Below, piece after piece: positions 1 through 64,000 of a stretch of DNA of 64,000 bases. The stretch lies in contig NZ_FXUA01000001.1 of the NCBI RefSeq assembly GCF_900182815.1, forward strand, positions 62,001-126,000, in the 5' to 3' direction. Both the position numbers and the translations under genes were made by a program. Source of the stretch: Algoriphagus winogradskyi (lineage in GTDB: Bacteria; Bacteroidota; Bacteroidia; Cytophagales; Cyclobacteriaceae). Under the pieces are notes generated by a model, which saw nothing but the letters and a program-made list of their open reading frames with translations, searched no databases and was not told the DNA's origin. Position 1 is the first letter of the stretch, and every line of letters begins with the position of its first letter.

Positions 1-910
1 GGATAGATACTGCGACTTTCTTTGGAGATTCACCTTTGCGCAGCGTATAAAGTTCTCCATCGTATCCAAAACTCATCAATCCATCATCTGAAATACTTAG
101 AAAGCGAACAGGAAAATCCGCAAGAGAAGTTAAGGCTTCAGTTTGAGTTGGATTGGAAGCATTCATGGAAAAAACATTGAAGCTCCCATTTGTTTCACTC
201 AAGTAATAAATCTCTGATTCGTCAGGAGAGAAAACTGGATTTCTGTCTTCTCCATAGAAAGTGGTAAGCATCTCATGCGTATTGTTTTTGGCATCATACA
301 ACCATATATCCCGTGCAATTCCGGATTGATGATGCTTTCTCCATTCATTTTCGCCTCCTTTTTTATCGTGATAAAGCATTTTGCTCCCATCCTTACTTAC
401 AGTTACATATTCGGCAGGAATAGTAAAAACCTGATCAACTCTACCACCCTTTTTGGGGACAGAATATAACTCAGGCTGGGATCCAGTGGGATATTGCCTG
501 TGTTCTGCGATATCCATTCGTTGACTTCCAAAAATAACCGATTGATCATCCGCTGAGAATTCAAAAGGTTGTTCATCATTGGAGTGAAAAGTAAGTCTGG
601 TGGCTGGACCACCTTCGGGGCTCATCGCAAATATGTCAAAGTTACCATAGCGATCCGAAGCGAAAGCCAAGGTTTTCCCATCTCTACTCCATACAGCTTG
701 GTAATCATGGGCCTCATGAAAAGTAATCTGTCGAGCTGCCCCGCCAGCGCTAGGAACTATGTACAAGTCACCTTTGAACGTAAACACAATCTGGCTACCA
801 TCAGGAGAAATAGCCGGATATCTCATCCATTGGGGTGAATTCTGAGCCAAAGTGCAGTGGCCAAATAAGCAACTCAAAAGAATTGCAAAAATCTTAAGTC
901 TAGTAGTCAT
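1..910 (-). CDS. Tricorn-like secreted protease, N-terminal part (partial)
   Basis: The minus strand is open from an ATG at 910 to the left edge, so only the first 303 codons are present and the C-terminus lies outside. The protein begins with a signal peptide (MTTRLKIFAILL..., cleaved near LAQ) and continues as WD40-like/PD40 beta-propeller repeats: phrases such as SPDGSQIVF, SRDGKTLAFASDRYG, SPDESEIYYLS recur about every 45 residues. This arrangement is the N-terminal propeller of Tricorn-protease homologues, which normally continue into a second propeller, a PDZ domain and an S41 serine protease domain and act in the periplasm on peptides. The protease domain is not visible here, so a plain TolB-like propeller protein remains possible. 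No stop codon or frameshift is seen in the visible part. Confidence 0.8.
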   Translation of the reverse strand, partial: MTTRLKIFAILLSCLFGHCTLAQNSPQWMRYPAISPDGSQIVFTFKGDLYIVPSAGGAARQITFHEAHDYQAVWSRDGKTLAFASDRYGNFDIFAMSPEGGPATRLTFHSNDEQPFEFSADDQSVIFGSQRMDIAEHRQYPTGSQPELYSVPKKGGRVDQVFTIPAEYVTVSKDGSKMLYHDKKGGENEWRKHHQSGIARDIWLYDAKNNTHEMLTTFYGEDRNPVFSPDESEIYYLSETNGSFNVFSMNASNPTQTEALTSLADFPVRFLSISDDGLMSFGYDGELYTLRKGESPKKVAVSI

Positions 911-1051
911 ACGGTTGGGATTTGGCTATTAAAGTAATCAAAATCACAAATTTTATTAGAGGACATTTTTTGATCGGTACTTTTCACGGCCCTAGCCATT
1001 AAAATACTTCAAAGGATTACAGGTTTGCTTCATTCCTTAGGCTGACAAGAC

Positions 1052-1059
1052 TATATTTG
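1052..1059 (+). promoter_or_regulatory. Bacteroidota -7 promoter element for tyrS
   Basis: TATATTTG matches the TAnnTTTG -7 consensus and lies 24 bases before the tyrS ATG. A TTTG at 1024-1027 could be the -33 box, although the 24-base spacer is longer than usual. Confidence 0.5.
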
Positions 1060-1083
1060 CACCTCGAAAAATCAACTCATTAG

Positions 1084-2376
1084 ATGAATTCATTCATAGA
1101 AGAATTACGCTGGAGAGGCATGCTCCAGGACATGACTCCCGATATTGAAGAACACCTTACTAAAGGAATGACTTCTGCCTATCTAGGATTTGATCCGACC
1201 GCAGATTCTCTACATATAGGTCACCTGGTCGGAGTGATGACCCTACTACACTTCCAGCGAGCTGGTCACAAGCCATTTGCTTTAGTTGGCGGTGCAACTG
1301 GGATGATTGGTGATCCTTCTTTCAAGTCGGCAGAACGTAATCTTTTAGACAAAGCCACTCTGGATCACAATATCTCTTGTATTCAGGATCAATTAGCCAA
1401 ATTTCTTGATTTTGCTGGTACTACTTCAAATAAAGCCGAGCTGGTCAATAACTACGATTGGATGTCCAAATTTAGCTTTTTGGACTTTATCAGGGATATC
1501 GGCAAGCACATCACAGTGAACTACATGATGTCCAAAGACTCTGTTAAAAGACGTCTGGAAGATGGAAATGGACTTTCTTTTACCGAATTCACCTATCAGC
1601 TGATTCAGGGATACGATTTTTATCATTTGTGGAAAAATGAAAATTGCTCTATTCAGCTGGGTGGTTCTGACCAATGGGGAAATATCGTAACAGGTACGGA
1701 ATTGATCAGAAGAATGGGCGGAGGTTCTGCCTATGCACTGACTGTTCCTTTGATCACCAAAGCTGACGGAGCGAAATTCGGTAAAACTGAGGGCGGTTCT
1801 GTTTGGCTGGATCCAGAAAAGACTTCTCCATATGCATTCTACCAGTTTTGGCTAAATGTATCTGATGCAGACGCTTCCAAATACATTAGGATTTTCACCA
1901 TTTTGGATCAGGAAACCATTGTAAAACTTGAAGCTGAGCATGCAGAAGCTCCTCACCTCCGTATATTACAAAAGGAGATCGCTAAGCAAATCACAACGAT
2001 GGTTCACGGCGAATCTGAATTAGAAATGGCTGTGAAAGCTTCTGATATCCTCTTTGGTAAATCATCTACTGAAGACCTAGCAGCTTTGAATGAACGTACT
2101 TTCTTGCAAGTTTTTGATGGAGTGCCGCAAGTTCAGGTTAGCAAATCTGACTATTCCGAATTAACGTCGATTTTAGATCTTTTCGGAGAAATTACTCAAG
2201 GTGTTGTTTTCTCGTCCAAAGGTGAAGCTAGAAAGATGATTCAGGGAGGAGGAGTTAGTATTAACAAAGAAAAGCTGTCGGATCCTAATGCCTCCATAAA
2301 TTTGACTCTTCTTCAAAACAAATACCTTTTGGTACAAAAAGGTAAGAAGAATTATTACATCGTAGAAGTGAAGTAA
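1084..2376 (+). CDS. tyrS: Tyrosyl-tRNA synthetase
   Basis: Charges tRNA-Tyr with tyrosine in the cytoplasm. The 430-residue length is normal for a bacterial class I TyrRS. Visible motifs are the HIGH signature at residues 44-47, the tyrosine-pocket region around [10 protein letters not shown] (191-200), and the KMSKS-loop variant KFGKT at 231-235 that is usual for this enzyme. The C-terminal ~65 residues form the S4 RNA-binding domain ([13 protein letters not shown]). It starts with the first ATG after a good -7 box and is followed by a clear rho-independent terminator, so it is probably a single-gene transcript. Identification is secure. Confidence 0.97.
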
Positions 2377-2400
2377 GTCTATGATAATCACTATAGAAAA

Positions 2401-2430
2401 GGCCTTAGGATTATCCTAAAGCCTTTTTTT
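2401..2430 (+). terminator. Rho-independent terminator after tyrS
   Basis: Stem GGCcTTAGGA / TCCTAAaGCC with a short TTA loop followed by seven T residues, 24 bases after the tyrS stop codon. Confidence 0.85.
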
Positions 2431-2485
2431 GTGAAATTATTCCAAACTAAAAAACATTAAAACCCGGTTTTTGACCCAAGTTTAA

Positions 2486-2493
2486 TATCTTTG
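2486..2493 (+). promoter_or_regulatory. -7 promoter element for the TetR gene
   Basis: TATCTTTG fits TAnnTTTG and lies 30 bases before the ATG at 2524. No well-spaced -33 box is evident. Confidence 0.4.
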
Positions 2494-2523
2494 AATTTGA
2501 TTTTTAGAAAATGAATATACCCC

Positions 2524-3219
2524 ATGGCAGGAGATAAAAATAAAGAAAAACTCATTTTAGATTCGGCAGTTTCACTTTTCACTTCCAAAGGCTATTTGGC
2601 TACTCGAATGGAAGATGTAGCTAAAACAGCTGGAATAAGTAAAGGCCTTACCTACTTCTATTACAAAAACAAGGAGGATCTTTTTATGGCACTGACCAAA
2701 AAAGCCTTTGACCAATTCAAGGATGAATTTCGCGATGTGTATAGATCCAAAGGAAAGTCGGGCTTGGAAATGCTGAGTGATCTTTTGGTGAAAATCGTTG
2801 TCTTTGCCAAAGCAAATCAGGTCTATTACGATGCCATTCTTAATTTCTTGGATCTTCTGAAGAAGTACAATAATCCAGAAACCCGAAAGCTGATTGATCC
2901 CAAAACACTGGAATCTTCACACTTTCAAAAGCTTTTGGAAATTCATCATGAGCCAGCCAAAATCGGAATCATGATGGTGAGCCAAGGTATCAAAGACGGT
3001 AGTATTCGTGCAGAATTGCAGCCTGAAATCACCTTCTATACTGTTTGGAGTATGATTATAGGCTATGAAAAAATGCTGGGACCTATAGAGTATGAAGGCA
3101 AAGATCTTAAAATTCATTCTGAGAATTGGGAGCCTGGATTTCTGCGATTGATGCAGGAAATGCTCAAAGGAACAATTCAAGCAACGAAAAAGACAACTGT
3201 CCAAGGAAGCCTTTTCTGA
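2524..3219 (+). CDS. TetR/AcrR family transcriptional regulator
   Basis: A 231-residue DNA-binding regulator. Residues ~8-55 form the TetR helix-turn-helix (ILDSAVSLFTSKGYLATRME then VAKTAGISKGLTYFYYKNKE), ending in the typical YYxKxKEDLF. The remainder is an all-helical ligand-binding domain with no recognisable effector specificity. An upstream ATG at 2511 is out of frame and closes after a few codons, so 2524 is the start. The stop codon lies 2 bases before the ATG of the amidohydrolase lipoprotein, so the two are almost certainly co-transcribed and the regulator may control that enzyme. This functional link is inference from spacing only. Confidence 0.9.
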   Translation: MAGDKNKEKLILDSAVSLFTSKGYLATRMEDVAKTAGISKGLTYFYYKNKEDLFMALTKKAFDQFKDEFRDVYRSKGKSGLEMLSDLLVKIVVFAKANQVYYDAILNFLDLLKKYNNPETRKLIDPKTLESSHFQKLLEIHHEPAKIGIMMVSQGIKDGSIRAELQPEITFYTVWSMIIGYEKMLGPIEYEGKDLKIHSENWEPGFLRLMQEMLKGTIQATKKTTVQGSLF

Positions 3220-3221
3220 TC

Positions 3222-4643
3222 ATGAAAATAAAAAACATTCTAGTGGCTGGACTGATTGTCTCAGGATGCCATTCAAAAACGAACGTAGATCTTGTTATCA
3301 AGAATGCAACCGTGTTAAATATCGAAGCAGGTTCTCAAGTTGGGAACCGCTTTGTTTTTATAAGCTCCGACAGCATTGTTGAGGTAGGTGATGAGTCCCT
3401 TCTGGAGAAATATAAGGCAATCAAAGAAGTCGATGCAGCAGGTAGATTTCTAATGCCAGGATTATGGGACAACCATGTACACTTTGGCGGGGCAGACTAT
3501 ATTGACGAAAATGAGCAGCTCTTGCCATTATACCTAGCATTTGGGGTGACCACTGTTCGAGATGCCGCAGGAGATATAAGTATGGAAGTGCTCAAATGGC
3601 GGGATGAGATAAATAATGGTCAGCGAATTGGACCTAAAATCCTGACTTCGGGGCCTAAGCTGGAAGGGATAGAATCTATTTGGCCAGGTGATCTGGAAGT
3701 AGGGACTGAAGAAGAACTCGATGCCGCGCTTGACTCTCTGGATAAATTGAATATTGACTTTGTCAAAATCACAGACAACACGCTAAAACCAGCACTTTTC
3801 CTTAAAGCAGTAGAAAAGGCTACAGCTAGAGGATATAGCGTTTCCGGGCATATTCCAGCAGTATTGACACTGGATCAGGTTTCCAAGGCTGGGCAAAAAA
3901 CCGTAGAGCATTTGTCCTATATGATGAGAGCTACTACGCCTTTGGAAGCCGAAATATCCAACGGAAGGGCAAGTGGAAAACTCTCGGGATCGGAAGCAGC
4001 AGCACTTCAGGCTGATACATATAGCGATTCCGTTGCCTTTGCCAATTTCCAGCAACTTGCAAAGCAAGGTACAGGTGTTGTCCCTACTATTTTGATCAGT
4101 TATAATATCGCCTACCTGGATGAAAATGAGTTTGCTAGTGATACTATTCTCAATTATTTAGGACCAAAACTGAAAGAAAGTTACCAGTGGAGAATTGAAA
4201 GAATGGCCGGTGAATCTCCTGAAGTTACCCAATCTAGAAAAGAGAATTTCAAAAAAGTCTCATCCCTCCTGCCTATGATCCAAAAATCAGGGATGAAAAT
4301 CATCGCAGGAACAGACGCCGGATATTTGAATACCTATGATTTTCCAGGGCTAGCCATTCATCTAGAATTACAAAAGTTCGTGGAGTTTGGACTGACTCCT
4401 CAGGAAGCATTAGTCGCCTCAGTTATCAATGGTCCAGGTTACTTCGGAATAACGGACTTTGAAACAGTAGAAGCTGGAAAGAAGGCAAACCTGATTTTAT
4501 TGAATAAAAACCCTCTGGAAGATATTTCTGCTACCTTAAGTATCGAGAATGTAATTAAGGACGGGAAACATTTTACAAGATCTGATTTGGACAAAATGCT
4601 ATCCGAGATCAAGGCATGGGTAGCCAAAAAGGAGGGCAAGTAA
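3222..4643 (+). CDS. Amidohydrolase-family lipoprotein
   Basis: A 473-residue metal-dependent hydrolase of the imidazolonepropionase-like amidohydrolase superfamily. The start at 3222 gives a lipoprotein signal (MKIKNILVAGLIVSGC); a longer open frame from 3126 would overlap the TetR gene and lose it. Superfamily landmarks are NHVHF (metal HxH), the SGHIPA and VEHLSY histidines, and AGTDAG near the C-terminus carrying the catalytic aspartate. After lipidation at the cysteine of SGC it would sit on a periplasmic membrane face. The substrate is unknown; relatives include dipeptidases and lactonases. It is the second gene of a two-gene unit with the TetR regulator. Confidence 0.88.
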   Translation: MKIKNILVAGLIVSGCHSKTNVDLVIKNATVLNIEAGSQVGNRFVFISSDSIVEVGDESLLEKYKAIKEVDAAGRFLMPGLWDNHVHFGGADYIDENEQLLPLYLAFGVTTVRDAAGDISMEVLKWRDEINNGQRIGPKILTSGPKLEGIESIWPGDLEVGTEEELDAALDSLDKLNIDFVKITDNTLKPALFLKAVEKATARGYSVSGHIPAVLTLDQVSKAGQKTVEHLSYMMRATTPLEAEISNGRASGKLSGSEAAALQADTYSDSVAFANFQQLAKQGTGVVPTILISYNIAYLDENEFASDTILNYLGPKLKESYQWRIERMAGESPEVTQSRKENFKKVSSLLPMIQKSGMKIIAGTDAGYLNTYDFPGLAIHLELQKFVEFGLTPQEALVASVINGPGYFGITDFETVEAGKKANLILLNKNPLEDISATLSIENVIKDGKHFTRSDLDKMLSEIKAWVAKKEGK

Positions 4644-4684
4644 TAAACGTCGATGTTCTGATTTTTAGTAAAATCCATCACAAT

Positions 4685-4719
4685 AAAAAGAGGCAATTGA
4701 ATATCAATTGCCTCTTTTT
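4685..4719. terminator. Bidirectional terminator between convergent genes
   Basis: A perfect 16-base inverted repeat (AAAAAGAGGCAATTGA and its complement) separated by 3 bases, with A-tract and T-tract ends. It serves the amidohydrolase gene from the left and the transporter gene from the right. Confidence 0.9.
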
Positions 4720-4742
4720 AGTATAAGTAAGTCCTTTTATAT

Positions 4743-6242
4743 CTAGTGTATGTCCCCCATTAATTTTTTAATAAAGGGAGAAGCAATCAGTATTAAAAGC
4801 CCTGCTCCTACCGAATACATTGCGATTAGTAAAAAACCATCAGTATAAACTTCTAGAGTTTCAAAACCTCCGATGTTTTTATCTGTACTTTCAATAGCTA
4901 GTTGTTTACCAATAAACCCTACTACTTGAAAAGCAAAGGCAGAGGATAAAAACCAGACACCCATCATAAAAGCTACAATTCGCTTAGGAGACAGATCGGT
5001 TATTTTAGATAGACCAACAGGAGACATAAAGAGTTCTCCAATAGAGATCAAAAAGTACATCAAGAGTAAGTAAGCAAACGGTACCAAACCAGCTTCATTT
5101 GCACTATTCTTACTAATATGTAAAATATAGAAGCTGAGGCCAGCAAATAAAAGTCCCATTCCAAATTTGAAAGGAGTTCTTGGATTCAGGTTCTTTTTGG
5201 ATAAAAAAGTCCAAAGTAGTGAAATCGGAATTGCCAGAATTATAATCCACATTGAGTTTAATGAATTAGTCTGGGAAGCCGTCATAATCCCTCCCAAATC
5301 AATATTTCTAGCTGCAAAAAGTGTAATCACACTGCCCGAAAGCTCATGAAAGCCCCAGAAAATCGTCATAAAAACAGTAATAAGAACTGCCACTATTAAC
5401 TTGCCTCTTTCCTCTTTAGTGGATTGGAAAATGATATATGCCAGATATCCCAAAATACTCACTCCAATAATTTTAAAGATTATGTTTACGATATTCTGGT
5501 CGCCAAAGAATCCCCCTTCGCTTCCAAAGGGCTTATAGGATGACAATAAGTACGCAACAACTGGCACAGTCAATACAGATAGCAGCGGAATTAGATACCT
5601 GTTTTTAATACCTAATACTTTTTGATCAATCTCTCCGCTTACTGGAGGCATTCCCCTATCGCCAAATACACCATTTCGAATCCCCGTCCAGAAGAAAATA
5701 AGACCTGAAAGCATGCCAAAACCTGCTAACGCAAATCCATAATGCCAGCCATAGGACACTGCAAGCCATCCACACAATAAGGGAGCAATCCATCCGCCGA
5801 TATTTATACCCATATAGAAAATAGTAAATCCAGAATCCTTACGTGGATCACCATCTTGATACAATGTGCCGACAAAAGTTGAAATGTTTGGTTTGAAAAA
5901 ACCATTTCCTACGATTATGAGAGATAGAGCAAGAAAAAAAGCTATGTTATGTTCTATTGCCAAAACAAAATGGCCAAGTGACATCAATATTCCACCTAGA
6001 AAAATAGAATTTCGCATGCCAAGAATCTTATCGGAAATCCTCCCTCCAATGACTGTAGAGGCATAAACTAATGATCCATAAGAAGCATATACAGCTGCCG
6101 TTGCATAATCCCTATCACTCAAAGCTTCAAAAATAACCTCAACCATGTACAAGGTGAGTAAAGCTCGCATACCGTAGAAACTAAATCGTTCCCACATTTC
6201 TGCAAAGAATAAGTAAAATAAGCCTTTAGGATGGCCAAACAT
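4743..6242 (-). CDS. POT/PTR2-family peptide:H+ symporter
   Basis: A multispanning inner-membrane transporter of the proton-dependent oligopeptide family. The first membrane region carries the family hallmark GHPKGLFYLFFAEMWERFSF with the ExxERFxYY-like proton/peptide motif (EMWERFSFYG), and a second signature follows (GNGFFKPNISTFVG, FYMGINIGGW). Twelve to fourteen hydrophobic segments can be counted. The ATG at 6242 is used here. The frame remains open to TTG codons at 6281 and 6344, but the latter overlaps a -7 promoter box, so it is unlikely; 6281 (MEKDLNTELK...) is a real alternative. It probably imports di/tripeptides generated by the secreted peptidases encoded in the window. Confidence 0.92.
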   Translation of the reverse strand: MFGHPKGLFYLFFAEMWERFSFYGMRALLTLYMVEVIFEALSDRDYATAAVYASYGSLVYASTVIGGRISDKILGMRNSIFLGGILMSLGHFVLAIEHNIAFFLALSLIIVGNGFFKPNISTFVGTLYQDGDPRKDSGFTIFYMGINIGGWIAPLLCGWLAVSYGWHYGFALAGFGMLSGLIFFWTGIRNGVFGDRGMPPVSGEIDQKVLGIKNRYLIPLLSVLTVPVVAYLLSSYKPFGSEGGFFGDQNIVNIIFKIIGVSILGYLAYIIFQSTKEERGKLIVAVLITVFMTIFWGFHELSGSVITLFAARNIDLGGIMTASQTNSLNSMWIIILAIPISLLWTFLSKKNLNPRTPFKFGMGLLFAGLSFYILHISKNSANEAGLVPFAYLLLMYFLISIGELFMSPVGLSKITDLSPKRIVAFMMGVWFLSSAFAFQVVGFIGKQLAIESTDKNIGGFETLEVYTDGFLLIAMYSVGAGLLILIASPFIKKLMGDIH

Positions 6243-6341
6243 CGTTGGCTCTTTCAATTCTGTGTTAAGGTCTTTTTCCAAGGAGAGTTTTATTTGGGTG
6301 AAATCAATTTTACAATGATAAAGCTTTTTAGCGCTTGTTTC

Positions 6342-6349
6342 CAAAGTTA
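6342..6349 (-). promoter_or_regulatory. -7 promoter element for the POT transporter
   Basis: On the minus strand this reads TAACTTTG, a TAnnTTTG match. It argues that translation begins downstream (6281 or 6242) rather than at the TTG inside the box. Confidence 0.45.
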
Positions 6350-6521
6350 AAGATGCTGAATTATAGCCTCATGATTAAAAATTACACTTTTGGAATGAAG
6401 GCTTATCTCGACTTGACCACTACCCTAACCAGTAAACAAAATAAACATCTGTTTTTTCTACGCAACCGATTGTATTTAAAAATAAAGCACTTTTTATTGG
6501 TTTATTTAGTGTGTATTTGAG

Positions 6522-6529
6522 TAATTTTG
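6522..6529 (+). promoter_or_regulatory. -7 promoter element for pckA
   Basis: TAATTTTG fits TAnnTTTG, 35 bases before the pckA ATG. A TTG at 6497-6499 is a possible -33 box with a 22-base spacer. Confidence 0.5.
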
Positions 6530-6564
6530 TGAAGACAATTTTCAGATTGTAAACCCAAATACTT

Positions 6565-8166
6565 ATGCAGGAACTAGATCTGGCTACCCAGACTTCTCCC
6601 CTGGCTTTTCTTCAATCTACCCCAGAAAGAAAAGTTCATATCAACCTTCCACCAGCAGCACTGGTTGAATTTGCTTTGAAGCGAAAGGAAGGAAAACTCA
6701 CATCCACTGGCGCTCTAATGGCTGACACTGGCAAATTCACTGGCAGATCACCAAAGGACCGATACATTGTCCAGGATGACAAGACCAAAGATGCAGTTTG
6801 GTGGGGTGATGTTAATATCCCTTTTGATCCGAAGAAATTTCAATCGCTACTAGGGAAGATGCAATCATTTCTTGCAGACAAAGAGCTATTTGTAAGAGAT
6901 GCATATGCAGGAGCTGATGAAAATCATCGACTCAAAATAAAGGTGATAAATACCAAAGCTTGGCACAATCTATTCTGCCACAATATGTTCCTTAGACCTT
7001 CTGAGGATGAATTAAAGAGCTTCGAGCATGACTTTACCATTATATGCGCTCCCGAATTCGAAGCTAATCCTGAGACTGATGGCACCAAAAATTCAAATTT
7101 TGCTATTCTAAATTTAACAGAACGCATCATCCTAATCGGAGGTACCGGGTATGCCGGAGAAATGAAAAAAGGAATTTTCTCTGTTCTAAACTTCATTCTT
7201 CCCCACGACAAGCATATTCTTTCGATGCACTGCTCCGCAAATGTGGGTTCTAATGGTGATACAGCGATCTTCTTTGGGCTATCAGGCACAGGCAAAACCA
7301 CCCTTTCTGCAGATCCAAAAAGAAACCTGATTGGGGATGATGAACATGGCTGGACAGAAAATGGAGTTTTTAACTTTGAGGGTGGTTGCTATGCAAAAGT
7401 AATTGACTTGAGTAGAGAAAAAGAGCCTGAAATCTGGGATGCAATTAGATTTGGGTCTATTGTGGAAAACACTAGATTCAAAGAAAATTCCCGAGAGGTA
7501 GATTTTGCAAACAAATCTGTAACAGAAAATACCAGAACTGCTTACCCAATTGATTTTATTCCAAATGCTCAAAACCCATCAGTGGGAGGTATTCCTAAGA
7601 ATATTTTCTTTCTAACGGCAGATGCATTTGGAGTGATCCCTCCTATTTCTAAACTAAATAAAAGCCAGGCGATGTATCATTTCATTTCTGGTTACACAGC
7701 TAAAGTTGCTGGAACCGAAATGGGTGTTACTGAACCAAAATTGACATTTTCGGCCTGTTTCGGAGCTGCATTTCTGCCTCTTCACCCTGCCAAGTATGCT
7801 ACCTTATTTGGTGAAAAAATGGAGAAATATGATACGAATGTTTGGCTGATCAATACTGGCTGGACTGGTGGACCATATGGAGTTGGCTCCAGAATGAAAT
7901 TAGCTTACACTCGCGCCATGATATCTGCGGCATTGGAAGGGAAATTAGACCAAGTGGAATATAAAAAGCATCAGGTTTTCGGATTCGAAGTCCCTCAAGA
8001 TTGTCCAAATGTCCCTTCGCAAATTCTTAATCCACGAAAAACGTGGACAGATACCGAAGGATATGACAAGCAAGCAAAAATTCTCGCAGAGGCCTTCAAT
8101 TCAAATTTTGAAAAATTCAAAGAGTTTGCAACAGTTGAAATTCTAGACGGAGCTCCTCTACTATAA
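6565..8166 (+). CDS. pckA: Phosphoenolpyruvate carboxykinase (ATP)
   Basis: Converts oxaloacetate and ATP to phosphoenolpyruvate, CO2 and ADP, the entry step of gluconeogenesis. The 533-residue length is normal for the ATP-dependent enzyme. Visible landmarks are the oxaloacetate-binding GRSPKDRYIV at 60-69, the kinase-1a P-loop GLSGTGKTT at 238-246, and the kinase-2 metal site LIGDDEHGW around 255-263. It has its own -7 box and its own terminator, so it is a single-gene transcript. In a peptide-using bacterium it would let amino-acid carbon reach sugars. Confidence 0.97.
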   Translation: MQELDLATQTSPLAFLQSTPERKVHINLPPAALVEFALKRKEGKLTSTGALMADTGKFTGRSPKDRYIVQDDKTKDAVWWGDVNIPFDPKKFQSLLGKMQSFLADKELFVRDAYAGADENHRLKIKVINTKAWHNLFCHNMFLRPSEDELKSFEHDFTIICAPEFEANPETDGTKNSNFAILNLTERIILIGGTGYAGEMKKGIFSVLNFILPHDKHILSMHCSANVGSNGDTAIFFGLSGTGKTTLSADPKRNLIGDDEHGWTENGVFNFEGGCYAKVIDLSREKEPEIWDAIRFGSIVENTRFKENSREVDFANKSVTENTRTAYPIDFIPNAQNPSVGGIPKNIFFLTADAFGVIPPISKLNKSQAMYHFISGYTAKVAGTEMGVTEPKLTFSACFGAAFLPLHPAKYATLFGEKMEKYDTNVWLINTGWTGGPYGVGSRMKLAYTRAMISAALEGKLDQVEYKKHQVFGFEVPQDCPNVPSQILNPRKTWTDTEGYDKQAKILAEAFNSNFEKFKEFATVEILDGAPLL

Positions 8167-8190
8167 TATTTATAAACCCTAATAACACCT

Positions 8191-8222
8191 GAGTCTGCAT
8201 TTGGAATGCAGACTCTTTTTTT
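8191..8222 (+). terminator. Rho-independent terminator after pckA
   Basis: Stem GAGTCTGCATT / AATGCAGACTC with a TGG loop, followed by a long run of T. Confidence 0.9.
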
Positions 8223-8240
8223 TATAGGGCATTTAACGTA

Positions 8241-8271
8241 TTGAGAGGCAATATCTAGAACTCTACTTTTG
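8241..8271 (+). promoter_or_regulatory. Promoter (-33/-7) of the outer-membrane protein gene
   Basis: TTG at 8241-8243, a 20-base spacer and TACTTTTG at 8264-8271 match the Bacteroidota promoter pattern. Its position inside the upstream end of the longer open frame supports the start codon at 8302. Confidence 0.55.
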
Positions 8272-8301
8272 GATAGTATTATCTCTAACTATTTAAAAAC
8301 T

Positions 8302-8835
8302 ATGAAAAAAATTATTTTATCAACCATTGCATTTCTTTTTGCAGTCACAGTAATTAATGAGGTTCAGGCACAGCAATTTCAGCAAGGACAAATGGATCTA
8401 AATATTGGAGTTGGGTTAGTCCCTACTTTTGGTACAGGAGATGTAGGGATTCCACTCAGCGCTTCTCTTGACTATGGCATAACTGACCAAATATCAATCG
8501 GAGGATATTTGGGTTACGCAGGTTCCAATGACAACATACCCTTCCTAGGCAAGATATCTTACACTTATTTGATTTTTGGGGCTAGAGGTGCTTATCATTT
8601 TGAATTAACAGAAAAACTCGACACTTACGCTGGCCTACTGCTGGGGTATAATGTAGCTTCAGTAAGTATAGAAAACTCTTCCCCTGGAATGCCGGAACCT
8701 GATGCTGCCGGTGGATTCACTTATAGTGTTTTTGGTGGAGCACGATATCATTTTAATGAAAAAATAGGTGCATTTGGAGAGATTGGCTATGGCATTTCAG
8801 TTTTAAACTTAGGATTAACAGTTAAATTGAAATAG
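8302..8835 (+). CDS. Small outer-membrane beta-barrel protein
   Basis: A 177-residue exported protein. The signal peptide (MKKIILSTIAFLFAVTVINE...) ends near VQAQ. The mature part alternates hydrophobic and polar residues with many Gly and aromatic positions (DLNIGVGLVPTFG, YGITDQISIGGYLGYAG, GARGAYHFE, LDTYAGLLLGYNV, FGGARYHFNEKIGAFGEIGYG) and ends in the strand LNLGLTVKLK. This is the pattern of an 8-stranded OmpX/OmpW-like barrel, a family usually annotated as outer membrane beta-barrel. No enzymatic motif is visible. An upstream in-frame start at 8269 lies inside the promoter and is rejected. Confidence 0.8.
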   Translation: MKKIILSTIAFLFAVTVINEVQAQQFQQGQMDLNIGVGLVPTFGTGDVGIPLSASLDYGITDQISIGGYLGYAGSNDNIPFLGKISYTYLIFGARGAYHFELTEKLDTYAGLLLGYNVASVSIENSSPGMPEPDAAGGFTYSVFGGARYHFNEKIGAFGEIGYGISVLNLGLTVKLK

Positions 8836-8908
8836 CTATCTGCACAACAGATGCTTTTAAATAGGATTTTAAAAACATTTTTCTGCACAATAAATTCAAA
8901 GTAAGAGT

Positions 8909-8916
8909 TATTTTTG
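8909..8916 (+). promoter_or_regulatory. -7 promoter element for the cyclophilin gene
   Basis: TATTTTTG fits TAnnTTTG, 32 bases upstream of the ATG at 8949. Confidence 0.45.
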
Positions 8917-8948
8917 CTTCCATAAATTTTTATCAAAAACCTGAAAAA

Positions 8949-9386
8949 ATGAAGACAGCGGAATTAATTACAGAGAAGGGAACAATGAAAGTTGAGTTTT
9001 ACGAAAAGGACGCGCCAATTGCAGTTCAAAATTTCGTTGACCTTGCTAATAAAGGATTTTACGATGGATTGACTTTCCATCGAGTTATCCCAAATTTTGT
9101 AATTCAAGGTGGCTGTCCTAAAGGAAACGGAACTGGTGGGCCTGGTTACCACATTAAATGTGAACTAGACGGAGAAAATCAGTATCACGACCGAGGAGTT
9201 CTTTCGATGGCACACGCAGGTAGAAATACCGGCGGATCTCAGTTCTTCATTTGCCACAGCCGAGACAATACTGCTCACTTGGATAGAAACCACACTTGTT
9301 TTGGGAAAGTCGTTGAAGGGCTGGATGTGATCGATGAGATAAGAGCTGGAGACAAAATCGAAAAGATTGTCGTGTCAGAATCTTAA
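8949..9386 (+). CDS. Peptidyl-prolyl cis-trans isomerase, cyclophilin type
   Basis: Catalyses proline isomerisation during protein folding. The 145-residue single-domain protein has no signal peptide, so it is cytoplasmic. Cyclophilin motifs are [15 protein letters not shown] (catalytic Arg in FHRV), [22 protein letters not shown] and [18 protein letters not shown]. The active-site Trp of human cyclophilin A is His here (HLDRNHT), as is common in bacterial enzymes. It is followed by its own terminator. Confidence 0.95.
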
Positions 9387-9407
9387 TTCAACATAGACTA
9401 TAATTAC

Positions 9408-9446
9408 AAATGCCCTCATTAGCAATTAGCTTTTGAGGGCATTTTT
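9408..9446 (+). terminator. Rho-independent terminator after the cyclophilin gene
   Basis: Arms AAATGCCCTCA (9408-9418) and TGAGGGCATTT (9434-9444) with a 15-base loop and trailing T residues. Confidence 0.85.
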
Positions 9447-9518
9447 TATAGGTATTGCAGAGAAAATCAAAGGTTGGAATAGTTATTGAACATGGGTCAT
9501 TCCTTTTTGAAATCACTT

Positions 9519-10124
9519 ATGAATAAACGTTTAGCTCTCCTCATACTTGTTATTTTCTTTAGCATCTCTTTAGCTAAGGCCCAGCGATATGGAACTGCAG
9601 TTGGGCTGAGATTCGGAAATAGCAACCAGTATAGAACCGTAGGATTCACAGCTCAGCAGCGAATTAGCAAGCGGCTTTCTATTGAGGGGATTATCCAATC
9701 CGATTTCAAGTTGAACACCACCCTTTCGGCGTTGATGGAAAAACACCATCCAATCATCTCGAAGAGATTCAATTATTATTATGGAATTGGGCCTTCCATC
9801 GGTGTAGAAGAAAGCTTTGTAAAAGATCCAGAGACCATGCAGATTTTGCATACTTATGGAAATTCCACTGTTGGACTAGACTTAATTGGTGGGTTGGAAC
9901 TTACTGTCTTAAATACGGTAATCTCTTTAGACTACAAACCCAATATTAATTTGATGGGACGAGAAGAGTTTTATAGAGGTCAAGTCGGTATCTCTGCCCG
10001 GATGGTATTAGTGAAAAGTAAGGAACAAAAGAAAAAGCAACGGCAGCGTCAAAGAGCGAAAAACAAAGCTCAAAAAGTGCCTTTAAATGAACAGATCAAC
10101 ACGCTATTCACGAAGAAGAATTAA
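9519..10124 (+). CDS. Exported hypothetical protein, probable outer-membrane protein
   Basis: A 201-residue protein of unknown function. The start at 9519 gives a compact signal peptide (MNKRLALLILVIFFSISLAKAQ); in-frame starts at 9486 (TTG) and 9492 (ATG) would lengthen the N-region. The mature part is rich in alternating beta-strand patterns (YGTAVGLRFGN, YYYGIGPSIGVE, STVGLDLIGGLEL, VISLDYKPNINLMG), then ends in a strongly basic Gln/Lys/Arg tail (KEQKKKQRQRQRAKNK). A basic tail after a barrel-like domain is unusual. Its stop codon overlaps that of the convergent TrmH gene by 4 bases. Confidence 0.65.
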   Translation: MNKRLALLILVIFFSISLAKAQRYGTAVGLRFGNSNQYRTVGFTAQQRISKRLSIEGIIQSDFKLNTTLSALMEKHHPIISKRFNYYYGIGPSIGVEESFVKDPETMQILHTYGNSTVGLDLIGGLELTVLNTVISLDYKPNINLMGREEFYRGQVGISARMVLVKSKEQKKKQRQRQRAKNKAQKVPLNEQINTLFTKKN

Positions 10125-10825
10125 CGATTTTTAGACTGTAAGTAGGCTTTTTCATGCAAATCAGCTCGTTTCACAACTGATTTGTACCACTTCATCCGGA
10201 GGAGTTGCTTTTCATCATCTGTTAAGAAAAAATCAGGATGATTATACTTCTCAACTTTTTTGACCAACTCGTAAAGAGAGATGGAAGCTGCCACGGAAAT
10301 ATTAAAACTCTCAGTGAAACCAAGCATAGGAATATGAACTAATCCGTCAACATTTTCCCGAACCTCTTCGCTTATCCCTTCATGTTCATTTCCAAACACA
10401 AGAGCAATCTTCTCATCAGGCTCTAAATCATGAATGGAAATTGACCCAGGTAATGGACTAGTTCCATAGATTTTATAACCATTTGCTTTTAGACTGGAAA
10501 AGCAATCCTGCACGGCTGACCCTTCTTTATTGTAATATTTATGCAAATCAATCCATTGGGATGCTCCTCTGGTCACAAAGGGGTTCACTTTATATTGATT
10601 TACCTTTTCAATGACATGCACATCTTGAATCCCAAAACAATCGCAGGTTCGAAGAACTGCACTTGCATTATGAGGCTTAAAAATATCTTCTAGAACAACC
10701 GTCAGGAAACGGGTTCTTTGCGCTAGAACCTTTTCCATTACCGATTTCTTATGGTCAGTAATGTATTGGCTCAAATAATCCAGCCAACCTTGATCGATAG
10801 TTTCTAATTGATTTAGGGTTTCCAT
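10121..10825 (-). CDS. TrmH-family (SPOUT) RNA 2'-O-methyltransferase
   Basis: A 234-residue SPOUT-fold methyltransferase, probably the tRNA Gm18 type. Motif 1 is in VLEDIFKPHNASAVLRTCDC (residues ~46-65), motif 2 is ALVFGNEHEGISEE, and motif 3 is the trefoil-knot IPMLGFTESFNISVAASISL. The N-terminal helix region before the SPOUT core suits RNA binding. It lies 13 bases after parC and is therefore the last gene of the parE-parC operon. The exact RNA target (tRNA G18 or rRNA) cannot be decided from sequence alone. Confidence 0.9.
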   Translation of the reverse strand: METLNQLETIDQGWLDYLSQYITDHKKSVMEKVLAQRTRFLTVVLEDIFKPHNASAVLRTCDCFGIQDVHVIEKVNQYKVNPFVTRGASQWIDLHKYYNKEGSAVQDCFSSLKANGYKIYGTSPLPGSISIHDLEPDEKIALVFGNEHEGISEEVRENVDGLVHIPMLGFTESFNISVAASISLYELVKKVEKYNHPDFFLTDDEKQLLRMKWYKSVVKRADLHEKAYLQSKNR

Positions 10826-10838
10826 TTAAAAAGTGGGA

Positions 10839-13463
10839 CTAAAATAGTCCCAGTTGTTCTTCATCATCTTTTTTCACAGATAAATCTATAGTAGAGCCTA
10901 CTTCAAGATCGTCCTCCGAATCGCGGTCACCTTCATTTTCTTCGGATTCGGAATCCTTCCCTTTATCTGATTTTTTAGATTCGATTAAGCTGACAGATTT
11001 AATCTCATATGTACTCAACTTATTACCTAAGGCTTTCCATCCCTTCACATCGATGAGCATATCCAAATCGTATTCCATCTCCTCTTCTTCTTTTCCCTTA
11101 ATCAGAGTAACCCGAGCCTGGGGCTGTTTTTCAGTGGAAATAAGTTTGAGATATGAGTTTTTGTGATCAGAAATAAAATTAAAATTCTTGTTTAGCGTAG
11201 TTGTTTCTATCTGAAAACGCTTTATATAAAAGGTTTTACTACCACCATCAAAGTATATGGCAGACAAGACTTTATCAGGATCAAATTTCTCAATCAATAC
11301 AACATTTGGAGCGTCATATCTATTTGTGGTTTCAAAGCTGGTTAATTCATAATCACCACTTTTGTAACATACTAATATCCGGTCTTCTCCCAAGAAATTA
11401 CCTATTAATTTACCACGTTCATCCGTGTTCAAACGGCCAACTGTAGGATCGTAATAGATATTTAATCCGCCCAAAGTCGATACACCTTCCATTTTCAATT
11501 GGATCTTTCGGATTGGGTGTCGAGTTAAAATATTACCGCCTGCTCCTCTTCCTTTGATATCTATTGAGGCAAAGTCGAAGTCAAAAACCTTCACTCTGGC
11601 TTTCGCACCCTGAGTCAAATACACTGTAATGATTTCAGCTTCACCATTTGAATTGGCAGTCAGGTAAAGTGTCTTACTTCCTTTACTACCCTTGGTGAGC
11701 ATATATTCTTTGTCTCGCGTAACAGCCAGCACCTGGAATCGCTTAACCATGGCACGGCCGGTTCCTCCATCCAAATAGATGAAGTTATAAACCATACGTT
11801 CATCACCCTTTCGGAATACCGCAACATGCAGAATATCCTTTCCCATGAAATTCTTCTCCTGGATCTTGGATACTACACAAACGCCATCCTTCCGGATCAC
11901 AATGATATCATCCAGATCAGAGCAGTCGCAAACAAACTCATCTTTCTTCAAGCCATATCCGACGAAACCATCTGCTCGATTCACGTATAGTTTTGCATTG
12001 TTTGCGGCTACTACATTGGCCTGGATGGCATCAAAAGTTCTAATTTCTGTCTTGCGCTCTCTTCCTTTACCGTATTTTGTTAGGAGGTTTTCATAATATG
12101 CTATCGCAAAATCGGTCAAGTGTCTTAAGTGATGATTTACTTCCTTCAATTCATCCTGAAGGCGCTTCATAAGCTCATCTGCCTTGAAGGTATCAAATTT
12201 GGAAATTCGCTTGATCTTGATCTCAGTTAATCGAACCAAATCATCTGTTGTGATCTCTCTATAAAAATCTGGCTTATAAGGCTCCAAACCATCATCTATC
12301 GCCTTCAACACATCATCCCAAGTAGTACACTCTTCGATGTCACGATAGATTCTATTTTCTATGAATATTTTTTCCAAAGAGGAGAAAAGAAGCTTCTCCA
12401 TTAATTCACCTTTGCGGATTTCTAACTCCCGTTTAAGAAGTGATTTGGTTTGCTTGGTATTGTATTCCAGGATTTCATTGACTGTTAGAAAAACAGGAGT
12501 ATCCTTAATAATCACACAAGCATTTGGTGAAATAGAAACCTCACAATCAGTGAAGGCATACAGCGCATCAATAGTAACATCCGGCGAAACTCCAGGTGCT
12601 AATTGAATAGCGATCTCTACGTCCTTGGCCGTATTATCGACCACTTTTTTGATCTTAATCTTACCCTTATCGTTCGCTTTCAGGATAGAATCGATCAATG
12701 TATCCGTAGTCACGCCAAATGGTATATCCTTAATTAATAGCGTCTTACTATCTTCTTCTTCAATTCTTGCTCTAACCTTAACTTTACCTCCTCGGAGGCC
12801 TTCGTTGTACTCAGAAAAGTCAGCATAACCACCAGTGATAAAATCAGGCAGCACATTGGTTTTGTTGCCTTTCAGAATCTCTATAGATGCAAGAATTAAC
12901 TCGCAAAAGTTGTGAGGAAGTATTTTAGTCGAAAGCCCTACTGCAATTCCTTCTACACCTTGAGCCAGTAAAAGTGGAAATTTGACAGGTAGCGTGACTG
13001 GCTCTCTCTTTCTACCATCGTAGGAAAGTTGCCACTCCGTAGTCTGGGCATTAAACAATACTTCAAGCGCGAATTTTGAAAGTCTCGCCTCAATGTATCT
13101 GGCAGCTGCAGCGCGGTCACCCGTTCTTACATCCCCCCAGTTTCCTTGGGTTTCAATGAGAAGGTCTTTTTGCCCGATATTTACAATGGCATCGCCAATA
13201 GAAGCGTCTCCATGTGGGTGAAATTGCATGGATTGACCGATGATATTGGCGACTTTATTAAATCGACCATCATCCATTTCCTTCATTGCGTGCAAAATTC
13301 TTCTCTGCACAGGTTTCAATCCATCCTCGATAGCCGGAACAGCTCTTTCTAGAATTACATAAGATGCATAATCCAGAAACCATTCCTTGTACATTCCAGT
13401 CACTGGGACTGAAGTGTGCAGGGATTCATCTCCGTTCGTAGGTAAATTGTTTTCTTCACTCAT
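10839..13463 (-). CDS. parC: DNA topoisomerase IV subunit A
   Basis: Breaks and rejoins DNA as the A subunit of the decatenating type IIA topoisomerase. The catalytic tyrosine is Tyr123 in RAAAARYIEARLSK, preceded by the quinolone-resistance region around FHPHGDASIGDAI (81-93). A coiled-coil region follows (KADELMKRLQDELKEVNHHL) and then a beta-pinwheel C-terminal domain. The 874-residue chain ends in a long acidic Ser/Glu/Asp tail finishing with EEQLGLF, a pattern resembling the sliding-clamp-binding peptide QLxLF. The pairing with parE immediately upstream, rather than gyrA features such as the GyrA box, supports topoisomerase IV. Confidence 0.93.
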   Translation of the reverse strand: MSEENNLPTNGDESLHTSVPVTGMYKEWFLDYASYVILERAVPAIEDGLKPVQRRILHAMKEMDDGRFNKVANIIGQSMQFHPHGDASIGDAIVNIGQKDLLIETQGNWGDVRTGDRAAAARYIEARLSKFALEVLFNAQTTEWQLSYDGRKREPVTLPVKFPLLLAQGVEGIAVGLSTKILPHNFCELILASIEILKGNKTNVLPDFITGGYADFSEYNEGLRGGKVKVRARIEEEDSKTLLIKDIPFGVTTDTLIDSILKANDKGKIKIKKVVDNTAKDVEIAIQLAPGVSPDVTIDALYAFTDCEVSISPNACVIIKDTPVFLTVNEILEYNTKQTKSLLKRELEIRKGELMEKLLFSSLEKIFIENRIYRDIEECTTWDDVLKAIDDGLEPYKPDFYREITTDDLVRLTEIKIKRISKFDTFKADELMKRLQDELKEVNHHLRHLTDFAIAYYENLLTKYGKGRERKTEIRTFDAIQANVVAANNAKLYVNRADGFVGYGLKKDEFVCDCSDLDDIIVIRKDGVCVVSKIQEKNFMGKDILHVAVFRKGDERMVYNFIYLDGGTGRAMVKRFQVLAVTRDKEYMLTKGSKGSKTLYLTANSNGEAEIITVYLTQGAKARVKVFDFDFASIDIKGRGAGGNILTRHPIRKIQLKMEGVSTLGGLNIYYDPTVGRLNTDERGKLIGNFLGEDRILVCYKSGDYELTSFETTNRYDAPNVVLIEKFDPDKVLSAIYFDGGSKTFYIKRFQIETTTLNKNFNFISDHKNSYLKLISTEKQPQARVTLIKGKEEEEMEYDLDMLIDVKGWKALGNKLSTYEIKSVSLIESKKSDKGKDSESEENEGDRDSEDDLEVGSTIDLSVKKDDEEQLGLF

Positions 13464-13550
13464 ATTGTCGTACAGTATCTACAAAGTTGAAAGGTTCACA
13501 CCCTTCAAATCAAAATCATTTCTTGTGATCCCACTTTAGCTGATTGTTAG

Positions 13551-15452
13551 CTAAGCTGCTTCATTATCTTCTTCCGGCTCATCTGCTTTTTTAGGATCTT
13601 CAAGCGCCAAATCCTTCTCAATCTTTAAGTTTTTGATAATGAAGTTCTGGCGGTTAGGGGTGTTTTTACCCATGTAGAAAGTAAGCAAATCAACAATCTT
13701 GGTCTCCTTATTCAAAATGATTGGTTCCAAGCGAATGTCTTCACCTATAAAACCTCCAAATTCCTCTGGAGAAATCTCTCCCAACCCTTTAAATCGAGTG
13801 ATTTCAGGCTTATTTCCAAGTTTATGAATCGCGCGTTGTCTTTCTTCGTCAGTATAGCAATAGATGGTTTCCTTCTTATTTCTCACTCGGAAAAGCGGCG
13901 TTTCCAAAATGAATAAATGTCCATTTTTCACCAAATCAGGGAAAAATTGCAAGAAATAAGTCATGATCAGCAAGCGAATATGCATACCATCGACATCGGC
14001 ATCTGTTGCTATTACAATCTTTCTATATCGAAGGTTTTCAATTCCATCTTCTATATTCAAAGCATGTTGTAGAAGGTTGAATTCCTCATTCTCATACACC
14101 ACTTTCTTAGTCATCCCAAAACAATTCAAAGGCTTTCCTCGCAGGGAAAAAACTGCCTGAGTCTGCACATCACGGGATTTGGTAATAGATCCTGAAGCAG
14201 AGTCACCTTCCGTAAGGAAAAGCATAGTATTCGCCTTCACATCATCATTTGCCTTAGGATCGTCGTAGTGCACTCGGCAATCCCTTAGTTTTTTATTATG
14301 AAGATTGGCCTTTTTAGCACGCTCATTTGCTAATTTTTTAATTCCGGAAATCTCCTTACGCTCCCGCTCTGACTGTAAAATTCTCTTCAAAAGAGCATCC
14401 GCAACAGCAGGATTTTTATGAAGGTAATTATCCAGTTCGGTTTTTAAGAAATCGTTGATAAACGTTCGCACAGTTGGTCCATCTGGTCCTACCGATTGAG
14501 ATCCTAGTTTGGTTTTAGTCTGGGATTCGAAAACAGGCTCCTGAACTCGAATAGAAATTGCAGCTACGACACTTTGGCGAATGTCAGAAGCATCGTAATC
14601 TTTCTTAAAGAATTCTCTTACAGTCTTTACAACCGCCTCTCTGAATGCTGCCAAGTGAGTTCCACCTTGAGTTGTATATTGCCCATTTACGAAGGAATAG
14701 TACTCCTCCCCATACTGATTAGAGTGCGTGAGTGCCATTTCTATGTCATTCCCTTTCAGGTGAATGATTGGATAGCGCTGGCTTTCCTCGTCTATTTTAT
14801 TAGAAAGAAGATCGAAAAGTCCTCGATCTGAAAAGTACTTCTTACCATTATAATTGATCGTGAGACCGGCATTTAGATAAGCATAATTCCAGATTTGGTT
14901 TTCCAAGTATTCAGGAATGAAATGATAGTTTTTAAAAATCCCTCCATCAGGAGAAAAAACCACCTTGGTACCATTTCGATCTGAGGACTTAATTATTGGT
15001 GCATCATTGACCAAAATTCCCTTTTCGAATTCAGCAACTTTTGTTTCTCCTTCGCGGTAAGCCTGTACTTTGAAAAAATCGGAAAGTGCGTTCACAGCTT
15101 TTGTACCCACCCCATTAAGTCCTACCGATTTTTGAAAGGCACCAGAATCATATTTACCACCTGTATTTATTTTGGACACACAATCGATGACTTTACCAAG
15201 AGGAATCCCACGGCCATAATCACGGACTTCCACTTTATGGTCAGAGATTTTGACATCAATAGTTCTTCCGTAGCCCATCATGTGTTCATCGATGGAATTA
15301 TCCAAAACTTCTTTTACCAATACATAGATCCCATCATCCTGAGCGCTTCCGTCTCCCAATTTACCGATATACATACCCGGTCTTAGTCGGATATGTTCCC
15401 TCCAATCCAGGGATTTTATACTGTCTTCTGTGTATTTTACTTCTCCAGCCAT
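13551..15452 (-). CDS. parE: DNA topoisomerase IV subunit B
   Basis: The ATPase subunit that pairs with ParC. The 633-residue chain has the GHKL ATPase domain (RPGMYIG at 24-30, E48 and N52 in [21 protein letters not shown] at 78-86, [10 protein letters not shown]), the transducer domain, and a TOPRIM domain with EGDSASG at 415-421 and DADVDGMHI at 484-492. The C-terminus PDFYMGKN-like region is [10 protein letters not shown] followed by an acidic tail. It lies 87 bases before parC and 23 bases after the upstream membrane-protein gene, so all are likely one transcript. Confidence 0.93.
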
Positions 15453-15475
15453 AGTTTAATTGATGCTTATTCTGC

Positions 15476-15970
15476 TCAAGAATTATTTTTAACCTGATTG
15501 AATTTCCCTACTAGAATACCAAACAAACCTAACACCCATAGCACAAAAAGGCCTGGAATGAGGTAGAAAAAGAAATTAAATTGACTTGCTGCTATTACTT
15601 CCTGATTATTGATGGCATGGGTATAAAATATCAACATTGCTAAGCTCATATTTAGAATTCCACCAAAGGAATAAAACCAAGCCAAATAGTAATCCCGAAA
15701 CTTATCACCAATAGGAAAAATACGTATCAATCCTTTGTGGTTTTTGGTTTCAAGCAGTTTTGGGGGCAACAGGACAAACACATTCATAATAATAAATATG
15801 GCAATCATTCCATAGAAAAATGTGCCCTTACTTAGCTTTTCCGGCGATAATCCATTTTCATCGTAATTATAGCTGACATTTTCTGGTAACGCAGAATAGA
15901 AATAAAGCAAGAAGAAAATGAAGAGGGTAACACTAAGGAAATAAAAGGCTTTTCCGAATCGGTAATACAT
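15476..15970 (-). CDS. Four-helix membrane protein of unknown function
   Basis: A 164-residue hydrophobic protein with four predicted membrane segments: ~8-28 (FYFLSVTLFIFFLLYFYSAL), ~52-70 (FFYGMIAIFIIMNVFVLLP), ~100-120 and ~130-155. A soluble loop (PENVSYNYDENGLSPEKLSK) between the first two helices recalls DUF1648-like membrane proteins, but the match is weak. It is the first gene of the minus-strand parE-parC-trmH unit, 23 bases before parE. No function can be assigned. Confidence 0.7.
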   Translation of the reverse strand: MYYRFGKAFYFLSVTLFIFFLLYFYSALPENVSYNYDENGLSPEKLSKGTFFYGMIAIFIIMNVFVLLPPKLLETKNHKGLIRIFPIGDKFRDYYLAWFYSFGGILNMSLAMLIFYTHAINNQEVIAASQFNFFFYLIPGLFVLWVLGLFGILVGKFNQVKNNS

Positions 15971-16047
15971 AATTGAGGGGAATTGAATGTGCTAATATAA
16001 AGGATTTGAGCAAACAGAAACCGACTTCTCGATGTTCCTTTTATCAT

Positions 16048-16055
16048 TATCTTTG
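16048..16055 (+). promoter_or_regulatory. -7 promoter element for the fatty-acid hydroxylase gene
   Basis: TATCTTTG fits TAnnTTTG and lies 30 bases before the ATG at 16086. It falls inside the longer open frame that begins at 16032, which argues against that upstream start. Confidence 0.45.
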
Positions 16056-16085
16056 ACAAGTAGCTTCAGAAAAACACCCAAAATA

Positions 16086-17318
16086 ATGAACCTCAGTCCA
16101 GTAGTGATCGCGATCCCGATGTATTTCATCTTGATGGCAATAGAAATGATTGCGCTTAGATTTCAAAAACATCCCGGATATAGACTCAATGATGCCGTGA
16201 CAAATATCAATTGTGGAGTAATTTCACAAGTCACTGGCGTATTCATCAAAATCCTTTCAATCGGGATTTATACCTTGATTTATCAGCATCTCGCCTTTTT
16301 TCAAATCCCTAATAACATCTGGACATTTCTCCTACTCTTCTTCCTTTATGACTTTTGCTATTATTGGGCCCACAGGATGAGCCATGAGATCAATTTATTC
16401 TGGGGAGGACATGTGGTGCATCACTCTAGCGAAGAGTACAATCTCTCTGTTGCACTTCGTCAAAGTAGCACACAAACGATATGGACTTTCTTCTTTTACT
16501 TTCCACTGGCTCTCTTAGGTTTTGATCCGGTGATGTTGGTTTTGGCATCTGGAATTAATCTATTGTATCAATTCTGGATTCACACTGAAGCAATTGATAG
16601 AATGGGGTTCTTGGAAAAATTCATGAATACGCCTTCCCACCACCGGGTCCATCACGGAAGAAACCCAAAGTACATTGATAAAAATCATGCGGGTACATTC
16701 ATCATATTCGATAAATGGTTTGGCACTTTTCAAGAAGAAGAAGAAAAGCCTACCTATGGCATCACTACTCCGGTAAAAAGTTGGAACCCTGTTTGGGTAA
16801 ATGTAGCTCATTATTCCACTATGAAGGATGAGCTGAAAATGATTCCCTACTGGTCAGATCGAGTGAAATATCTTTTCAATAAACCAGGCTGGTTGCCCGA
16901 TTACTTAGGTGGCTACCGAGCCCCGAAAGAGGTGGAATCAGATTATCAAAAATTTGACACCGTTGTCCCGCCCTCATTTAACTGGTATGTTTTAACTCAA
17001 TATATCTTCGTGTTGTTACTGACAGGTTTCTTTCTCTTCAAAGTCGAATCATTCACTTGGATGCCGAAAGTATTGGTAAGTGCTATCATCATTTGGACGA
17101 CGGTAAGCTTTTCGGGAGTTTTTGAAAAGAGAGGTTGGTATTTGCCTCAAGAGCTGATAAGAATTTTAGCTTTTGTGGGAGTTGTCTTTTTCCTAATTCA
17201 ATCTCTCCTACCTTTGCCGATTCTAATTGTAGTTCTAAGTACATACACGCTGACTTCCTTCTTTTGGCTCTGGAAAAATCAACAGCTAAAATCTCAAATC
17301 CCTTCTATTTCCTTATAG
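16086..17318 (+). CDS. Sterol desaturase / fatty acid hydroxylase family protein
   Basis: A 410-residue di-iron membrane oxygenase. The eight-histidine metal motif is present: HRMSH (His 96 and 100), HVVHH (109, 112, 113), and HHRVHH (185-190), with an extra His at 166. At least six hydrophobic segments surround it, and about 100 extra hydrophobic residues at the C-terminus form further helices. Relatives hydroxylate or desaturate lipids, in Bacteroidota often ether lipids, carotenoids or fatty acids. The substrate is unknown. It is followed after 2 bases by a small lipoprotein gene in the same unit. Confidence 0.88.
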   Translation: MNLSPVVIAIPMYFILMAIEMIALRFQKHPGYRLNDAVTNINCGVISQVTGVFIKILSIGIYTLIYQHLAFFQIPNNIWTFLLLFFLYDFCYYWAHRMSHEINLFWGGHVVHHSSEEYNLSVALRQSSTQTIWTFFFYFPLALLGFDPVMLVLASGINLLYQFWIHTEAIDRMGFLEKFMNTPSHHRVHHGRNPKYIDKNHAGTFIIFDKWFGTFQEEEEKPTYGITTPVKSWNPVWVNVAHYSTMKDELKMIPYWSDRVKYLFNKPGWLPDYLGGYRAPKEVESDYQKFDTVVPPSFNWYVLTQYIFVLLLTGFFLFKVESFTWMPKVLVSAIIIWTTVSFSGVFEKRGWYLPQELIRILAFVGVVFFLIQSLLPLPILIVVLSTYTLTSFFWLWKNQQLKSQIPSISL

Positions 17319-17320
17319 AC

Positions 17321-17707
17321 ATGAATAAATCTCTTTTACTTTTCTCTGCCCTTATTCTTTCCGCATCTCTTTCTTGCAGCTCCAAAAGAGATACAGGAAG
17401 CATGAATATGGAAAACTGGAAAGCTGACCATTACGGATGTAAGGGATTAAGAATGCAGGATTTAGAAGAGCTAGAGCGACTCAAAAACACATTTCTAGGA
17501 GTTGACAATCAAGCTTTGATCAAGACATTTGGACGCCCTGACCGAGTGGAATTGGTGGACAAAAGCCAGACTTTTTTCTTCTACTTCCTTGAGCCAAGCA
17601 ATGCCTGTGAAGGGGTAGAAATAGAAAAAGAACCCCTAAGAGTTCTTTTTCGCTTGAATGCTATAAGTAAAGTTTCGGAAGTTACTATTACAACCCTGAA
17701 CCCATAA
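17321..17707 (+). CDS. Small lipoprotein of unknown function
   Basis: A 128-residue protein with a lipoprotein-like signal (MNKSLLLFSALILSASLSC) and no recognised domain. The start at 17321 follows the hydroxylase stop codon by 2 bases; a longer frame from 17135 lies within the hydroxylase gene. The mature part includes LIKTFGRPDRVELVDKSQTFFFYF, reminiscent of SmpA/BamE-like folds in which a short helix precedes beta strands, but this is only a resemblance. The last 20 bases overlap the convergent ROK kinase gene. Confidence 0.72.
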   Translation: MNKSLLLFSALILSASLSCSSKRDTGSMNMENWKADHYGCKGLRMQDLEELERLKNTFLGVDNQALIKTFGRPDRVELVDKSQTFFFYFLEPSNACEGVEIEKEPLRVLFRLNAISKVSEVTITTLNP

Positions 17708-18620
17708 AACAAAGCGCAGCGGCTCCCAAAGTTCCTGCATTGTTTTCCAAAGTGGCTTTTTTCAGGACCAAATCCTTACCGTAATATTGCGTTAAATATT
17801 GCTTGATCGTTCGGTCAAGTGTAGGCATCATAAACTCCAGACCTGCTGAAATCCCACCACCGAAGAAAACATCCGTAACATCTAAAATCCTGATTGCGGA
17901 TACTATGGCTTCTCCAAGTATTCGAGCTACTTCTTCAAAAACCATTATAGAGACTAGGTTTCCGGCCTTTGCAGTATCCACGAGAAGGTGAGTGCCCAGC
18001 TCTGCTCCAACCAATACGCCTGCTTTTTCAGGGTAAGCATCGATCAGACGAGCCATAATATTCAATATCCCTTGTCTACCTATAAGAGTTTCAAGTCTTG
18101 CTGCTCCTTTTGATAGCATATGGCCCATTTCCATGGCGTTGCCTCTTGATCCTTTGAACACTTGTCCATCTAGAACCAAGGCACTTCCTATCCCTGTTCC
18201 CATAGTGATAAAAAGGAAATTTTGAGGAGGATCATCTTTGCCAAAATAAAACTCTCCGATAGCCGCAGCAGCAGCGTCGTTCTCTAAAGCAAAAGAATGT
18301 TTCGGGTATTTTGATTCCAAATTCCCCTTCAAGTCAAAACCATTTAAACTTGGGATTGCTGGAATTTCCAAAGGAGTAGTTCTGTCTTTCGAGATCATTC
18401 CAGGCAAGCCAATTCCTACTTCCTTAACTTGCGGATACTTTTCGATATACTTGCCCAAACCTGCAATAAATGCAGGCCCAAAACCTTCAGGATGGTCACG
18501 ATATGAAGTGGTATCTTCCTTAACAAAGTCTAAAATATTGCCTTCTCTGTCAACAAGGCCAATTTTCAAGTGAGTTCCCCCCACGTCCACTCCAAGGAAA
18601 TGCGCTTCCTGATTTTGCAT
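17688..18620 (-). CDS. ROK-family sugar kinase (glucokinase-like)
   Basis: A 310-residue ATP-dependent sugar kinase. The ATP-phosphate motif is GVDVGGTHLKIGLVD near the N-terminus; the sugar site includes ENDAAAAAIGE, and ITMGTGIGSALVLDG is the second phosphate motif. EMGHM supplies the usual His, but the zinc motif CxCGxxGCxE that normally follows in ROK proteins is absent: the stretch reads SKGAARLETLIGRQGIL with no cysteine. Some Bacteroidota ROK kinases share this loss. The substrate is probably glucose or a related hexose. The gene overlaps the convergent lipoprotein gene by 20 bases. Confidence 0.87.
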   Translation of the reverse strand: MQNQEAHFLGVDVGGTHLKIGLVDREGNILDFVKEDTTSYRDHPEGFGPAFIAGLGKYIEKYPQVKEVGIGLPGMISKDRTTPLEIPAIPSLNGFDLKGNLESKYPKHSFALENDAAAAAIGEFYFGKDDPPQNFLFITMGTGIGSALVLDGQVFKGSRGNAMEMGHMLSKGAARLETLIGRQGILNIMARLIDAYPEKAGVLVGAELGTHLLVDTAKAGNLVSIMVFEEVARILGEAIVSAIRILDVTDVFFGGGISAGLEFMMPTLDRTIKQYLTQYYGKDLVLKKATLENNAGTLGAAALCFMGSGL

Positions 18621-18666
18621 AGTATTGTTAATAGGTTTACGGTTTCAAAAAAGCAAAAGAAAAGTA

Positions 18667-19161
18667 TTACTTCCTATAATCCTTCCCAATCTGCTGGAAA
18701 ATTTTGAAAACTGCAGGACAAACGAGGGTATTTTTAAGTGAAAGCTCCAAAATACCATGCATTTTTTTACGATCGGTATGTGGATATTCTCTGCAAGCCT
18801 TTGGACGATCCTCATAGACCAGGCATTTATTATCTGCTCCCAAAAAAGTACAAGGAGAAGAATTAAGCACAAAATCTCCTTCTTCATCTCGATGTAAATA
18901 TGCATCGATGAATGCACTGCTTCTCATTCTAAAAACCTTAGCCAATCGATCTATATCAGTATTCAGAAAAATTGGACTCGTAGTTTTACAACAGTTTGCA
19001 CAGTCCAAACAATCTATTTCTCGAAAGGCTTCCTTATGCAGTTCTTCGAATTTTTCATCTAAAACCTTGGGCTTTACTTTTTTGAGCCTAGCCTTCAATT
19101 TTTGATTAGAAGAATATTCTGATTTACTCTCTTTATTGAAATTTTTAAGGTCTATTTCCAA
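18667..19161 (-). CDS. YkgJ-family cysteine-cluster protein
   Basis: A 164-residue protein with the CxxCxxCC zinc/iron-chelating cluster (CLDCANCC) and a second group of cysteines (CTFLGADNKCLVYEDRPKAC) typical of the family Pfam calls CxxCxxCC. Function is not established for the family; the clustered cysteines suggest a bound metal. The first ~35 residues are Lys/Ser rich. It lies 46 bases downstream of the ROK kinase on the same strand in genome order but is transcribed towards that gene's upstream end, i.e. it precedes it in the transcript order and both may share a message. Confidence 0.85.
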   Translation of the reverse strand: MEIDLKNFNKESKSEYSSNQKLKARLKKVKPKVLDEKFEELHKEAFREIDCLDCANCCKTTSPIFLNTDIDRLAKVFRMRSSAFIDAYLHRDEEGDFVLNSSPCTFLGADNKCLVYEDRPKACREYPHTDRKKMHGILELSLKNTLVCPAVFKIFQQIGKDYRK

Positions 19162-19265
19162 AATACATAAAAGTTAATTAATGAAAATATTCATTTAGAG
19201 AAAATAAATTCTTTTATAAAAGATAGATTTTCAGTACCTTATACAGGCAACAAACTCTAAAAGCC

Positions 19266-19640
19266 ATGAGAACTCATCCTTCAGAATTATACTTCTATCA
19301 TAGCCCAGCACAACCTGTAGACAAACAAACCCTCGCATATGCGAAGTCAATAGCTCAATTTGTCAATTCCATTGATATCAGCAAGGAAAAACTAACAGCT
19401 ACACAATGGAATACCCTCTTGATCAAATTAAACTTAAGAGCTAAAGACTTGCTAAACCGTGCCCATCCAGACTACCAACGATTCATTGCTGGTAAAAACT
19501 GGGATGAAGAAAGCTGGCTGAACATCCTGATCAAATCTCCCAATCTGATCAAAGCTCCCATCGCTACTTTGCGTAATAGGGCGATTATGTGTAGTACACC
19601 AACTGATATTTTAAAGCTTAATTCGATGCATTTAGTCTAA
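19266..19640 (+). CDS. ArsC/Spx-like protein lacking the catalytic cysteine
   Basis: A 124-residue protein that follows the arsenate-reductase ArsC fold in order: ELYFYHSPAQPVDKQTLAYA aligns with the active-site strand and loop, LRAKDLLNR with the RALLR helix, WLNILIKSPNLIKAPIA with the conserved HPxLIxRPI segment, and PTDILKL with the C-terminal helix. The active-site Cys of the CX5R loop (as in YHNPACGTSR) is absent, replaced by HSPAQPVDKQ, so it should not reduce arsenate. A regulatory or binding role is possible. It overlaps the convergent cvfB-like gene by 23 bases. Confidence 0.72.
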   Translation: MRTHPSELYFYHSPAQPVDKQTLAYAKSIAQFVNSIDISKEKLTATQWNTLLIKLNLRAKDLLNRAHPDYQRFIAGKNWDEESWLNILIKSPNLIKAPIATLRNRAIMCSTPTDILKLNSMHLV

Positions 19641-20454
19641 TACCATCCGATTCTATTTGAATCATTCTGGCTTTATATAACTGTCCTATGCATTGTTTGA
19701 AATGCTTTTTGCTCATGCCTAAGTGTTGCTGAATTTCTTCAGGAGCAGACTTATCATGCAAGGGCATAAAACCTTTAGCTTCTAATATTGCTAGTATTTT
19801 TTCTGACCCTTCATCATATTTTATCCGACCAGGAGGCAATAGCTGCAAATCCAGTTTTCCGTCCTCGCGATTTTTTTTGATGTAAACCTTCCTTTTTTCG
19901 CCAAGCTCCAGAGGCTGGAAAACTTCATTTTTAAAAAGTAAGCCTTCGTACTCATTATCGATTAGGACTTTGAATCCCAGATCAGTTTCTTCGAAAATTA
20001 CTCCTTCGAGCTCCTTTCCTTCTTCCCAATCCATTGGAGCCAAGCGCAGAAAATCTCTATACTTATTGACTCCAATTAATCTATTGGTCTTAAAGTCCAC
20101 ACAAACTTTAACTAAGTATTTCTGGCCAACTTCCATATTTTTACCCATTTCTGATTTGGGAACAAATAGATCTTTTGGCAATCCCCAGTCAACAAAAGCT
20201 CCAAAAGAGGTGATTTCTTTGGCCTCCAAAACAGCAAACTCGTCCAGAAGTGCAAGAGGTTTTTGCGTCACCGCAACTGGCCGATCCTCGCTATCTGTAT
20301 ATACAAACACTTCGATTTCGTCACCTTCTTTTTCTTCGCCTTTGAGGTATCCTTTTGGGAGTAAAAGTTCTTCGCCAGAGCTCAAGGCTAAGTAAGCCCC
20401 GAAATCCGTGAATCTATTGATGGGTAATTTTGAAATTAAACCTAGTTCTTTCAT
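19618..20454 (-). CDS. CvfB-like S1-domain RNA-binding protein
   Basis: A 278-residue protein of the CvfB family: tandem S1-like beta-barrels (LPINRFTDFGAYLAL, AKEITSFGAFVDWGLPKDLFVP, KELEGVIFEETDLGFKVLIDN) followed by a C-terminal winged-helix (MPLHDKSAPEEIQQHLGMSKKHF). In Staphylococcus and Streptococcus the homologue affects virulence gene expression; the role here is unknown. The start at 20454 (MKELGLISK) is preferred to the longer frame from 20508. A -7 box sits only 4 bases before that ATG, suggesting a leaderless message. Confidence 0.88.
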   Translation of the reverse strand: MKELGLISKLPINRFTDFGAYLALSSGEELLLPKGYLKGEEKEGDEIEVFVYTDSEDRPVAVTQKPLALLDEFAVLEAKEITSFGAFVDWGLPKDLFVPKSEMGKNMEVGQKYLVKVCVDFKTNRLIGVNKYRDFLRLAPMDWEEGKELEGVIFEETDLGFKVLIDNEYEGLLFKNEVFQPLELGEKRKVYIKKNREDGKLDLQLLPPGRIKYDEGSEKILAILEAKGFMPLHDKSAPEEIQQHLGMSKKHFKQCIGQLYKARMIQIESDGIRLNASN

Positions 20455-20458
20455 GTGG

Positions 20459-20466
20459 CAAAGGTA
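20459..20466 (-). promoter_or_regulatory. -7 promoter element abutting the cvfB-like start codon
   Basis: Minus strand reads TACCTTTG, then CCAC, then ATG. With a start site a few bases past the TTTG the mRNA would have essentially no leader. Confidence 0.45.
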
Positions 20467-20631
20467 GCTAATAATCGCAGTTTGAAACTGAACTTTTGTG
20501 ACAAACAAAGTCGAAGATCGAAAGTTAAAAAATTGGATTTGCTACAAGTCGGGAGTAGCTTTGAGGTCTTCAACTGATACAAACCGGTGGATCTAAACCC
20601 AAATTCTAACTATAATTTTTAATCATTTATT

Positions 20632-21522
20632 ATGAAAAACATCTCAGTCATTGGTTCTGGTACTATGGGAAACGGCATAGCACACGTATTTGCGCAGCAT
20701 GGCTATGACGTAAGCCTTATTGATATCAAGCAGGAATTCTTAGATAAAGCCTTAACAACTATCACCAAAAATTTAGATAGACAAGTGGGTAAAGGTTTGG
20801 TTAGTGAAGAAGACAAAATCGCAGCTTTAGGTAGAATTCAAACTTTCACAGCTTTAGATCAAGGAGTGAAATCTGCCGATTTGGTAGTGGAAGCTGCTAC
20901 TGAAAATATGGAGATTAAACTGGATCTTTTTCGCCAAATCGACCAATACAGTCCTGATTCAGCTATTCTAGCTAGCAATACTTCTTCTATTTCTATTACA
21001 AAAATAGCCGCTGCTACAAAACGTCCTGAGCAAGTGATAGGGATGCATTTCATGAATCCTGTACCAGTAATGAAGCTCGTAGAAGTTATTCGTGGGTACG
21101 CAACTTCAGATGAGGTCACTGCAAAGATCATGACTTTGTCCGGTAAACTTTCCAAAGATCCTGTGGAAGTTAATGACTATCCAGGCTTTGTCGCCAATAG
21201 AATACTGATGCCAATGATTAATGAGGCGATCTATTCTTTGTTTGAAGGTGTGGCAGGCGTAAGTGAAATTGACACTGTAATGAAACTTGGGATGGCTCAC
21301 CCTATGGGTCCGTTGCAATTGGCAGATTTTATCGGTTTGGACGTCTGCCTTTCTATTCTTAGAGTCCTTCATGAAGGTTTTGGCAACCCAAAATACGCTC
21401 CTTGTCCCCTATTGGTAAATATGGTTCAGGCAGGCTATAAAGGGGTGAAATCCGGAGAGGGTTTTTATAAATACACGGCTGGAAGCAAAGATTCAATCGT
21501 GTCTCCTCGCTTTTCAAAATAA
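20632..21522 (+). CDS. hbd: 3-hydroxybutyryl-CoA (3-hydroxyacyl-CoA) dehydrogenase
   Basis: A 296-residue NAD-dependent enzyme that oxidises 3-hydroxyacyl-CoA to 3-oxoacyl-CoA or the reverse. The Rossmann motif GSGTMGNGIAHVFAQHG starts at residue 7; ASNTSSISIT and MHFMNPVPVMKLVEVIRG (active-site His in HFMNP) are the family catalytic segments, and NDYPGFVANRILMPMINEA begins the C-terminal helical domain. Single-function length, not fused to an enoyl-CoA hydratase. The deoxynucleoside kinase gene follows after 6 bases, so they are co-transcribed despite unrelated roles. Confidence 0.92.
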   Translation: MKNISVIGSGTMGNGIAHVFAQHGYDVSLIDIKQEFLDKALTTITKNLDRQVGKGLVSEEDKIAALGRIQTFTALDQGVKSADLVVEAATENMEIKLDLFRQIDQYSPDSAILASNTSSISITKIAAATKRPEQVIGMHFMNPVPVMKLVEVIRGYATSDEVTAKIMTLSGKLSKDPVEVNDYPGFVANRILMPMINEAIYSLFEGVAGVSEIDTVMKLGMAHPMGPLQLADFIGLDVCLSILRVLHEGFGNPKYAPCPLLVNMVQAGYKGVKSGEGFYKYTAGSKDSIVSPRFSK

Positions 21523-21528
21523 GAACTC

Positions 21529-22146
21529 ATGCACATCGCAGTATCTGGAAATATAGGCAGCGGAAAAACTACGCTCACCGAAAAATTGGCCAAACACTAT
21601 GGCTGGAAAGCTGAATTTGAAGCTGTAGACAACAACCCTTATCTTCCTGATTTCTATGAGGATATGAAAAGATGGGCTTTTCATCTACAGGTCTATTTTC
21701 TCAATTCCCGCTTCAATCAAATTAAGAAGATCCAAGAAAGTGACACCCCTACTATACAGGATAGAACAATTTATGAAGACTCATACATTTTCGCGGCTAA
21801 TCTATATAAAAGTCAGCTTTTGACAGAGCGGGATTATGAAAACTATCAAAGCTTGTTTTCGAGTATGATTTCTCATGTGAAAGCTCCAGATCTTTTAATC
21901 TATCTAAAAGCGGATATCCCCAAATTGGTAGGTCAAATAGAAAAAAGAGGGAGATCCTATGAGACTACAATGCGAATAGATTACCTGAAAAATCTTAATA
22001 CGCACTACGAAGAATGGATTGCAAATTATACTGAGGGTAAGCTTCTGATAATTGACGTCAATAACCTTGACTTTGTCGAGAATCCTGGAGATTTCTCATT
22101 CGTAGTGGAAAAAGTAGAACGGGAAATTTTCGGATTGTTTTCCTAA
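21529..22146 (+). CDS. Deoxynucleoside kinase
   Basis: A 205-residue salvage kinase that phosphorylates deoxynucleosides. The P-loop is GNIGSGKTT at residues 7-15, the substrate-binding DR motif is in QDRTIYEDSYIFA, and the LID arginines are in KRGRSYETTMRIDYL. The family (dGK/dAK/dCK) is common in Bacteroidota, where the copy may act on deoxyadenosine or deoxyguanosine; specificity cannot be read from sequence. It is the second gene after the 3-hydroxyacyl-CoA dehydrogenase and is closed by a strong terminator. Confidence 0.9.
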   Translation: MHIAVSGNIGSGKTTLTEKLAKHYGWKAEFEAVDNNPYLPDFYEDMKRWAFHLQVYFLNSRFNQIKKIQESDTPTIQDRTIYEDSYIFAANLYKSQLLTERDYENYQSLFSSMISHVKAPDLLIYLKADIPKLVGQIEKRGRSYETTMRIDYLKNLNTHYEEWIANYTEGKLLIIDVNNLDFVENPGDFSFVVEKVEREIFGLFS

Positions 22147-22162
22147 TTTGATTTCATATCAA

Positions 22163-22197
22163 GAAAAAAAGAGTCCCGCATGTTCGGGACTCTTTTT
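22163..22197. terminator. Terminator after the deoxynucleoside kinase gene
   Basis: Arms AAAAAAAGAGTCCCG and CGGGACTCTTTTTT around a 6-base loop. A and T tracts on both sides let it serve the convergent gene at 22201 as well. Its arms nearly match those of the terminator at 27461. Confidence 0.9.
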
Positions 22198-22200
22198 TGT

Positions 22201-22848
22201 TTAGGACTGATATTTCCGATTAAACCAATTCAAAAGCATAACACGTTGTTCTTCTTTTGGGTTAATAAGTAATTGGTCCAAGCGCTTCAAAGATCCTCCG
22301 GTCATCAGGGTTTCGAAAGGTGTAATTCTAAAAAGTTTGTACCCATGAATCCTAGTCTGCAAGTCAAATTGAGCATCATTATACGCTGTAAGCTTCCATC
22401 CTATTGCCCCATTTCCTGAGAAATCTCCTGGCTCACTAGGCTCGCCGAAACAATACTTTGCAACGGGAGGACCATTCCATATTCTTTGTTGCATTCCTAC
22501 CTTCAGGCATTCCTTCTCATAAGTTCGGCAAAGTCTTTTTTGCGTTTCCGTGAACGGAAAGTTTAACTCAGCATATAGATCCGACCTAAAAGTTACTTGT
22601 CTGTACCTGTTAAAATGCAATTCTTCATCATAAACGAAAAGGTTTCTGCCAATTTTAAAATCAAACTTTAGCTTTTGCAACAAAGGAATTTCACCTATGC
22701 CTGCAAGGTCAGAATAGATCTCTGAAAGCCAGTTTCTACCTTTTGTGTCTAAATATTTTGGTTCTAATTCCAATTCAAAATCCCGCTCAAAATCTACCTC
22801 TCCCTCACGTAAAATAAGGTCGAGTTGGCGAGTCATTAAGTTATCCAT
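22201..22848 (-). CDS. Conserved-looking protein of unknown function
   Basis: A 215-residue soluble protein with no domain that I recognise. It has no signal peptide or membrane segment, a mixed composition rich in aromatic and charged residues (KGRNWLSEIYSDLAGIG, FDFKIGRNLFVYDEELHFNRYRQVTF) and two nearby cysteines in TQKRLCRTYEKECLKVGM. The start at 22848 (MDNLMTRQLD) is chosen over the longer frame from 22893; 22836 is also possible. Good codon use over the full length supports a real gene. Function unknown. Confidence 0.65.
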   Translation of the reverse strand: MDNLMTRQLDLILREGEVDFERDFELELEPKYLDTKGRNWLSEIYSDLAGIGEIPLLQKLKFDFKIGRNLFVYDEELHFNRYRQVTFRSDLYAELNFPFTETQKRLCRTYEKECLKVGMQQRIWNGPPVAKYCFGEPSEPGDFSGNGAIGWKLTAYNDAQFDLQTRIHGYKLFRITPFETLMTGGSLKRLDQLLINPKEEQRVMLLNWFNRKYQS

Positions 22849-22916
22849 TGGGTTGGTTTTATAAAAACAGGATTGCGCTGTTAGTCTATGCAATTGAAAG
22901 CAAAGGGGGAAATTAT

Positions 22917-23081
22917 CTACTTTTCATCCTTGTCAAGGTCGTCACCTATGCGTTGTTCCAGGTTTCCTTTTGACCCTGGGAATGTAGTTCTCTGGGAAAT
23001 ATCATATCCGATCCAAAACATGATTAACATGAATATCACAAACAGGACCAAAAAGATCTTTTTATTCCGCTGCATTTGCAT
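22917..23081 (-). CDS. Small single-helix membrane protein (54 residues)
   Basis: An open frame on the minus strand begins MQMQRNKKIFLVLFVIFMLI and ends in an acidic tail (GDDLDKDEK). One membrane helix (~residues 9-25) follows a basic N-terminus, giving an N-in orientation by the positive-inside rule, with the acidic tail in the periplasm. A -7 box (TAATTTTG on the minus strand at 23104-23111) lies just upstream, supporting a real gene. A second in-frame ATG at 23075 is possible. The reading frame on the opposite strand lacks these features. Function unknown. Confidence 0.6.
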   Translation of the reverse strand: MQMQRNKKIFLVLFVIFMLIMFWIGYDISQRTTFPGSKGNLEQRIGDDLDKDEK

Positions 23082-23103
23082 TAATATTTAATTCTATGAC
23101 ACG

Positions 23104-23111
23104 CAAAATTA
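23104..23111 (-). promoter_or_regulatory. -7 promoter element for the small membrane protein
   Basis: Minus strand reads TAATTTTG, a TAnnTTTG match, 22 bases before the ATG at 23081. Confidence 0.4.
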
Positions 23112-23255
23112 ACCAATCATAAGAATTCTCAGACCATTGTTCATGAAATGTTGAATGAACCTGCCATAAAATTATACTTTTTCAAAATTGTGTTTAATTT
23201 TATGAAGACAGGACCAAACGTACTTTTTACTTCCAATACCCTTTTTCATCCGATC

Positions 23256-23591
23256 ATGTATCAATCAATAAGCGAGCAATCAATTTATCAGTACTTTGGC
23301 GAAGATGAGCCAGAGATGATTAAAGAGATGATTGAGATAATTCTAGAAACCAACATCAAAGATTTAAGTGAATTAGATAAATTTCACAACCAGAATGATT
23401 TCCCAACAATTAAAAAACGATGCCACAAAGCTAAACCTAGCATGAGCTACATAGGAGCTCAAAAAACTCGTAAATTATTGGAAGAAATGGAGAACAATCC
23501 TAATGATTTCCTAGTACTCAATAATGACCTACAGACTCAACTATCTACTATAGAAAAGGAACTTAAACTGTTTCTGGAGGATCTAAACTAA
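23256..23591 (+). CDS. Stand-alone Hpt (histidine phosphotransfer) domain protein
   Basis: A ~111-residue four-helix-bundle protein. The phosphorylation site is His57 in KKRCHKAKPSMSYIGA, matching the Hpt signature HxxKxxxxxxG/A. No kinase or receiver domain is attached and no two-component gene is adjacent, so it would relay phosphate between partners encoded elsewhere. The ATG at 23256 gives a typical Hpt length; in-frame ATGs at 23202 and 23148 would add a hydrophobic, unconserved-looking N-terminus. The S9 peptidase gene follows after 20 bases. Confidence 0.8.
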   Translation: MYQSISEQSIYQYFGEDEPEMIKEMIEIILETNIKDLSELDKFHNQNDFPTIKKRCHKAKPSMSYIGAQKTRKLLEEMENNPNDFLVLNNDLQTQLSTIEKELKLFLEDLN

Positions 23592-23611
23592 ATCACAGAA
23601 TAAAAACCCTA

Positions 23612-25987
23612 ATGAAAATTCAGCGAAAACTACTGTCTTTGGCTTTGCTTTGCATTGTCTTTTTGCAAGCTCATGCGCAGTCAACTTTAAGCGTAGATTA
23701 CATCATGCGAGATCCTAAGTGGATGGGAACTTTCCCTTCTTCTGCATCTTGGAGTGATGATTCTCAGACGATTTACTTCAGATACAATCAAGCAAATGAT
23801 CCTGCCGATTCCCTGTACAAACTTACATTAGCCAATAAAGCAGCAATATCAAAAGTGAGCTGGACTGAAATGAGAGCCAATGAGCGAAATGGAGAAGAAT
23901 TCAATGCAGACAAATCGCTCCGAATATTTCAGGAAGGCAAAAAACTGAAGCTTGAGACGATGGCTACTGGCGTGTCAACATTACTATTAGAGTGGCCTGA
24001 AAACTTTTCTAATGCTAAGTTCATGGCTAATGAAAACGAAATCTCATTCGCATCTAAGAACAATCTTTATGTGTTCAACAGATCCACCAAAACTGTTAAA
24101 AAAGTCACCAACATTTCTACCGAATCTAAGCCAAAAGAAAAATCTAAATCAGGAGAGGAAAAAGTGGCTTGGCTTGAATCTGAAAACCTGGAACTACTAA
24201 CTGTAGTGAAAGAACGTAAAGAAAAGGATAAAATGCGTCGCGAATATCGTGATGCTTTTCGCGATTCAGAAGAAGAAGAATTCACTTACTATACGGAAGG
24301 TAAAAGCCCAGTGAACCTTCAATTATCACCTGACGGCAATTACGCTACCTTTTCTATCTATACTTCTTCAAGTAACAAGAATACGATAGTTCCTGATTAT
24401 GTGGACGCATCAGGCTATACCACTGATCTTAATACGCGATCTAAAGTAGGAACAACCCCTACAAAAATGGAAGTTGGGATTTATGATTTGACTCGTGATA
24501 CAGTTTATTTTATCAGTACGTCGGACCTTCCTGGAATCAAAGATTTGCCGGATTACGTGACAGATTATCCAGATAAAACTTGGGAGGAGAAAGAAAGAGA
24601 GGTATCCTTATCGAGTCCATATTTTTCTCCTGATGGAAAAAATGCAATTGTCAATATTGGATCGGCAGACAACAAAGATCGTTGGATCGCTGCAGTTGAT
24701 CTCCACACAGGAAAATTGAATACACTTGATAGACAGCGTGATGAAGCTTGGATTGCAGGTCCTGGGATTGGAAGATCCTTCTATGGTGGCACGCTAGGGT
24801 GGCTCCCAGACAATAAGCACATATACTTCCAGTCAGAAGAAAGTGGATATTCACATCTCTATGTGCTAGACATAACTACTGGAGATAAGAAAGCTTTAAC
24901 TTCAGGGACTTATGAGGTTTTTGACCCCTTTCTCTCTAAGGATAAAAAGTCTTGGTACCTGACTACTTCTGAGGTAGATCCGGGGGAGCGTCATTTTTAT
25001 AAAATGCCTTTGATGGGGGGAAAAATGCAAAAACTCACTTCCATGACTGGAAATAATGACGTAACTCTTTCTCCTGATGAAAAAAAGCTTGCCATAATCT
25101 ACTCCTACAGTAATAAGCCCGCTGAGCTTTATCTTCAAGACAATAAAGTAGGAGCAAAAGCTGAGCAACTGACTTCAGGTCAAAGCGATGAATTCAAAGC
25201 ATACAACTGGAGAGATCCCGAAATCGTACGATTCCCAGCAGAAGATGGAGCGCAAGTTCCGGCTAGATTGTATACTCCTGACCCTGCCAAAAGCAATGGA
25301 GCAGCAGTAGTTTTTGTCCACGGTGCAGGCTATTTGCAAAACGTCCACAAATGGTGGAGTAGCTACTTTAGAGAGTATATGTTCCACAACTTACTCACTG
25401 ATCTAGGTTATACAGTTTTGGATATTGATTACCGTGGATCTGCTGGTTACGGCCGTGATTGGAGAACAGGAATTTATCGTCACATGGGTGGGAAAGATCT
25501 ATCTGATCAAGTTGACGGGGTAAAATACCTAGTTGCTAATCATGGAGTAGACCCAGAGCGAGTTGGCTTATATGGAGGTAGCTATGGTGGATTTATTACC
25601 TTGATGGCACTATTCAATGCTTCTGAAACTTTCAAATCCGGAGCTGCCCTGCGCTCGGTAACTGACTGGGCACATTACAATCACGGCTATACCGCCAACA
25701 TTCTGAATACTCCAGAAGAAGATCCGATTGCCTACCGTCGTTCCTCTCCTATTTACTTTGCAGAAGGCTTGAAGGGAAATCTACTTATGGCTCACGGAAT
25801 GGTGGATGTCAATGTTCACTTCCAAGACGTGGTTCGCCTTTCTCAGCGTTTTATTGAGTTAGGAAAAGATAATTGGGAAATGGCAATCTATCCAGTGGAA
25901 GATCACGGGTTCGTAGAGCCTAGTTCTTGGACAGACGAATACAAGCGTATTCTAAAGTTGTTTAATAGCACCTTATTGGAAGAGTAA
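23612..25987 (+). CDS. Secreted S9-family peptidase (DPP-IV/acylaminoacyl-peptidase type)
   Basis: A 791-residue exported serine peptidase. The signal peptide (MKIQRKLLSLALLCIVFLQAHAQ) precedes a beta-propeller (repeats such as SWSDDSQTIYFRYN, SPDGNYATFSIY, SPYFSPDGKNAIVN) and an alpha/beta-hydrolase domain. The catalytic triad is Ser657 in YGGSYGGF, Asp732 in GMVDVNVHF and His765 in EDHGF. A Lys/Glu-rich insert (~175-235, PKEKSKSGEEKVAW through SEEEEFTYY) interrupts the propeller. It probably cleaves short peptides in the periplasm, feeding transporters such as the POT symporter. Confidence 0.92.
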   Translation: MKIQRKLLSLALLCIVFLQAHAQSTLSVDYIMRDPKWMGTFPSSASWSDDSQTIYFRYNQANDPADSLYKLTLANKAAISKVSWTEMRANERNGEEFNADKSLRIFQEGKKLKLETMATGVSTLLLEWPENFSNAKFMANENEISFASKNNLYVFNRSTKTVKKVTNISTESKPKEKSKSGEEKVAWLESENLELLTVVKERKEKDKMRREYRDAFRDSEEEEFTYYTEGKSPVNLQLSPDGNYATFSIYTSSSNKNTIVPDYVDASGYTTDLNTRSKVGTTPTKMEVGIYDLTRDTVYFISTSDLPGIKDLPDYVTDYPDKTWEEKEREVSLSSPYFSPDGKNAIVNIGSADNKDRWIAAVDLHTGKLNTLDRQRDEAWIAGPGIGRSFYGGTLGWLPDNKHIYFQSEESGYSHLYVLDITTGDKKALTSGTYEVFDPFLSKDKKSWYLTTSEVDPGERHFYKMPLMGGKMQKLTSMTGNNDVTLSPDEKKLAIIYSYSNKPAELYLQDNKVGAKAEQLTSGQSDEFKAYNWRDPEIVRFPAEDGAQVPARLYTPDPAKSNGAAVVFVHGAGYLQNVHKWWSSYFREYMFHNLLTDLGYTVLDIDYRGSAGYGRDWRTGIYRHMGGKDLSDQVDGVKYLVANHGVDPERVGLYGGSYGGFITLMALFNASETFKSGAALRSVTDWAHYNHGYTANILNTPEEDPIAYRRSSPIYFAEGLKGNLLMAHGMVDVNVHFQDVVRLSQRFIELGKDNWEMAIYPVEDHGFVEPSSWTDEYKRILKLFNSTLLEE

Positions 25988-26011
25988 AAATTCAATTCTC
26001 AGAAAAAAATA

Positions 26012-26042
26012 GTGGCTGGTCTATCGATCAGCCATTTTTTTT
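26012..26042 (+). terminator. Rho-independent terminator after the S9 peptidase gene
   Basis: Stem TGGCTGGTC / GATCAGCCA (one G-T pair) around TATC, followed by a run of T. Confidence 0.8.
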
Positions 26043-26092
26043 CCTTGTACAGATCAATTCTTAAGATAAATTAATCTGATTAATTGGACTAG

Positions 26093-26100
26093 TAGTTTTG
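26093..26100 (+). promoter_or_regulatory. -7 promoter element for the lipoprotein gene
   Basis: TAGTTTTG fits TAnnTTTG, 76 bases upstream of the ATG at 26177, leaving an A/T-rich leader. Confidence 0.4.
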
Positions 26101-26176
26101 CAATAATAGTTTAATACTATTTTATTAGCAGAACTAAAAAAAAATCTATTGCTACTAATCCTACTCTCTTAAATTC

Positions 26177-27418
26177 ATGCGAAAAATCCTCTCAGTTCTA
26201 TTTGTCACGTTAACATTGCTTTCCTGTACAAGTGAAGAAAATCCTGTAATACCACCCACCGAAGAGTTTTCAATTTATGTGGAGAAAGAATATAAAGCAG
26301 ATAATCAAACAAAATATGCTGTCTTACACAATGGTGATGGAAGTGTCCTTGATTTTAAAGAAGTAATCAATGACGATACATTAAAATTTACATTGCCTGA
26401 ATCCACAGTCTATCATCTAACCATCTATAGTAGTGACGTCTATAATGGTGCCAAACATAGTATATTAAGCACCTATTTGAATATCACAGCAAACGGGAGC
26501 ATAACTTTGGGTTTGCCAACTGAGTCTACATTAATTAGTGGAGAAAAGAGTAACAATTTTGAGGTGAAGGTCAATCATTCAGGAAATATAAAAATTATCG
26601 GCATTAGCAATGCAATAGGAAATAAATCCACTAGCTCCACTGTTTCCAGTAATTACGCAAGTGCAGAAATGACCAGTGATAAAGATTTAGATGAACATCT
26701 AATCTCATTAATGGATATGAACGGAAGATCCTACTATAAGCTCTTCTTTATTGAGGAAGGAAAGATCAACTACACCTTCGATTTCGAAGAGTTTAAAACT
26801 TATGAGCATGAAATTCAAATCGAAAACCAAGAATTAAACTTTTCAAGTTTACAGGTTCATGAAATGGTAATTAGGAACAATGCATTAAAAAGAGCATTTT
26901 CAAGAATGGTATTCCCCGCAGGATTTTTTGGAGATCAACCCGAAAACTACACTCTGGGCTTCATGGATGGGTTTTCAATTTACGAGACCAGCATTAGCGC
27001 CCGTGTTAGAAGTAATTCAAATCTATCGCTATTCATTCGAGCAAGATTTTCAGCTCTTCCAACACTTGATTTGGCTACCCCTCAAACATTACAAATTAAA
27101 TCTGAAAATTTGTCAAATTTCGGTTTGATTCTACCTGCTTCCTTCGAAAGATGGAGTGCCCGCTGGCGGTACCAAGAAAATAATACAATTTCCATGGCAT
27201 GGAGTATATATGGTAATACTACCGAAATACCTGAATTTAAAATGCCCGCAGAACTCGTGGAGCAAAACGATCACCTTCAGAAGATTTCTGACCTAAAACT
27301 TGAGACTGTTACGGCTATTAAAGGGAAGTACACCTATGAGGAATGGTTATTAAATGAGTTTGTTGAACGGAATGATCCCTTAGAATTTCAGGAAGTCACA
27401 TGGACTGAATTATATTAA
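26177..27418 (+). CDS. Lipoprotein of unknown function
   Basis: A 413-residue protein with a lipoprotein signal (MRKILSVLFVTLTLLSC, then TSEEN). The mature part looks all-beta, beginning with a domain that reads like a carboxypeptidase-regulatory/Ig-like sandwich (FSIYVEKEYKADNQTKYAVLHNGDGSVLDF, TVYHLTIYSSDVYNG), followed by ~250 residues without any family I recognise. The gene is noticeably more AT-rich than its neighbours and stands alone between two terminators, which fits an accessory or recently acquired gene. Function unknown. Confidence 0.7.
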   Translation: MRKILSVLFVTLTLLSCTSEENPVIPPTEEFSIYVEKEYKADNQTKYAVLHNGDGSVLDFKEVINDDTLKFTLPESTVYHLTIYSSDVYNGAKHSILSTYLNITANGSITLGLPTESTLISGEKSNNFEVKVNHSGNIKIIGISNAIGNKSTSSTVSSNYASAEMTSDKDLDEHLISLMDMNGRSYYKLFFIEEGKINYTFDFEEFKTYEHEIQIENQELNFSSLQVHEMVIRNNALKRAFSRMVFPAGFFGDQPENYTLGFMDGFSIYETSISARVRSNSNLSLFIRARFSALPTLDLATPQTLQIKSENLSNFGLILPASFERWSARWRYQENNTISMAWSIYGNTTEIPEFKMPAELVEQNDHLQKISDLKLETVTAIKGKYTYEEWLLNEFVERNDPLEFQEVTWTELY

Positions 27419-27460
27419 GCGAATAAAAAATTGTTGTTAATCAATCGTTGAGAAGCCATA

Positions 27461-27493
27461 AAAAAAGAGTCCCGGACACCCGGGACTCTTTTT
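27461..27493. terminator. Terminator after the lipoprotein gene
   Basis: Arms AAAAAAGAGTCCCGG and CCGGGACTCTTTTT around a short loop. Symmetric tracts also suit the convergent ACP-like gene. Arms nearly identical to those at 22163-22197. Confidence 0.88.
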
Positions 27494-27531
27494 GGTAAAT
27501 ACGGACGAAAGATTTTTCGCCTGTACATTAA

Positions 27532-27762
27532 TTAACTCATCAACAATTCAATAATCTGGGCGGGTGCTTGCACACCTTCAACTTTATCATCCTCAATCTG
27601 TTTTCTCAATTCATATTCCAGTTCGAAGATCAAACCGGATACAAAGACCTTGTCCATTCTCAAATCGCTTTCAAACGAAGCGTATTTTCTTTTTCCTGTC
27701 AGGTCGATTCCATATTGATGGAAGACCTTGGAGATTTTTCGTAAATCAGTATAATTTTTCAT
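27532..27762 (-). CDS. Acyl-carrier-protein-like protein lacking the pantetheine serine
   Basis: A 76-residue protein whose C-terminal half follows the ACP pattern: DLRMDKVFVSGLIFELEYEL aligns with the DLGxDSLxxVELxxxLExxF of carrier proteins, and AQIIELL with the last helix. The attachment serine in DSL is Lys here (DKV), so it cannot carry phosphopantetheine at that site. The N-terminus is basic (KISKVFHQYGIDLTGKRKYAS). The start at 27762 (ATG) is preferred to a TTG at 27780. It may be a regulator or a structural partner; no pathway neighbour is present. Confidence 0.65.
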   Translation of the reverse strand: MKNYTDLRKISKVFHQYGIDLTGKRKYASFESDLRMDKVFVSGLIFELEYELRKQIEDDKVEGVQAPAQIIELLMS

Positions 27763-27890
27763 GTGCTTAAATTTTTTCAAAGGCCACCTAGCCTGTCCCG
27801 AGTTTAATTCAGGGGAATCTCACCTAGCATGCTCATCTCGATAAAATTCGAAAAAAGAATTACTCGATTTCAGTGGGTATATAGTTTAAA

Positions 27891-27919
27891 CCCTTGCTAA
27901 TCTTGCCGACTAGCAAGGG
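27891..27919 (-). terminator. Hairpin downstream of the RND efflux gene
   Basis: Perfect 9-base arms CCCTTGCTA / TAGCAAGGG with an 11-base loop, 20 bases past the RND stop codon. The T-tract on the minus strand is weak (TTTAAAC), so termination is only probable. Confidence 0.5.
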
Positions 27920-27938
27920 TAATTAATTCAATTTTTGC

Positions 27939-30900
27939 TTAAACGTATGCGGCAGCTTCTGACTCAAACTCTTCCACATTAGTATCTTCGAGTTCGATGT
28001 GCTTCTTCTCACCTTTCCCGATTTTCACCATAAATCTGTCAAACAAGTAATAGATTACCGGCACCACGACCAAAGTCAGGAACATGGAAGAAAGCAAACC
28101 ACCGATGATCACCCAGGCCAAGCTGTTTTTCCATTCAGCACCTGCACCAGTTGCCAAAGCAATCGGCATCATACCTATCACCATCGCAATCGTAGTCATC
28201 AAAATCGGTCGGAATCGGATCTTCACAGCTTTTTCTAATGCTGCTTTCACCTCTACTCCTTCTTCTTTCAGCTGATTAGTGAAATCGACCAAAAGGATCG
28301 CATTCTTCGCTACCAGCCCCATCAGCATGATCAGACCCATGATGGAGAAAATACTTAGCGTTCCTTTCGTAAGTGCCAGAGCAAGCAAGGAACCGATCAA
28401 TGCCATAGGAAGTGAGAACATCACTACTAGTGGATAGATATATGAATCGTACAATGCAACCATGATCAAATAGATCAAGATGATGGATGCCAATAGCGCG
28501 ACTCCCAAGGATCCGAAACCTTCACTTTGGTTTTTCATGTCACCGTCATAGTTGATCTGAACTTGTTGTGGAAGTGTCATGGCATCTATCGCTGCAGTCA
28601 ATTCAGCACCGACTGTACCCGAAGGCACACCTGCTACCTGAGAAGTGATTTTCACGGAAGAAACACGGTCTCTTCGCTCCAACTTAGTCGGACCTTCTGA
28701 CTGATTCACTTTTGCAAACTGCTCTAGCTTCACCAGTTTTCCGCTTCTATTCAAGAACGTAAGGTTCTGAACATCCGAGATTGATTTTCTGTCAAACTCA
28801 TTCAGTTTCACCAAAATGTCATATTCGTAATCACCGTCCGTGAATTTGGAATCATCATTTCCATTGAAAGCTACCTGAAGTGCTCCACCCACCATATCCA
28901 TGGAAAGACCAAGCTCATTCATTTTGTAGCGATCTACTTCTACTCTAATCTCTGGATTACCATCTTCAAGAGAACTCTCGATTTTACGGGTTCCTTTAAG
29001 ACCAGTAAGAATCGCTTCTATTTTCTCAGAAACTACTCGAATGGAATCCTTATCCGGTCCAGATACAATCACTTGAATCGGTGCATCGTTCGCAGTACCC
29101 ATGATGGAAATCGGAACACCTGTGTACTCTGCTCCTGTGATATTTTCCTCCAAGTAATTCTCTAGTGTTCGTGCATAATCAGGACCTGTCATCGATCTGT
29201 GTTCCGGATCCACCAATTTCACCAATATCTCAGAGGTAAAAGGAGAAGACTGAGAACCTGTAAATTGACCAGAAGCTACACCAACAGTCGTAAATACCTC
29301 GGTCACTTCCGGTAGGGTTCTTAAGTAATCTTCCACCTCACGAGTCTTAAAGTTGGTTTGCTCCAAGGTTGCATCTTTTGGAAGCTCCAGTCTAAGTAGG
29401 AATTCTCCTCTATCACCTTCGGAAACGAATTCCGAACCAATAAAGCCTTTGATCACCAAGAAGAAAGAAGAAATAAAGAGGACGAAAGTGATTGCGAGCA
29501 AAGCGACTTTATGCGCAAATCCCCATCTTAAAATTCCAACTAACCAATCCACAAATGAATCCAATCCAGACTCGAACCCATAGACGATTTTTCCAAAGAA
29601 GGAATTCTTATCCAAATGCTCCAGCTTCGAGAATCTTGAGGTGAGTAGCGGAATCAACGTAAATGCAACAAGCAATGAAATCAAAGTAGCTGTCGCAACT
29701 GTAATACTGAACTGAGCCAAAATACCTCCAATCAAACCTCCGGTCATTGCTAATGGCACGAATACCACGATAATCACCAAGGTGATAGAAACTACTGTTG
29801 CCCCGATTTCACGAATACCATCGTAGGAAGCCTGAGCGATAGTTTTACCCATTTCCAGGTGACGGTAGATATTTTCTATCACCACAATGGCATCATCCAC
29901 TAGGATACCAACCACGAGTGAAAGTGCTAGCAATGACATGAGGTTCAGGGTAAATCCTGCCAAGAACATGACCGTGAATGTCGCCACAATGGAAGCCGGC
30001 ACAGCTACCATCACGATAACTGCATTACGGATACTGTGTAAGAACAACAGCATGATCAAAGCCACCAGTACAACTGCAATAATCAAATCAGTAATTACAT
30101 GATTGGCTGCTTCCAAAGTAAACTCAGAAGTATTTTGGGAGATCTGGAAAGAAACACCTTCAGCAGTATAGGTCTGCTCCAAGATTTGGAGTTCTTGCAC
30201 TAATACTTCAGAAACTTCCACTGCATTGGCATCGGATTGCTTTTGAACAGTCAAACCAATAGCCGATTTACCGTTAAGTCTGGTAAGAATATCTTCGTCT
30301 TTGTAAGAATCGGCTACTTCCGCCACTTCTTTCAGCTGAATCGGTGATTCATCTGATCGATAAGCGATCACCAGATTTTCAATGTCCTGAATGTTCTGGA
30401 ATTTTCCAGCAAGGCGGATCAACACCTGACCTTCGTTGTCTTTCAATCGTCCGGTAGGAAAATCAAGATTACTGGAATTGATAGTCTGAGCTACAGTAAT
30501 CGGCGAAATACCATATGCATCCAGCTTGTTTCTATCCAAGTTTACTTTGATCTCACGTTCAGTACCGCCCAGCATATTCACTTGGGCCACACCTTTGATC
30601 TGTGCCAAAGAAGGCTGGATTTTATTTTTCACCAAATCATAAAACTCAGAAGGCTTCAAATCTGAATAAATAGCCAATTGCATAATTGGCAAATCATCCA
30701 GATCAAACTTGCCCAAGCTCGGCGGATCAGCGTCTTCAGGGAGATCACCCAAGATCGCGTTGATCTTGCGCTGTGCATCCTGCATGGAATAATCGACGTC
30801 TTCTCCAGCTTCCAGCTCTATCGTGATAATAGAAATACTCTCCTGAGAAATGGAATTCATGGATTTGATACCTTCCAATGAAGCCACCGCATCCTCGATT

Positions 30901-31097
30901 TTCTTCGTTACAGAAGTTTCCACTTCAGATGGTGCAGCACCGGGATAGATGGTAGAAATGGTCACCACATTGGTTTCCATTTTTGGCAAAAGCTCGTAGG
31001 ACAATTGCGTGTAGGAAAAAATCCCCAGCAAAGTCAGTACGGTAAACAGTACGACCACCATGGTCGACCGTTGTATTGATATTTTAGTGATTTGCAT
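27939..31097 (-). CDS. RND efflux pump inner-membrane subunit (AcrB/HAE1-like)
   Basis: A 1052-residue proton-driven exporter. The first periplasmic loop follows TM1 (VVVLFTVLTLLGIFSYTQLSYELLPKME), and the proton-relay pair sits in TM4 (GILVDDAIVVIENIYRH). The internal duplication is visible: a second half starts near KVALLAITFVLF. Length is normal for an HAE1-type pump that exports hydrophobic compounds. It ends in an acidic tail (KKHIELEDTNVEEFESEAA). It lies 3 bases after the membrane-fusion protein gene, so the tripartite system is encoded as one operon. Confidence 0.93.
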   Translation of the reverse strand: MQITKISIQRSTMVVVLFTVLTLLGIFSYTQLSYELLPKMETNVVTISTIYPGAAPSEVETSVTKKIEDAVASLEGIKSMNSISQESISIITIELEAGEDVDYSMQDAQRKINAILGDLPEDADPPSLGKFDLDDLPIMQLAIYSDLKPSEFYDLVKNKIQPSLAQIKGVAQVNMLGGTEREIKVNLDRNKLDAYGISPITVAQTINSSNLDFPTGRLKDNEGQVLIRLAGKFQNIQDIENLVIAYRSDESPIQLKEVAEVADSYKDEDILTRLNGKSAIGLTVQKQSDANAVEVSEVLVQELQILEQTYTAEGVSFQISQNTSEFTLEAANHVITDLIIAVVLVALIMLLFLHSIRNAVIVMVAVPASIVATFTVMFLAGFTLNLMSLLALSLVVGILVDDAIVVIENIYRHLEMGKTIAQASYDGIREIGATVVSITLVIIVVFVPLAMTGGLIGGILAQFSITVATATLISLLVAFTLIPLLTSRFSKLEHLDKNSFFGKIVYGFESGLDSFVDWLVGILRWGFAHKVALLAITFVLFISSFFLVIKGFIGSEFVSEGDRGEFLLRLELPKDATLEQTNFKTREVEDYLRTLPEVTEVFTTVGVASGQFTGSQSSPFTSEILVKLVDPEHRSMTGPDYARTLENYLEENITGAEYTGVPISIMGTANDAPIQVIVSGPDKDSIRVVSEKIEAILTGLKGTRKIESSLEDGNPEIRVEVDRYKMNELGLSMDMVGGALQVAFNGNDDSKFTDGDYEYDILVKLNEFDRKSISDVQNLTFLNRSGKLVKLEQFAKVNQSEGPTKLERRDRVSSVKITSQVAGVPSGTVGAELTAAIDAMTLPQQVQINYDGDMKNQSEGFGSLGVALLASIILIYLIMVALYDSYIYPLVVMFSLPMALIGSLLALALTKGTLSIFSIMGLIMLMGLVAKNAILLVDFTNQLKEEGVEVKAALEKAVKIRFRPILMTTIAMVIGMMPIALATGAGAEWKNSLAWVIIGGLLSSMFLTLVVVPVIYYLFDRFMVKIGKGEKKHIELEDTNVEEFESEAAAYV

Positions 31098-31100
31098 AGT

Positions 31101-32153
31101 TTACTGAACTTTCACTTTAGTACCTTCTTTCACATTAATCAAACCTGAAGCAATCACTTCGTCACCAGCTTTCAAACCATCCAAAATCTCTACAGTTCCG
31201 TCATCCAATGGGTTGATTTTCACAGGGCGATATACAGCAACACCGTCTTTGATCAAGTAAACTCCCGGGTCTTTTAAGCTTCCAGAAATTGATTTTCTAT
31301 CGATTTTCAACACTTTCTCTTCTTCGGAGAATTTGAATTGAGCCGTTCCAAACATACCTGGCTTGATTTCATCCTGGTTTTTGCTGTTCATGATCAACTC
31401 CACTTGGTATTTGAAAGAGGCATCCGCTTTGTCAGAAATGAAGTGAACCTTGCCAGTGAAATCCTGATTGGCCATTGCGTTGACACGCACTGCGATCTCA
31501 TCACCTTTATTTACTTTGGAAATTTCAGTTTCAGTGACGTTCACGGAAAGTTTCAATGGATTTTTGTTGATAATGTCTACCAAAGGCATTCCTGGGCTCA
31601 CCAATGTTCCCATTTCGTAGTAATCTTCATTGATAAAACCTGCAATAGGAGCAGTCACCTGCGTGTCGTCCAATCTCTTTTTCAAAGCTGAAAGTTGGGC
31701 ATCGGCTATTTTGAAAGCGTTTTCATTTTCTTCCAATTGCTTTTTAGTGATCGCATCCGTAGCGGCTAGATTTTCAAAACGCTTCAAATCTTTCTCAGCT
31801 TGATCTCGCCTTAGTTTAGCAATGGTGTATTCAGAACGTATCAATCGATCATCGATTTGTACAATCAAATCGCCTTTACGCACGTAATCCCCTTTTCTTC
31901 TTTGGATCTTCACGATCGCACCAGAAGTCTCAGCCATCAATTTCAATTCCTGCGATGGTTCGAAAATCCCGTTCGCTTCAAAATTTCTATTGACGGTCTT
32001 CTCCTCCACTTTTTCCACAGTCACTGAGATATACTCACTTGACTTCATGGCAAGGGTGGCCGCTTCGTTCATTTCTTGCTTGTTGTTGTAAAGCGTGAAG
32101 GCAACCGCTCCTACACCTACCAGGAGAAGTACTATGATTATTAATTTTTTCAT
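31101..32153 (-). CDS. RND efflux periplasmic adaptor (membrane-fusion protein)
   Basis: A 350-residue HlyD/AcrA-type adaptor linking the RND pump to the outer-membrane channel. An N-terminal membrane anchor (LIIIVLLLVGVGAVAFTLY) precedes a lipoyl-like half (SGAIVKIQRRKGDYVRKGDLIVQID), a helical hairpin (DQAEKDLKRFENLAATDAITKKQLEE), a second lipoyl half (VTAPIAGFINEDYYEMGTLVSPG) and beta-barrel/membrane-proximal domains. The gene is 24 bases after the TolC-like gene and 3 bases before the pump gene. Confidence 0.92.
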   Translation of the reverse strand: MKKLIIIVLLLVGVGAVAFTLYNNKQEMNEAATLAMKSSEYISVTVEKVEEKTVNRNFEANGIFEPSQELKLMAETSGAIVKIQRRKGDYVRKGDLIVQIDDRLIRSEYTIAKLRRDQAEKDLKRFENLAATDAITKKQLEENENAFKIADAQLSALKKRLDDTQVTAPIAGFINEDYYEMGTLVSPGMPLVDIINKNPLKLSVNVTETEISKVNKGDEIAVRVNAMANQDFTGKVHFISDKADASFKYQVELIMNSKNQDEIKPGMFGTAQFKFSEEEKVLKIDRKSISGSLKDPGVYLIKDGVAVYRPVKINPLDDGTVEILDGLKAGDEVIASGLINVKEGTKVKVQ

Positions 32154-32177
32154 CGTTTCGTTGGTATGAGTTTTCTA

Positions 32178-33545
32178 TTAGAGTAAAAGATTTTTGATTT
32201 TTCCAGATGAGTTCAGAATCTCTAATTGAGCGATTCGAACCTGTATGATTTGATTGTTGTAATTGGCTTGCGCTTCACGCTGAGTAGTCTCCGCATCCAG
32301 CAAATCAGTCAATGGGCTTAGCCCTTCCTTGTATAGCAAGGTGGTCTCGCTAAGTACATCATTTGCCAAATCCAGGTTACTATCCAGAGATTCCAGTGTA
32401 CTTAAGGAATTGTAGTATTTGTTCAGTGCATTTTTGTATTCCAAATCTGCAGCATCTTCAGCCTGAAGACGATCGAGGCTTAACTGCTGGGCAGCAACCT
32501 TTGACTGGGCGGCTTTGTATTTAGTCTGCATTCCGTCAAAAATCGGAATCTGAAGTTTCACACCAATCAAAAATCCTTGGTACCAAACTTTGTTTTGACT
32601 TAGGAAATCGAAACTGTCAGAGAAGGCATTCTTATTGAAATCTGCAAAACCAACCAATTGTGGCTGATGAGCCGCTTTGATATTTTTGTATTCGTATTCG
32701 TACAATTTCTCCTGTACTCCCAACACCTGGATATCTTTTCTATCAAAAATGTTAAAATCATTGATTTGAAAATCCTTCACTTTCTGGTTCATGTCCGCAA
32801 CTGAGTGATCCAAAGTGATCTCCGTATCAACAGGAATTCCCATCAATAACTTCAAGTAACCTTCCTGTTGGTAGATAGCGATATCAAGATTTTCCTGCTC
32901 ACTTTTGATGGAAGTAAGGTTTACCTTCACACGATTGAGATCCACTTTTCTAGCCAAATCATTCTCATATTGAGATTGAAGGATTTTTTCCAAACTTTCC
33001 AACTGATCTATATTTGCCCGTAAATTTTCTTTCTGAAGCTCCAATTGAATCACTCCCAAGTAATTCATTGAGATCTCATGAATCACGTCTTCTTCAGACT
33101 TCTCAGCCAAAATTCGATAAAACTCTTCTCCAGTTTTCGCGGCTTTCAAACCAATCAAATAGGAATTGCTGAAGATCAACTGGTTCAATTCAAAACCAGC
33201 CTTTAAGGACTGAGGAACGCCAAGAGAAATTACCTGAATGTCATTTGGGTCTCCACCAAAAATCCCGCCTGGCACTGCCTGAGGAAATACGTCCAAGAAA
33301 TTATTGTACTGACCGTAGGCAGAGAACTGCGGAAGACCTGCCCCTCGGATCTCATTTCGCTGATACTTAGCTTTTTCCTCATCCAGAATCGCCTTTTTCA
33401 GCGTTCTGTTGTTTTCCAAACCGATCTCAATACTCTCTTTCAAAGTGAGGGTATCCGGTAGGTTAAATTCTTGCACCATCTCTTGCCCCATTGCCATTGC
33501 AGGAGCAATCAAGAAAAATGCATACGTTAAATACTTCTTTAACAT
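32178..33545 (-). CDS. TolC-family outer-membrane efflux channel
   Basis: A 455-residue outer-membrane factor. After a signal peptide (MLKKYLTYAFFLIAPAMAMGQ) the chain shows the TolC internal repeat: two similar halves rich in long helices (LTLKESIEIGLENNRTLKKAILDEE in the first, TLLYKEGLSPLTDLLDAETTQRE in the second, the latter being the conserved OMF segment). It is the first structural gene after the regulator and presumably the exit channel for the pump encoded downstream. Confidence 0.92.
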   Translation of the reverse strand: MLKKYLTYAFFLIAPAMAMGQEMVQEFNLPDTLTLKESIEIGLENNRTLKKAILDEEKAKYQRNEIRGAGLPQFSAYGQYNNFLDVFPQAVPGGIFGGDPNDIQVISLGVPQSLKAGFELNQLIFSNSYLIGLKAAKTGEEFYRILAEKSEEDVIHEISMNYLGVIQLELQKENLRANIDQLESLEKILQSQYENDLARKVDLNRVKVNLTSIKSEQENLDIAIYQQEGYLKLLMGIPVDTEITLDHSVADMNQKVKDFQINDFNIFDRKDIQVLGVQEKLYEYEYKNIKAAHQPQLVGFADFNKNAFSDSFDFLSQNKVWYQGFLIGVKLQIPIFDGMQTKYKAAQSKVAAQQLSLDRLQAEDAADLEYKNALNKYYNSLSTLESLDSNLDLANDVLSETTLLYKEGLSPLTDLLDAETTQREAQANYNNQIIQVRIAQLEILNSSGKIKNLLL

Positions 33546-33580
33546 GTCGCTGAATAATAGTTAGTTATAAAATATATAGT

Positions 33581-33610
33581 TGGTTCTGTTTTTTATGAAC
33601 TTACTGTTCA
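33581..33610 (-). promoter_or_regulatory. Possible second regulator half-sites upstream of the TolC gene
   Basis: In the 72-base gap between regulator and TolC genes, GTTC (33583) and GAAC (33597) half-sites and a further GTTC (33606) repeat the GTTC/GAAC words of the palindrome upstream of the regulator. Spacing is irregular. Confidence 0.3.
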
Positions 33611-33617
33611 AATTTTT

Positions 33618-34079
33618 TTAAGCCTGTTGTCTTTTGAAGCGCTCAAACAAAGCTGGAATCTCCTTTTTGAAGAAGCCTAAAAAATTAGAAAAGTCTTTCA
33701 TATTGCAGTTGAATTCTGGATTCTTATCCGTTCTAATTTCTAGTACTTCATCTATGAATTTCTGGATCTCAGAAATGTTTTCTAAATCTTTTTGGAAGTC
33801 CTCTCTCCAATCGCTCACCTTCAGAGCAAAATATCTTTTACGATCACCTGGACGTGTAGAATAAACACATCTTCCTTTAGCCTGAAGGAAAGTAAGCGCA
33901 TTACTCACCGCACTTTTACTTACGCTGAGCTGCTCCACTATTTCGTCAAATGAAACCTCACCTTCTTCATGAACCAATAGAAGACCTATAATTCTACCTA
34001 CCAATGGCTGCATTCCTTTATGCTCGTGAAATACACCAATTCGTTCGATTAATTCTTTATGTCTTTCAGTTAATACCAT
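33618..34079 (-). CDS. GbsR/MarR-type transcriptional regulator
   Basis: A 153-residue winged-helix regulator. GRIIGLLLVHEEGEVSFDEIVEQL followed by SVSKSAVSNALTFLQAKG is the recognition HTH, and STRPGDRKRYFAL forms the wing. The C-terminal helices resemble GbsR proteins, which bind ligands such as glycine betaine in Bacillus. The start at 34079 is chosen because a promoter at 34115-34147 makes the longer frame from 34127 unlikely. It is the first gene of the efflux operon and probably represses it, as for many RND systems. Confidence 0.88.
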   Translation of the reverse strand: MVLTERHKELIERIGVFHEHKGMQPLVGRIIGLLLVHEEGEVSFDEIVEQLSVSKSAVSNALTFLQAKGRCVYSTRPGDRKRYFALKVSDWREDFQKDLENISEIQKFIDEVLEIRTDKNPEFNCNMKDFSNFLGFFKKEIPALFERFKRQQA

Positions 34080-34114
34080 CTTCTTTCTATTTGGGTTATG
34101 GGCTAGTAACGGGA

Positions 34115-34147
34115 CAAAGGTAAACAAAGTTCAGTTAGTTCTGCAAA
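34115..34147 (-). promoter_or_regulatory. Promoter (-33/-7) of the efflux operon
   Basis: On the minus strand TTTG (34147-34144), a 21-base spacer and TACCTTTG (34122-34115) match the Bacteroidota promoter, 35 bases before the regulator ATG. Confidence 0.6.
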
Positions 34148-34155
34148 TACAGAAC
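34138..34155. promoter_or_regulatory. Palindromic operator over the -33 box of the efflux operon
   Basis: GTTCTGCAAATACAGAAC is an 18-base palindrome with perfect 6-base arms. It covers the -33 element of the regulator's promoter, the expected place for autorepression. Confidence 0.55.
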
Positions 34156-34207
34156 AAAGTTTTATGAAATATTTTTGACAATGACTTTCTGCCCGGTTTT
34201 GAGAAGA

Positions 34208-34600
34208 TCAACCTAAGTGATCTTTATTTACGGGTTGTTTCAGTAAGTCGTCTCCGAAAATTCTTTTCCGGTGATTCTCTCCCCATACGTGAAGTGCAGC
34301 TATTACATCTTTGAGCGTCTCACCGTACTTGGTCATGGTGTATTCTACTGTCACAGGAAAAGTATCATACACCGACCGTTTCACAAGCTGGTTCAATTCC
34401 AGATCACGAAGCTCTTTCGAAAGCATTCGGTCTGTTATCCCTGGGACTTGCTTAGAAATTTCCGAAAATCGCTTATATCCATGCAGTAAAGCTACGATAA
34501 TTGGCAGCTTCCATTTTCCATTCAATACATCCAGCGCATCCTGAACTGGGCGGATAATCCCTGTGCATTGCGTATGATTTGACTTATCTAACTTTTCCAT
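34208..34600 (-). CDS. HxlR-family transcriptional regulator
   Basis: A 130-residue winged-helix regulator of the HxlR type: a conserved N-terminal cysteine (HTQCTGIIRPVQDALDVLNG, Cys12) followed by GKWKLPIIVALLHGYKRFSEI and the recognition helix ITDRMLSKELRDLELNQLV. The cysteine may sense oxidants, electrophiles or copper, as in YodB/QsrR relatives. It is divergent from the DoxX gene, and nested palindromes in the intergenic region are probable binding sites. Confidence 0.92.
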   Translation of the reverse strand: MEKLDKSNHTQCTGIIRPVQDALDVLNGKWKLPIIVALLHGYKRFSEISKQVPGITDRMLSKELRDLELNQLVKRSVYDTFPVTVEYTMTKYGETLKDVIAALHVWGENHRKRIFGDDLLKQPVNKDHLG

Positions 34601-34623
34601 AACATCCTTTTAAATAGAATTAG

Positions 34624-34664
34624 GCTATACTATACCGAAGTATAGTACTATATCTTAGTATAGC
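34624..34664. promoter_or_regulatory. Nested palindromic operators between HxlR and DoxX genes
   Basis: An outer palindrome GCTATACTA (34624-34632) / TAGTATAGC (34656-34664) encloses ACTATAC CGAA GTATAGT (34629-34646) and CTATA TCTTAG TATAG (34648-34663). The repeated TATACT word gives four half-sites, suggesting cooperative binding of two HxlR dimers. Confidence 0.6.
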
Positions 34665-34690
34665 ACTTACAAATGTATAGCTAATTACCA

Positions 34691-34698
34691 TAGGTTTG
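34691..34698 (+). promoter_or_regulatory. -7 promoter element for the DoxX gene
   Basis: TAGGTTTG fits TAnnTTTG, 19 bases before the DoxX ATG, immediately downstream of the palindromes. Confidence 0.5.
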
Positions 34699-34717
34699 CA
34701 AAAAATATTTCAATCTT

Positions 34718-35074
34718 ATGACGAACAAAATAATTTATTGGACATCCACCTCACTGGTTTCATTGATGATGCTTTTCAGCGCTTATGCTTATTTCACCGA
34801 TCCAAATGTATCGGCTGGATTTACCGCAATGGGATTTAAGGACTTCTTCCGAATAGAATTGGGAGTTGCAAAAACACTAGGCGCACTTGTATTACTGCTT
34901 CCTTTTTCCCCAAAACTCGTAAAAGAATGGGCTTATGCAGGATTTGGTATCACTTTCATCTCAGCGTTCATTGCTCATTCAGCAAATGGAGATCCCGTTT
35001 CCGCTATGATTATGCCTTTGGTAGCCCTTGCGTTATTGGCAGTTTCGAGAGTATTCTTAGCAAAAATCAGCTAA
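34718..35074 (+). CDS. DoxX-like small membrane protein
   Basis: A 118-residue protein with four membrane helices (IIYWTSTSLVSLMMLFSAYAYF, ELGVAKTLGALVLLLPF, WAYAGFGITFISAFIAHSA, AMIMPLVALALLAVSRVFL). The pattern matches DoxX-like proteins, which have been tied to thiol stress and quinone chemistry in some bacteria. Divergent transcription from an HxlR regulator, with palindromes between, strongly suggests control by that protein. A terminator closes the gene, so it is a single-gene transcript. Confidence 0.85.
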   Translation: MTNKIIYWTSTSLVSLMMLFSAYAYFTDPNVSAGFTAMGFKDFFRIELGVAKTLGALVLLLPFSPKLVKEWAYAGFGITFISAFIAHSANGDPVSAMIMPLVALALLAVSRVFLAKIS

Positions 35075-35092
35075 TAAAAATATCTTGTCATG

Positions 35093-35127
35093 AAAAGCAT
35101 CCTAGGAGAAGTCCAGGATGCTTTTTT
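35093..35127 (+). terminator. Rho-independent terminator after the DoxX gene
   Basis: Arms AAAAGCATCCT and AGGATGCTTTT with an 11-base loop and T-tract. Confidence 0.85.
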
Positions 35128-35200
35128 AATTTAAAAATTGGAAGGCACAAGAACTTTAAACGGGTTGAATACATTTATTAAACCACAAACCTTAAAAACT

Positions 35201-35764
35201 ATGCCGCTGATCTACGTCAAAAATATGGTTTGCCCTAGGTGCATTGCTTCGGTTAGTAAGACCTTGGATACCTTGGGCCTCTCCTATTCTTCTGTTGATT
35301 TAGGGAAAATCAGGTTAGATTCTTCTCCCAATAATCAACAAAAAATAGCTTTGGCTGAGTCACTGCAGGCAGATGGTTTTGAATTACTGGAGGATGGCAA
35401 GTCCTCTTTGATTTCCCAGATCAAAAGCATTTTGATTGAGCAGATACAGCATTCTACAAATGATTTGTCTCAAAACTATTCCAGCTTTATTTCAGAAAAG
35501 TTAAATCATGAATACACATATCTGAGTAAACTCTTTTCCCAAGTGGAAGGCATCACTATTGAGAAGTACATTACCAAAGTGAAGATTGAGCGGGTAAAGG
35601 AATTAATATTTTACAATGAAAAAAGTCTTTCAGAAATCGCCGATCTTCTCAATTATAGTAGCGTAGCCTACCTTTCTTCCCAGTTTAAAAAAGAGACTGG
35701 AATGACACCCACAGATTTTAAAAATCAAGTAAATAGAAATCGTAAAAGTCTAGACAAAATATAA
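35201..35764 (+). CDS. AraC-family regulator with an N-terminal metal-binding-like domain
   Basis: A 187-residue protein joining two parts. Residues 1-70 resemble a heavy-metal-associated (HMA) fold: VKNMVCPRCIASVSKTLDTLG with a CxxC-type pair (CPRC), then SSVDLGKIRL and SLQADGFELL. Residues ~90-187 are an AraC DNA-binding domain (EGITIEKYITKVKIERVKELI, SLSEIADLLNYSSVAYLSSQFKKETGMTPTDFK). The start at 35201 is set by the HMA-like beginning; a longer frame from 35138 overlaps the terminator region. It is a plausible copper- or metal-sensing regulator; copA and an HMA protein lie 4-7 kb downstream. Confidence 0.85.
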   Translation: MPLIYVKNMVCPRCIASVSKTLDTLGLSYSSVDLGKIRLDSSPNNQQKIALAESLQADGFELLEDGKSSLISQIKSILIEQIQHSTNDLSQNYSSFISEKLNHEYTYLSKLFSQVEGITIEKYITKVKIERVKELIFYNEKSLSEIADLLNYSSVAYLSSQFKKETGMTPTDFKNQVNRNRKSLDKI

Positions 35765-35848
35765 ACTCATTTCAATTCAGATTTTTCCGTTCTGAAATGA
35801 AACAAAACCACCAATTTCTTTAAGCTTTTGATCCCTAATTGGTAATTA

Positions 35849-35879
35849 CTTGCAGATAGTCCTGTAGCGTTTATCTTTG
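35849..35879 (+). promoter_or_regulatory. Promoter (-33/-7) of the keto-sugar operon
   Basis: CTTG at 35849-35852, a 19-base spacer and TATCTTTG at 35872-35879 fit the Bacteroidota promoter, 85 bases before the ATG at 35965. Confidence 0.55.
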
Positions 35880-35964
35880 AGCCTGAAAGAAAAATCAACG
35901 GCAAATTTAACATTTCGATTTTTTCTATTAAACCTCGTATTATCAATTAATCCCTCAAATTCAC

Positions 35965-37752
35965 ATGATTTTGAACAAACATGTTTGCTTGCTTACAGCT
36001 GCTCTGGCGATTCAGATCGGTTCTCTGCAAGCACAGCAAAAGCCTGTTAAGCTTGACCTAAATGCCTTTGAAGGCAATAAAGGCAGCTGGACAGAAGTAG
36101 GAAAAGTCTGGGCAAATCCAGGTATTCCTAATGAACTACAATCTACCAGCGGGTCTGGCATTATGGCAAATCTTCCTACCAAGAAAAACCATGGAGCAGA
36201 CATCACAACTACTGAGGAATACGGAGACGTAGATCTTTCTTTAGAGTACATGGTCGCTCCTGGTTCTAATTCAGGAGTGTACCTTCAAGGTAATTATGAA
36301 ATCCAAATCTTGGATAGCTGGGCCAATACCAACACCAAACCTGGTGATAATGGTGGAATCTATCAGCGCTGGGACGAGAGCAAGCCTGACGGCCAAAAAG
36401 GTTACCAAGGTTATGCTCCCCGCCAAAACGTAAGCAAAGCCCCTGGGGTGTGGCAAAAATTGGAAGTTTCTTTCCAAGCTGCCAAATTCGATGCTTCCGG
36501 AAAGAAAACTGAAAATGCACGTTTCCTTTCTGTGAAATTAAATGGTGTAACTATCCACGAAAACCTGGAAGTCTTCGGCCCTACCCGCGGGTCAATGACT
36601 GGGGAAGATGTAGCTTTAGGACCTCTAAGAATCCAAGGAGATCATGGAGCTGTAGCTTTCAGAAACATTGAAATCACTCCGTTCGATGCCAAGACTCCTA
36701 CCGTCTCTGGGGTAAGCTATGAAACTTACCAGGGTTCTTTTAATAATCTGGAAGAGCTAGCCGGAAAAACTGCTGTAGCAAAAGGTAGTGTAGCATCCCT
36801 GGATGAAGTACCTGCCTCTGTCTCTGATGTCAATCTGACAAAATATTCAGCAAACCTAAATGTAGCTGAAGCTGGTGAATACCAAATCACGATGCAAGTT
36901 CCTGGTGGACTTGCTGGTTTTGCTGTAGGAAATGAAAGCATTTCTAACCTTTCCGATAGAGGAGTGAGAGTTAGAAAGCAATTACAAGCAGGAGCTAATC
37001 CTATTCAAATTATCGCTTCCAAAAATAGAAATTGGTCTGTTGATGGATTCAACTTGGCAATTTCTGGACCTGGACTTAGAAGTACAGACCTGCTGGTTTC
37101 CGTAGCTGGAGCAAATCAAGCTACCGATCCTATTTTGGTGGATGCTGATGAAACTCCTGTTTTGCGCAGCTTCCGGGATGTACCTAATACTCCGAGATTG
37201 AGTCATGTGGTATCTGTAGCCAGCAAAGCTCAAGTGAATTATGCCTACGACTTAGAAACAGGCACGCTCATCCAAGTTTGGAGGGGTGAATTTCTGGATG
37301 CTACTCCTATGTGGAATAGTCGAGGCAATGGGGTTTCTGTACCACTTGGTGCCGTGATCAACTTAGCCGCTCCTGCAATTAATGCCGTAAGCAGTGATTA
37401 CTCAGCACTTGAGGAGTTCAGAACTAAAGGTTACCAGTTGATCAATGGTTCCGAAGATGTTATATTCTCTTACCTTCTTTCTGGTCAATCTGTGAAAGAT
37501 GAGATCAAAGTATTAGAATCAGGAAAAGGAATCAGCAGAACTGTTTCCGGTATTGGCAACGGTTTTTACAAAATAGCAGCTGGCACTGAGATTCAAAAAA
37601 TCAACAAAGGCTATTATCTATTGCCTGAAACTGGTGTTTATCTAGAATATGATGAGTCTTCTTATGGACCTCCAGTGACTCATACTACTGAGGGAAATGC
37701 CGGAATTTACTTGCCTGCAAAGGGAAATATCGTTTATAATCTTCTCTTTTAA
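35965..37752 (+). CDS. Secreted 3-keto-disaccharide hydrolase-like protein (DUF1080) with long C-terminal region
   Basis: A 595-residue exported protein. After the signal peptide (MILNKHVCLLTAALAIQIG...LQAQ) residues ~25-235 form the concanavalin-like sandwich of the family formerly DUF1080, with hallmarks YMVAPGSNSGVYLQGNYEIQI, the LDSWAN loop, GGIYQR and GPLRIQGDHGAVAFRNIEI. Family members hydrolyse 3-keto-glycosides. The C-terminal ~350 residues are beta-rich and include a CBM-like part (YSANLNVAEAGEYQITMQVPGGL), but I cannot assign a named domain to the last third. It is co-transcribed with the cytochrome-linked dehydrogenase 11 bases downstream. Confidence 0.82.
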   Translation: MILNKHVCLLTAALAIQIGSLQAQQKPVKLDLNAFEGNKGSWTEVGKVWANPGIPNELQSTSGSGIMANLPTKKNHGADITTTEEYGDVDLSLEYMVAPGSNSGVYLQGNYEIQILDSWANTNTKPGDNGGIYQRWDESKPDGQKGYQGYAPRQNVSKAPGVWQKLEVSFQAAKFDASGKKTENARFLSVKLNGVTIHENLEVFGPTRGSMTGEDVALGPLRIQGDHGAVAFRNIEITPFDAKTPTVSGVSYETYQGSFNNLEELAGKTAVAKGSVASLDEVPASVSDVNLTKYSANLNVAEAGEYQITMQVPGGLAGFAVGNESISNLSDRGVRVRKQLQAGANPIQIIASKNRNWSVDGFNLAISGPGLRSTDLLVSVAGANQATDPILVDADETPVLRSFRDVPNTPRLSHVVSVASKAQVNYAYDLETGTLIQVWRGEFLDATPMWNSRGNGVSVPLGAVINLAAPAINAVSSDYSALEEFRTKGYQLINGSEDVIFSYLLSGQSVKDEIKVLESGKGISRTVSGIGNGFYKIAAGTEIQKINKGYYLLPETGVYLEYDESSYGPPVTHTTEGNAGIYLPAKGNIVYNLLF

Positions 37753-37763
37753 TCCAGCGCGAA

Positions 37764-39692
37764 ATGAACACATTACTAAAAAATAAATTCACAAAAATCG
37801 CCTTTGGACTAGCAGCTGTATTTCAGCTGATGCCTGGGCAGGTCGATGCACAGGAATCTCCCAAAGAAGAGGATTTCTTTAAAATCATGCGAGTAACAGC
37901 TCCAGAAGGTACACTTTTGGAAGTTGGTGGTTTGACCGTTTTGCCAAATGGCGATCTAGGGGTAGCTACTCGTAGAGGCGACGTATTTATTGTAGAAAAT
38001 CCTACTAGCTCTAAGCCTTTCTTCAGAAAATTTGCTTCAGGTCTTCACGAAATCCTAGGACTCCACTACGAAGACGGAGCCTTTTATATGGCCCAAAGAG
38101 GAGAATTGACCAAATTAGTTGATACAGACCAGGATGGAACAGCTGACTTATATGAAACCGTGTATGCTTGGCCTATTTCTACACATTACCATGAATATAG
38201 CTTTGGCCCTAAAGTAGGTCCTGACGGTTCTTTCTTCGTTTCTGCAAACGTCGCTTTTGGCGATCAGGAATGGTGGAGAGGCGAAAGCCGCGTGCCAATG
38301 AGAGGCTGGATCATGAAGATCAACCGTGACGGAAGCATGGAACCTTATGCTACAGGTATGAGATCTCCTGCTGGGCTGGGAATGCTTGGAGACAAGTTAG
38401 TTTACACCGAAAATCAAGGTGATTACATGGGTTCTGGTGGACTTTGGTTCGTCGAGAAAGGTGATTTCACTGGTCACCCGGCAGGCTTAGCTTGGACTGG
38501 ACTTCCTGATTCCCCTTTGAAATTGACTACTGAGGAATTCAATAAAGTAGTTGATCCACAAAAAATACCGAATGGAAATGGAGGTTTTCTCAAACCAGAA
38601 AACGTGATTGATGCTCCTTATATTACGATGGCACAGGCGAAGGAAAAACTTCCGGACTTGAAGCTTCCAGCAGTTTGGTTACCCCATGGTATACAAGGTA
38701 TTTCCAACTCCGAACCAATTGTAATTCCTGAAGGAAACTTCGGTCCTTTTGGTGGTCAGGTTTTGGTAGGTGACCAAGGTCAAAGTAAGATCATGCGAGT
38801 AGTTCTTGAAGAAGTAGATGGCGTGATGCAAGGAGCTTCTATAGATTTCAGATCTGGTTTCCAGTCTGGTATTTTGAGAATGGCTTGGGCGCCGGATAAG
38901 TCTTTGTTTATCGGTGAGACCAACCGCGGTTGGGGTTCTGCCGGTGAGGCAAATGAAGGTCTTCAGCGTTTAGTATGGAATCACAACATTCCTTTCGAAA
39001 TGAGAACTGTTAAGGCTCAGCCTGATGGTTTCTTGATTGAATTTACCAAGCCGGTGAACAAAGCAACTGCTGAAGATTTGACTTCTTATGCAGTAGAAAG
39101 TTTTACTTACAAATACTATCCAGTGTATGGAAGTCCACCTGTAGATAACAAAACACTAAAAATTCTAGGTGTAGAAGTAGCTGCAGATGGCATGTCTGCA
39201 AGAATTGCAGTGGAAGGTTTGAGAGAGAGTTACGTACACAAGCTTAGCCTAAACGGAGTTAGAGCTGCTGATGGAAGCTTCTCTCTTGTACACCCTGATG
39301 CTTACTATACGCTTCACAATATTCCTGCTGGCACCAAAATGGTAATCAAAACACCAGTGGCTCCGGAGCCTAAGAAAGAAGTTGCAGCAGCTGCGAAGCC
39401 TGCACCGGTTAAGGCAACTTCAGTTGCTTCTGCGATACCTTCAGATGCTGAGATCAAGACTTTATTAGCAAAAAATACCTGCTCAGCATGTCACATGAAA
39501 GACAAGAAAGTAATTGGACCAGCTTATACAGATGTAGCAAAGAGAAGATATTCTGACGAGAGAATAGTTGAGTTGATTTATAATCCAGAGCCTCAAAACT
39601 GGCCAGATTATGCTACACCTATGCCTCCAATGGCTCAGGTATCAAAAGAAGATGCGATGAAAATCGCGAAATGGATTAATTCATTGAGATAA
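37764..39692 (+). CDS. Secreted sugar dehydrogenase-like propeller with c-type cytochrome
   Basis: A 642-residue exported protein. After a signal peptide (MNTLLKNKFTKIAFGLA...VDAQ) a propeller of the sorbosone/glucose dehydrogenase type spans ~40-440 (LEVGGLTVLPNGDLGVATRRG, YATGMRSPAGLG, LVGDQGQSKIMRVV). After an Ala/Pro/Lys linker (~530-555), a class I cytochrome c domain binds haem at CSACH (573-577), with the axial Met in MPPM (620-623). It may oxidise a sugar C3 hydroxyl and pass electrons to periplasmic cytochromes, giving the substrate for the hydrolase in the same operon. PQQ binding is not demonstrable from sequence. Confidence 0.85.
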   Translation: MNTLLKNKFTKIAFGLAAVFQLMPGQVDAQESPKEEDFFKIMRVTAPEGTLLEVGGLTVLPNGDLGVATRRGDVFIVENPTSSKPFFRKFASGLHEILGLHYEDGAFYMAQRGELTKLVDTDQDGTADLYETVYAWPISTHYHEYSFGPKVGPDGSFFVSANVAFGDQEWWRGESRVPMRGWIMKINRDGSMEPYATGMRSPAGLGMLGDKLVYTENQGDYMGSGGLWFVEKGDFTGHPAGLAWTGLPDSPLKLTTEEFNKVVDPQKIPNGNGGFLKPENVIDAPYITMAQAKEKLPDLKLPAVWLPHGIQGISNSEPIVIPEGNFGPFGGQVLVGDQGQSKIMRVVLEEVDGVMQGASIDFRSGFQSGILRMAWAPDKSLFIGETNRGWGSAGEANEGLQRLVWNHNIPFEMRTVKAQPDGFLIEFTKPVNKATAEDLTSYAVESFTYKYYPVYGSPPVDNKTLKILGVEVAADGMSARIAVEGLRESYVHKLSLNGVRAADGSFSLVHPDAYYTLHNIPAGTKMVIKTPVAPEPKKEVAAAAKPAPVKATSVASAIPSDAEIKTLLAKNTCSACHMKDKKVIGPAYTDVAKRRYSDERIVELIYNPEPQNWPDYATPMPPMAQVSKEDAMKIAKWINSLR

Positions 39693-39697
39693 TTTTA

Positions 39698-39729
39698 GTC
39701 CACAGTAGACATCCAACTGTCCACAGTAG
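39698..39729. repeat. Short direct repeat after the keto-sugar operon
   Basis: GTCCACAGTAG occurs at 39698-39708 and again at 39719-39729. It is one of several word-like intergenic repeats in the right part of the window. Confidence 0.6.
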
Positions 39730-39742
39730 TTTAGATTTAAAG

Positions 39743-39774
39743 GCTTAGCGATTTATTTCGCTAAGCTTTTTTTT
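39743..39774 (+). terminator. Rho-independent terminator after the keto-sugar operon
   Basis: Arms GCTTAGCGA and TCGCTAAGC around a 6-base loop, followed by eight T residues. Confidence 0.88.
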
Positions 39775-39897
39775 GATTTTCTAGCACCCGCGTATCCCCC
39801 CTAGACGGCTATGGTCTATGGTATTTTGACTTTTAACTACACAAAATCTTATAACTTCTTCACATAATTCCATAACACTTACCTCCCTAAGTCTCGC

Positions 39898-39905
39898 TAA
39901 GTTTG
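39898..39905 (+). promoter_or_regulatory. -7 promoter element for copA
   Basis: TAAGTTTG fits TAnnTTTG, 24 bases before the ATG at 39930. It overlaps the longer frame that starts at 39903. Confidence 0.5.
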
Positions 39906-39929
39906 TATTGTCAATCAAAGGCAAAACCT

Positions 39930-42158
39930 ATGGAAGAATCAAATCAAGTAATACATAAGGAGACTTTCCCGGTAACTGGCATAACCTGCGCAGCCTGCGC
40001 TTCTAGCGTAGAAACAATTCTTTCCTATACCGATGGAGTTAAATCCGCTCAGGTAAACTTTGCTTCGAGTACTGTCTTAGTAGAATACACAGACGAAATC
40101 AGCGCTGCAGGTTTAAATGATGCGCTTGAAGCAGTTGGATACGGACTAATCACCGAGAAAGAAAATGTAGAAGAAACTGTTTCGACTAATCAAAGAGAAC
40201 ATTATCAAGAGCTCAAAAAACACACAATTGGAGCGGCTATTCTAACCCTTCCAATTTTTATCCTTGGAATGTTTTATATGCATTGGAAGCCCGGAACATG
40301 GATTTCCTTAGCATTGGCTATTCCAGTTCTTTCTGTTTTTGGAAGAAGATTTTTTATCAGTGCTTGGAAGCAAGCCAAACATAAAAGTGTCAATATGGAC
40401 ACGCTGGTTGCGCTTAGTACTGCGATCGCTTTCATATTCAGTTTATTCAATACCATTTTTCCTGAGTTTTGGATCAGTCGAGGCTTTGAGCCACATGTGT
40501 ATTATGAAGCGGCTACGGTGATTATCACTTTCATTCTTTTTGGAAAATTGCTGGAAGAGAAAGCGAAGTCAAGAACTTCTACAGCACTCAAAAACCTAAT
40601 GGGACTTCAACCCAAGACGTTGAAAGCCTTGATCAATGGAGAGGAGAAAGAAATTCCGATTTCTGAAGTTCAAAAAGGCTATGAAATCATCGTTCGGCCA
40701 GGAGAAAAAATTCCTGTTGATGGAAAAGTGATCTCGGGAAATTCCTTTGTGGATGAAAGCATGATTAGTGGGGAAGCTTTGGCTGTGGAGAAGTCTGAAA
40801 ATGATAAGGTTTTTGCGGGCACTATCAATCAAAAGGGAAGTTTTCATTTCACAGCTGAGAAAGTTGGGAGTGAGACATTGCTTTCGCAGATCATAACACG
40901 AGTGCAAGAAGCCCAGGGATCTAAGGCTCCAGTTCAGAAACTGGTCGATAAAATCGCTTCCATTTTTGTCCCCACTGTCATAGCGATAGCAGTTTTGACC
41001 TTTGCTGTCTGGATGATTATCGGCGGAGAAGATGCACTTTCTCATGCTATTCTAAACTCAGTCGCAGTTTTGGTTATTGCCTGCCCCTGTGCACTTGGTT
41101 TGGCAACTCCGACTGCCATCATGGTTGGAATCGGAAAAGGAGCTGAAAATAACATCCTTATCAAGGATGCAGAAAGTTTGGAAATCGCTCATAAGGTAAA
41201 TGCTATCATCCTCGACAAAACCGGTACAATCACGGCCGGGAAACCAACTGTCTCCAATATTCATTGGGAAACAGAAGAGTTGAAAACCAAGTTTGCTCCT
41301 ATCCTACTTGCCATTGAATCAAAGTCAGAACATCCTTTAGCAGATGCAGTCAGTAAAAAATTGAGTGAAGAAGGTTTCAAATCTGCGGAGATTAAAGACT
41401 TCCAAAGCTTAACCGGTAAAGGCGTAGCAGCTAAAAACCAATCTAGTGAAGCATTATATGTAGGAAATTTAAGCCTGATCAAGGAACAGGGAATTTCATT
41501 GAATTCAGAAATTCAAGACAAAGTTAAAGTCTGGAGTAAGGAAGCCAAAACAGTTGTTTTCTTCGCAAATGAAGAATCAGTTCTTGCAGTCATTGCAATT
41601 TCTGATCAAATTAAACCAAGCTCGAAATCTGCTATAGAGAAGCTTAAAGAAAAAGGAATTGATGTTTACATGCTTACTGGCGACAATCAACAAACAGCTG
41701 AAGCGGTGGCTCAGGAAGTTGGGTTGACAGATTTCAAAGCTGAAGTGATGCCTTCTGACAAATCTGACTTTGTCAAAGACCTTCAGGCGAAAGGTAAAGT
41801 AGTTGCGATGGTAGGTGATGGAATCAATGACTCAGAAGCTTTGGCACAAGCCGATGTTAGTATTGCGATGGGCCACGGATCAGATATCGCAATGGATGTA
41901 GCAAAGATGACGATCATTTCCTCGGATCTTGAAGCCATTCCAAAAGCTCTAAATTTATCACACATGACCGTAAGAGGAATCAAAGAAAACCTGTTTTGGG
42001 CCTTTATTTACAATTTGATCGGAATTCCAATTGCTGCAGGCCTGTTGTATCCAATCAATGGATTTCTGCTCGATCCCATGATCGCAGGAGCTGCGATGGC
42101 GTTTAGTTCTGTTTCTGTTGTGTTGAATAGCTTACGATTGAAGGGAAAAAGAATTTAG
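39930..42158 (+). CDS. copA: Copper-exporting P1B-type ATPase
   Basis: A 742-residue heavy-metal ATPase. One N-terminal HMA domain carries [10 protein letters not shown] (Cys20, Cys23). The ion-selecting CPC motif is [12 protein letters not shown], the phosphorylation site is [19 protein letters not shown] contains the nucleotide-binding HP, and [10 protein letters not shown] closes the P-domain. CPC with the MxxSS and N/Y residues of the last helices fits Cu(I) export to the periplasm, the usual detoxification or cuproenzyme-supply role. The ATG at 39930 is preferred; an upstream TTG at 39903 lies in the promoter. The small HMA protein follows 136 bases downstream. Confidence 0.92.
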
Positions 42159-42163
42159 TGTTT

Positions 42164-42287
42164 GTGTATTAAGTACCATTTCCAAAGTACCAAGTATCAA
42201 AAATCATGGACAGAAACTATTACTGCTTTACCACATTAAAACCTTCGAACTAATTTTCCAATATTTTAAATTTCCAATCTTCCAATA
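42164..42287. repeat. Word-like repeats between copA and the HMA gene
   Basis: AAGTACC...AAAGTACCAAGTATC and TTTCCAATATTTT / TTTCCAATCTTCCAAT are imperfect short repeats in the copA-HMA gap. No promoter is recognised here. Confidence 0.45.
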
Positions 42288-42294
42288 AGTAAAA

Positions 42295-42504
42295 ATGAAA
42301 ACTCAAAAATTCAAAACCAACATCAACTGTGGCAATTGCTTGGCAAAGGTCACTCCTATTTTAAACGCAGAAGCTAAAATCGAATCCTGGTCTGTAGATT
42401 TACAAAGTGATGACAGAACTCTCACCGTAGAATCTGAAGATATCACAGCTGATGAAGTCTTTAAAACAGTACTCAAAGCTGGATTCATCGCAAAACCAGA
42501 GTAG
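42295..42504 (+). CDS. Small HMA-domain metallochaperone-like protein
   Basis: A 69-residue single-domain protein with the HMA fold: TNINCGNCLAKVTPIL carries the metal-binding CxxC pair (CGNC), followed by the beta strand SWSVDLQSDDRTLTVES and the closing helix ADEVFKTVLKAGF. Such proteins shuttle Cu(I) to P1B ATPases. Its position right after copA on the same strand supports this, although repeats in the 136-base gap leave co-transcription uncertain. Confidence 0.85.
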   Translation: MKTQKFKTNINCGNCLAKVTPILNAEAKIESWSVDLQSDDRTLTVESEDITADEVFKTVLKAGFIAKPE

Positions 42505-42559
42505 TTTAACAGAACGGCAAACTTACTTAGAGACATAATTTCCTAATTCTATTCACCAA

Positions 42560-42612
42560 TCTCTAGAGTCTAAAGTCTAACATCTTATGTCTTAAGTCTT
42601 AAGTCTAATAAA
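42560..42612. repeat. AAGTCTAA-type word repeats upstream of the AAA ATPase gene
   Basis: GTCTAAAGTCT (42568-42578) and TCTTAAGTCT (42590-42599) with further AAGTCTTAAGTCTAAT copies. The same words recur at 57640-57656, also just upstream of a start codon. Confidence 0.6.
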
Positions 42613-42615
42613 ATC

Positions 42616-43401
42616 ATGTACTACCTCCGTCAAGTTCATCTTCCTTCTGGCTCTGATCGTCAGTTTCCTTTTTCGCTAAAAGCGCTGAAGGAACTGGGCA
42701 CCATGTCCTTTGAAAGTCCGATTACAGTTTTTGTCGGAGAAAATGGCTCTGGAAAATCAACGCTTCTTAAGGCCCTGGCTATCAAGCTGAATTTACCGGC
42801 CATAGGAAGTACAGATTTAGAAAGTGATGAGACCCTCGATGGAGTCAAAACCTATGGTGAGCAAATTATCACCCAATGGAAAGACAGGGCTTTTCGTGGC
42901 TTCTTTTTCCAGGCTGAGGATTACTTTGGCTTCGTCAAGCGTCTCCAAAACATGGATTCTGAGATGAAGGGCGATATTGTAGATTTTGAGAAACGGTTGA
43001 GCGGAACAGGTCTAAAACTAGCTGTAGGATCAATTTTAGGCCAAAAGGAAGCACTACTTAGGAAATACGGAAATCTTACCGAAGTTTCGCACGGAGAAGG
43101 TTTCCTGAAAGTTCTGAAAGGAAGACTGCAAAATGAAGGTATCTATCTAATTGACGAACCTGAAGCAGCTTTATCTCCGCAGCGTCAATTGGCGCTTTTT
43201 TCCCTGATCAAAAATCTAGCGGAGAATCATGGGTGCCAATTTATCATCGCTACCCACTCTCCTATTTTGATGACCTTACCAAACGCTACGATTTTCCAGT
43301 TTGGAGAGAAAATCCAGAGAGTGAATTATGAAGATACAGAGCATTTCACCACTCTAAAAAACTTCCTAAATAATCCGGACGCTTTTTTAAGGCATTTGTA
43401 A
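42616..43401 (+). CDS. AAA/ABC-type ATPase of unknown function
   Basis: A 261-residue ATPase of the AAA_21-like group related to ABC heads. Walker A is GENGSGKST, the signature-like SHGEGFL precedes Walker B (IYLIDEPEAALSP), and ATHSP is the H-loop. The predicted role is ATP-driven conformational switching with unknown partner; similar stand-alone ATPases occur in toxin-like or repair contexts. No nuclease or TOPRIM partner is adjacent, so it is probably not a defence operon. The convergent DUF2254 gene lies 74 bases away. Confidence 0.85.
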   Translation: MYYLRQVHLPSGSDRQFPFSLKALKELGTMSFESPITVFVGENGSGKSTLLKALAIKLNLPAIGSTDLESDETLDGVKTYGEQIITQWKDRAFRGFFFQAEDYFGFVKRLQNMDSEMKGDIVDFEKRLSGTGLKLAVGSILGQKEALLRKYGNLTEVSHGEGFLKVLKGRLQNEGIYLIDEPEAALSPQRQLALFSLIKNLAENHGCQFIIATHSPILMTLPNATIFQFGEKIQRVNYEDTEHFTTLKNFLNNPDAFLRHL

Positions 43402-43475
43402 AAGCGATAAAGCAGGTCAACTTTCTCATTGGCTGGAGAAACTTAAATAAAACCAGGTAATGCTAGACGAGATTT

Positions 43476-44678
43476 CTAATTTTTTCGCTCTACCTCCTTC
43501 AAAAGTGCTGTGAGAGGCTTGGAAGAAACTACTTCAGAAAGCTGCAGAAGTACATTTTTGAATTCAAGTCTAAGCATTCTGTCCTCCTTACCATAATCCC
43601 AAATCGGATAAATTGCTTGCGTAAAAAGCGTATCAAAACTTAATTCATTACGGTAGATTTTATACGGTAAATCCTCACAGTAAAGCGCAGAAGGTGGGGA
43701 ATTGAAAGCTCTGAAACCTAACAAATCCACTAAAGCACGAAGACTGAGAATGGCAGTCCCAGGATCATTTATCCCCGGACTTAGTGCTTTGAGGGCGATT
43801 TCGGATAGTTGCCTATATCCATATTCATAATTGAGTACTACCGATTCCTGCTTGCTGATGATCACTCCCAGCAATGCCTGCTGCTCTTGTTCAACATCCA
43901 AATTTCTGCTGCATTTCATAATCGCCTGACCACGAAGCACGTAAGTTCCCATAGGATAAATAGCCATCATACTGCACTTACTTTTTGATAAAAATCCTTT
44001 CATTTCTTTATCATCAAACCCTTCGAAAACCCCTGATCTATGAGCTCGAACAATAGATTTTGCAGCAAATTCAGGCACCTCTTTCTTCTCTTCTTTTTCC
44101 TTACAAAATGCGCTCATCCCATCGAAGGTGGAAGATTTGATTCGATCAATAATGACATTGTATTTAACTGATTGGGTGATATAATGAAGAAAATAAATGA
44201 AAAGAAAAATATCGAAAACAGTGATCACGGTCAAAAGAAAAATGCTCAGAGACGGAATCTGAAAAGAATCCCCTGTTTCGCGAATGGTGCTGAAAAGAAA
44301 AAAAGTGTAAATGATGGTCCCAATATAAATCCCTAAAACTGTTTGCTGAAAGCGGTTTCCAATAAGTTTATCCAGCACTCTGTTACTCATCTGAGATGCT
44401 GCTTGACTCAGGACAATCATCACCATGGAAAAGCTGAAAACGGTCAGAGAAATAATTCCTCCCGCAATAGCACCGAGAATACTACGAGCCGTGGAAGGAT
44501 CTTTGATCGTGAGCCAAGGAATATCGGTTTTGACTTCTTGGCCGACATTGGAAAGATCAAATGAAAAAACTAAAGCGGCAATGAACAAAAATACGATGCT
44601 TATGCAACCGGGTATAAAGGCTATACTGGAAATAATGTTTTGATACCTGGCAATCAGCCAAATCCTAATTTTATCCAT
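43476..44678 (-). CDS. DUF2254 membrane protein
   Basis: A 400-residue predicted membrane protein of Pfam family DUF2254. Four hydrophobic segments occupy the first ~200 residues (IIDSI... ISSIAFIPGCISIVFLFIAALVF, ILGAIAGGIISLTVFSFSMVMIVLS, TVLGIYIGTIIYTFFLF, SIFLLTVITVFDIFLFIYFL), followed by a soluble domain with the conserved ALSPGINDPGTAI motif. The start at 44678 is chosen; a longer frame from a TTG at 44756 adds unrelated residues. The function of the family is unknown. The gene is transcribed alone, convergent with the ATPase. Confidence 0.82.
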   Translation of the reverse strand: MDKIRIWLIARYQNIISSIAFIPGCISIVFLFIAALVFSFDLSNVGQEVKTDIPWLTIKDPSTARSILGAIAGGIISLTVFSFSMVMIVLSQAASQMSNRVLDKLIGNRFQQTVLGIYIGTIIYTFFLFSTIRETGDSFQIPSLSIFLLTVITVFDIFLFIYFLHYITQSVKYNVIIDRIKSSTFDGMSAFCKEKEEKKEVPEFAAKSIVRAHRSGVFEGFDDKEMKGFLSKSKCSMMAIYPMGTYVLRGQAIMKCSRNLDVEQEQQALLGVIISKQESVVLNYEYGYRQLSEIALKALSPGINDPGTAILSLRALVDLLGFRAFNSPPSALYCEDLPYKIYRNELSFDTLFTQAIYPIWDYGKEDRMLRLEFKNVLLQLSEVVSSKPLTALLKEVERKN

Positions 44679-44852
44679 TTTTTTTGAGGTCGTTTTATCA
44701 AATCGAATATTACCTATAAATCGAATTTGAGGTAAAAAAGTGAATTTACAATCCAATCAGTACTATTTATACAGGTCATTCAAAATTGAATCACTGTTGC
44801 GGTTGACAAAGTAAACCATCGAAATTTCAATGATTTTCTTGAGTTCAGCCCC

Positions 44853-44860
44853 TATCTTTG
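44853..44860 (+). promoter_or_regulatory. -7 promoter element for the CHY zinc-finger gene
   Basis: TATCTTTG fits TAnnTTTG, 27 bases upstream of the ATG at 44888, supporting that start and hence the signal peptide. Confidence 0.5.
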
Positions 44861-44887
44861 CCTACATATTGAATCACAAGTTACCTG

Positions 44888-45331
44888 ATGCAACTCCTTC
44901 AAAACAAACAGAGAACCCTCCTTATTCTCTTCATTTTACTATTTTCAAACCAGGTTTTGGCACAACAAAACGTAGCTTTACCCCTTGTAAAGTCAACAAT
45001 CAAAGGAATAAATATTTACGGAAAAACAGTTGACAACCAGACCCGTTGCCAGCACTGGCATTCTGATTTGGATGTAATCGCGATCAAATTCAAATGCTGT
45101 GAAAAGTACTATCCATGTTTTTCCTGTCATGAAGAAGAAGCTGATCACGAACCTCAAGTATGGCCAAAGACAGAATTTGATGCTAAAGCGATCCTTTGCG
45201 GAGTGTGCGGCACAGAACTCACCATCAGTGAATACCAAAAAAGTGGTAATACTTGTCCGAAATGTACAGCGGCTTTTAATCCGGGATGTAGTAAGCATTA
45301 TCACTTATATTTTGAGACGGAAGATAAATGA
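44888..45331 (+). CDS. Exported CHY zinc-finger protein
   Basis: A 147-residue protein in two parts. Residues ~1-26 form a signal peptide (RTLLILFILLFSNQVLAQ, cleavage after AQ). The remainder is a CHY zinc finger: RCQHWHSDLDVIAIKFKCC, YPCFSCHEEEADHEP, ILCGVCGTELTISEY and CPKCTAAFNPGCSKHYH give the Cys/His ligands for up to three zinc ions. CHY fingers are usually in cytoplasmic proteins and in eukaryotic E3 ligases. No shorter in-frame ATG, GTG or TTG exists just before the zinc domain, so the signal peptide is part of the only reasonable model. Function unknown. Confidence 0.82.
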   Translation: MQLLQNKQRTLLILFILLFSNQVLAQQNVALPLVKSTIKGINIYGKTVDNQTRCQHWHSDLDVIAIKFKCCEKYYPCFSCHEEEADHEPQVWPKTEFDAKAILCGVCGTELTISEYQKSGNTCPKCTAAFNPGCSKHYHLYFETEDK

Positions 45332-45333
45332 TC

Positions 45334-45435
45334 AATTTTCAATGGTCAAATTCAACGTTCTAGTCCATTTATAAAGAATAAAAGTTTAAAATAGAATTGC
45401 GATCTCCGCGTAACCCTCAGTGACCTCGGAGCTTA
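45334..45435. repeat. Word-like repeats between the CHY and TonB-receptor genes
   Basis: The gap holds TCAATTTTCAATGGTCAAATT-type words and a GC-richer segment (CTCCGCGTAACCCTCAG... CTCGGAG) resembling the CGCAGAG-type intergenic words near 62.0 and 63.7 kb. No gene is seen. Confidence 0.4.
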
Positions 45436-45442
45436 ATATCGT

Positions 45443-47725
45443 TTACTCTGTTAAAGTAAACCTCAATCCCAAAAATCCTCTTATCCCCTGATTTGGAGCA
45501 TAGACATACGTTGGGTCAAAAGTCAAAGCATTCGGATTTTCTGGAGTAGGAATAACCGTTCCATTAGGACCAAAAACAACGTTTTTATCAAATGGATCAA
45601 ACGCTCTGGCAATGGAATTTGCTGCTGGAGTGAAATTCAGGATATTTTTTACTCCTCCATACACTTCCCATTTTTCTCCCAATTTCTTGGTCAATTGGAT
45701 ATTCTGCAAACTATACCAAGGAGAATATGCTGGCCTATCATCCAAAGGACCCAACAAGGGTAAGCGCATAGGACTATAAACATTTCCGGTATAGTCCATC
45801 GTCAAACCCAATCTGAAAAACTCATAGCCAACAGACCAAACTCCTGAAAATCGCTCGGTGAGCAATTGACGGATTTTAACCCCTTCCTCTTCAATACTTA
45901 CATCCATGAGTGTTCCTCCAGCTGTAATTGCAAATCCATTCGCCCAAGCAATATCCGCATTCAAAGAAATCCCTTTTGATACAGCTGAGCCGTCGAGGTT
46001 GGCATAAATAATCTGATTTGGATTCGTCTCATAATCTGGAATAATCCGATTGGTGAAATAGGTGTAAAATGCTGATCCGTCCAATCCTATGAAAGTTCCC
46101 TTATCAGTATAGAATTTCTTCACCAGATTCGCATTTACATTACAGCTTTGCTCCGGTTTCAATTCCTCTGTGAAAATCACATCCCTAGCACCAGTCAACG
46201 CTGCATGATCTTCTGTAAATACATTTGCCACTCTAAACCCATTACCAGCAGACAGCCTAAATACCGTACTCTTGTCTTCAGAAGCCAATTTGTAATTCAC
46301 CCGCGGAGAAAAAATTGACCCGTGAATGGAATTGTAATCGTATCGAGCTCCTAATAGTAAACTCTGGTTGGGAGTAAATTTAATTTCGTCCTGAACAAAA
46401 AACCCTGGTAAATGAATGACTGAAGGTGTATTTTGTTCCGAAGCCAAGGAAGAAGTAGCCGAAGTATTGTCATCGTAAAATGTATATCGATAAGCAACTC
46501 CAAGCAATAAACCATGTTTTTGAGCAGTTTTCGCCCAAGTCAACTGACCAAAACCAATGTATTGATCAGCTTTAAAAATGGTCGTGCCATAAACCGAATT
46601 TTGGTTATGCCCGTTTACAGAAAATTGAAAGTTCATCGTCTCTGAAGTTGGCAATTGCCAGGTACCAAAAGTTTCCCATCGGCTGGTATAAATACTCTCG
46701 CCATATACCCGATCCCCACCTCTTTCTTCATTTGTCCAATTCATCTCTCCTCCCCAACGATCTTCATAGACGTATCTTCCAGCAACCGTAAAAAGTCTAT
46801 TTTCTGGTCGGCTTACATTGATTTTCTGGAAAAATGAAAGACGTTTTGAAAGGGTCACGTCAGTAAAACCATCTCCATTATTATCTATTGGATTATCGTA
46901 GTAAAAAGCATTCACACCAGTCAGAGATTGAACTTTTTCACCCCAATCAGACCGCAAACCTAAATCCAGATTCATCTCTCCCCAGCCAGTTGAAAAGAAA
47001 TCTGTAGAAACTAATGGTGCAAAATCCGGTTTTTTAGTGATCACATTAATCAAACCACCTACAGCTTCCGAGCCATAAAGCGTGGACGCTGGACCCTTCA
47101 CTACTTCCACTCTATCTATCAACGCCTGAGGAATCCCTGTCAATCCATAAACTGTTGCCAAGCCACTCACTATCGGCATCCCATCGATCAGTACCATGGT
47201 GTATGGCCCTTCCAAACCATTGATATGAATATCGCCCGTGTTGCAAACATTGCAATTGATCTGAGGTCGGACACCGTTTACATTTTGTAGGGATTCAAAA
47301 ATTGAAGGCGTAGGATTTGCCCGGAAAAAATTGGCGCTGTAAACCTCTACTGGCACTGGACTATCCAATTTGGAAACTTCCTGCATTGTGCCACTGACTA
47401 CTACCTCATCCAAGCCTCCATCCATTTCCCTCAAGATAAAAAGCAGTGCGGTGGTGTCTGCTCCTGGGATTTTAACCACCTGCTGAAAAGTTTGAAATCC
47501 TACCATGGAAACCTGAACAGTAAAAGTCCCTGACTCAGAAATTGGTATAGAAAAGGCTCCTGATTCATCTGTCACTGCCCCAATCGCTAATCCTTTCACA
47601 TAAACATTAGCAAATTCCACCGGTTCATCTCCATGCAAAACCCTGCCTTTCAGCACATAGCTTTGACCATATGCATCAAAGGAGAATAGTAATATATATA
47701 CTAGAAAGAGGTAATTGTATCTCAT
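45443..47725 (-). CDS. TonB-dependent outer-membrane receptor
   Basis: A 760-residue receptor. Signal peptide (MRYNYLFLVYILLFSFDAYG), then a carboxypeptidase-regulatory-like domain (~22-105), a plug (~115-235, VPVEVYSANFFRANPTP, IDGMPIVSGLATVYGL, VEVVKGPASTLYGSEAVGGLINVIT) and a 22-strand barrel ending GIRGFLGLRFTLTE. The plug contains a CxxC pair (Cys158 and Cys161, NCNVCNTGDI), unusual for a periplasm-facing plug. A palindrome in its promoter and the divergent DtxR-family gene point to regulated uptake of iron, manganese or a metal chelate. The actual substrate is unknown. Confidence 0.9.
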   Translation of the reverse strand: MRYNYLFLVYILLFSFDAYGQSYVLKGRVLHGDEPVEFANVYVKGLAIGAVTDESGAFSIPISESGTFTVQVSMVGFQTFQQVVKIPGADTTALLFILREMDGGLDEVVVSGTMQEVSKLDSPVPVEVYSANFFRANPTPSIFESLQNVNGVRPQINCNVCNTGDIHINGLEGPYTMVLIDGMPIVSGLATVYGLTGIPQALIDRVEVVKGPASTLYGSEAVGGLINVITKKPDFAPLVSTDFFSTGWGEMNLDLGLRSDWGEKVQSLTGVNAFYYDNPIDNNGDGFTDVTLSKRLSFFQKINVSRPENRLFTVAGRYVYEDRWGGEMNWTNEERGGDRVYGESIYTSRWETFGTWQLPTSETMNFQFSVNGHNQNSVYGTTIFKADQYIGFGQLTWAKTAQKHGLLLGVAYRYTFYDDNTSATSSLASEQNTPSVIHLPGFFVQDEIKFTPNQSLLLGARYDYNSIHGSIFSPRVNYKLASEDKSTVFRLSAGNGFRVANVFTEDHAALTGARDVIFTEELKPEQSCNVNANLVKKFYTDKGTFIGLDGSAFYTYFTNRIIPDYETNPNQIIYANLDGSAVSKGISLNADIAWANGFAITAGGTLMDVSIEEEGVKIRQLLTERFSGVWSVGYEFFRLGLTMDYTGNVYSPMRLPLLGPLDDRPAYSPWYSLQNIQLTKKLGEKWEVYGGVKNILNFTPAANSIARAFDPFDKNVVFGPNGTVIPTPENPNALTFDPTYVYAPNQGIRGFLGLRFTLTE

Positions 47726-47756
47726 AGACTTGGAGTAATTCTAAAATTAGATACTG

Positions 47757-47787
47757 CAAATTTACATTGTTAGATTAGTCTAACAAA
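47757..47787 (-). promoter_or_regulatory. Promoter (-33/-7) of the TonB receptor
   Basis: On the minus strand TTTG (47787-47784), a 19-base spacer and TAAATTTG (47764-47757) match the consensus exactly, 31 bases before the receptor ATG. Confidence 0.65.
47767..47786. promoter_or_regulatory. DtxR/MntR-type operator palindrome
   Basis: TTGTTAGATTAGTCTAACAA is a perfect 8-base-arm palindrome. It occupies the spacer between -33 and -7 of the receptor promoter and resembles the DtxR box (TTAGGTTAG...CTAACCTAA). Confidence 0.65.
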
Positions 47788-47836
47788 ATTGTTTTAAAAA
47801 ATAATTCAGCATATTTGAATACTAAAGCAATAGAGC

Positions 47837-48496
47837 ATGGCATCACAAACCGAGGAAAACTACCTGAAATCTCTTTTTAACCTTGCAAACGAAAACAATG
47901 AGGTGAATATCTCAGAATTAGCTACCCAGATGCAAGTCAGCATGCCCACAGTGAATAGTATGGTGAAGACTCTCCAAAAAAATGGTTGGTTGAATTATGA
48001 AAAGTATAAACCTGTCACCCTGACGCCAAAAGGAAAAAAAGAAGCAGCATTAATTATTCGAAAGCATCGATTGACCGAAATGTTTTTGGTGAATAAAATG
48101 GGTTTTGGCTGGGAGGAAGTTCATGAAATTGCCGAGCAGGTTGAACATATTCATGCCCCAAAATTCTTTGAGCGCATGGATGAAATGATGGGATTCCCGA
48201 CTATAGATCCACATGGCTCACCGATTCCAGATAAGCAAGGTCGAATCCAGGAGATTAACTACCTTACACTATCGAAGTGTAAGGCCGGTCAAACTGTGAT
48301 ACTTGCTGCACTTACTAACTCCTCTACTGAGTTTCTGGAATTTCTCAATGGCAGGAATTTGAGTTTAGGGACAGAACTGAAAATCCTATCAAAAGAGGCT
48401 TATGATCAAAGTATAGTAGTCTCCTACCCGAATCACTCGAGCGAAACATTGTCTGAAAAAGTCTGTGAGAAGCTGCTGGTTAAAGTAGTAGAATAA
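47837..48496 (+). CDS. DtxR-family metal-dependent repressor
   Basis: A 219-residue regulator. Residues 5-60 are the iron-dependent-repressor HTH (NISELATQMQVSMPTVNSMVKTLQKNG), ~65-140 the dimerisation/metal domain (RLTEMFLVNKMGFGWEEVHEIAEQVEH, ending MGFPTIDPHGSPIPD), and ~150-219 an FeoA/SH3-like domain. Metal ligands typical of the family (Met10-equivalent region, Cys/Glu102, His106) correspond to EMFLV and EQVEHIH here. It is divergent from the TonB receptor, whose promoter contains the palindrome, so it very probably represses the receptor when the metal is plentiful. Mn versus Fe cannot be decided. Confidence 0.9.
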   Translation: MASQTEENYLKSLFNLANENNEVNISELATQMQVSMPTVNSMVKTLQKNGWLNYEKYKPVTLTPKGKKEAALIIRKHRLTEMFLVNKMGFGWEEVHEIAEQVEHIHAPKFFERMDEMMGFPTIDPHGSPIPDKQGRIQEINYLTLSKCKAGQTVILAALTNSSTEFLEFLNGRNLSLGTELKILSKEAYDQSIVVSYPNHSSETLSEKVCEKLLVKVVE

Positions 48497-48591
48497 GCTT
48501 TTCCAAAACCACATATCTTTTCAAACTACCTCCTAGTTTTTCCTCTTTGGTTAAATATTTGGTACATTTTACTCAAACCTATTTAATAAAC

Positions 48592-49404
48592 ATGATCATC
48601 GACGTACACACCCATATTAATAATTACCATGAAGAACGTGTTGTTTCCTTGGAGGACTGTCTAAATAAGCTAACTGAAACCATGGAGGAGAATGAAGTCG
48701 ATTATTCTCTTGTACTTACTTCATACAAAGTCAACGAACACCGGCCAAGCACCAAAAAAGTGGTTGAAGCTATTGCTGATAGGAAAAATCTAGGGGTAGT
48801 TGCTGGTATCAGTTACCTGAATTACAATCACCATGATCTCCGGGAAATCGCAGAATACCTAGAAGCTGGCCTGATTAAAGGATTGAAACTTTATCCTGGC
48901 TACGAACCATTTTACCCCAGTGATGCACGCCTTAAAGTAGTTTATGATATGGCAATCGAGTATGACGTGCCTGTCATGTTTCACTCCGGGGACACCTATG
49001 CACCCACAGGACGGGTAAAATATTCCCATCCTATTCATCATGATGATCTCGCTGTGGATTATCCTGATTTGAAAATTGTAATCTGTCATGTAGGAAATCC
49101 ATGGATCAAAGACTGCATGGAGGTCACCTACAAAAACAAGAATGTTCATGCCGACTTTTCCGGATTGGTTCTTGGAGATTTCTCGGAGAAATTTGAGCGA
49201 TGGATGAAAAATGAACTGGAGCAAATGATCACTTATGCAGGAAATCCCAAGTATCTCCTTTACGGAACGGATTGGCCAATTTCTTCTATGAAATCTTATT
49301 TAAACTTCATGAAAAACTTAGAGCTGCCTGAGGAAAAGAAAGAAATGATCTTATGGAAAAATGCGGCTGAATTATTCAAGCTTGATGTCAGCAGTTTTAA
49401 ATAA
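48592..49404 (+). CDS. Amidohydrolase-2 family metal-dependent hydrolase
   Basis: A 270-residue TIM-barrel hydrolase. The metal HxH is in IIDVHTHINNYH at the N-terminus, VMFHSGDTY and ICHVGNPW give two more metal histidines, and GTDWPIS the C-terminal aspartate. These are landmarks of the amidohydrolase-2 group, which includes lactonases and decarboxylases (ACMSD-like). There is no signal peptide. The start at 48592 is preferred; an upstream TTG frame from 48547 reads poorly. Substrate unknown. Confidence 0.85.
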   Translation: MIIDVHTHINNYHEERVVSLEDCLNKLTETMEENEVDYSLVLTSYKVNEHRPSTKKVVEAIADRKNLGVVAGISYLNYNHHDLREIAEYLEAGLIKGLKLYPGYEPFYPSDARLKVVYDMAIEYDVPVMFHSGDTYAPTGRVKYSHPIHHDDLAVDYPDLKIVICHVGNPWIKDCMEVTYKNKNVHADFSGLVLGDFSEKFERWMKNELEQMITYAGNPKYLLYGTDWPISSMKSYLNFMKNLELPEEKKEMILWKNAAELFKLDVSSFK

Positions 49405-49413
49405 GTTTCTAAA

Positions 49414-50640
49414 CTATCGATTGTAAGGGTATTCATTAATCCAATGAAACCCTCTTGCGACAAGTGGATATTCTGACACCAGTTTTCGAGTACCATTTAC
49501 TTTGCTGATATTCTCGCCTATCCTCAACTCAAGTTCATATTCCTGATCAGAGAGTTCTCTTATGGATAGCTCATCCGGCTCTTCTTCATTCTCACGGTTT
49601 TTAATGCTGATTTTACCATCAGGATTGATTTCTTGAATAGATAGAAACTCCCTTTCTCCATCTTTTCTTATTAACATTAAGTAGTTAGATTCCACCACTA
49701 CTTTGTCCCAAGCTATAGCCTCATCAGCCTCGAATCCACTATAGATTCCCTCCCACTCATTTTGGTGTACCCGAAATTTTTGCCCTTGATAATGACCAAC
49801 CATTCTCGTAATTGGAATAACACCAACATAGTAGATATTGATTAAAAGCCAGATAATTTGGTATTTCCTTTTCGTGAAATACGGCTTTAGCTCTCCCAAA
49901 CTGGTAGTCTTTTGAAGAAGAAAAAAATCAAAAATTGCTTTCAAACTAGGTAATAATACCAGAATGGAGAAAACGAGAAGATGCGATGAAAATAGCTTTA
50001 CGGGTACGTCGAAAGAGAAATTCACTAAAACTATATTGGTACAAACGGCAATTGACATTAAAGCGCCTAATACAACGGTACGTCGGAAAAGCAATAAAAA
50101 TCCAGCAAGGATTTCAGATACACCCATGAATATTTTATAGGTATCAGAATAACCAAAAAACCTCCATGCTAAGCCCATAGGAGACATTTCCCCGTAAAGT
50201 ACGTCCATACTATATAGACTTGGTCCAGGGAATTGACCAACCAGAAATTTGGCTACTCCATAGGAAATGAGCGTTAGCCCAACAAAATAACGTGCATACA
50301 CCAATGACCATTTGTAGAAACCACTGGCATTTTCCCGCACTTTCTTTATGAAAATCATGATCAAACTAATGACGAATGACACGATGATCATAGCTGGAAT
50401 CATTACATAATCAAAAGTAGTATCACCACTTCCAGTCATCTCAATTTTTTCAAGAGTTTCAATTCCAAGAAGAGATTTGCCGAAAAAAAGTATAAAACTG
50501 GTCTTTAACTGAATAAAATACTTGCTGAATAATTCGTAAGTAAAAGGGATGTTATCCAGAGGAAAAGGAAATCCATAAATAAAAATATAGAGACCTACCC
50601 AGATCATCAAAAAGCCCTTTAAAACAGTTATTTTCTTCAT
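49414..50640 (-). CDS. DoxX-domain membrane protein, large form
   Basis: A 408-residue protein. The first ~265 residues hold seven or eight hydrophobic segments with a DoxX-like core (YARYFVGLTLISYGVAKFLVGQF, LAWRFFGYSDTYKIFMGVSEILAGFLLLFRRT); the last ~130 residues form a soluble, acidic domain (IYSGFEADEAIAWDKVVVESNYLMLIRKDG, IREL...YELELRIGENIS). Relatives with this two-part layout occur in Bacteroidota without known function. It shares only convergent neighbourhood with the amidohydrolase, 9 bases away. Confidence 0.72.
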   Translation of the reverse strand: MKKITVLKGFLMIWVGLYIFIYGFPFPLDNIPFTYELFSKYFIQLKTSFILFFGKSLLGIETLEKIEMTGSGDTTFDYVMIPAMIIVSFVISLIMIFIKKVRENASGFYKWSLVYARYFVGLTLISYGVAKFLVGQFPGPSLYSMDVLYGEMSPMGLAWRFFGYSDTYKIFMGVSEILAGFLLLFRRTVVLGALMSIAVCTNIVLVNFSFDVPVKLFSSHLLVFSILVLLPSLKAIFDFFLLQKTTSLGELKPYFTKRKYQIIWLLINIYYVGVIPITRMVGHYQGQKFRVHQNEWEGIYSGFEADEAIAWDKVVVESNYLMLIRKDGEREFLSIQEINPDGKISIKNRENEEEPDELSIRELSDQEYELELRIGENISKVNGTRKLVSEYPLVARGFHWINEYPYNR

Positions 50641-50806
50641 AGTTTAGATAAATTACCTTGTCAAAATAGGTGAAAATCTAAAATTAAGGAAACGAAAATC
50701 AGGCTCTTAACTAATTTTATGAGTGCTTCTGAATAGAACTTTTTCAAATATTTCAAAATGAAAGTCACTTACCTCATTTCCTGAAACACAAGACGCCTAA
50801 AAAGCA

Positions 50807-50842
50807 AAAAACCACCTGCCGATCTCTCAGAAGGTGGTTTTT
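50807..50842 (-). terminator. Terminator after the DPP-IV gene
   Basis: Arms AAAAACCACCT and AGGTGGTTTTT around a 14-base loop, 21 bases past the DPP-IV stop on the minus strand. Confidence 0.85.
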
Positions 50843-50862
50843 CTATGAAAATCTAAATAAGG

Positions 50863-52941
50863 CTAGCGAACTACTTTTTTGTAATCGGTCACCAAATGCT
50901 TGATGAAAAACTCCATCATTCTGTCTCTGTTCAAGGCAGTATGACCTCCATCTGGAGCGATCTGAACTTCAATGCTTTTGCCTGCATCCTGAAACGCTTT
51001 GATCAGCATCAAAGAATTGGAAGGGTGTACGTTGTTATCTGCAGTTCCAAAGAAAATCAACAATTCGCCTTGTAATTGGTCTGCTTTGTTCATCAGGCTA
51101 AATCTATTGTAACCTTCCTCATTATTATCCAACGTACTCATGAAACGCTCTGTATAGATATTATCATACAATCTCCAGTCCGTTACTGAAGAGTTTGCAA
51201 CAGCCGCGTGAACCAACTCTGGGAATCTAAGCAACATGGAAGCTGCGGTAGTTCCACCATAAGACGTCCCGTAAACACCTACTCTATCCTTATCGAAATA
51301 AGGTCTGTCATGAAGTGATTTGATGCCTTCGGCAAAATCATCCATCTCAACCAAACCGAGATTTCCGTATAACTGATCTAGTAATTTCTTACCTCTACCT
51401 TTTACATTTCTACCATCGATATTCAATACCAGAAAGCCATATTCTGTCAATGGATCCGGAAGTGTAAAGTTCTCGCGAAATGCATTTGTAGCTGGTCCAC
51501 CGTAGTTACTTAAGATAACAGGATACTTTTTGCTAGGATCAAAATCAGATGGGAAGTGAATCATTCCATGTAATTCCGTCACACCGTCTTTAGAAGTAAA
51601 GGTGAATACCTCAACTTTTTTCAAGCCAAGCTCCTCAAATTTGCTCATGTCACTTTTCGCCAACTCAGCTACTACTTTGCCTTTGGCATCAACCAAATTC
51701 GTAAATGGGGCTACATCATGGGTTTGAGCAATATCAACAAAGTATTTTCCATCAGGAGAAATAGTCACTGAATGCAGGTATGCCGGATCAGTCAGTCTTG
51801 TATCTTTGGTCCCATCCAAATTAACTCGGTGCAGCTGCATCAACATGTGATTGTCTCCGCTACGAGCCATGTAATAAAGTAACTCAGCATCCTCATCCAC
51901 TTTGACGATATTAGAAACCTCAAAAGGATGAGTGGTAATAGCATTGACCAATGTTCCATCAAAATTATACAAGTAGTAATTATTGAAACCTGATCTCTCG
52001 GAAGCCCATATAAAGTGCTCACCATCTTCCAAAACTTTCATTTCAGGAGAATTCTCCACAAAACTTGGAAGCCACTCTTCACGGATCACTGTTCTACTTT
52101 TACCTGTTTCCGGGTTGGCAGCGCGAAGCTCAAGGATATTCTGACGTCTGTTAGTGCTGTGGAAAAGCAATTCTTTGCCATCAGGAGTCCAAGACAGATC
52201 ATAAATGTAAGTTCCTAAATCACCGTCACTGTAAGGCTTACCATCTCTGATGTCCAATTCGGTCATCTTTTTCGTAGCCAAGTCATAGACCATCAAATCA
52301 ACTGGAAGATTTGGCTCACCAACTTTTGGGTAGGCCTCTACTTCTAAGGAATCATATAATTCCAACTGATTCAATAGCACATAATATTTTTTTACATCCT
52401 TTTCATCAAATCTATAGAAAGCGATTTTGCTACCATCAGGAGACCACCACATGGCAGTGTTTTGGCTTAATTCCTCACCATAAACCCAAGTAGCAATCCC
52501 GTATTTAATCTGATTTTCTTCGTTGCCATCCGTGGTGATAGCTATTACATTGCTACCATCAGCATTGCTGAGGAACATATTTCTATCCTTGGTGAATGCT
52601 TTGTATTTGCCATCGGGAGACTCTGCTGAATCAAACTGACGCCCTCTGGCTGGTCGGTTCCAAGCTCTTCGCTCAGGCTTAGGGATTTCACCAGCTTCCG
52701 TCGCTTTTTTTGTTTTTACAGAAAAAGACTGAAGTTTGCCACTTTCGACATATTCAAAAGATTTGCTGTCTTCAGCCCAAGTTACATTTAGGCTTCCAGG
52801 TTTTACTGCAGACCTCAATTGAGGGGCTATTTTTTGATATTGCTCATAGCCAGGCATACTCTTCAGCTTGTCCTGTGCCTGTGAAACTGAAATGGTTGTT
52901 GCTAAAGCCGCAGCCATTGTAAGGAAGAACTTATTCTTCAT
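50863..52941 (-). CDS. Dipeptidyl peptidase IV-like S9 peptidase
   Basis: A 692-residue secreted peptidase that removes X-Pro or X-Ala dipeptides in relatives. After the signal peptide (MKNKFFLTMAAALATTISVSQAQ) an N-terminal eight-bladed propeller (DPPIV_N, EQIVR-like glutamates in YGEELSQNTAMWWSPDG) precedes the hydrolase domain. Triad: Ser560 in YGTSYGG, Asp635 in GTADNNVH, His667 in GGHTAL. The WVYGEELSQN segment supplies the Glu pair that binds the peptide N-terminus. It partners functionally with the S9 enzyme at 23612 and the POT symporter. Confidence 0.93.
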   Translation of the reverse strand: MKNKFFLTMAAALATTISVSQAQDKLKSMPGYEQYQKIAPQLRSAVKPGSLNVTWAEDSKSFEYVESGKLQSFSVKTKKATEAGEIPKPERRAWNRPARGRQFDSAESPDGKYKAFTKDRNMFLSNADGSNVIAITTDGNEENQIKYGIATWVYGEELSQNTAMWWSPDGSKIAFYRFDEKDVKKYYVLLNQLELYDSLEVEAYPKVGEPNLPVDLMVYDLATKKMTELDIRDGKPYSDGDLGTYIYDLSWTPDGKELLFHSTNRRQNILELRAANPETGKSRTVIREEWLPSFVENSPEMKVLEDGEHFIWASERSGFNNYYLYNFDGTLVNAITTHPFEVSNIVKVDEDAELLYYMARSGDNHMLMQLHRVNLDGTKDTRLTDPAYLHSVTISPDGKYFVDIAQTHDVAPFTNLVDAKGKVVAELAKSDMSKFEELGLKKVEVFTFTSKDGVTELHGMIHFPSDFDPSKKYPVILSNYGGPATNAFRENFTLPDPLTEYGFLVLNIDGRNVKGRGKKLLDQLYGNLGLVEMDDFAEGIKSLHDRPYFDKDRVGVYGTSYGGTTAASMLLRFPELVHAAVANSSVTDWRLYDNIYTERFMSTLDNNEEGYNRFSLMNKADQLQGELLIFFGTADNNVHPSNSLMLIKAFQDAGKSIEVQIAPDGGHTALNRDRMMEFFIKHLVTDYKKVVR

Positions 52942-53148
52942 ATACTATTCGGGTTAAGTTTATTCTAGTTGCGATGATACTATTTTTAGCTGTAAAAAGC
53001 AGGGATAAATACACGATAGGTTGCTGGGACTCATTAAATATTACTTTTCACGCTAATGTCATTCAGGTAAAATCTGATTACCCGGCATTCAAATTTGTAA
53101 CCAATAAGGAACATTATGCATCCTAAGGATAATCAACTGACTTTCATT

Positions 53149-54231
53149 ATGAAGCCCTTTAATTCAGCATTTAAGCTATTCTTAGGAATATTTTCCCTCT
53201 TACAACTCAATTCTCCATTTGCTTTTTCTCAATCACTAGAAGTTAAGATTGACTCTTTGCTGGAAACCACTTTTACACCAGTTGGTCCAGGAGCAGTTTT
53301 CTTGGTGGCAAAAGCTGGTGAACCTATTTATAGAAAAGCATTTGGGAAGGCAAACTTAGAACTCAATGTCTCCATGACTCCCGCAAATGTCTTTGAAATT
53401 GGTTCCATGACTAAGCAGTTTACTGCCATTTCTATTTTGATGCTACTGGAGCAAGGAAAGCTTCAGCTTGATGATGAAATCACGAAATTTATCCCAGACT
53501 ACCCTACTCAAGGCAAAAGAATCACAGTCCATCATCTGCTAACTCACACATCTGGAATAAAAAGCTTCACCAGTATGAAGTCTTTAAGAGCTATCGAAAG
53601 GCAAGATCTTACTCCTACCGAACTGGTGGATTTCTTCAAAAACCAACCGATGGATTTTGAGCCCGGAGAGGAGTTCAAATACAACAACTCAGGCTATGTG
53701 GTTTTGGGATATATCATCGAAAAGCTATCAGGAAAAACTTTTGCTGATTTTGTCCAAGACAATATTTTTCAAAAACTCGGAATGAATTCTTCCCAATACG
53801 CCAGCCATTCCCAGGTCATAGAAAACCGAGCCTATGGTTATCATCAAAAAGACAATTATGTAAATAAGAATTACATCAGTTTGAGTTTGCCGTATTCTTC
53901 CGGCTCGCTGATGTCCACCGTAGATGACATGCTCAAATGGAATGAAGCGCTCAAAAAGAATTCGCTTATCAAAGCAGAAACCAAGGCCAACGCTTTTGAA
54001 AATCACACCTTGAACAACGGCGACAAGATCAATTACGGCTACGGCTGGCATATCAGCAATATAGATGACTCCCCAAGTTTAGAGCATGGTGGAAGTATTT
54101 TCGGCTTCAAATCCATGGGAGTCTATTTACCCGAAGAAGATATTTATGTGATCGGATTTAGCAATTGCGACTGCAATTCGCCTACTACTTTGACTAGAGA
54201 TATTGCTCACCTTACCTTGGAGAATTTTTAG
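53149..54231 (+). CDS. Secreted class-C beta-lactamase-like serine hydrolase
   Basis: A 360-residue penicillin-binding-fold hydrolase. The signal peptide (MKPFNSAFKLFLGIFSLL...AFS) supports the start at 53149; an ATG at 53116 would lengthen it. Catalytic motifs are Ser86-x-x-Lys89 in SMTKQF, Tyr178 in KYNNSGY and HGG in EHGGSIFGF. Such proteins hydrolyse esters, D-amino peptides or peptidoglycan fragments; beta-lactam resistance is not implied. It has no close partner, as the aldo/keto reductase starts 136 bases later. Confidence 0.87.
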   Translation: MKPFNSAFKLFLGIFSLLQLNSPFAFSQSLEVKIDSLLETTFTPVGPGAVFLVAKAGEPIYRKAFGKANLELNVSMTPANVFEIGSMTKQFTAISILMLLEQGKLQLDDEITKFIPDYPTQGKRITVHHLLTHTSGIKSFTSMKSLRAIERQDLTPTELVDFFKNQPMDFEPGEEFKYNNSGYVVLGYIIEKLSGKTFADFVQDNIFQKLGMNSSQYASHSQVIENRAYGYHQKDNYVNKNYISLSLPYSSGSLMSTVDDMLKWNEALKKNSLIKAETKANAFENHTLNNGDKINYGYGWHISNIDDSPSLEHGGSIFGFKSMGVYLPEEDIYVIGFSNCDCNSPTTLTRDIAHLTLENF

Positions 54232-54367
54232 CTACCAGATTAATTTATATGTTCTATTGAGATCATCTCTGCAACAATCTCCTGATCCTTATGAATTGAA
54301 TTTCCCTCCTCACAAAATCTCCATATATTGGATTTGTAAAGTAAAAAACCCTACTATAACCTTATTT

Positions 54368-55300
54368 ATGGAATACAGAAAGTTAGGAAACACTGGTTTG
54401 GACCTTTCCATTCTAGGATTTGGAGCGTCGCCTATGGGAGATGTTTTTAATGTTTCTGACGAAAAAGACGGTTACCGAGCCGTAGCCTATGCGATCGACC
54501 ATGGTGTGAATTTTTTCGATGTCTCTCCATTTTATGGCCTTACCCTGGCAGAAAAGCGACTTGGAAATGCTTTAGAAGGAAAGCGAGACAAAGTAATTTT
54601 AGCAACTAAATGTGGGAGATATGACTTAAAGGAATTTGATTTCTCCGAAAAGCGAATTCTCAAAAGTGTGGATGAATCTCTTGCCAGACTGAAAACAGAC
54701 TATATAGATGTACTTCAGCTCCACGACATTGAGTTTGTGGAAAAAGAACAAATTCTTAATGAAGCCTGGCCAACCTTAGTCAAACTCAAAGAATCCGGAA
54801 AAGCACGATTCATAGGGATCACAGGTTTACCGGTAAACTACCTTGCTGAAATCACGAGAAACATAGACGTGGACACAGTTCTATCCTGGGCACATTATAA
54901 TTTGCTGGAGGATGAAATTAACCGTGAACTCGTGCCACTTTCCAAGAAGAAAGGCTTCGGTCTGATGAACGCTGCACCTTTGATGCAACGCATTCTATCG
55001 GATGCTCCATTGCCAGAATGGCATCGTTCTCCGCAAGCAATGAAGGATATGCAATCCAAACTCTTGGCTCTTTGCGCTAGCTATGGAGTGAAGCTAAGCG
55101 ATGTGGCTATTCGCTACGCCTTGGATCATCCTGATATTTCTACCACAATCGTAGGGATGTGTGATTTAGCCACCATCACCCAGAACGTAGGCGTGATTGA
55201 TTTCCGAATTCCTGATGGACTTTTGGAAGAAATCGAAACGCTTGTCGCTCCAGTCAAAAACCAAATGTGGTACGAAGGGAAACTTGAGAATAATATATAA
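54368..55300 (+). CDS. Aldo/keto reductase (L-fucose/L-galactose dehydrogenase-like)
   Basis: A 310-residue NAD(P)-linked oxidoreductase. The catalytic tetrad is Asp51, Tyr56, Lys81 and His119 (FFDVSPFYG, LATKCGRY, LQLHD). Residues GNTGLDLSILGFGASPMG at the start resemble L-galactose dehydrogenase and D-threo-aldose 1-dehydrogenase. The start at 54368 is required because the upstream frame overlaps the previous gene. It heads a sugar-oxidation group (Zn-alcohol dehydrogenase, TIM-barrel epimerase, mutarotase), though a 295-base repeat-rich gap separates it. Confidence 0.87.
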   Translation: MEYRKLGNTGLDLSILGFGASPMGDVFNVSDEKDGYRAVAYAIDHGVNFFDVSPFYGLTLAEKRLGNALEGKRDKVILATKCGRYDLKEFDFSEKRILKSVDESLARLKTDYIDVLQLHDIEFVEKEQILNEAWPTLVKLKESGKARFIGITGLPVNYLAEITRNIDVDTVLSWAHYNLLEDEINRELVPLSKKKGFGLMNAAPLMQRILSDAPLPEWHRSPQAMKDMQSKLLALCASYGVKLSDVAIRYALDHPDISTTIVGMCDLATITQNVGVIDFRIPDGLLEEIETLVAPVKNQMWYEGKLENNI

Positions 55301-55303
55301 GCT

Positions 55304-55513
55304 GGGAGACCGAAGACGGGAGACGGAAGTGGCGTTCATCGCAAACAACGGAGAGCCTGTCCCGATTCGTCGGGAAGTGAAGCGATCTTAATGAGCTAAT
55401 GAAATTGCTTCGTACCTCGCAATGACGGAAGAGTAAGACAATCTGATTGTAAAAAGTAAAATATGTCAAGACAAATCAGGTATGGTTACCATTCCTTCGG
55501 TCTTCGGTCTCCC
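55304..55513. repeat. Inverted-repeat-bounded REP/MITE-like element
   Basis: The 14-mer GGGAGACCGAAGAC (55304-55317) is repeated in inverse at 55500-55513. Inside lie CCCGA TTCG TCGGG (55360-55375, a tight hairpin), ATTGC...GCAAT arms and TCGCAATGAC/GTCATTGCGA words, the core of dispersed bacterial palindromic repeats. The element fills most of the gap between aldo/keto reductase and alcohol dehydrogenase genes. No open frame of merit is inside. Confidence 0.65.
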
Positions 55514-55595
55514 GTCTTCCTGCCTGTCAATCAAATAATAGAAGGTTAATATTATAATATAAGTCAAATACAAAAACCTATTAAAACCAAACCTC

Positions 55596-56615
55596 ATGAA
55601 AGCATTAGTACTTACAGATATCGGAAAAACTGAACTCCGTGAAGTAGCAAAACCAAGCCCAAATGCTGGACAGGTTCTCCTAAAAGTCGGCATGGTTGGC
55701 TTTTGCGGAGGTGATCTGAATAGTTACAGAGGTCTTTTTCCGCTACAGGAATATCCAAATATCCTCGGACATGAAGTGGGGGGAACTATAGAAGAACTGG
55801 GAGATGATGTGCCTGAAAGTATAAAAGTCGGAATGAAAGTGACGGTTTACCCTTACTTGAATTGCGAAAAATGCATCGCTTGCCGTAAGGGAGCCCGCAA
55901 TGCCTGCAAGGAAAATAAGACCATGGGCGTACGTCGCCCTGGTGCCATGTGCCGATACATTGCCTTGCCTTGGCAAGATGTGTTTCCTTCGGAAAAATTA
56001 TCTCTTCGGGAATTAGCTTTAGCGGAGCCGCTAACAGTTGGTTTTCACTCTGTGAATCGCGCAAAGGTTACAGCTCAGGATCGAGTGGCAGTGATTGGTT
56101 GTGGAATTGTAGGATTAGGCGCAATAGCATCAGCCGTGAATATAGGAGCTGAAGTGATCGCCATTGATCTGGACGACGCAAAGCTAGAAATCGCAAAAAA
56201 AATCGGTGTAAGCCACACCATTAATCCCAAGAAGGTGGATCTGCACCAAACATTGCAGGAAGTGACTACGAACGATGGTCCAGATGTAATCATTGAAGCT
56301 GTGGGCAGTCCGATCACTTATCGACAAGCTGTAGAAGAAGTTGCTTTTACTGGTCGGGTTGTCTGCATTGGCTACGCAAAAGCACCCGTGGAATTCAATA
56401 CTTCCCTATTCGTTCAAAAAGAAATAGAAATTCTTGGTTCAAGAAACTGTACCACCGAATTCCCTGAAGTTATCAACTATTTGGAACAAGGAAAATTCCC
56501 AGTGGATGAAGTAATCAGCAAAGTGGTGACCATCGACGAGTCTGAAAAAGCGCTGGCAGACTGGGCTCAGGACCAACAAGGGATAATTAAAATAATGATT
56601 GATTTTGACAAATAA
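55596..56615 (+). CDS. Zinc-dependent alcohol dehydrogenase (MDR family)
   Basis: A 339-residue medium-chain dehydrogenase. Catalytic zinc ligands are Cys37 (GFCGGD), His59 and Glu60 (GHE); the structural zinc is held by Cys90, 93, 96 and 104 (NCEKCIACRKGARNAC). The NAD-binding motif is VIGCGIVGLGAIASA. Best-known relatives are sorbitol, L-gulonate and L-fuconate-type polyol/sugar-acid dehydrogenases. It ends 4 bases before the TIM-barrel isomerase gene, so they share a transcript. Confidence 0.92.
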   Translation: MKALVLTDIGKTELREVAKPSPNAGQVLLKVGMVGFCGGDLNSYRGLFPLQEYPNILGHEVGGTIEELGDDVPESIKVGMKVTVYPYLNCEKCIACRKGARNACKENKTMGVRRPGAMCRYIALPWQDVFPSEKLSLRELALAEPLTVGFHSVNRAKVTAQDRVAVIGCGIVGLGAIASAVNIGAEVIAIDLDDAKLEIAKKIGVSHTINPKKVDLHQTLQEVTTNDGPDVIIEAVGSPITYRQAVEEVAFTGRVVCIGYAKAPVEFNTSLFVQKEIEILGSRNCTTEFPEVINYLEQGKFPVDEVISKVVTIDESEKALADWAQDQQGIIKIMIDFDK

Positions 56616-56619
56616 GAAA

Positions 56620-57435
56620 ATGATAAAATCCTGCGTAACGATTGCTCTAGTACCTGAAATTAAAAGTGGACCTTGGATTTTTTGGGAAGACCTGGAAACT
56701 GGAATGGAAAAAGCTTCCCGACTTGGATTCGATGCAATAGAACTTTTCACAGCTTCGGCGGACGCGATTGCAATTCCAAGACTAAAAGAACTTCTTGAAA
56801 AATATAACTTAGAACTCGCTGCTGTAGGAACTGGCGCCGGAAAGGTAATTCATGGCCTGACCCTAACTGACCCGGATTCAAAAATTAGAGAAAAAGCCAT
56901 TTCATTCATCTCTGATATGATTGACTTCGGAGCAACTTTCGGAGCTCCAGCAATTATTGGCTCAATGCAGGGAAACATCTTACCCGGAAACGAACGGGAA
57001 GAAACCATGTCTTGGTTGGCAGAAGGCTTGAATCAATTAGGCAAGCAAGCCGAATCCAAAGGAGTTACACTGATCTACGAACCCCTAAATCGCTACGAAA
57101 CCAACTTGCTCAACACCATTGAAGATGGTTCAAAATTCCTAGAAAGTCTGGAAACCAAGTCTATAAAACTTCTGGCCGATCTATTTCACATGAATATTGA
57201 AGAAGGGAACTTAGAAGAAAGCATCCTGAATTGGGGCAAATACATTGGGCATGTTCACTTTGCAGATAGCAATAGAAGACCTATTGGTTTTGGACATACT
57301 TCGATGAAGGAAATAGCCGAGGCGCTGAAAGCAGTTGGTTACACTGGATATGCTTCGGCAGAAGCTTTTCCCTACCCTAATCCTGATGAAGCTGCCGAGC
57401 AGACGATAAAGGAGTTTAGGAAATGGTTTAGGTGA
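56620..57435 (+). CDS. Sugar isomerase/epimerase-like TIM-barrel protein
   Basis: A 271-residue xylose-isomerase-like TIM barrel. The metal site is Glu154 (IYEPLN), Asp187, His190 (LLADLFH), His213 (HVHFAD) and Glu248 (ASAEAF), matching the D-tagatose/D-psicose 3-epimerase and hydroxypyruvate isomerase superfamily. The substrate is probably a keto-sugar. The start at 56620 is preferred; a longer frame begins in the dehydrogenase gene. Its stop codon merges into a GATTTGA tandem repeat. Confidence 0.88.
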   Translation: MIKSCVTIALVPEIKSGPWIFWEDLETGMEKASRLGFDAIELFTASADAIAIPRLKELLEKYNLELAAVGTGAGKVIHGLTLTDPDSKIREKAISFISDMIDFGATFGAPAIIGSMQGNILPGNEREETMSWLAEGLNQLGKQAESKGVTLIYEPLNRYETNLLNTIEDGSKFLESLETKSIKLLADLFHMNIEEGNLEESILNWGKYIGHVHFADSNRRPIGFGHTSMKEIAEALKAVGYTGYASAEAFPYPNPDEAAEQTIKEFRKWFR

Positions 57436-57459
57436 TTTGAGATTTGAGATTTGAGATTT
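57434..57459. repeat. GATTTGA tandem repeat
   Basis: The 7-mer GATTTGA occurs 3.7 times in tandem (57434-57459), beginning inside the stop codon of the epimerase gene. Confidence 0.75.
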
Positions 57460-57499
57460 TTGAACCTCCATCCTATAATAAATGGTATGAACTAGAAAT

Positions 57500-57560
57500 C
57501 CCCCTTGCCCCCTTTGACTAAGGTTTCGATTCCAAATACGACAAGAAGTCCAAGGGGGAG
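57500..57560. repeat. TCCCCCTTG inverted repeat
   Basis: TCCCCCTTG (57500-57508) and CAAGGGGGA (57552-57560) are 9-base inverted arms, part of a C-rich/G-rich word family. No gene is seen. Confidence 0.6.
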
Positions 57561-57589
57561 CCACCTAAATCCTGATTTTAGTTTCAATC

Positions 57590-57667
57590 TCTAATCTCCT
57601 TTCTCAAATCTCTTGATTCTAGATTCTTGAATCTAATATCTTAAGTCTAAAGTCTTAAATCTAAAAC
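57590..57667. repeat. AATCTAAAGTCT-type word repeats
   Basis: Multiple imperfect copies of TCTAAAGTCT, TCTTGAATCTAA and CAAATCTC words; TCTTAAGTCT (57640-57649) and GTCTAAAGTCT (57646-57656) are identical to words at 42568-42599. Confidence 0.6.
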
Positions 57668-57674
57668 ATAAAAA

Positions 57675-58016
57675 ATGAAACGTTTCGCACTAACACTAGA
57701 CCTCATTGATGACGAGGAATCTATCAAAGAATACGAGCAGCATCACGCTCCAGGCGCTGCCTGGCCCGAAGTGACACAGCACGATATAGATGCTGGAATT
57801 CTGAATATTGAGATTTTCCGCACGGGCAATCGCATGTTTATGCTGCTGGAAACGGTGGATGAGTTTGATTTCGAAGAAAAAGCAAGGTTTGATGCTACAA
57901 ATCCCAAAATAGCTGAATGGGAAGCTTTTATGTGGAAATACCAGCAACCGATTCCTTGGGCTAAGCCTGGAGAAAAGTGGGTGCTGATGAATAGAATCTT
58001 TAAGTCTGGAGCCTAA
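57675..58016 (+). CDS. L-rhamnose mutarotase family protein
   Basis: A 113-residue dimeric alpha+beta-barrel protein of the RhaM/DUF718 family, which interconverts anomers of L-rhamnose or related 6-deoxy sugars. Visible landmarks are RFALTLDLIDDEESIKEYEQHHA with the Tyr and His in the anomer pocket, ILNIEIFRTGNRMFMLLE, and WEAFMWKYQQPIPWAKPGEKW. A mutarotase beside a sugar dehydrogenase and an epimerase supports a shared sugar-oxidation pathway. It begins after 239 bases of repeats, so it may be transcribed alone. Confidence 0.88.
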   Translation: MKRFALTLDLIDDEESIKEYEQHHAPGAAWPEVTQHDIDAGILNIEIFRTGNRMFMLLETVDEFDFEEKARFDATNPKIAEWEAFMWKYQQPIPWAKPGEKWVLMNRIFKSGA

Positions 58017-58084
58017 TTAACAATAATTGATTAGCTGATTTCTCATTTAATTGGCATTTTGCTGACTCACACACTTTTATCCTT

Positions 58085-58645
58085 ATGAAAAAACTTTCTC
58101 TTTTATTCTCCCTGGTTTTGCTCAGTTCAACATTGCTCTTTGCCCAAAACACGATGAACCCTCCAAAAGGATATGATCATGATACAGGAATAATGGTTTC
58201 TATGCTAGAAAACCTTAGAGCAAGAATTATTCATAGTACCCAGGGACTCAATCAAGATCAGACAGATTTCCTCTTAGATGAGAAAGCCAACCGAATCGGA
58301 GCAATGATTATGCACTTGGCCGCTACGGAAGTTTACTACCAAGCTTACACTTTTGAAGGCAGAGGATTTAATGAGGAAGAAAAAGAGAAATGGGAAACTG
58401 CTTTGAACCTAGGCGATGAGGCAAGAGCTGAATATGTAGGAAAACCAATCCAATATTACTTGGATATATGGGCGCAGGTTCGCCAAAAATCCTTGGAAAC
58501 CCTTAAAGAAAAAGACGATAAATGGTTTGCTAAACTTGCTAAAGGCGGGCAAACTGACAATCATTGGGCTTGGTTCCATGTGATGGAACATCAGGCAAAT
58601 CACATGGGGCAAATCAATATGCTAAAAAGTCGATTACCTGAGTAA
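58085..58645 (+). CDS. Exported DinB/YfiT-family protein
   Basis: A 186-residue DinB-fold (four-helix bundle) protein. The three metal histidines are in MIMHLAATEVYY and HVMEHQANHMGQINML. Unlike most DinB proteins, it starts with a clear signal peptide (MKKLSLLFSLVLLSSTLLFAQ), so it would fold in the periplasm. The family includes thiol transferases and metal-dependent hydrolases; the role of exported members is not established. It stands alone before a terminator. Confidence 0.82.
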   Translation: MKKLSLLFSLVLLSSTLLFAQNTMNPPKGYDHDTGIMVSMLENLRARIIHSTQGLNQDQTDFLLDEKANRIGAMIMHLAATEVYYQAYTFEGRGFNEEEKEKWETALNLGDEARAEYVGKPIQYYLDIWAQVRQKSLETLKEKDDKWFAKLAKGGQTDNHWAWFHVMEHQANHMGQINMLKSRLPE

Positions 58646-58666
58646 TCCTTAAAATCTCTTATAAAC

Positions 58667-58703
58667 AAAAACGGCTGCTAATTAAATTAACAGCCGTTTT
58701 TTT
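58667..58703. terminator. Terminator between the DinB and arginine decarboxylase genes
   Basis: Arms AAAAACGGCTG and CAGCCGTTTTT with a 13-base loop; A and T tracts on both sides serve both convergent genes. Confidence 0.88.
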
Positions 58704-58707
58704 AGTT

Positions 58708-60093
58708 TTAGTATCCCAGAGTTTTTAACATACTCTCCTCAGTTTGGTCTTCTGCGAAAAGTCGATGGGTAACATTTCCGTCCTCATCTCTATCAATCAA
58801 CACATGTTTCGGTGCTGGAATCAAACAATGCTGGATTCCACCATATCCACCGAGAGATTCCTGATAAGCACCTGTATGGAAGAAACCTAAATACTGAACT
58901 TTCTTCTCAGGTTTTGGGAGGTAAATATTGAATTGGTGAGCTTCTGAATTATAATAATCCATGCTATCACAAGTCAAGCCACCGAGATTGATGTTATGAT
59001 ACTCAGCATCCCAGTTATTTACGGCTAACATGATGTATTTCTGGTTAAGACCCCAGCTATCAGGCAATTGCGTAATAAATGAGCCATCTATCATATACCA
59101 AAGCTCCTTGTCGTTTTGCAGCTTTTCTTCCAAAACTGAATAGAGTACAGCTCCACTCTCTCCTACTGTATAGCTTCCAAATTCCGTGAAAATATTTGGT
59201 TCGTCCGTGTTGTTTTTACCACACATCCACTTGATATTCTTCACGATTTGCTCCGCCATGTATTGGTAGTCATAATCGAAAAAGACATTCGTCTTGATCG
59301 GCCAACCGCCTCCAATATCCATGGAATCCAATGTTGGTGAGATCTTTTTCAAATCCACATATTTCTGGATAAAGCGCGTCAGTTCAGACCAGTAATAGGC
59401 GGTATCCCGAATACCTGAATTGATAAAGAAATGCAGCATTTTCAGGCTTACATTCGGATTATCCTTGATTTTATCTTCGTAAAGCTTGATGATATCATTG
59501 TATCGCACACCTAATCTAGAAGTATAAAAACCAAACTTTGGCTCCTCATCTGCTGCGATTCTGATCCCCACCTGGAAAGGCACTTTCACATGCTCCAGGT
59601 AATAATCGATCTCTGTCAAATTATCCAAAACAGGCACGCAGTTCACGAAACCGTCATTGAGCAACTCCGTGATGTATTGCTTATAAAGCTCACGCTTGAA
59701 ACCGTTACAAACGATATACGTATTCTTAGTGATTTTTCCCTGAGCATAAAGACTTCTTACCAAAGGAATATCAAAAGTCGAGGAAGTCTCGATATGAATG
59801 TCATTTTTTAGCGCTTCATTCAGCACAAAGCTGAAGTGAGAAGACTTGGTGCAATAGCAATAAGTATAATTACCCTTATAATCGTGCTGCTCCATTGCAT
59901 TCTTAAAATACGTCTTTGCGTTCTGAATACTTTCAGAGATTTTGGGCAAATAAGAAAGTTTGAGCGGAGTACCATAGGTTTCTATGATCTCCATCATATT
60001 CACTCCATTGAAATGCAGTTCATTGTTTTCAACTTTAAATTCCTTGGTTGGAAAATCAAATGTCTGCTCAATCAGATCCTTGTATGTATTCAT
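58708..60093 (-). CDS. speA: Arginine decarboxylase, short Bacteroidota type
   Basis: A 461-residue PLP-dependent fold-III decarboxylase. The Schiff-base lysine is Lys83 in YTYCYCTKSSHF. Glycine-rich phosphate loop GGGWPIKT and TEFGSYTVGESGA follow, and C-terminal GFFHTGAYQESLGGYGG completes the barrel. Relatives in this phylum are annotated arginine decarboxylase and lack the extra C-terminal domain of the 650-residue SpeA of E. coli. The product would be agmatine for polyamines. The start at 60093 (ATG) sits only 3 bases past a -7 box, pointing to a leaderless mRNA. Confidence 0.88.
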   Translation of the reverse strand: MNTYKDLIEQTFDFPTKEFKVENNELHFNGVNMMEIIETYGTPLKLSYLPKISESIQNAKTYFKNAMEQHDYKGNYTYCYCTKSSHFSFVLNEALKNDIHIETSSTFDIPLVRSLYAQGKITKNTYIVCNGFKRELYKQYITELLNDGFVNCVPVLDNLTEIDYYLEHVKVPFQVGIRIAADEEPKFGFYTSRLGVRYNDIIKLYEDKIKDNPNVSLKMLHFFINSGIRDTAYYWSELTRFIQKYVDLKKISPTLDSMDIGGGWPIKTNVFFDYDYQYMAEQIVKNIKWMCGKNNTDEPNIFTEFGSYTVGESGAVLYSVLEEKLQNDKELWYMIDGSFITQLPDSWGLNQKYIMLAVNNWDAEYHNINLGGLTCDSMDYYNSEAHQFNIYLPKPEKKVQYLGFFHTGAYQESLGGYGGIQHCLIPAPKHVLIDRDEDGNVTHRLFAEDQTEESMLKTLGY

Positions 60094-60096
60094 TTG

Positions 60097-60126
60097 CAAA
60101 AATAATTGGTGTTAAAGCCCTACAAA
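60097..60126 (-). promoter_or_regulatory. Promoter (-33/-7) abutting the speA start codon
   Basis: Minus strand reads TTTG (60126-60123), an 18-base spacer and TATTTTTG (60104-60097), then CAA and ATG. The transcript would begin at or next to the start codon. Confidence 0.55.
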
Positions 60127-60153
60127 AATTGCTTTTTATCGGATGAATTCAAA

Positions 60154-60186
60154 TGAAAAAGGGACAAATCCCTGAAGACTGTCCCT
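60154..60186 (-). terminator. Terminator after the 144-residue hypothetical gene
   Basis: Arms AGGGACA (60160-60166) and TGTCCCT (60180-60186) with a T-tract on the minus strand. Confidence 0.65.
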
Positions 60187-60211
60187 ATTATTAATGAATT
60201 GTAATGATTTC

Positions 60212-60646
60212 TTAATTTACTGCTGAATCCATCATTGCATTTTGTAGCAAAAATTGTTCGGATTTAAATTGATTTCTGTTCACAATCACCTCTTTCAGTA
60301 CTTTTTTGAATTTCACTTCATTTTGCAAATGCAAAATCAACTGTGAAAAGAAAAGAGACACCTCAGTCTGACTGGATATTGGATAGTGAAAATAAACCGT
60401 TTTTTCAGAAGAAGAGAACCGCAAGTTCAAACTTGCTGGCTTTCCCGCTTCACTTAAGCCCCTAAATAACGGGTATAAATACTCAAAATCCTGCTCAAAG
60501 CTGCACATCCCTTGCATTACCATTCCAGCTTTTTGATTGAAAATCTTCACGATTTCCTTCTGATTAGCTGATACTTTAGAAAATCCATTGGCCAATACAT
60601 TCACCTGTTCTATTGATGAAGGTTTTATTTGTGATAATGCGCTCAT
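60212..60646 (-). CDS. Small protein of unknown function
   Basis: A 144-residue cytoplasmic-looking protein with predicted long helices at both ends (IEQVNVLANGFSKVSANQKEIVKIFN and HLQNEVKFKKVLKEVIVNRNQFKSEQFL) around a beta-rich middle (ASLNLRFSSSEKTVYFHYP). No family recognised. The start at 60646 is supported by a -7 box (TATATTTG on the minus strand, 60677-60684); a longer frame from 60679 would start inside it. It is a single gene between two transcription units. Confidence 0.65.
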   Translation of the reverse strand: MSALSQIKPSSIEQVNVLANGFSKVSANQKEIVKIFNQKAGMVMQGMCSFEQDFEYLYPLFRGLSEAGKPASLNLRFSSSEKTVYFHYPISSQTEVSLFFSQLILHLQNEVKFKKVLKEVIVNRNQFKSEQFLLQNAMMDSAVN

Positions 60647-60676
60647 TGTTTTGAGTTTTAGAATTAAACTATAAGC

Positions 60677-60684
60677 CAAATATA
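60677..60684 (-). promoter_or_regulatory. -7 promoter element for the 144-residue hypothetical gene
   Basis: Minus strand reads TATATTTG, a TAnnTTTG match, 30 bases before the ATG at 60646. Confidence 0.45.
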
Positions 60685-60778
60685 GAAGTGATTTTCGTAT
60701 TATCCTATATTCCCTATAATATTTATAGGGTTATTAAATAAGGCTAATACATTCATCCATAACAGACTGATTATTAGA

Positions 60779-61927
60779 CTATAATTTAATTTCTTTAAGT
60801 TTATCCAAAGCCACATAAAGCTCTGAATCCTTCTTTGCGAAGCAAAATCTAAGAATTTTGTGATCTTTCTTATTAGAGAAAAACACGGAGATAGGGATGC
60901 TCGCCACTCCTATTTCCTTGGTAAGGCGAACAGACAAATCATAATCTGATTCTTTGGAAAGATGTGCATAGGACACCATTTGGAAGAAGCTTCCTTGGGC
61001 TGGGGTAAACTTAAAAGGGCTTTCCTTAAGTCCTTCACAGAACAAATCCCGTTTCTGCTGGTAATAATCAGGAAGAGTCAAATAACGAGATGGCTCAGCC
61101 AAGTAATCTGCCAAAGCATATTGTAATGGAGTAGCAGTGCTGAAAGTCAAAAACTGATGAACCTTTCGGAATTCTGCGGTGAGTTGCGGTGGGGCCAAAC
61201 AATAACCAATCTTCCAGCCCGTCACATGAAAAGTCTTCCCGAAAGAGCCACATACGAAAGTTCGGTCTCTCAAAGTAGGATGGGTTACTAGTGACAAATG
61301 CTTTCTTCCATCAAAGGTGATATGCTCATACACTTCATCACTAACAACTAAAATATCTGTGTCCTGAATCAAATCTGCAAGGGTATCCAAATCCTCTTGT
61401 GTCCAAACGTAGCCACTTGGATTGTGCGGGGTATTCACCATGATCAGGCGTGTTGTATCTGAGATTGCTGATTTCACCTTTTCCCAATCCACAGAAAAAT
61501 CAGGCATTTCAAGCGGGACATATACAGGAATTCCTCCGTTCAATGCTATAGCTGGAGCATAAGAATCATAGGCTGGATCAAATAAAATAACTTCATCTCC
61601 CCGCCTCACAACAGCCGTCACCGCCGCATAAAGTGCTTCAGTAGCTCCAGAAACAACGGTTACTTCATTTTCTGAATTTAAGTCAACGTCATAGACCAGC
61701 TTAGTTTTATCAGCAATCCGCTCACGCAAAACAGGTATCCCACTCATCGGCGCATACTGGTTAAAACCCGCCTTCATGTATTTATTTACCAAGTCGAGTA
61801 ATTCAGGATCACATTCAAAACCAGGGAAACCCTGCGAAAGATTAATAGCTCCACAATCACTTGCAAGCTTGGACATTACTGTAAAAATTGTGGTCCCTAC
61901 GTTGGGAAGTTTAGATAAAATAGGCAT
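60779..61927 (-). CDS. Class I/II aminotransferase (methionine aminotransferase-like)
   Basis: A 382-residue PLP enzyme. The Schiff-base lysine lies in SFGKTFHVTGWKIGY, the PLP phosphate contacts in SGATEALYAAV, the ring contacts in NTPHNPSGYVW and VVSDEVYEH, and the carboxylate-binding Arg near KILRFCFAKKD. The pattern fits the kynurenine/methionine aminotransferase group (YbdL). A -7 box ends 4 bases before the ATG, as for speA. It is separated from the arginase gene by a 326-base repeat-containing gap. Confidence 0.92.
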   Translation of the reverse strand: MPILSKLPNVGTTIFTVMSKLASDCGAINLSQGFPGFECDPELLDLVNKYMKAGFNQYAPMSGIPVLRERIADKTKLVYDVDLNSENEVTVVSGATEALYAAVTAVVRRGDEVILFDPAYDSYAPAIALNGGIPVYVPLEMPDFSVDWEKVKSAISDTTRLIMVNTPHNPSGYVWTQEDLDTLADLIQDTDILVVSDEVYEHITFDGRKHLSLVTHPTLRDRTFVCGSFGKTFHVTGWKIGYCLAPPQLTAEFRKVHQFLTFSTATPLQYALADYLAEPSRYLTLPDYYQQKRDLFCEGLKESPFKFTPAQGSFFQMVSYAHLSKESDYDLSVRLTKEIGVASIPISVFFSNKKDHKILRFCFAKKDSELYVALDKLKEIKL

Positions 61928-61931
61928 AGTT

Positions 61932-61939
61932 CAAAACTA
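61932..61939 (-). promoter_or_regulatory. -7 promoter element abutting the aminotransferase start codon
   Basis: Minus strand reads TAGTTTTG, then AACT and ATG, leaving almost no leader. Confidence 0.45.
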
Positions 61940-62202
61940 TTGATTTTGAAGTAAAATCTTATAATTCGTCTTGATTTCCCGCCGATGTGCGCAACTAAAT
62001 ACCGCAGATTTACGCCGATTTAACTAATGGAAAATTCAGACTTACTAGATTATCAGATCTGCAGAAATCTTCTACCCTTCTCCGCGGGAATCTGCGGGAA
62101 AAACCAGAATCTAACAAATTGGCATTTCTATAATTTTAAAATTTGAACTTTGTCCATTGTCAATTGAACTTTGATTATTGATCATTTAAAGGCATTTTTA
62201 AC

Positions 62203-62210
62203 TACTTTTG
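62203..62210 (+). promoter_or_regulatory. -7 promoter element for the arginase-family gene
   Basis: TACTTTTG fits TAnnTTTG, 43 bases before the ATG at 62254. ATTG at 62177-62180 is a possible -33 box. Confidence 0.45.
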
Positions 62211-62253
62211 CCTTCCATTACCCAACCCACTATAACTTTAAATTCCTCTTAGA

Positions 62254-63204
62254 ATGCGTGATATTAAATTAGTAGAAGTACGGTCAGAGATTGCCGCCGG
62301 AACCCGTGGAGCAAGCATGGGTATAGATGCTTTGAAAATTGCCAGCTTAGATAAGAAGTCTGACTTCTTCACACAGTTTGACCCTATCAACGTTCCTGAC
62401 GCGAATAACTACCTATGGAAAGGCAACAATTTCCCACATGCTAAATACATCGATGGCGTTTATCAGGTTTTGAAAAATGTCTATTCCACGATCGAATCTT
62501 TACGTATGGAGAAAAAATTTCCTATCGTTTTGGCGGGAGACCACAGCACTGCGGCAGGCACTATCATGGGCATCAAAGCTGCCGATCCTGATAAGCGTTT
62601 AGGAGTGATTTGGATTGATGCACATGCTGATTTACACACACCATTCACCACTCCTTCCGGAAATATGCATGGAATGCCCTTGGCGATGGTTTCTCAATTG
62701 GATAATTTGGATTGTCAGGTGAATGAACCCTCAGAAGAGACTTTGGCTCTATGGAAACGAATCAAGGCTATCGGCGGTGAATCTCCAAAAATTGATCCCA
62801 AGGATATCGTATTCATCACGGTACGAGATACCGAAGCACCAGAAGATCATCTGATCAAAAATTACGGAATCAAAAATTTCAGTACTCAGGAAGTCCGTTC
62901 AAAGGGGATTGATCAAATCTCTGCTGAAGCGTTGGAAACGCTGAAAGATTGCGATCAAATCTATATTTCCTTTGATGTGGATAGTTTGGATAGCTCCATC
63001 TCTGTGGGTACTGGTACTCCGGTGCCAGATGGCTTGACTGTACAGGAAGCGATAGAACTTAATGTCAAACTGATTCAGGATAAGCGAGTATGCTGCTGGG
63101 AAATCGTAGAAGTGAATCCTACCCTTGACTCGGAGAATCTAATGGCCGAAAACGCATTCGAAGTTCTAGAAGCAACAGTAAAGTCTTTGGTAGATAATTT
63201 CTAG
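62254..63204 (+). CDS. Arginase-family ureohydrolase
   Basis: A 316-residue binuclear-manganese enzyme. The metal ligands sit in GDHST, WIDAHADLHTP and SFDVDSLDSS, and SGNMHGMPLA is the family motif. Arginase, agmatinase and formimidoylglutamase share these; the N-terminal region (EIAAGTRGASMG) and overall length favour arginase. Paired with an arginine decarboxylase and argS nearby, it would direct arginine to ornithine and urea. A GxxExxY gene begins 58 bases later inside repeats. Confidence 0.9.
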   Translation: MRDIKLVEVRSEIAAGTRGASMGIDALKIASLDKKSDFFTQFDPINVPDANNYLWKGNNFPHAKYIDGVYQVLKNVYSTIESLRMEKKFPIVLAGDHSTAAGTIMGIKAADPDKRLGVIWIDAHADLHTPFTTPSGNMHGMPLAMVSQLDNLDCQVNEPSEETLALWKRIKAIGGESPKIDPKDIVFITVRDTEAPEDHLIKNYGIKNFSTQEVRSKGIDQISAEALETLKDCDQIYISFDVDSLDSSISVGTGTPVPDGLTVQEAIELNVKLIQDKRVCCWEIVEVNPTLDSENLMAENAFEVLEATVKSLVDNF

Positions 63205-63209
63205 GTTTA

Positions 63210-63728
63210 TTAACCGCAAAGTGCACGGAGTTTTGCGCAGAGTACACTGAGTAAAAACACTTATGATTGACGAAGATCTCATACTTGAAAATGAAATTGC
63301 CACACGGGTTATTGGCATAGCAATAGATGTCCATCGTCAATTAGGGCCTGGACTTTTAGAGAATGCATATAAGCAAGTTTTAGCCTTTAAACTCCAGAAA
63401 GCTGGTATTTTTGTAGAAGTAGAGAAAAAAATGCCATTAGAAATTGATGAAATTAACTTAGACGTTGGCTACATAATTGATATTTTGGTGGAAAGGAAAT
63501 TAGTTTTGGAATTGAAATCAGTTGATATACTCAACGACGTTCATTTTGCCCAAACGCTTAACTACGTAAAAATCGGAAAATACAAATTGGGTCTGCTTAT
63601 TAACTTTAATGTTTCCCAACTAAAATATGGAATTCAAAGAGTTGCTAATACGAAACCCAGAATATAAATAAAAACATAAAATGAATCAATTGCGCCCTCT
63701 GCGAAATCTTTGCGTGCTCTGCGGTTAA
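63210..63728. repeat. Inverted repeats bracketing the GxxExxY gene
   Basis: TTAACCGCA at 63210-63218 is mirrored by TGCGGTTAA at 63720-63728, and CGCAGAG (63236-63242) by CTCTGCG (63697-63703). The ~40-base arms align imperfectly with one gap and enclose exactly one gene, 63263-63667. Confidence 0.65.
63263..63667 (+). CDS. GxxExxY protein (PD-(D/E)XK-like)
   Basis: A 134-residue protein named for its motif, here GLLENAY (residues 30-36 region, GPGLLENAYKQVL). A PD-(D/E)XK-like nuclease core follows: DVGYIIDILVERKLVLELKSV carries the Asp, Glu and Lys of the fold. The family is widespread and its role unknown. Inverted repeats of the TTAACCGCA type bracket the gene, so it looks like a small passenger inserted between arginase and argS genes. 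No SD-like site or clear promoter is present. Confidence 0.88.
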   Translation: MIDEDLILENEIATRVIGIAIDVHRQLGPGLLENAYKQVLAFKLQKAGIFVEVEKKMPLEIDEINLDVGYIIDILVERKLVLELKSVDILNDVHFAQTLNYVKIGKYKLGLLINFNVSQLKYGIQRVANTKPRI

Positions 63729-63734
63729 AAAAAT

Positions 63735-64000
63735 ATGAACATACAAGAATCAATACATAACGGCATACAGCTTGCCTTTCAGAATATCTTCAATCACGAT
63801 CTGCCTTTGGAGCAGATCAGCCTCGCTCCTACGCGGAAGGAATTTGAAGGAACTTACACCTTCGTGGTTTTTCCCTACCTGAAAGTGTCCAAAGCAACTC
63901 CTGAGGTCACAGCAAATCTAATCGGTGAATACTTGAAAGAAAACGTAGCTGAAGTTGCTGGTTTCAATGTAGTAAAAGGCTTCCTGAATCTAGAACTGAA
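63735..64000 (+). CDS. argS: Arginyl-tRNA synthetase, N-terminal part (partial)
   Basis: The plus strand is open from ATG 63735 to the right edge (88 codons). The sequence (MNIQESIHNGIQLAFQNIF, RKEFEGTYTFVVFPYLKVSK, TANLIGEYLKENV, VKGFLNLEL) is the N-terminal additional domain (Add-1) of ArgRS, which recognises the tRNA-Arg D-loop. The HIGH and KMSK regions lie beyond the window. Its start follows directly on the right inverted repeat of the GxxExxY unit, which may have separated argS from an older promoter. Confidence 0.9.
   Translation, partial: MNIQESIHNGIQLAFQNIFNHDLPLEQISLAPTRKEFEGTYTFVVFPYLKVSKATPEVTANLIGEYLKENVAEVAGFNVVKGFLNLEL

Follow-up and report, generated by a model that had tools for sequence, protein, structure and literature searches.

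Free-standing homing endonucleases include enzymes of the PD-(D/E)XK type, for example I-Ssp6803I, and both MITEs and short insertion sequences carry terminal inverted repeats. In REP/REPIN systems with their RAYT (TnpA-REP) genes, inverted, hairpin-forming extragenic doublets fall into repeat groups matched to neighbouring genes, and non-autonomous copies occur (PMC3116915). The rRNA intervening sequences that encode an S23/four-helix protein are described as small single-gene selfish units inside 23S rRNA genes (PMC4990558). Here we describe a cassette in the gap between the arginase gene and argS of Algoriphagus winogradskyi, where two arrays of short inverted units, the arms, bound a single GxxExxY gene. 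The cassette lies near the end of the window, the whole stretch of 64,000 nucleotides that was analysed, and the features at this end are as follows.

61976..62107, no strand assigned: second element, gene-less, of the CRCAGAT kind, upstream of arginase; likely decayed
62254-63204: arginase gene
63206..63251, + strand: left arm, with inward units CGCAAAG, CACGGAG, CGCAGAG and CACTGAG at spacings 9-12-9; outer end TTTATTAACC
63263..63667, + strand: GxxExxY gene, a single ORF of 134 aa, PD-(D/E)XK type by motif
63690..63732, - strand: right arm, with inward-read units CGCAGAG, CGCAAAG and CGCAGAG; outer end TTTTTTAACC
63735: start of argS

An earlier note on this DNA had pointed to inverted repeats around the gene, and the repeats are present in the sequence: TTAACCGCA at 63210-63218 is exactly inverted at 63720-63728, and CGCAGAG at 63236-63242 recurs inverted as CTCTGCG at 63697-63703. 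The right repeat ends close to argS, with six bases (63729-63734) before the ATG. The note's description of imperfect inverted arms of about 40 bases agrees with a gapped alignment of the flanks (locus L015), which scored 35 over about 37 bases, and an ungapped repeat search placed the arms at 63206-63234 and 63704-63732 (29 nt, 72% complementary). The score of 35 is higher than that of all 354 shuffled flank pairs (largest 33) and exceeds the 99th percentile (31) of 466 shifted control frames, four of which reach at least 34. When the 64 kb window was scanned for tandem units, five of the seven matches lay inside the two cassette arms; the same scan of 20 Markov-1 sequences gave a mean of 0.85 matches and at most three. 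No Rfam family matched window positions 61900-64000 at E up to 1.

The genome that holds the window (4.97 Mb) has four GxxExxY loci above the family cut-off and one below it. The window gene is the only uninterrupted one among these four, and inverted arrays of differing flavours, judged by eye, are found at all of them. The closest named loci belong to A. chordae and A. antarcticus.

The cassette resembles REP/REPIN-RAYT systems (PMC3116915) in its inverted doublets, its intergenic gene-less copies and its repeats matched to a gene, although only 13 of 53 tested pattern matches here have a partner. It differs from them in its gene, which belongs to a PD-(D/E)XK family and is not a Y1/HUH transposase, and in its arms, which are arrays of 8-13 base units; the gene also lies between the arms and has several copies per genome. 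With homing endonucleases the cassette shares a nuclease-type gene in an intergenic slot, greater likeness between cassettes than between their flanks, and many losses and broken copies. In contrast to homing endonuclease genes, it is bounded by inverted arrays of its own that have gene-less copies elsewhere, and the evidence for homing is comparative. Inverted ends and short gene-less copies recall MITEs and short insertion sequences, but no transposase and no target-site duplication were seen here, and the arms are periodic arrays that diverge together. Finally, the rRNA intervening sequence is likewise described as a single-gene selfish unit (PMC4990558), and its protein family, PF05635, lies between similar arrays in our data; GxxExxY, however, is another protein family, and intervening sequences sit in 23S rRNA genes.

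We give an even chance to the reading that the cassette is a minimal mobile unit, comprising a predicted nuclease gene with its own recognition ends, and a PD-(D/E)XK counterpart of REPIN/RAYT. The two inward arrays of short units would serve as the nuclease's own recognition ends, and the nuclease would bind, cut or nick its own kind of arm, or the folded hairpin. Homing could follow if a chromosome with an empty or diverged site were repaired from incoming cassette-carrying DNA, and short arm-to-arm hairpins might be copied in trans, as is thought for REPINs by RAYTs. If this is true, repeats are maintained by a nuclease that is unrelated to transposases, in much the way that RAYTs maintain theirs. 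The tie between GxxExxY and the arrays makes testable both the role of the protein and the origin of the CRCAGAG, CRCAGAT and CACATAG intergenic repeats, and suggests a simple mobile unit that has so far been little noticed.

The gene product is a GxxExxY protein, as had been read from the sequence, by its matches to PF13366 (E 2.1e-35, 122 bits, cut-off 22) and TIGR04256 (E 1.5e-36, 125.3 bits, cut-off 35). The PD-(D/E)XK pattern was also recovered, with residues E33, D73, E83, K85 and Q97 invariant in 23 of 23 aligned relatives; from the general features of that fold family we take these to be the catalytic residues. An AlphaFold2 model built from 8 sequences (mean pLDDT 50.8) was too poor to use for the fold, a fold search gave no significant match, and sequence searches for relatives of solved structure returned none below E 0.66. 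Of 120 pairs, five could be measured for dN/dS, and these show purifying selection (0.03-0.12); arginase dS was left out since it was saturated in those pairs. The window protein matched none of the anti-phage families of PADLOC or the phage families of PHROGs, and the first of four scans of viral contigs gave one relative and the other three none. Of 198 Bacteroidota genomes 101 have a GxxExxY match, as do 48 of 59 Algoriphagus genomes. No paper on the role of GxxExxY genes was found in the literature searched. Where papers name GxxExxY or PF13366, the parts of them that were found do not treat repeats, and the available parts of the literature on related repeats and mobile elements do not report a GxxExxY–array tie.

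The proposal that arms and gene form a unit is supported beyond the window, since they are generally paired both within Algoriphagus and across the phylum sample. Arm units are CRCRRAK-like and point inward on both sides (653 inward versus 177 outward units at 150 loci), and neighbouring units are mostly spaced 8 (53 cases), 9 (114) or 10 (81) bases apart, spacings of 11-13 being less common. Over Bacteroidota as a whole, paired arms score at least 34 at 92 of 150 GxxExxY loci and at least 28 at 120 of 150, and therefore part of the loci are without clear arms; in the combined controls, 34 is reached by 6 of 646 shifted frames and by 111 of 1460 mismatched partners. The 118 Algoriphagus loci were taken from 126 gene clusters, from which three duplicates, four loci shorter than 300 bases and L066 (near a contig end) were dropped. 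Among them 64 true pairs reach 34, compared with 50 of 590 mismatched pairs, 4 of 466 shifted frames and 0 of 354 shuffles. For 30 phylum genomes, each represented by its best-scoring locus, the corresponding values are 22 of 30 true pairs, 61 of 870 mismatched pairs and 2 of 180 shifted frames. Eight plasmid loci and one viral contig were also scored; three of the nine reach at least 40 (Bernardetia, Bacteroides and the viral contig) and the other six score 17-27. One locus of genome G058 (L128) holds a tandem pair of GxxExxY genes with CRCAGAT-type arms on each. On a Sphingomonas plasmid (L319), GxxExxY is flanked by fabD and fabG as part of a fatty-acid gene cluster, and an array is visible on the left only.

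The 150 loci fall at 60 positions, as defined by shared neighbours, and one position has 27 members. Arm similarity is 29.6 among protein pairs of at least 60% identity that lie at different positions (27 genus pairs) and 16.4 among all others, a difference equalled in 0 of 5000 permutations. Over all identities, Mantel tests of arm against protein similarity gave rho values of 0.13 and 0.11, with 108 and 273 of 2000 permutations as high. The overall arm–protein correlation is weak, and the signal sits in close pairs. In the protein tree, clades tend toward their own arm kind, e.g. CACATAG, CRCAGAT, CCCGCAAAGGCGC or CCACGAAGGCACTAAG. At the arginase-argS site, the left-right arm match is 40.4 within species versus 31.6 between species (0 of 5000 permutations), and left flanks match other left flanks at 90.4, far above the left-right match; both results are expected of one old site with arms that change in concert. 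We chose the three arm patterns and the JUN9 group only after inspecting the arms.

Multiple copies of the arms without the gene, which the earlier note had named as support for a mobile unit, were found: a search with the window arms gave nine other places in the same genome, and the seven of these that were fetched have no GxxExxY within about 3 kb. Among pattern-match loci fetched from the genus, 7 of 54 contain GxxExxY. Among the 13 of 53 that have an inward partner at a score of at least 30, four are GxxExxY cassettes and another four are hairpins of 80-154 bases; the matches without such a partner look like single arms by this test. The AG-type pattern has 271 matches in 59 genomes versus few AG-type genes, and the reversed arm patterns have 4, 4 and 0 matches in the 59 genomes. 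Some gene-less copies stand in tandem arrays together with flanking DNA. At L282 (G058) and L284 (G044), hairpins and flanking DNA have been tandemly amplified in units of about 190-200 bases.

We compared copies outside GxxExxY loci with the clades present in 41 genomes that were at least 90% complete, using rules for intact copies and for all copies. With the reservation that the genomes are not independent, CACATAG copies have a median of 11 where an intact CACATAG clade is present versus 0 where it is not (17 and 24 genomes, P 1.4e-5), CRCAGAT copies 10.5 with their own clade versus 3 without (P 3.7e-3), and AG-type copies 19 versus 2 for the 9-12-9 junction type (5 vs 36 genomes, P 1.3e-3). 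CRCAGAT copies are tied as strongly to the unrelated AGG8 clade (P 3.1e-3) as to their own, there are weaker cross-ties of CACATAG copies with the CRCAGAT clade (P 0.028) and of AG-type copies with the CACATAG clade (P 0.019), and the other cross-ties between copies and clades in this test were not significant. By these counts CACATAG copies appear to track the matching clade, and the tie appears less exclusive for CRCAGAT copies. Genome G041, with nothing but a fragment as its GxxExxY match, carries one copy of the first (AG-type) pattern, two of the second and none of the third, and nine of its relatives have 12-25 AG-type copies. In a small-genome group that was picked by hand on genome size and arginase identity, and in which clade labels were set by hand and some broken copies unevenly omitted, CACATAG copies number 3-14 with GxxExxY versus 0-2 without it (7 and 8 genomes, P 6e-4); G003, counted as without, has a weak match below the cut-off. 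The GxxExxY of the seven small genomes with CACATAG copies comes from another clade and has no visible paired arms. This mismatch of copies and clade counts against the model. The gene-less copies, being statistically tied to GxxExxY clades, lead us to infer that the arms may spread with help in trans.

A tie between the arms and GxxExxY, without which the earlier note would have given up the mobile unit, was thus found, but it is not exclusive, since arrays of the same design also bound PF05635 genes. The Algoriphagus locus L201, which was found as an arm match, holds a frameshifted PF05635 gene (about 1500-2150; E 3e-20) between GTAAAT-like arrays that score 45. On cyanobacterial plasmids, all eight PF05635 loci examined (L324-L331) have inward arrays on both sides of the gene; they represent 8 of 18 cyanobacterial plasmid records found. 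The units there are mostly AGCAGGGG-like, and the arrays score 34-65 versus at most 24 in shifted frames. Because PF05635, an unrelated non-nuclease, occurs in similar arrays, the array platform is not confined to a single protein family, and the GxxExxY nuclease may be a passenger. PF05635 is a possible second cargo or parallel system, and this four-helix parallel hints at a more general platform. We tentatively extend the model to an undescribed bacterial mobile platform in which inward arrays (8-13 base spacing) bound one small orphan gene, either a GxxExxY nuclease or a PF05635 four-helix protein. Such a platform would co-evolve with its gene, spread gene-less hairpins in trans and home at fixed sites, and GxxExxY would be the nuclease of a transposase-free REPIN-like system.

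The chief rival, which we think somewhat unlikely, is that the arrays are a mobile platform spread by other means, such as replication slippage, recombination or another enzyme, and that GxxExxY, like the PF05635 protein, is a passenger or array stabiliser. Such a platform would accommodate both the Algoriphagus locus and the eight plasmid loci with PF05635 between inward arrays, and the tandem amplification of hairpins with flanking DNA needs no nuclease. It accounts less well for arms that are specific to close protein relatives, for CACATAG copies that track the matching clade, and for arms at one site that change together with the gene.

The mobile-unit reading also bears on the history of the arginase-argS site. 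The earlier note had held that gene and arms fixed here in all relatives would speak against mobility; among 50 Algoriphagus junctions, 29 are without the gene (one of these, the L174 stretch, has no argS) and 21 hold GxxExxY sequence, which in three cases is broken into fragments (L021, L028 and L038). These counts cover the junctions of 50 of 59 genomes and exclude from the 21 of 50 eight extra loci found through GxxExxY itself. In six of the 29 gene-free junctions the gap is only 31-36 bases, and at least six of the 29 keep an apparent right-arm remnant, as judged by eye. A single clade (support 99) holds the 27 junction proteins that were long enough for the tree, with one from Cognataquiflexum; the 27 include stop-containing rows and two identical pairs (L026/L049 and L048/L182). 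The site was therefore occupied at an early stage, and loss has been frequent since. The same clade rules out a recent insertion at this site, and also independent insertions, which the differing arm types had suggested. Thus the mobile unit of the earlier note does not hold for the window copy as a recent insertion, since the junction clade shows old occupancy. We read the window copy as a long-established resident of the arginase-argS gap that is still intact.

In two pairs of junction loci the gene is more alike than its neighbours. The GxxExxY gene is 93.8% identical between L015 and L045 and 93.7% identical between L049 and L050, versus 82.8% and 78.9% for the flanking genes, and this is opposite to the general trend, as gene-minus-flank identity has a median of -5.9 points over 351 junction pairs. 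The excess over the neighbours on both sides is 11-15 points in two independent cases, a count that allows for the relatedness of L049, L050 and L051. With L046 as a third species, arginase identities are alike (81.3, 81.3 and 82.3%), and the gene is near-identical only between L015 and L045 (93.8% vs 82.8 and 82.8% for the L046 pairs). In both L015/L045 and L049/L050 the left break most probably falls between the gene and the outer left arm. For the right break, the most probable place in L015/L045 is the outer right arm or further out, and in L049/L050 it is the end of the gene, inside the right arm. The left break of L050/L051 falls within arginase, and the predicted break points do not always coincide with the arms. 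At other positions, 9 of 134 syntenic pairs, from five positions, have the same pattern at P <1e-4, with flanks that are not all coding. Taken together, these comparisons indicate that, at a fixed site, species have exchanged the gene but not its neighbours, which is what homing-like exchange would produce.

Such cassette-limited exchange is not expected of an ordinary gene, and it weakens the explanation that the arms are cis parts (terminators, attenuators or autoregulatory sites) of an ordinary, mostly vertical gene, with the gene-less copies as remnants of lost genes. That the gene is old and syntenic at many of the 60 positions agrees with this explanation, as do the single-arm remnants visible by eye at the gene-free junctions of at least six genomes. 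Gene-less copies outnumber genes, however, as the 271 AG-type matches in 59 genomes illustrate, and some of these copies are 80-154-base hairpins (four) or tandem arrays; we consider this explanation quite unlikely.

For the mobile unit, empty sites in relatives had been proposed as a check, and one was found: the L063 cassette of G053 is absent from G050 (L307), and the flanks are 94-95% identical. No target-site duplication and no clean ends are visible between L063 and L307, where neighbouring arrays overlap. G050 holds a 79.6% identical relative of L063 elsewhere (L056), and in four other genomes the gap at the L056 site measures only about 110-200 bases. Differential loss is possible at L063/L056 because the two cassettes differ more than the flanks. 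A comparison of L086 with five relatives gave no clean filled/empty pair. G046 was rejected as an empty site for L071, a locus of G047 with GxxExxY and CACATAG arrays, because in G046, a close relative, a Y1 transposase (PF01797, E 1e-26; L287) fills this gap. L071 seems to keep a remnant of the end of that transposase. It is highly improbable that the arms represent ordinary REPs belonging to a RAYT (Y1) transposase with GxxExxY as an incidental neighbour, since, for all that the two genes occupy the same gap, the palindromes beside the G046 transposase are of the GTCCC..GGGAC type, unlike the CACATAG arrays, and tblastn with this transposase against 323 fetched loci found no relative beyond two overlapping fetches of its own place.

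Two further repeats in the window are of the arm type. The CRCAGAT-kind element upstream of arginase contains an inverted repeat (62002-62018 / 62081-62097), and the element (61976-62107), folded alone as DNA, was no better than shuffles (z -1.15). Among 17 regions compared by eye upstream of arginase, those of several relatives have related copies and others have other repeats or none. A solitary arm-type tandem-unit match, CACTGAGGGTTACGCGGAG, lies in intergenic DNA at 45404-45433 on the minus strand and is perhaps a single-arm remnant.
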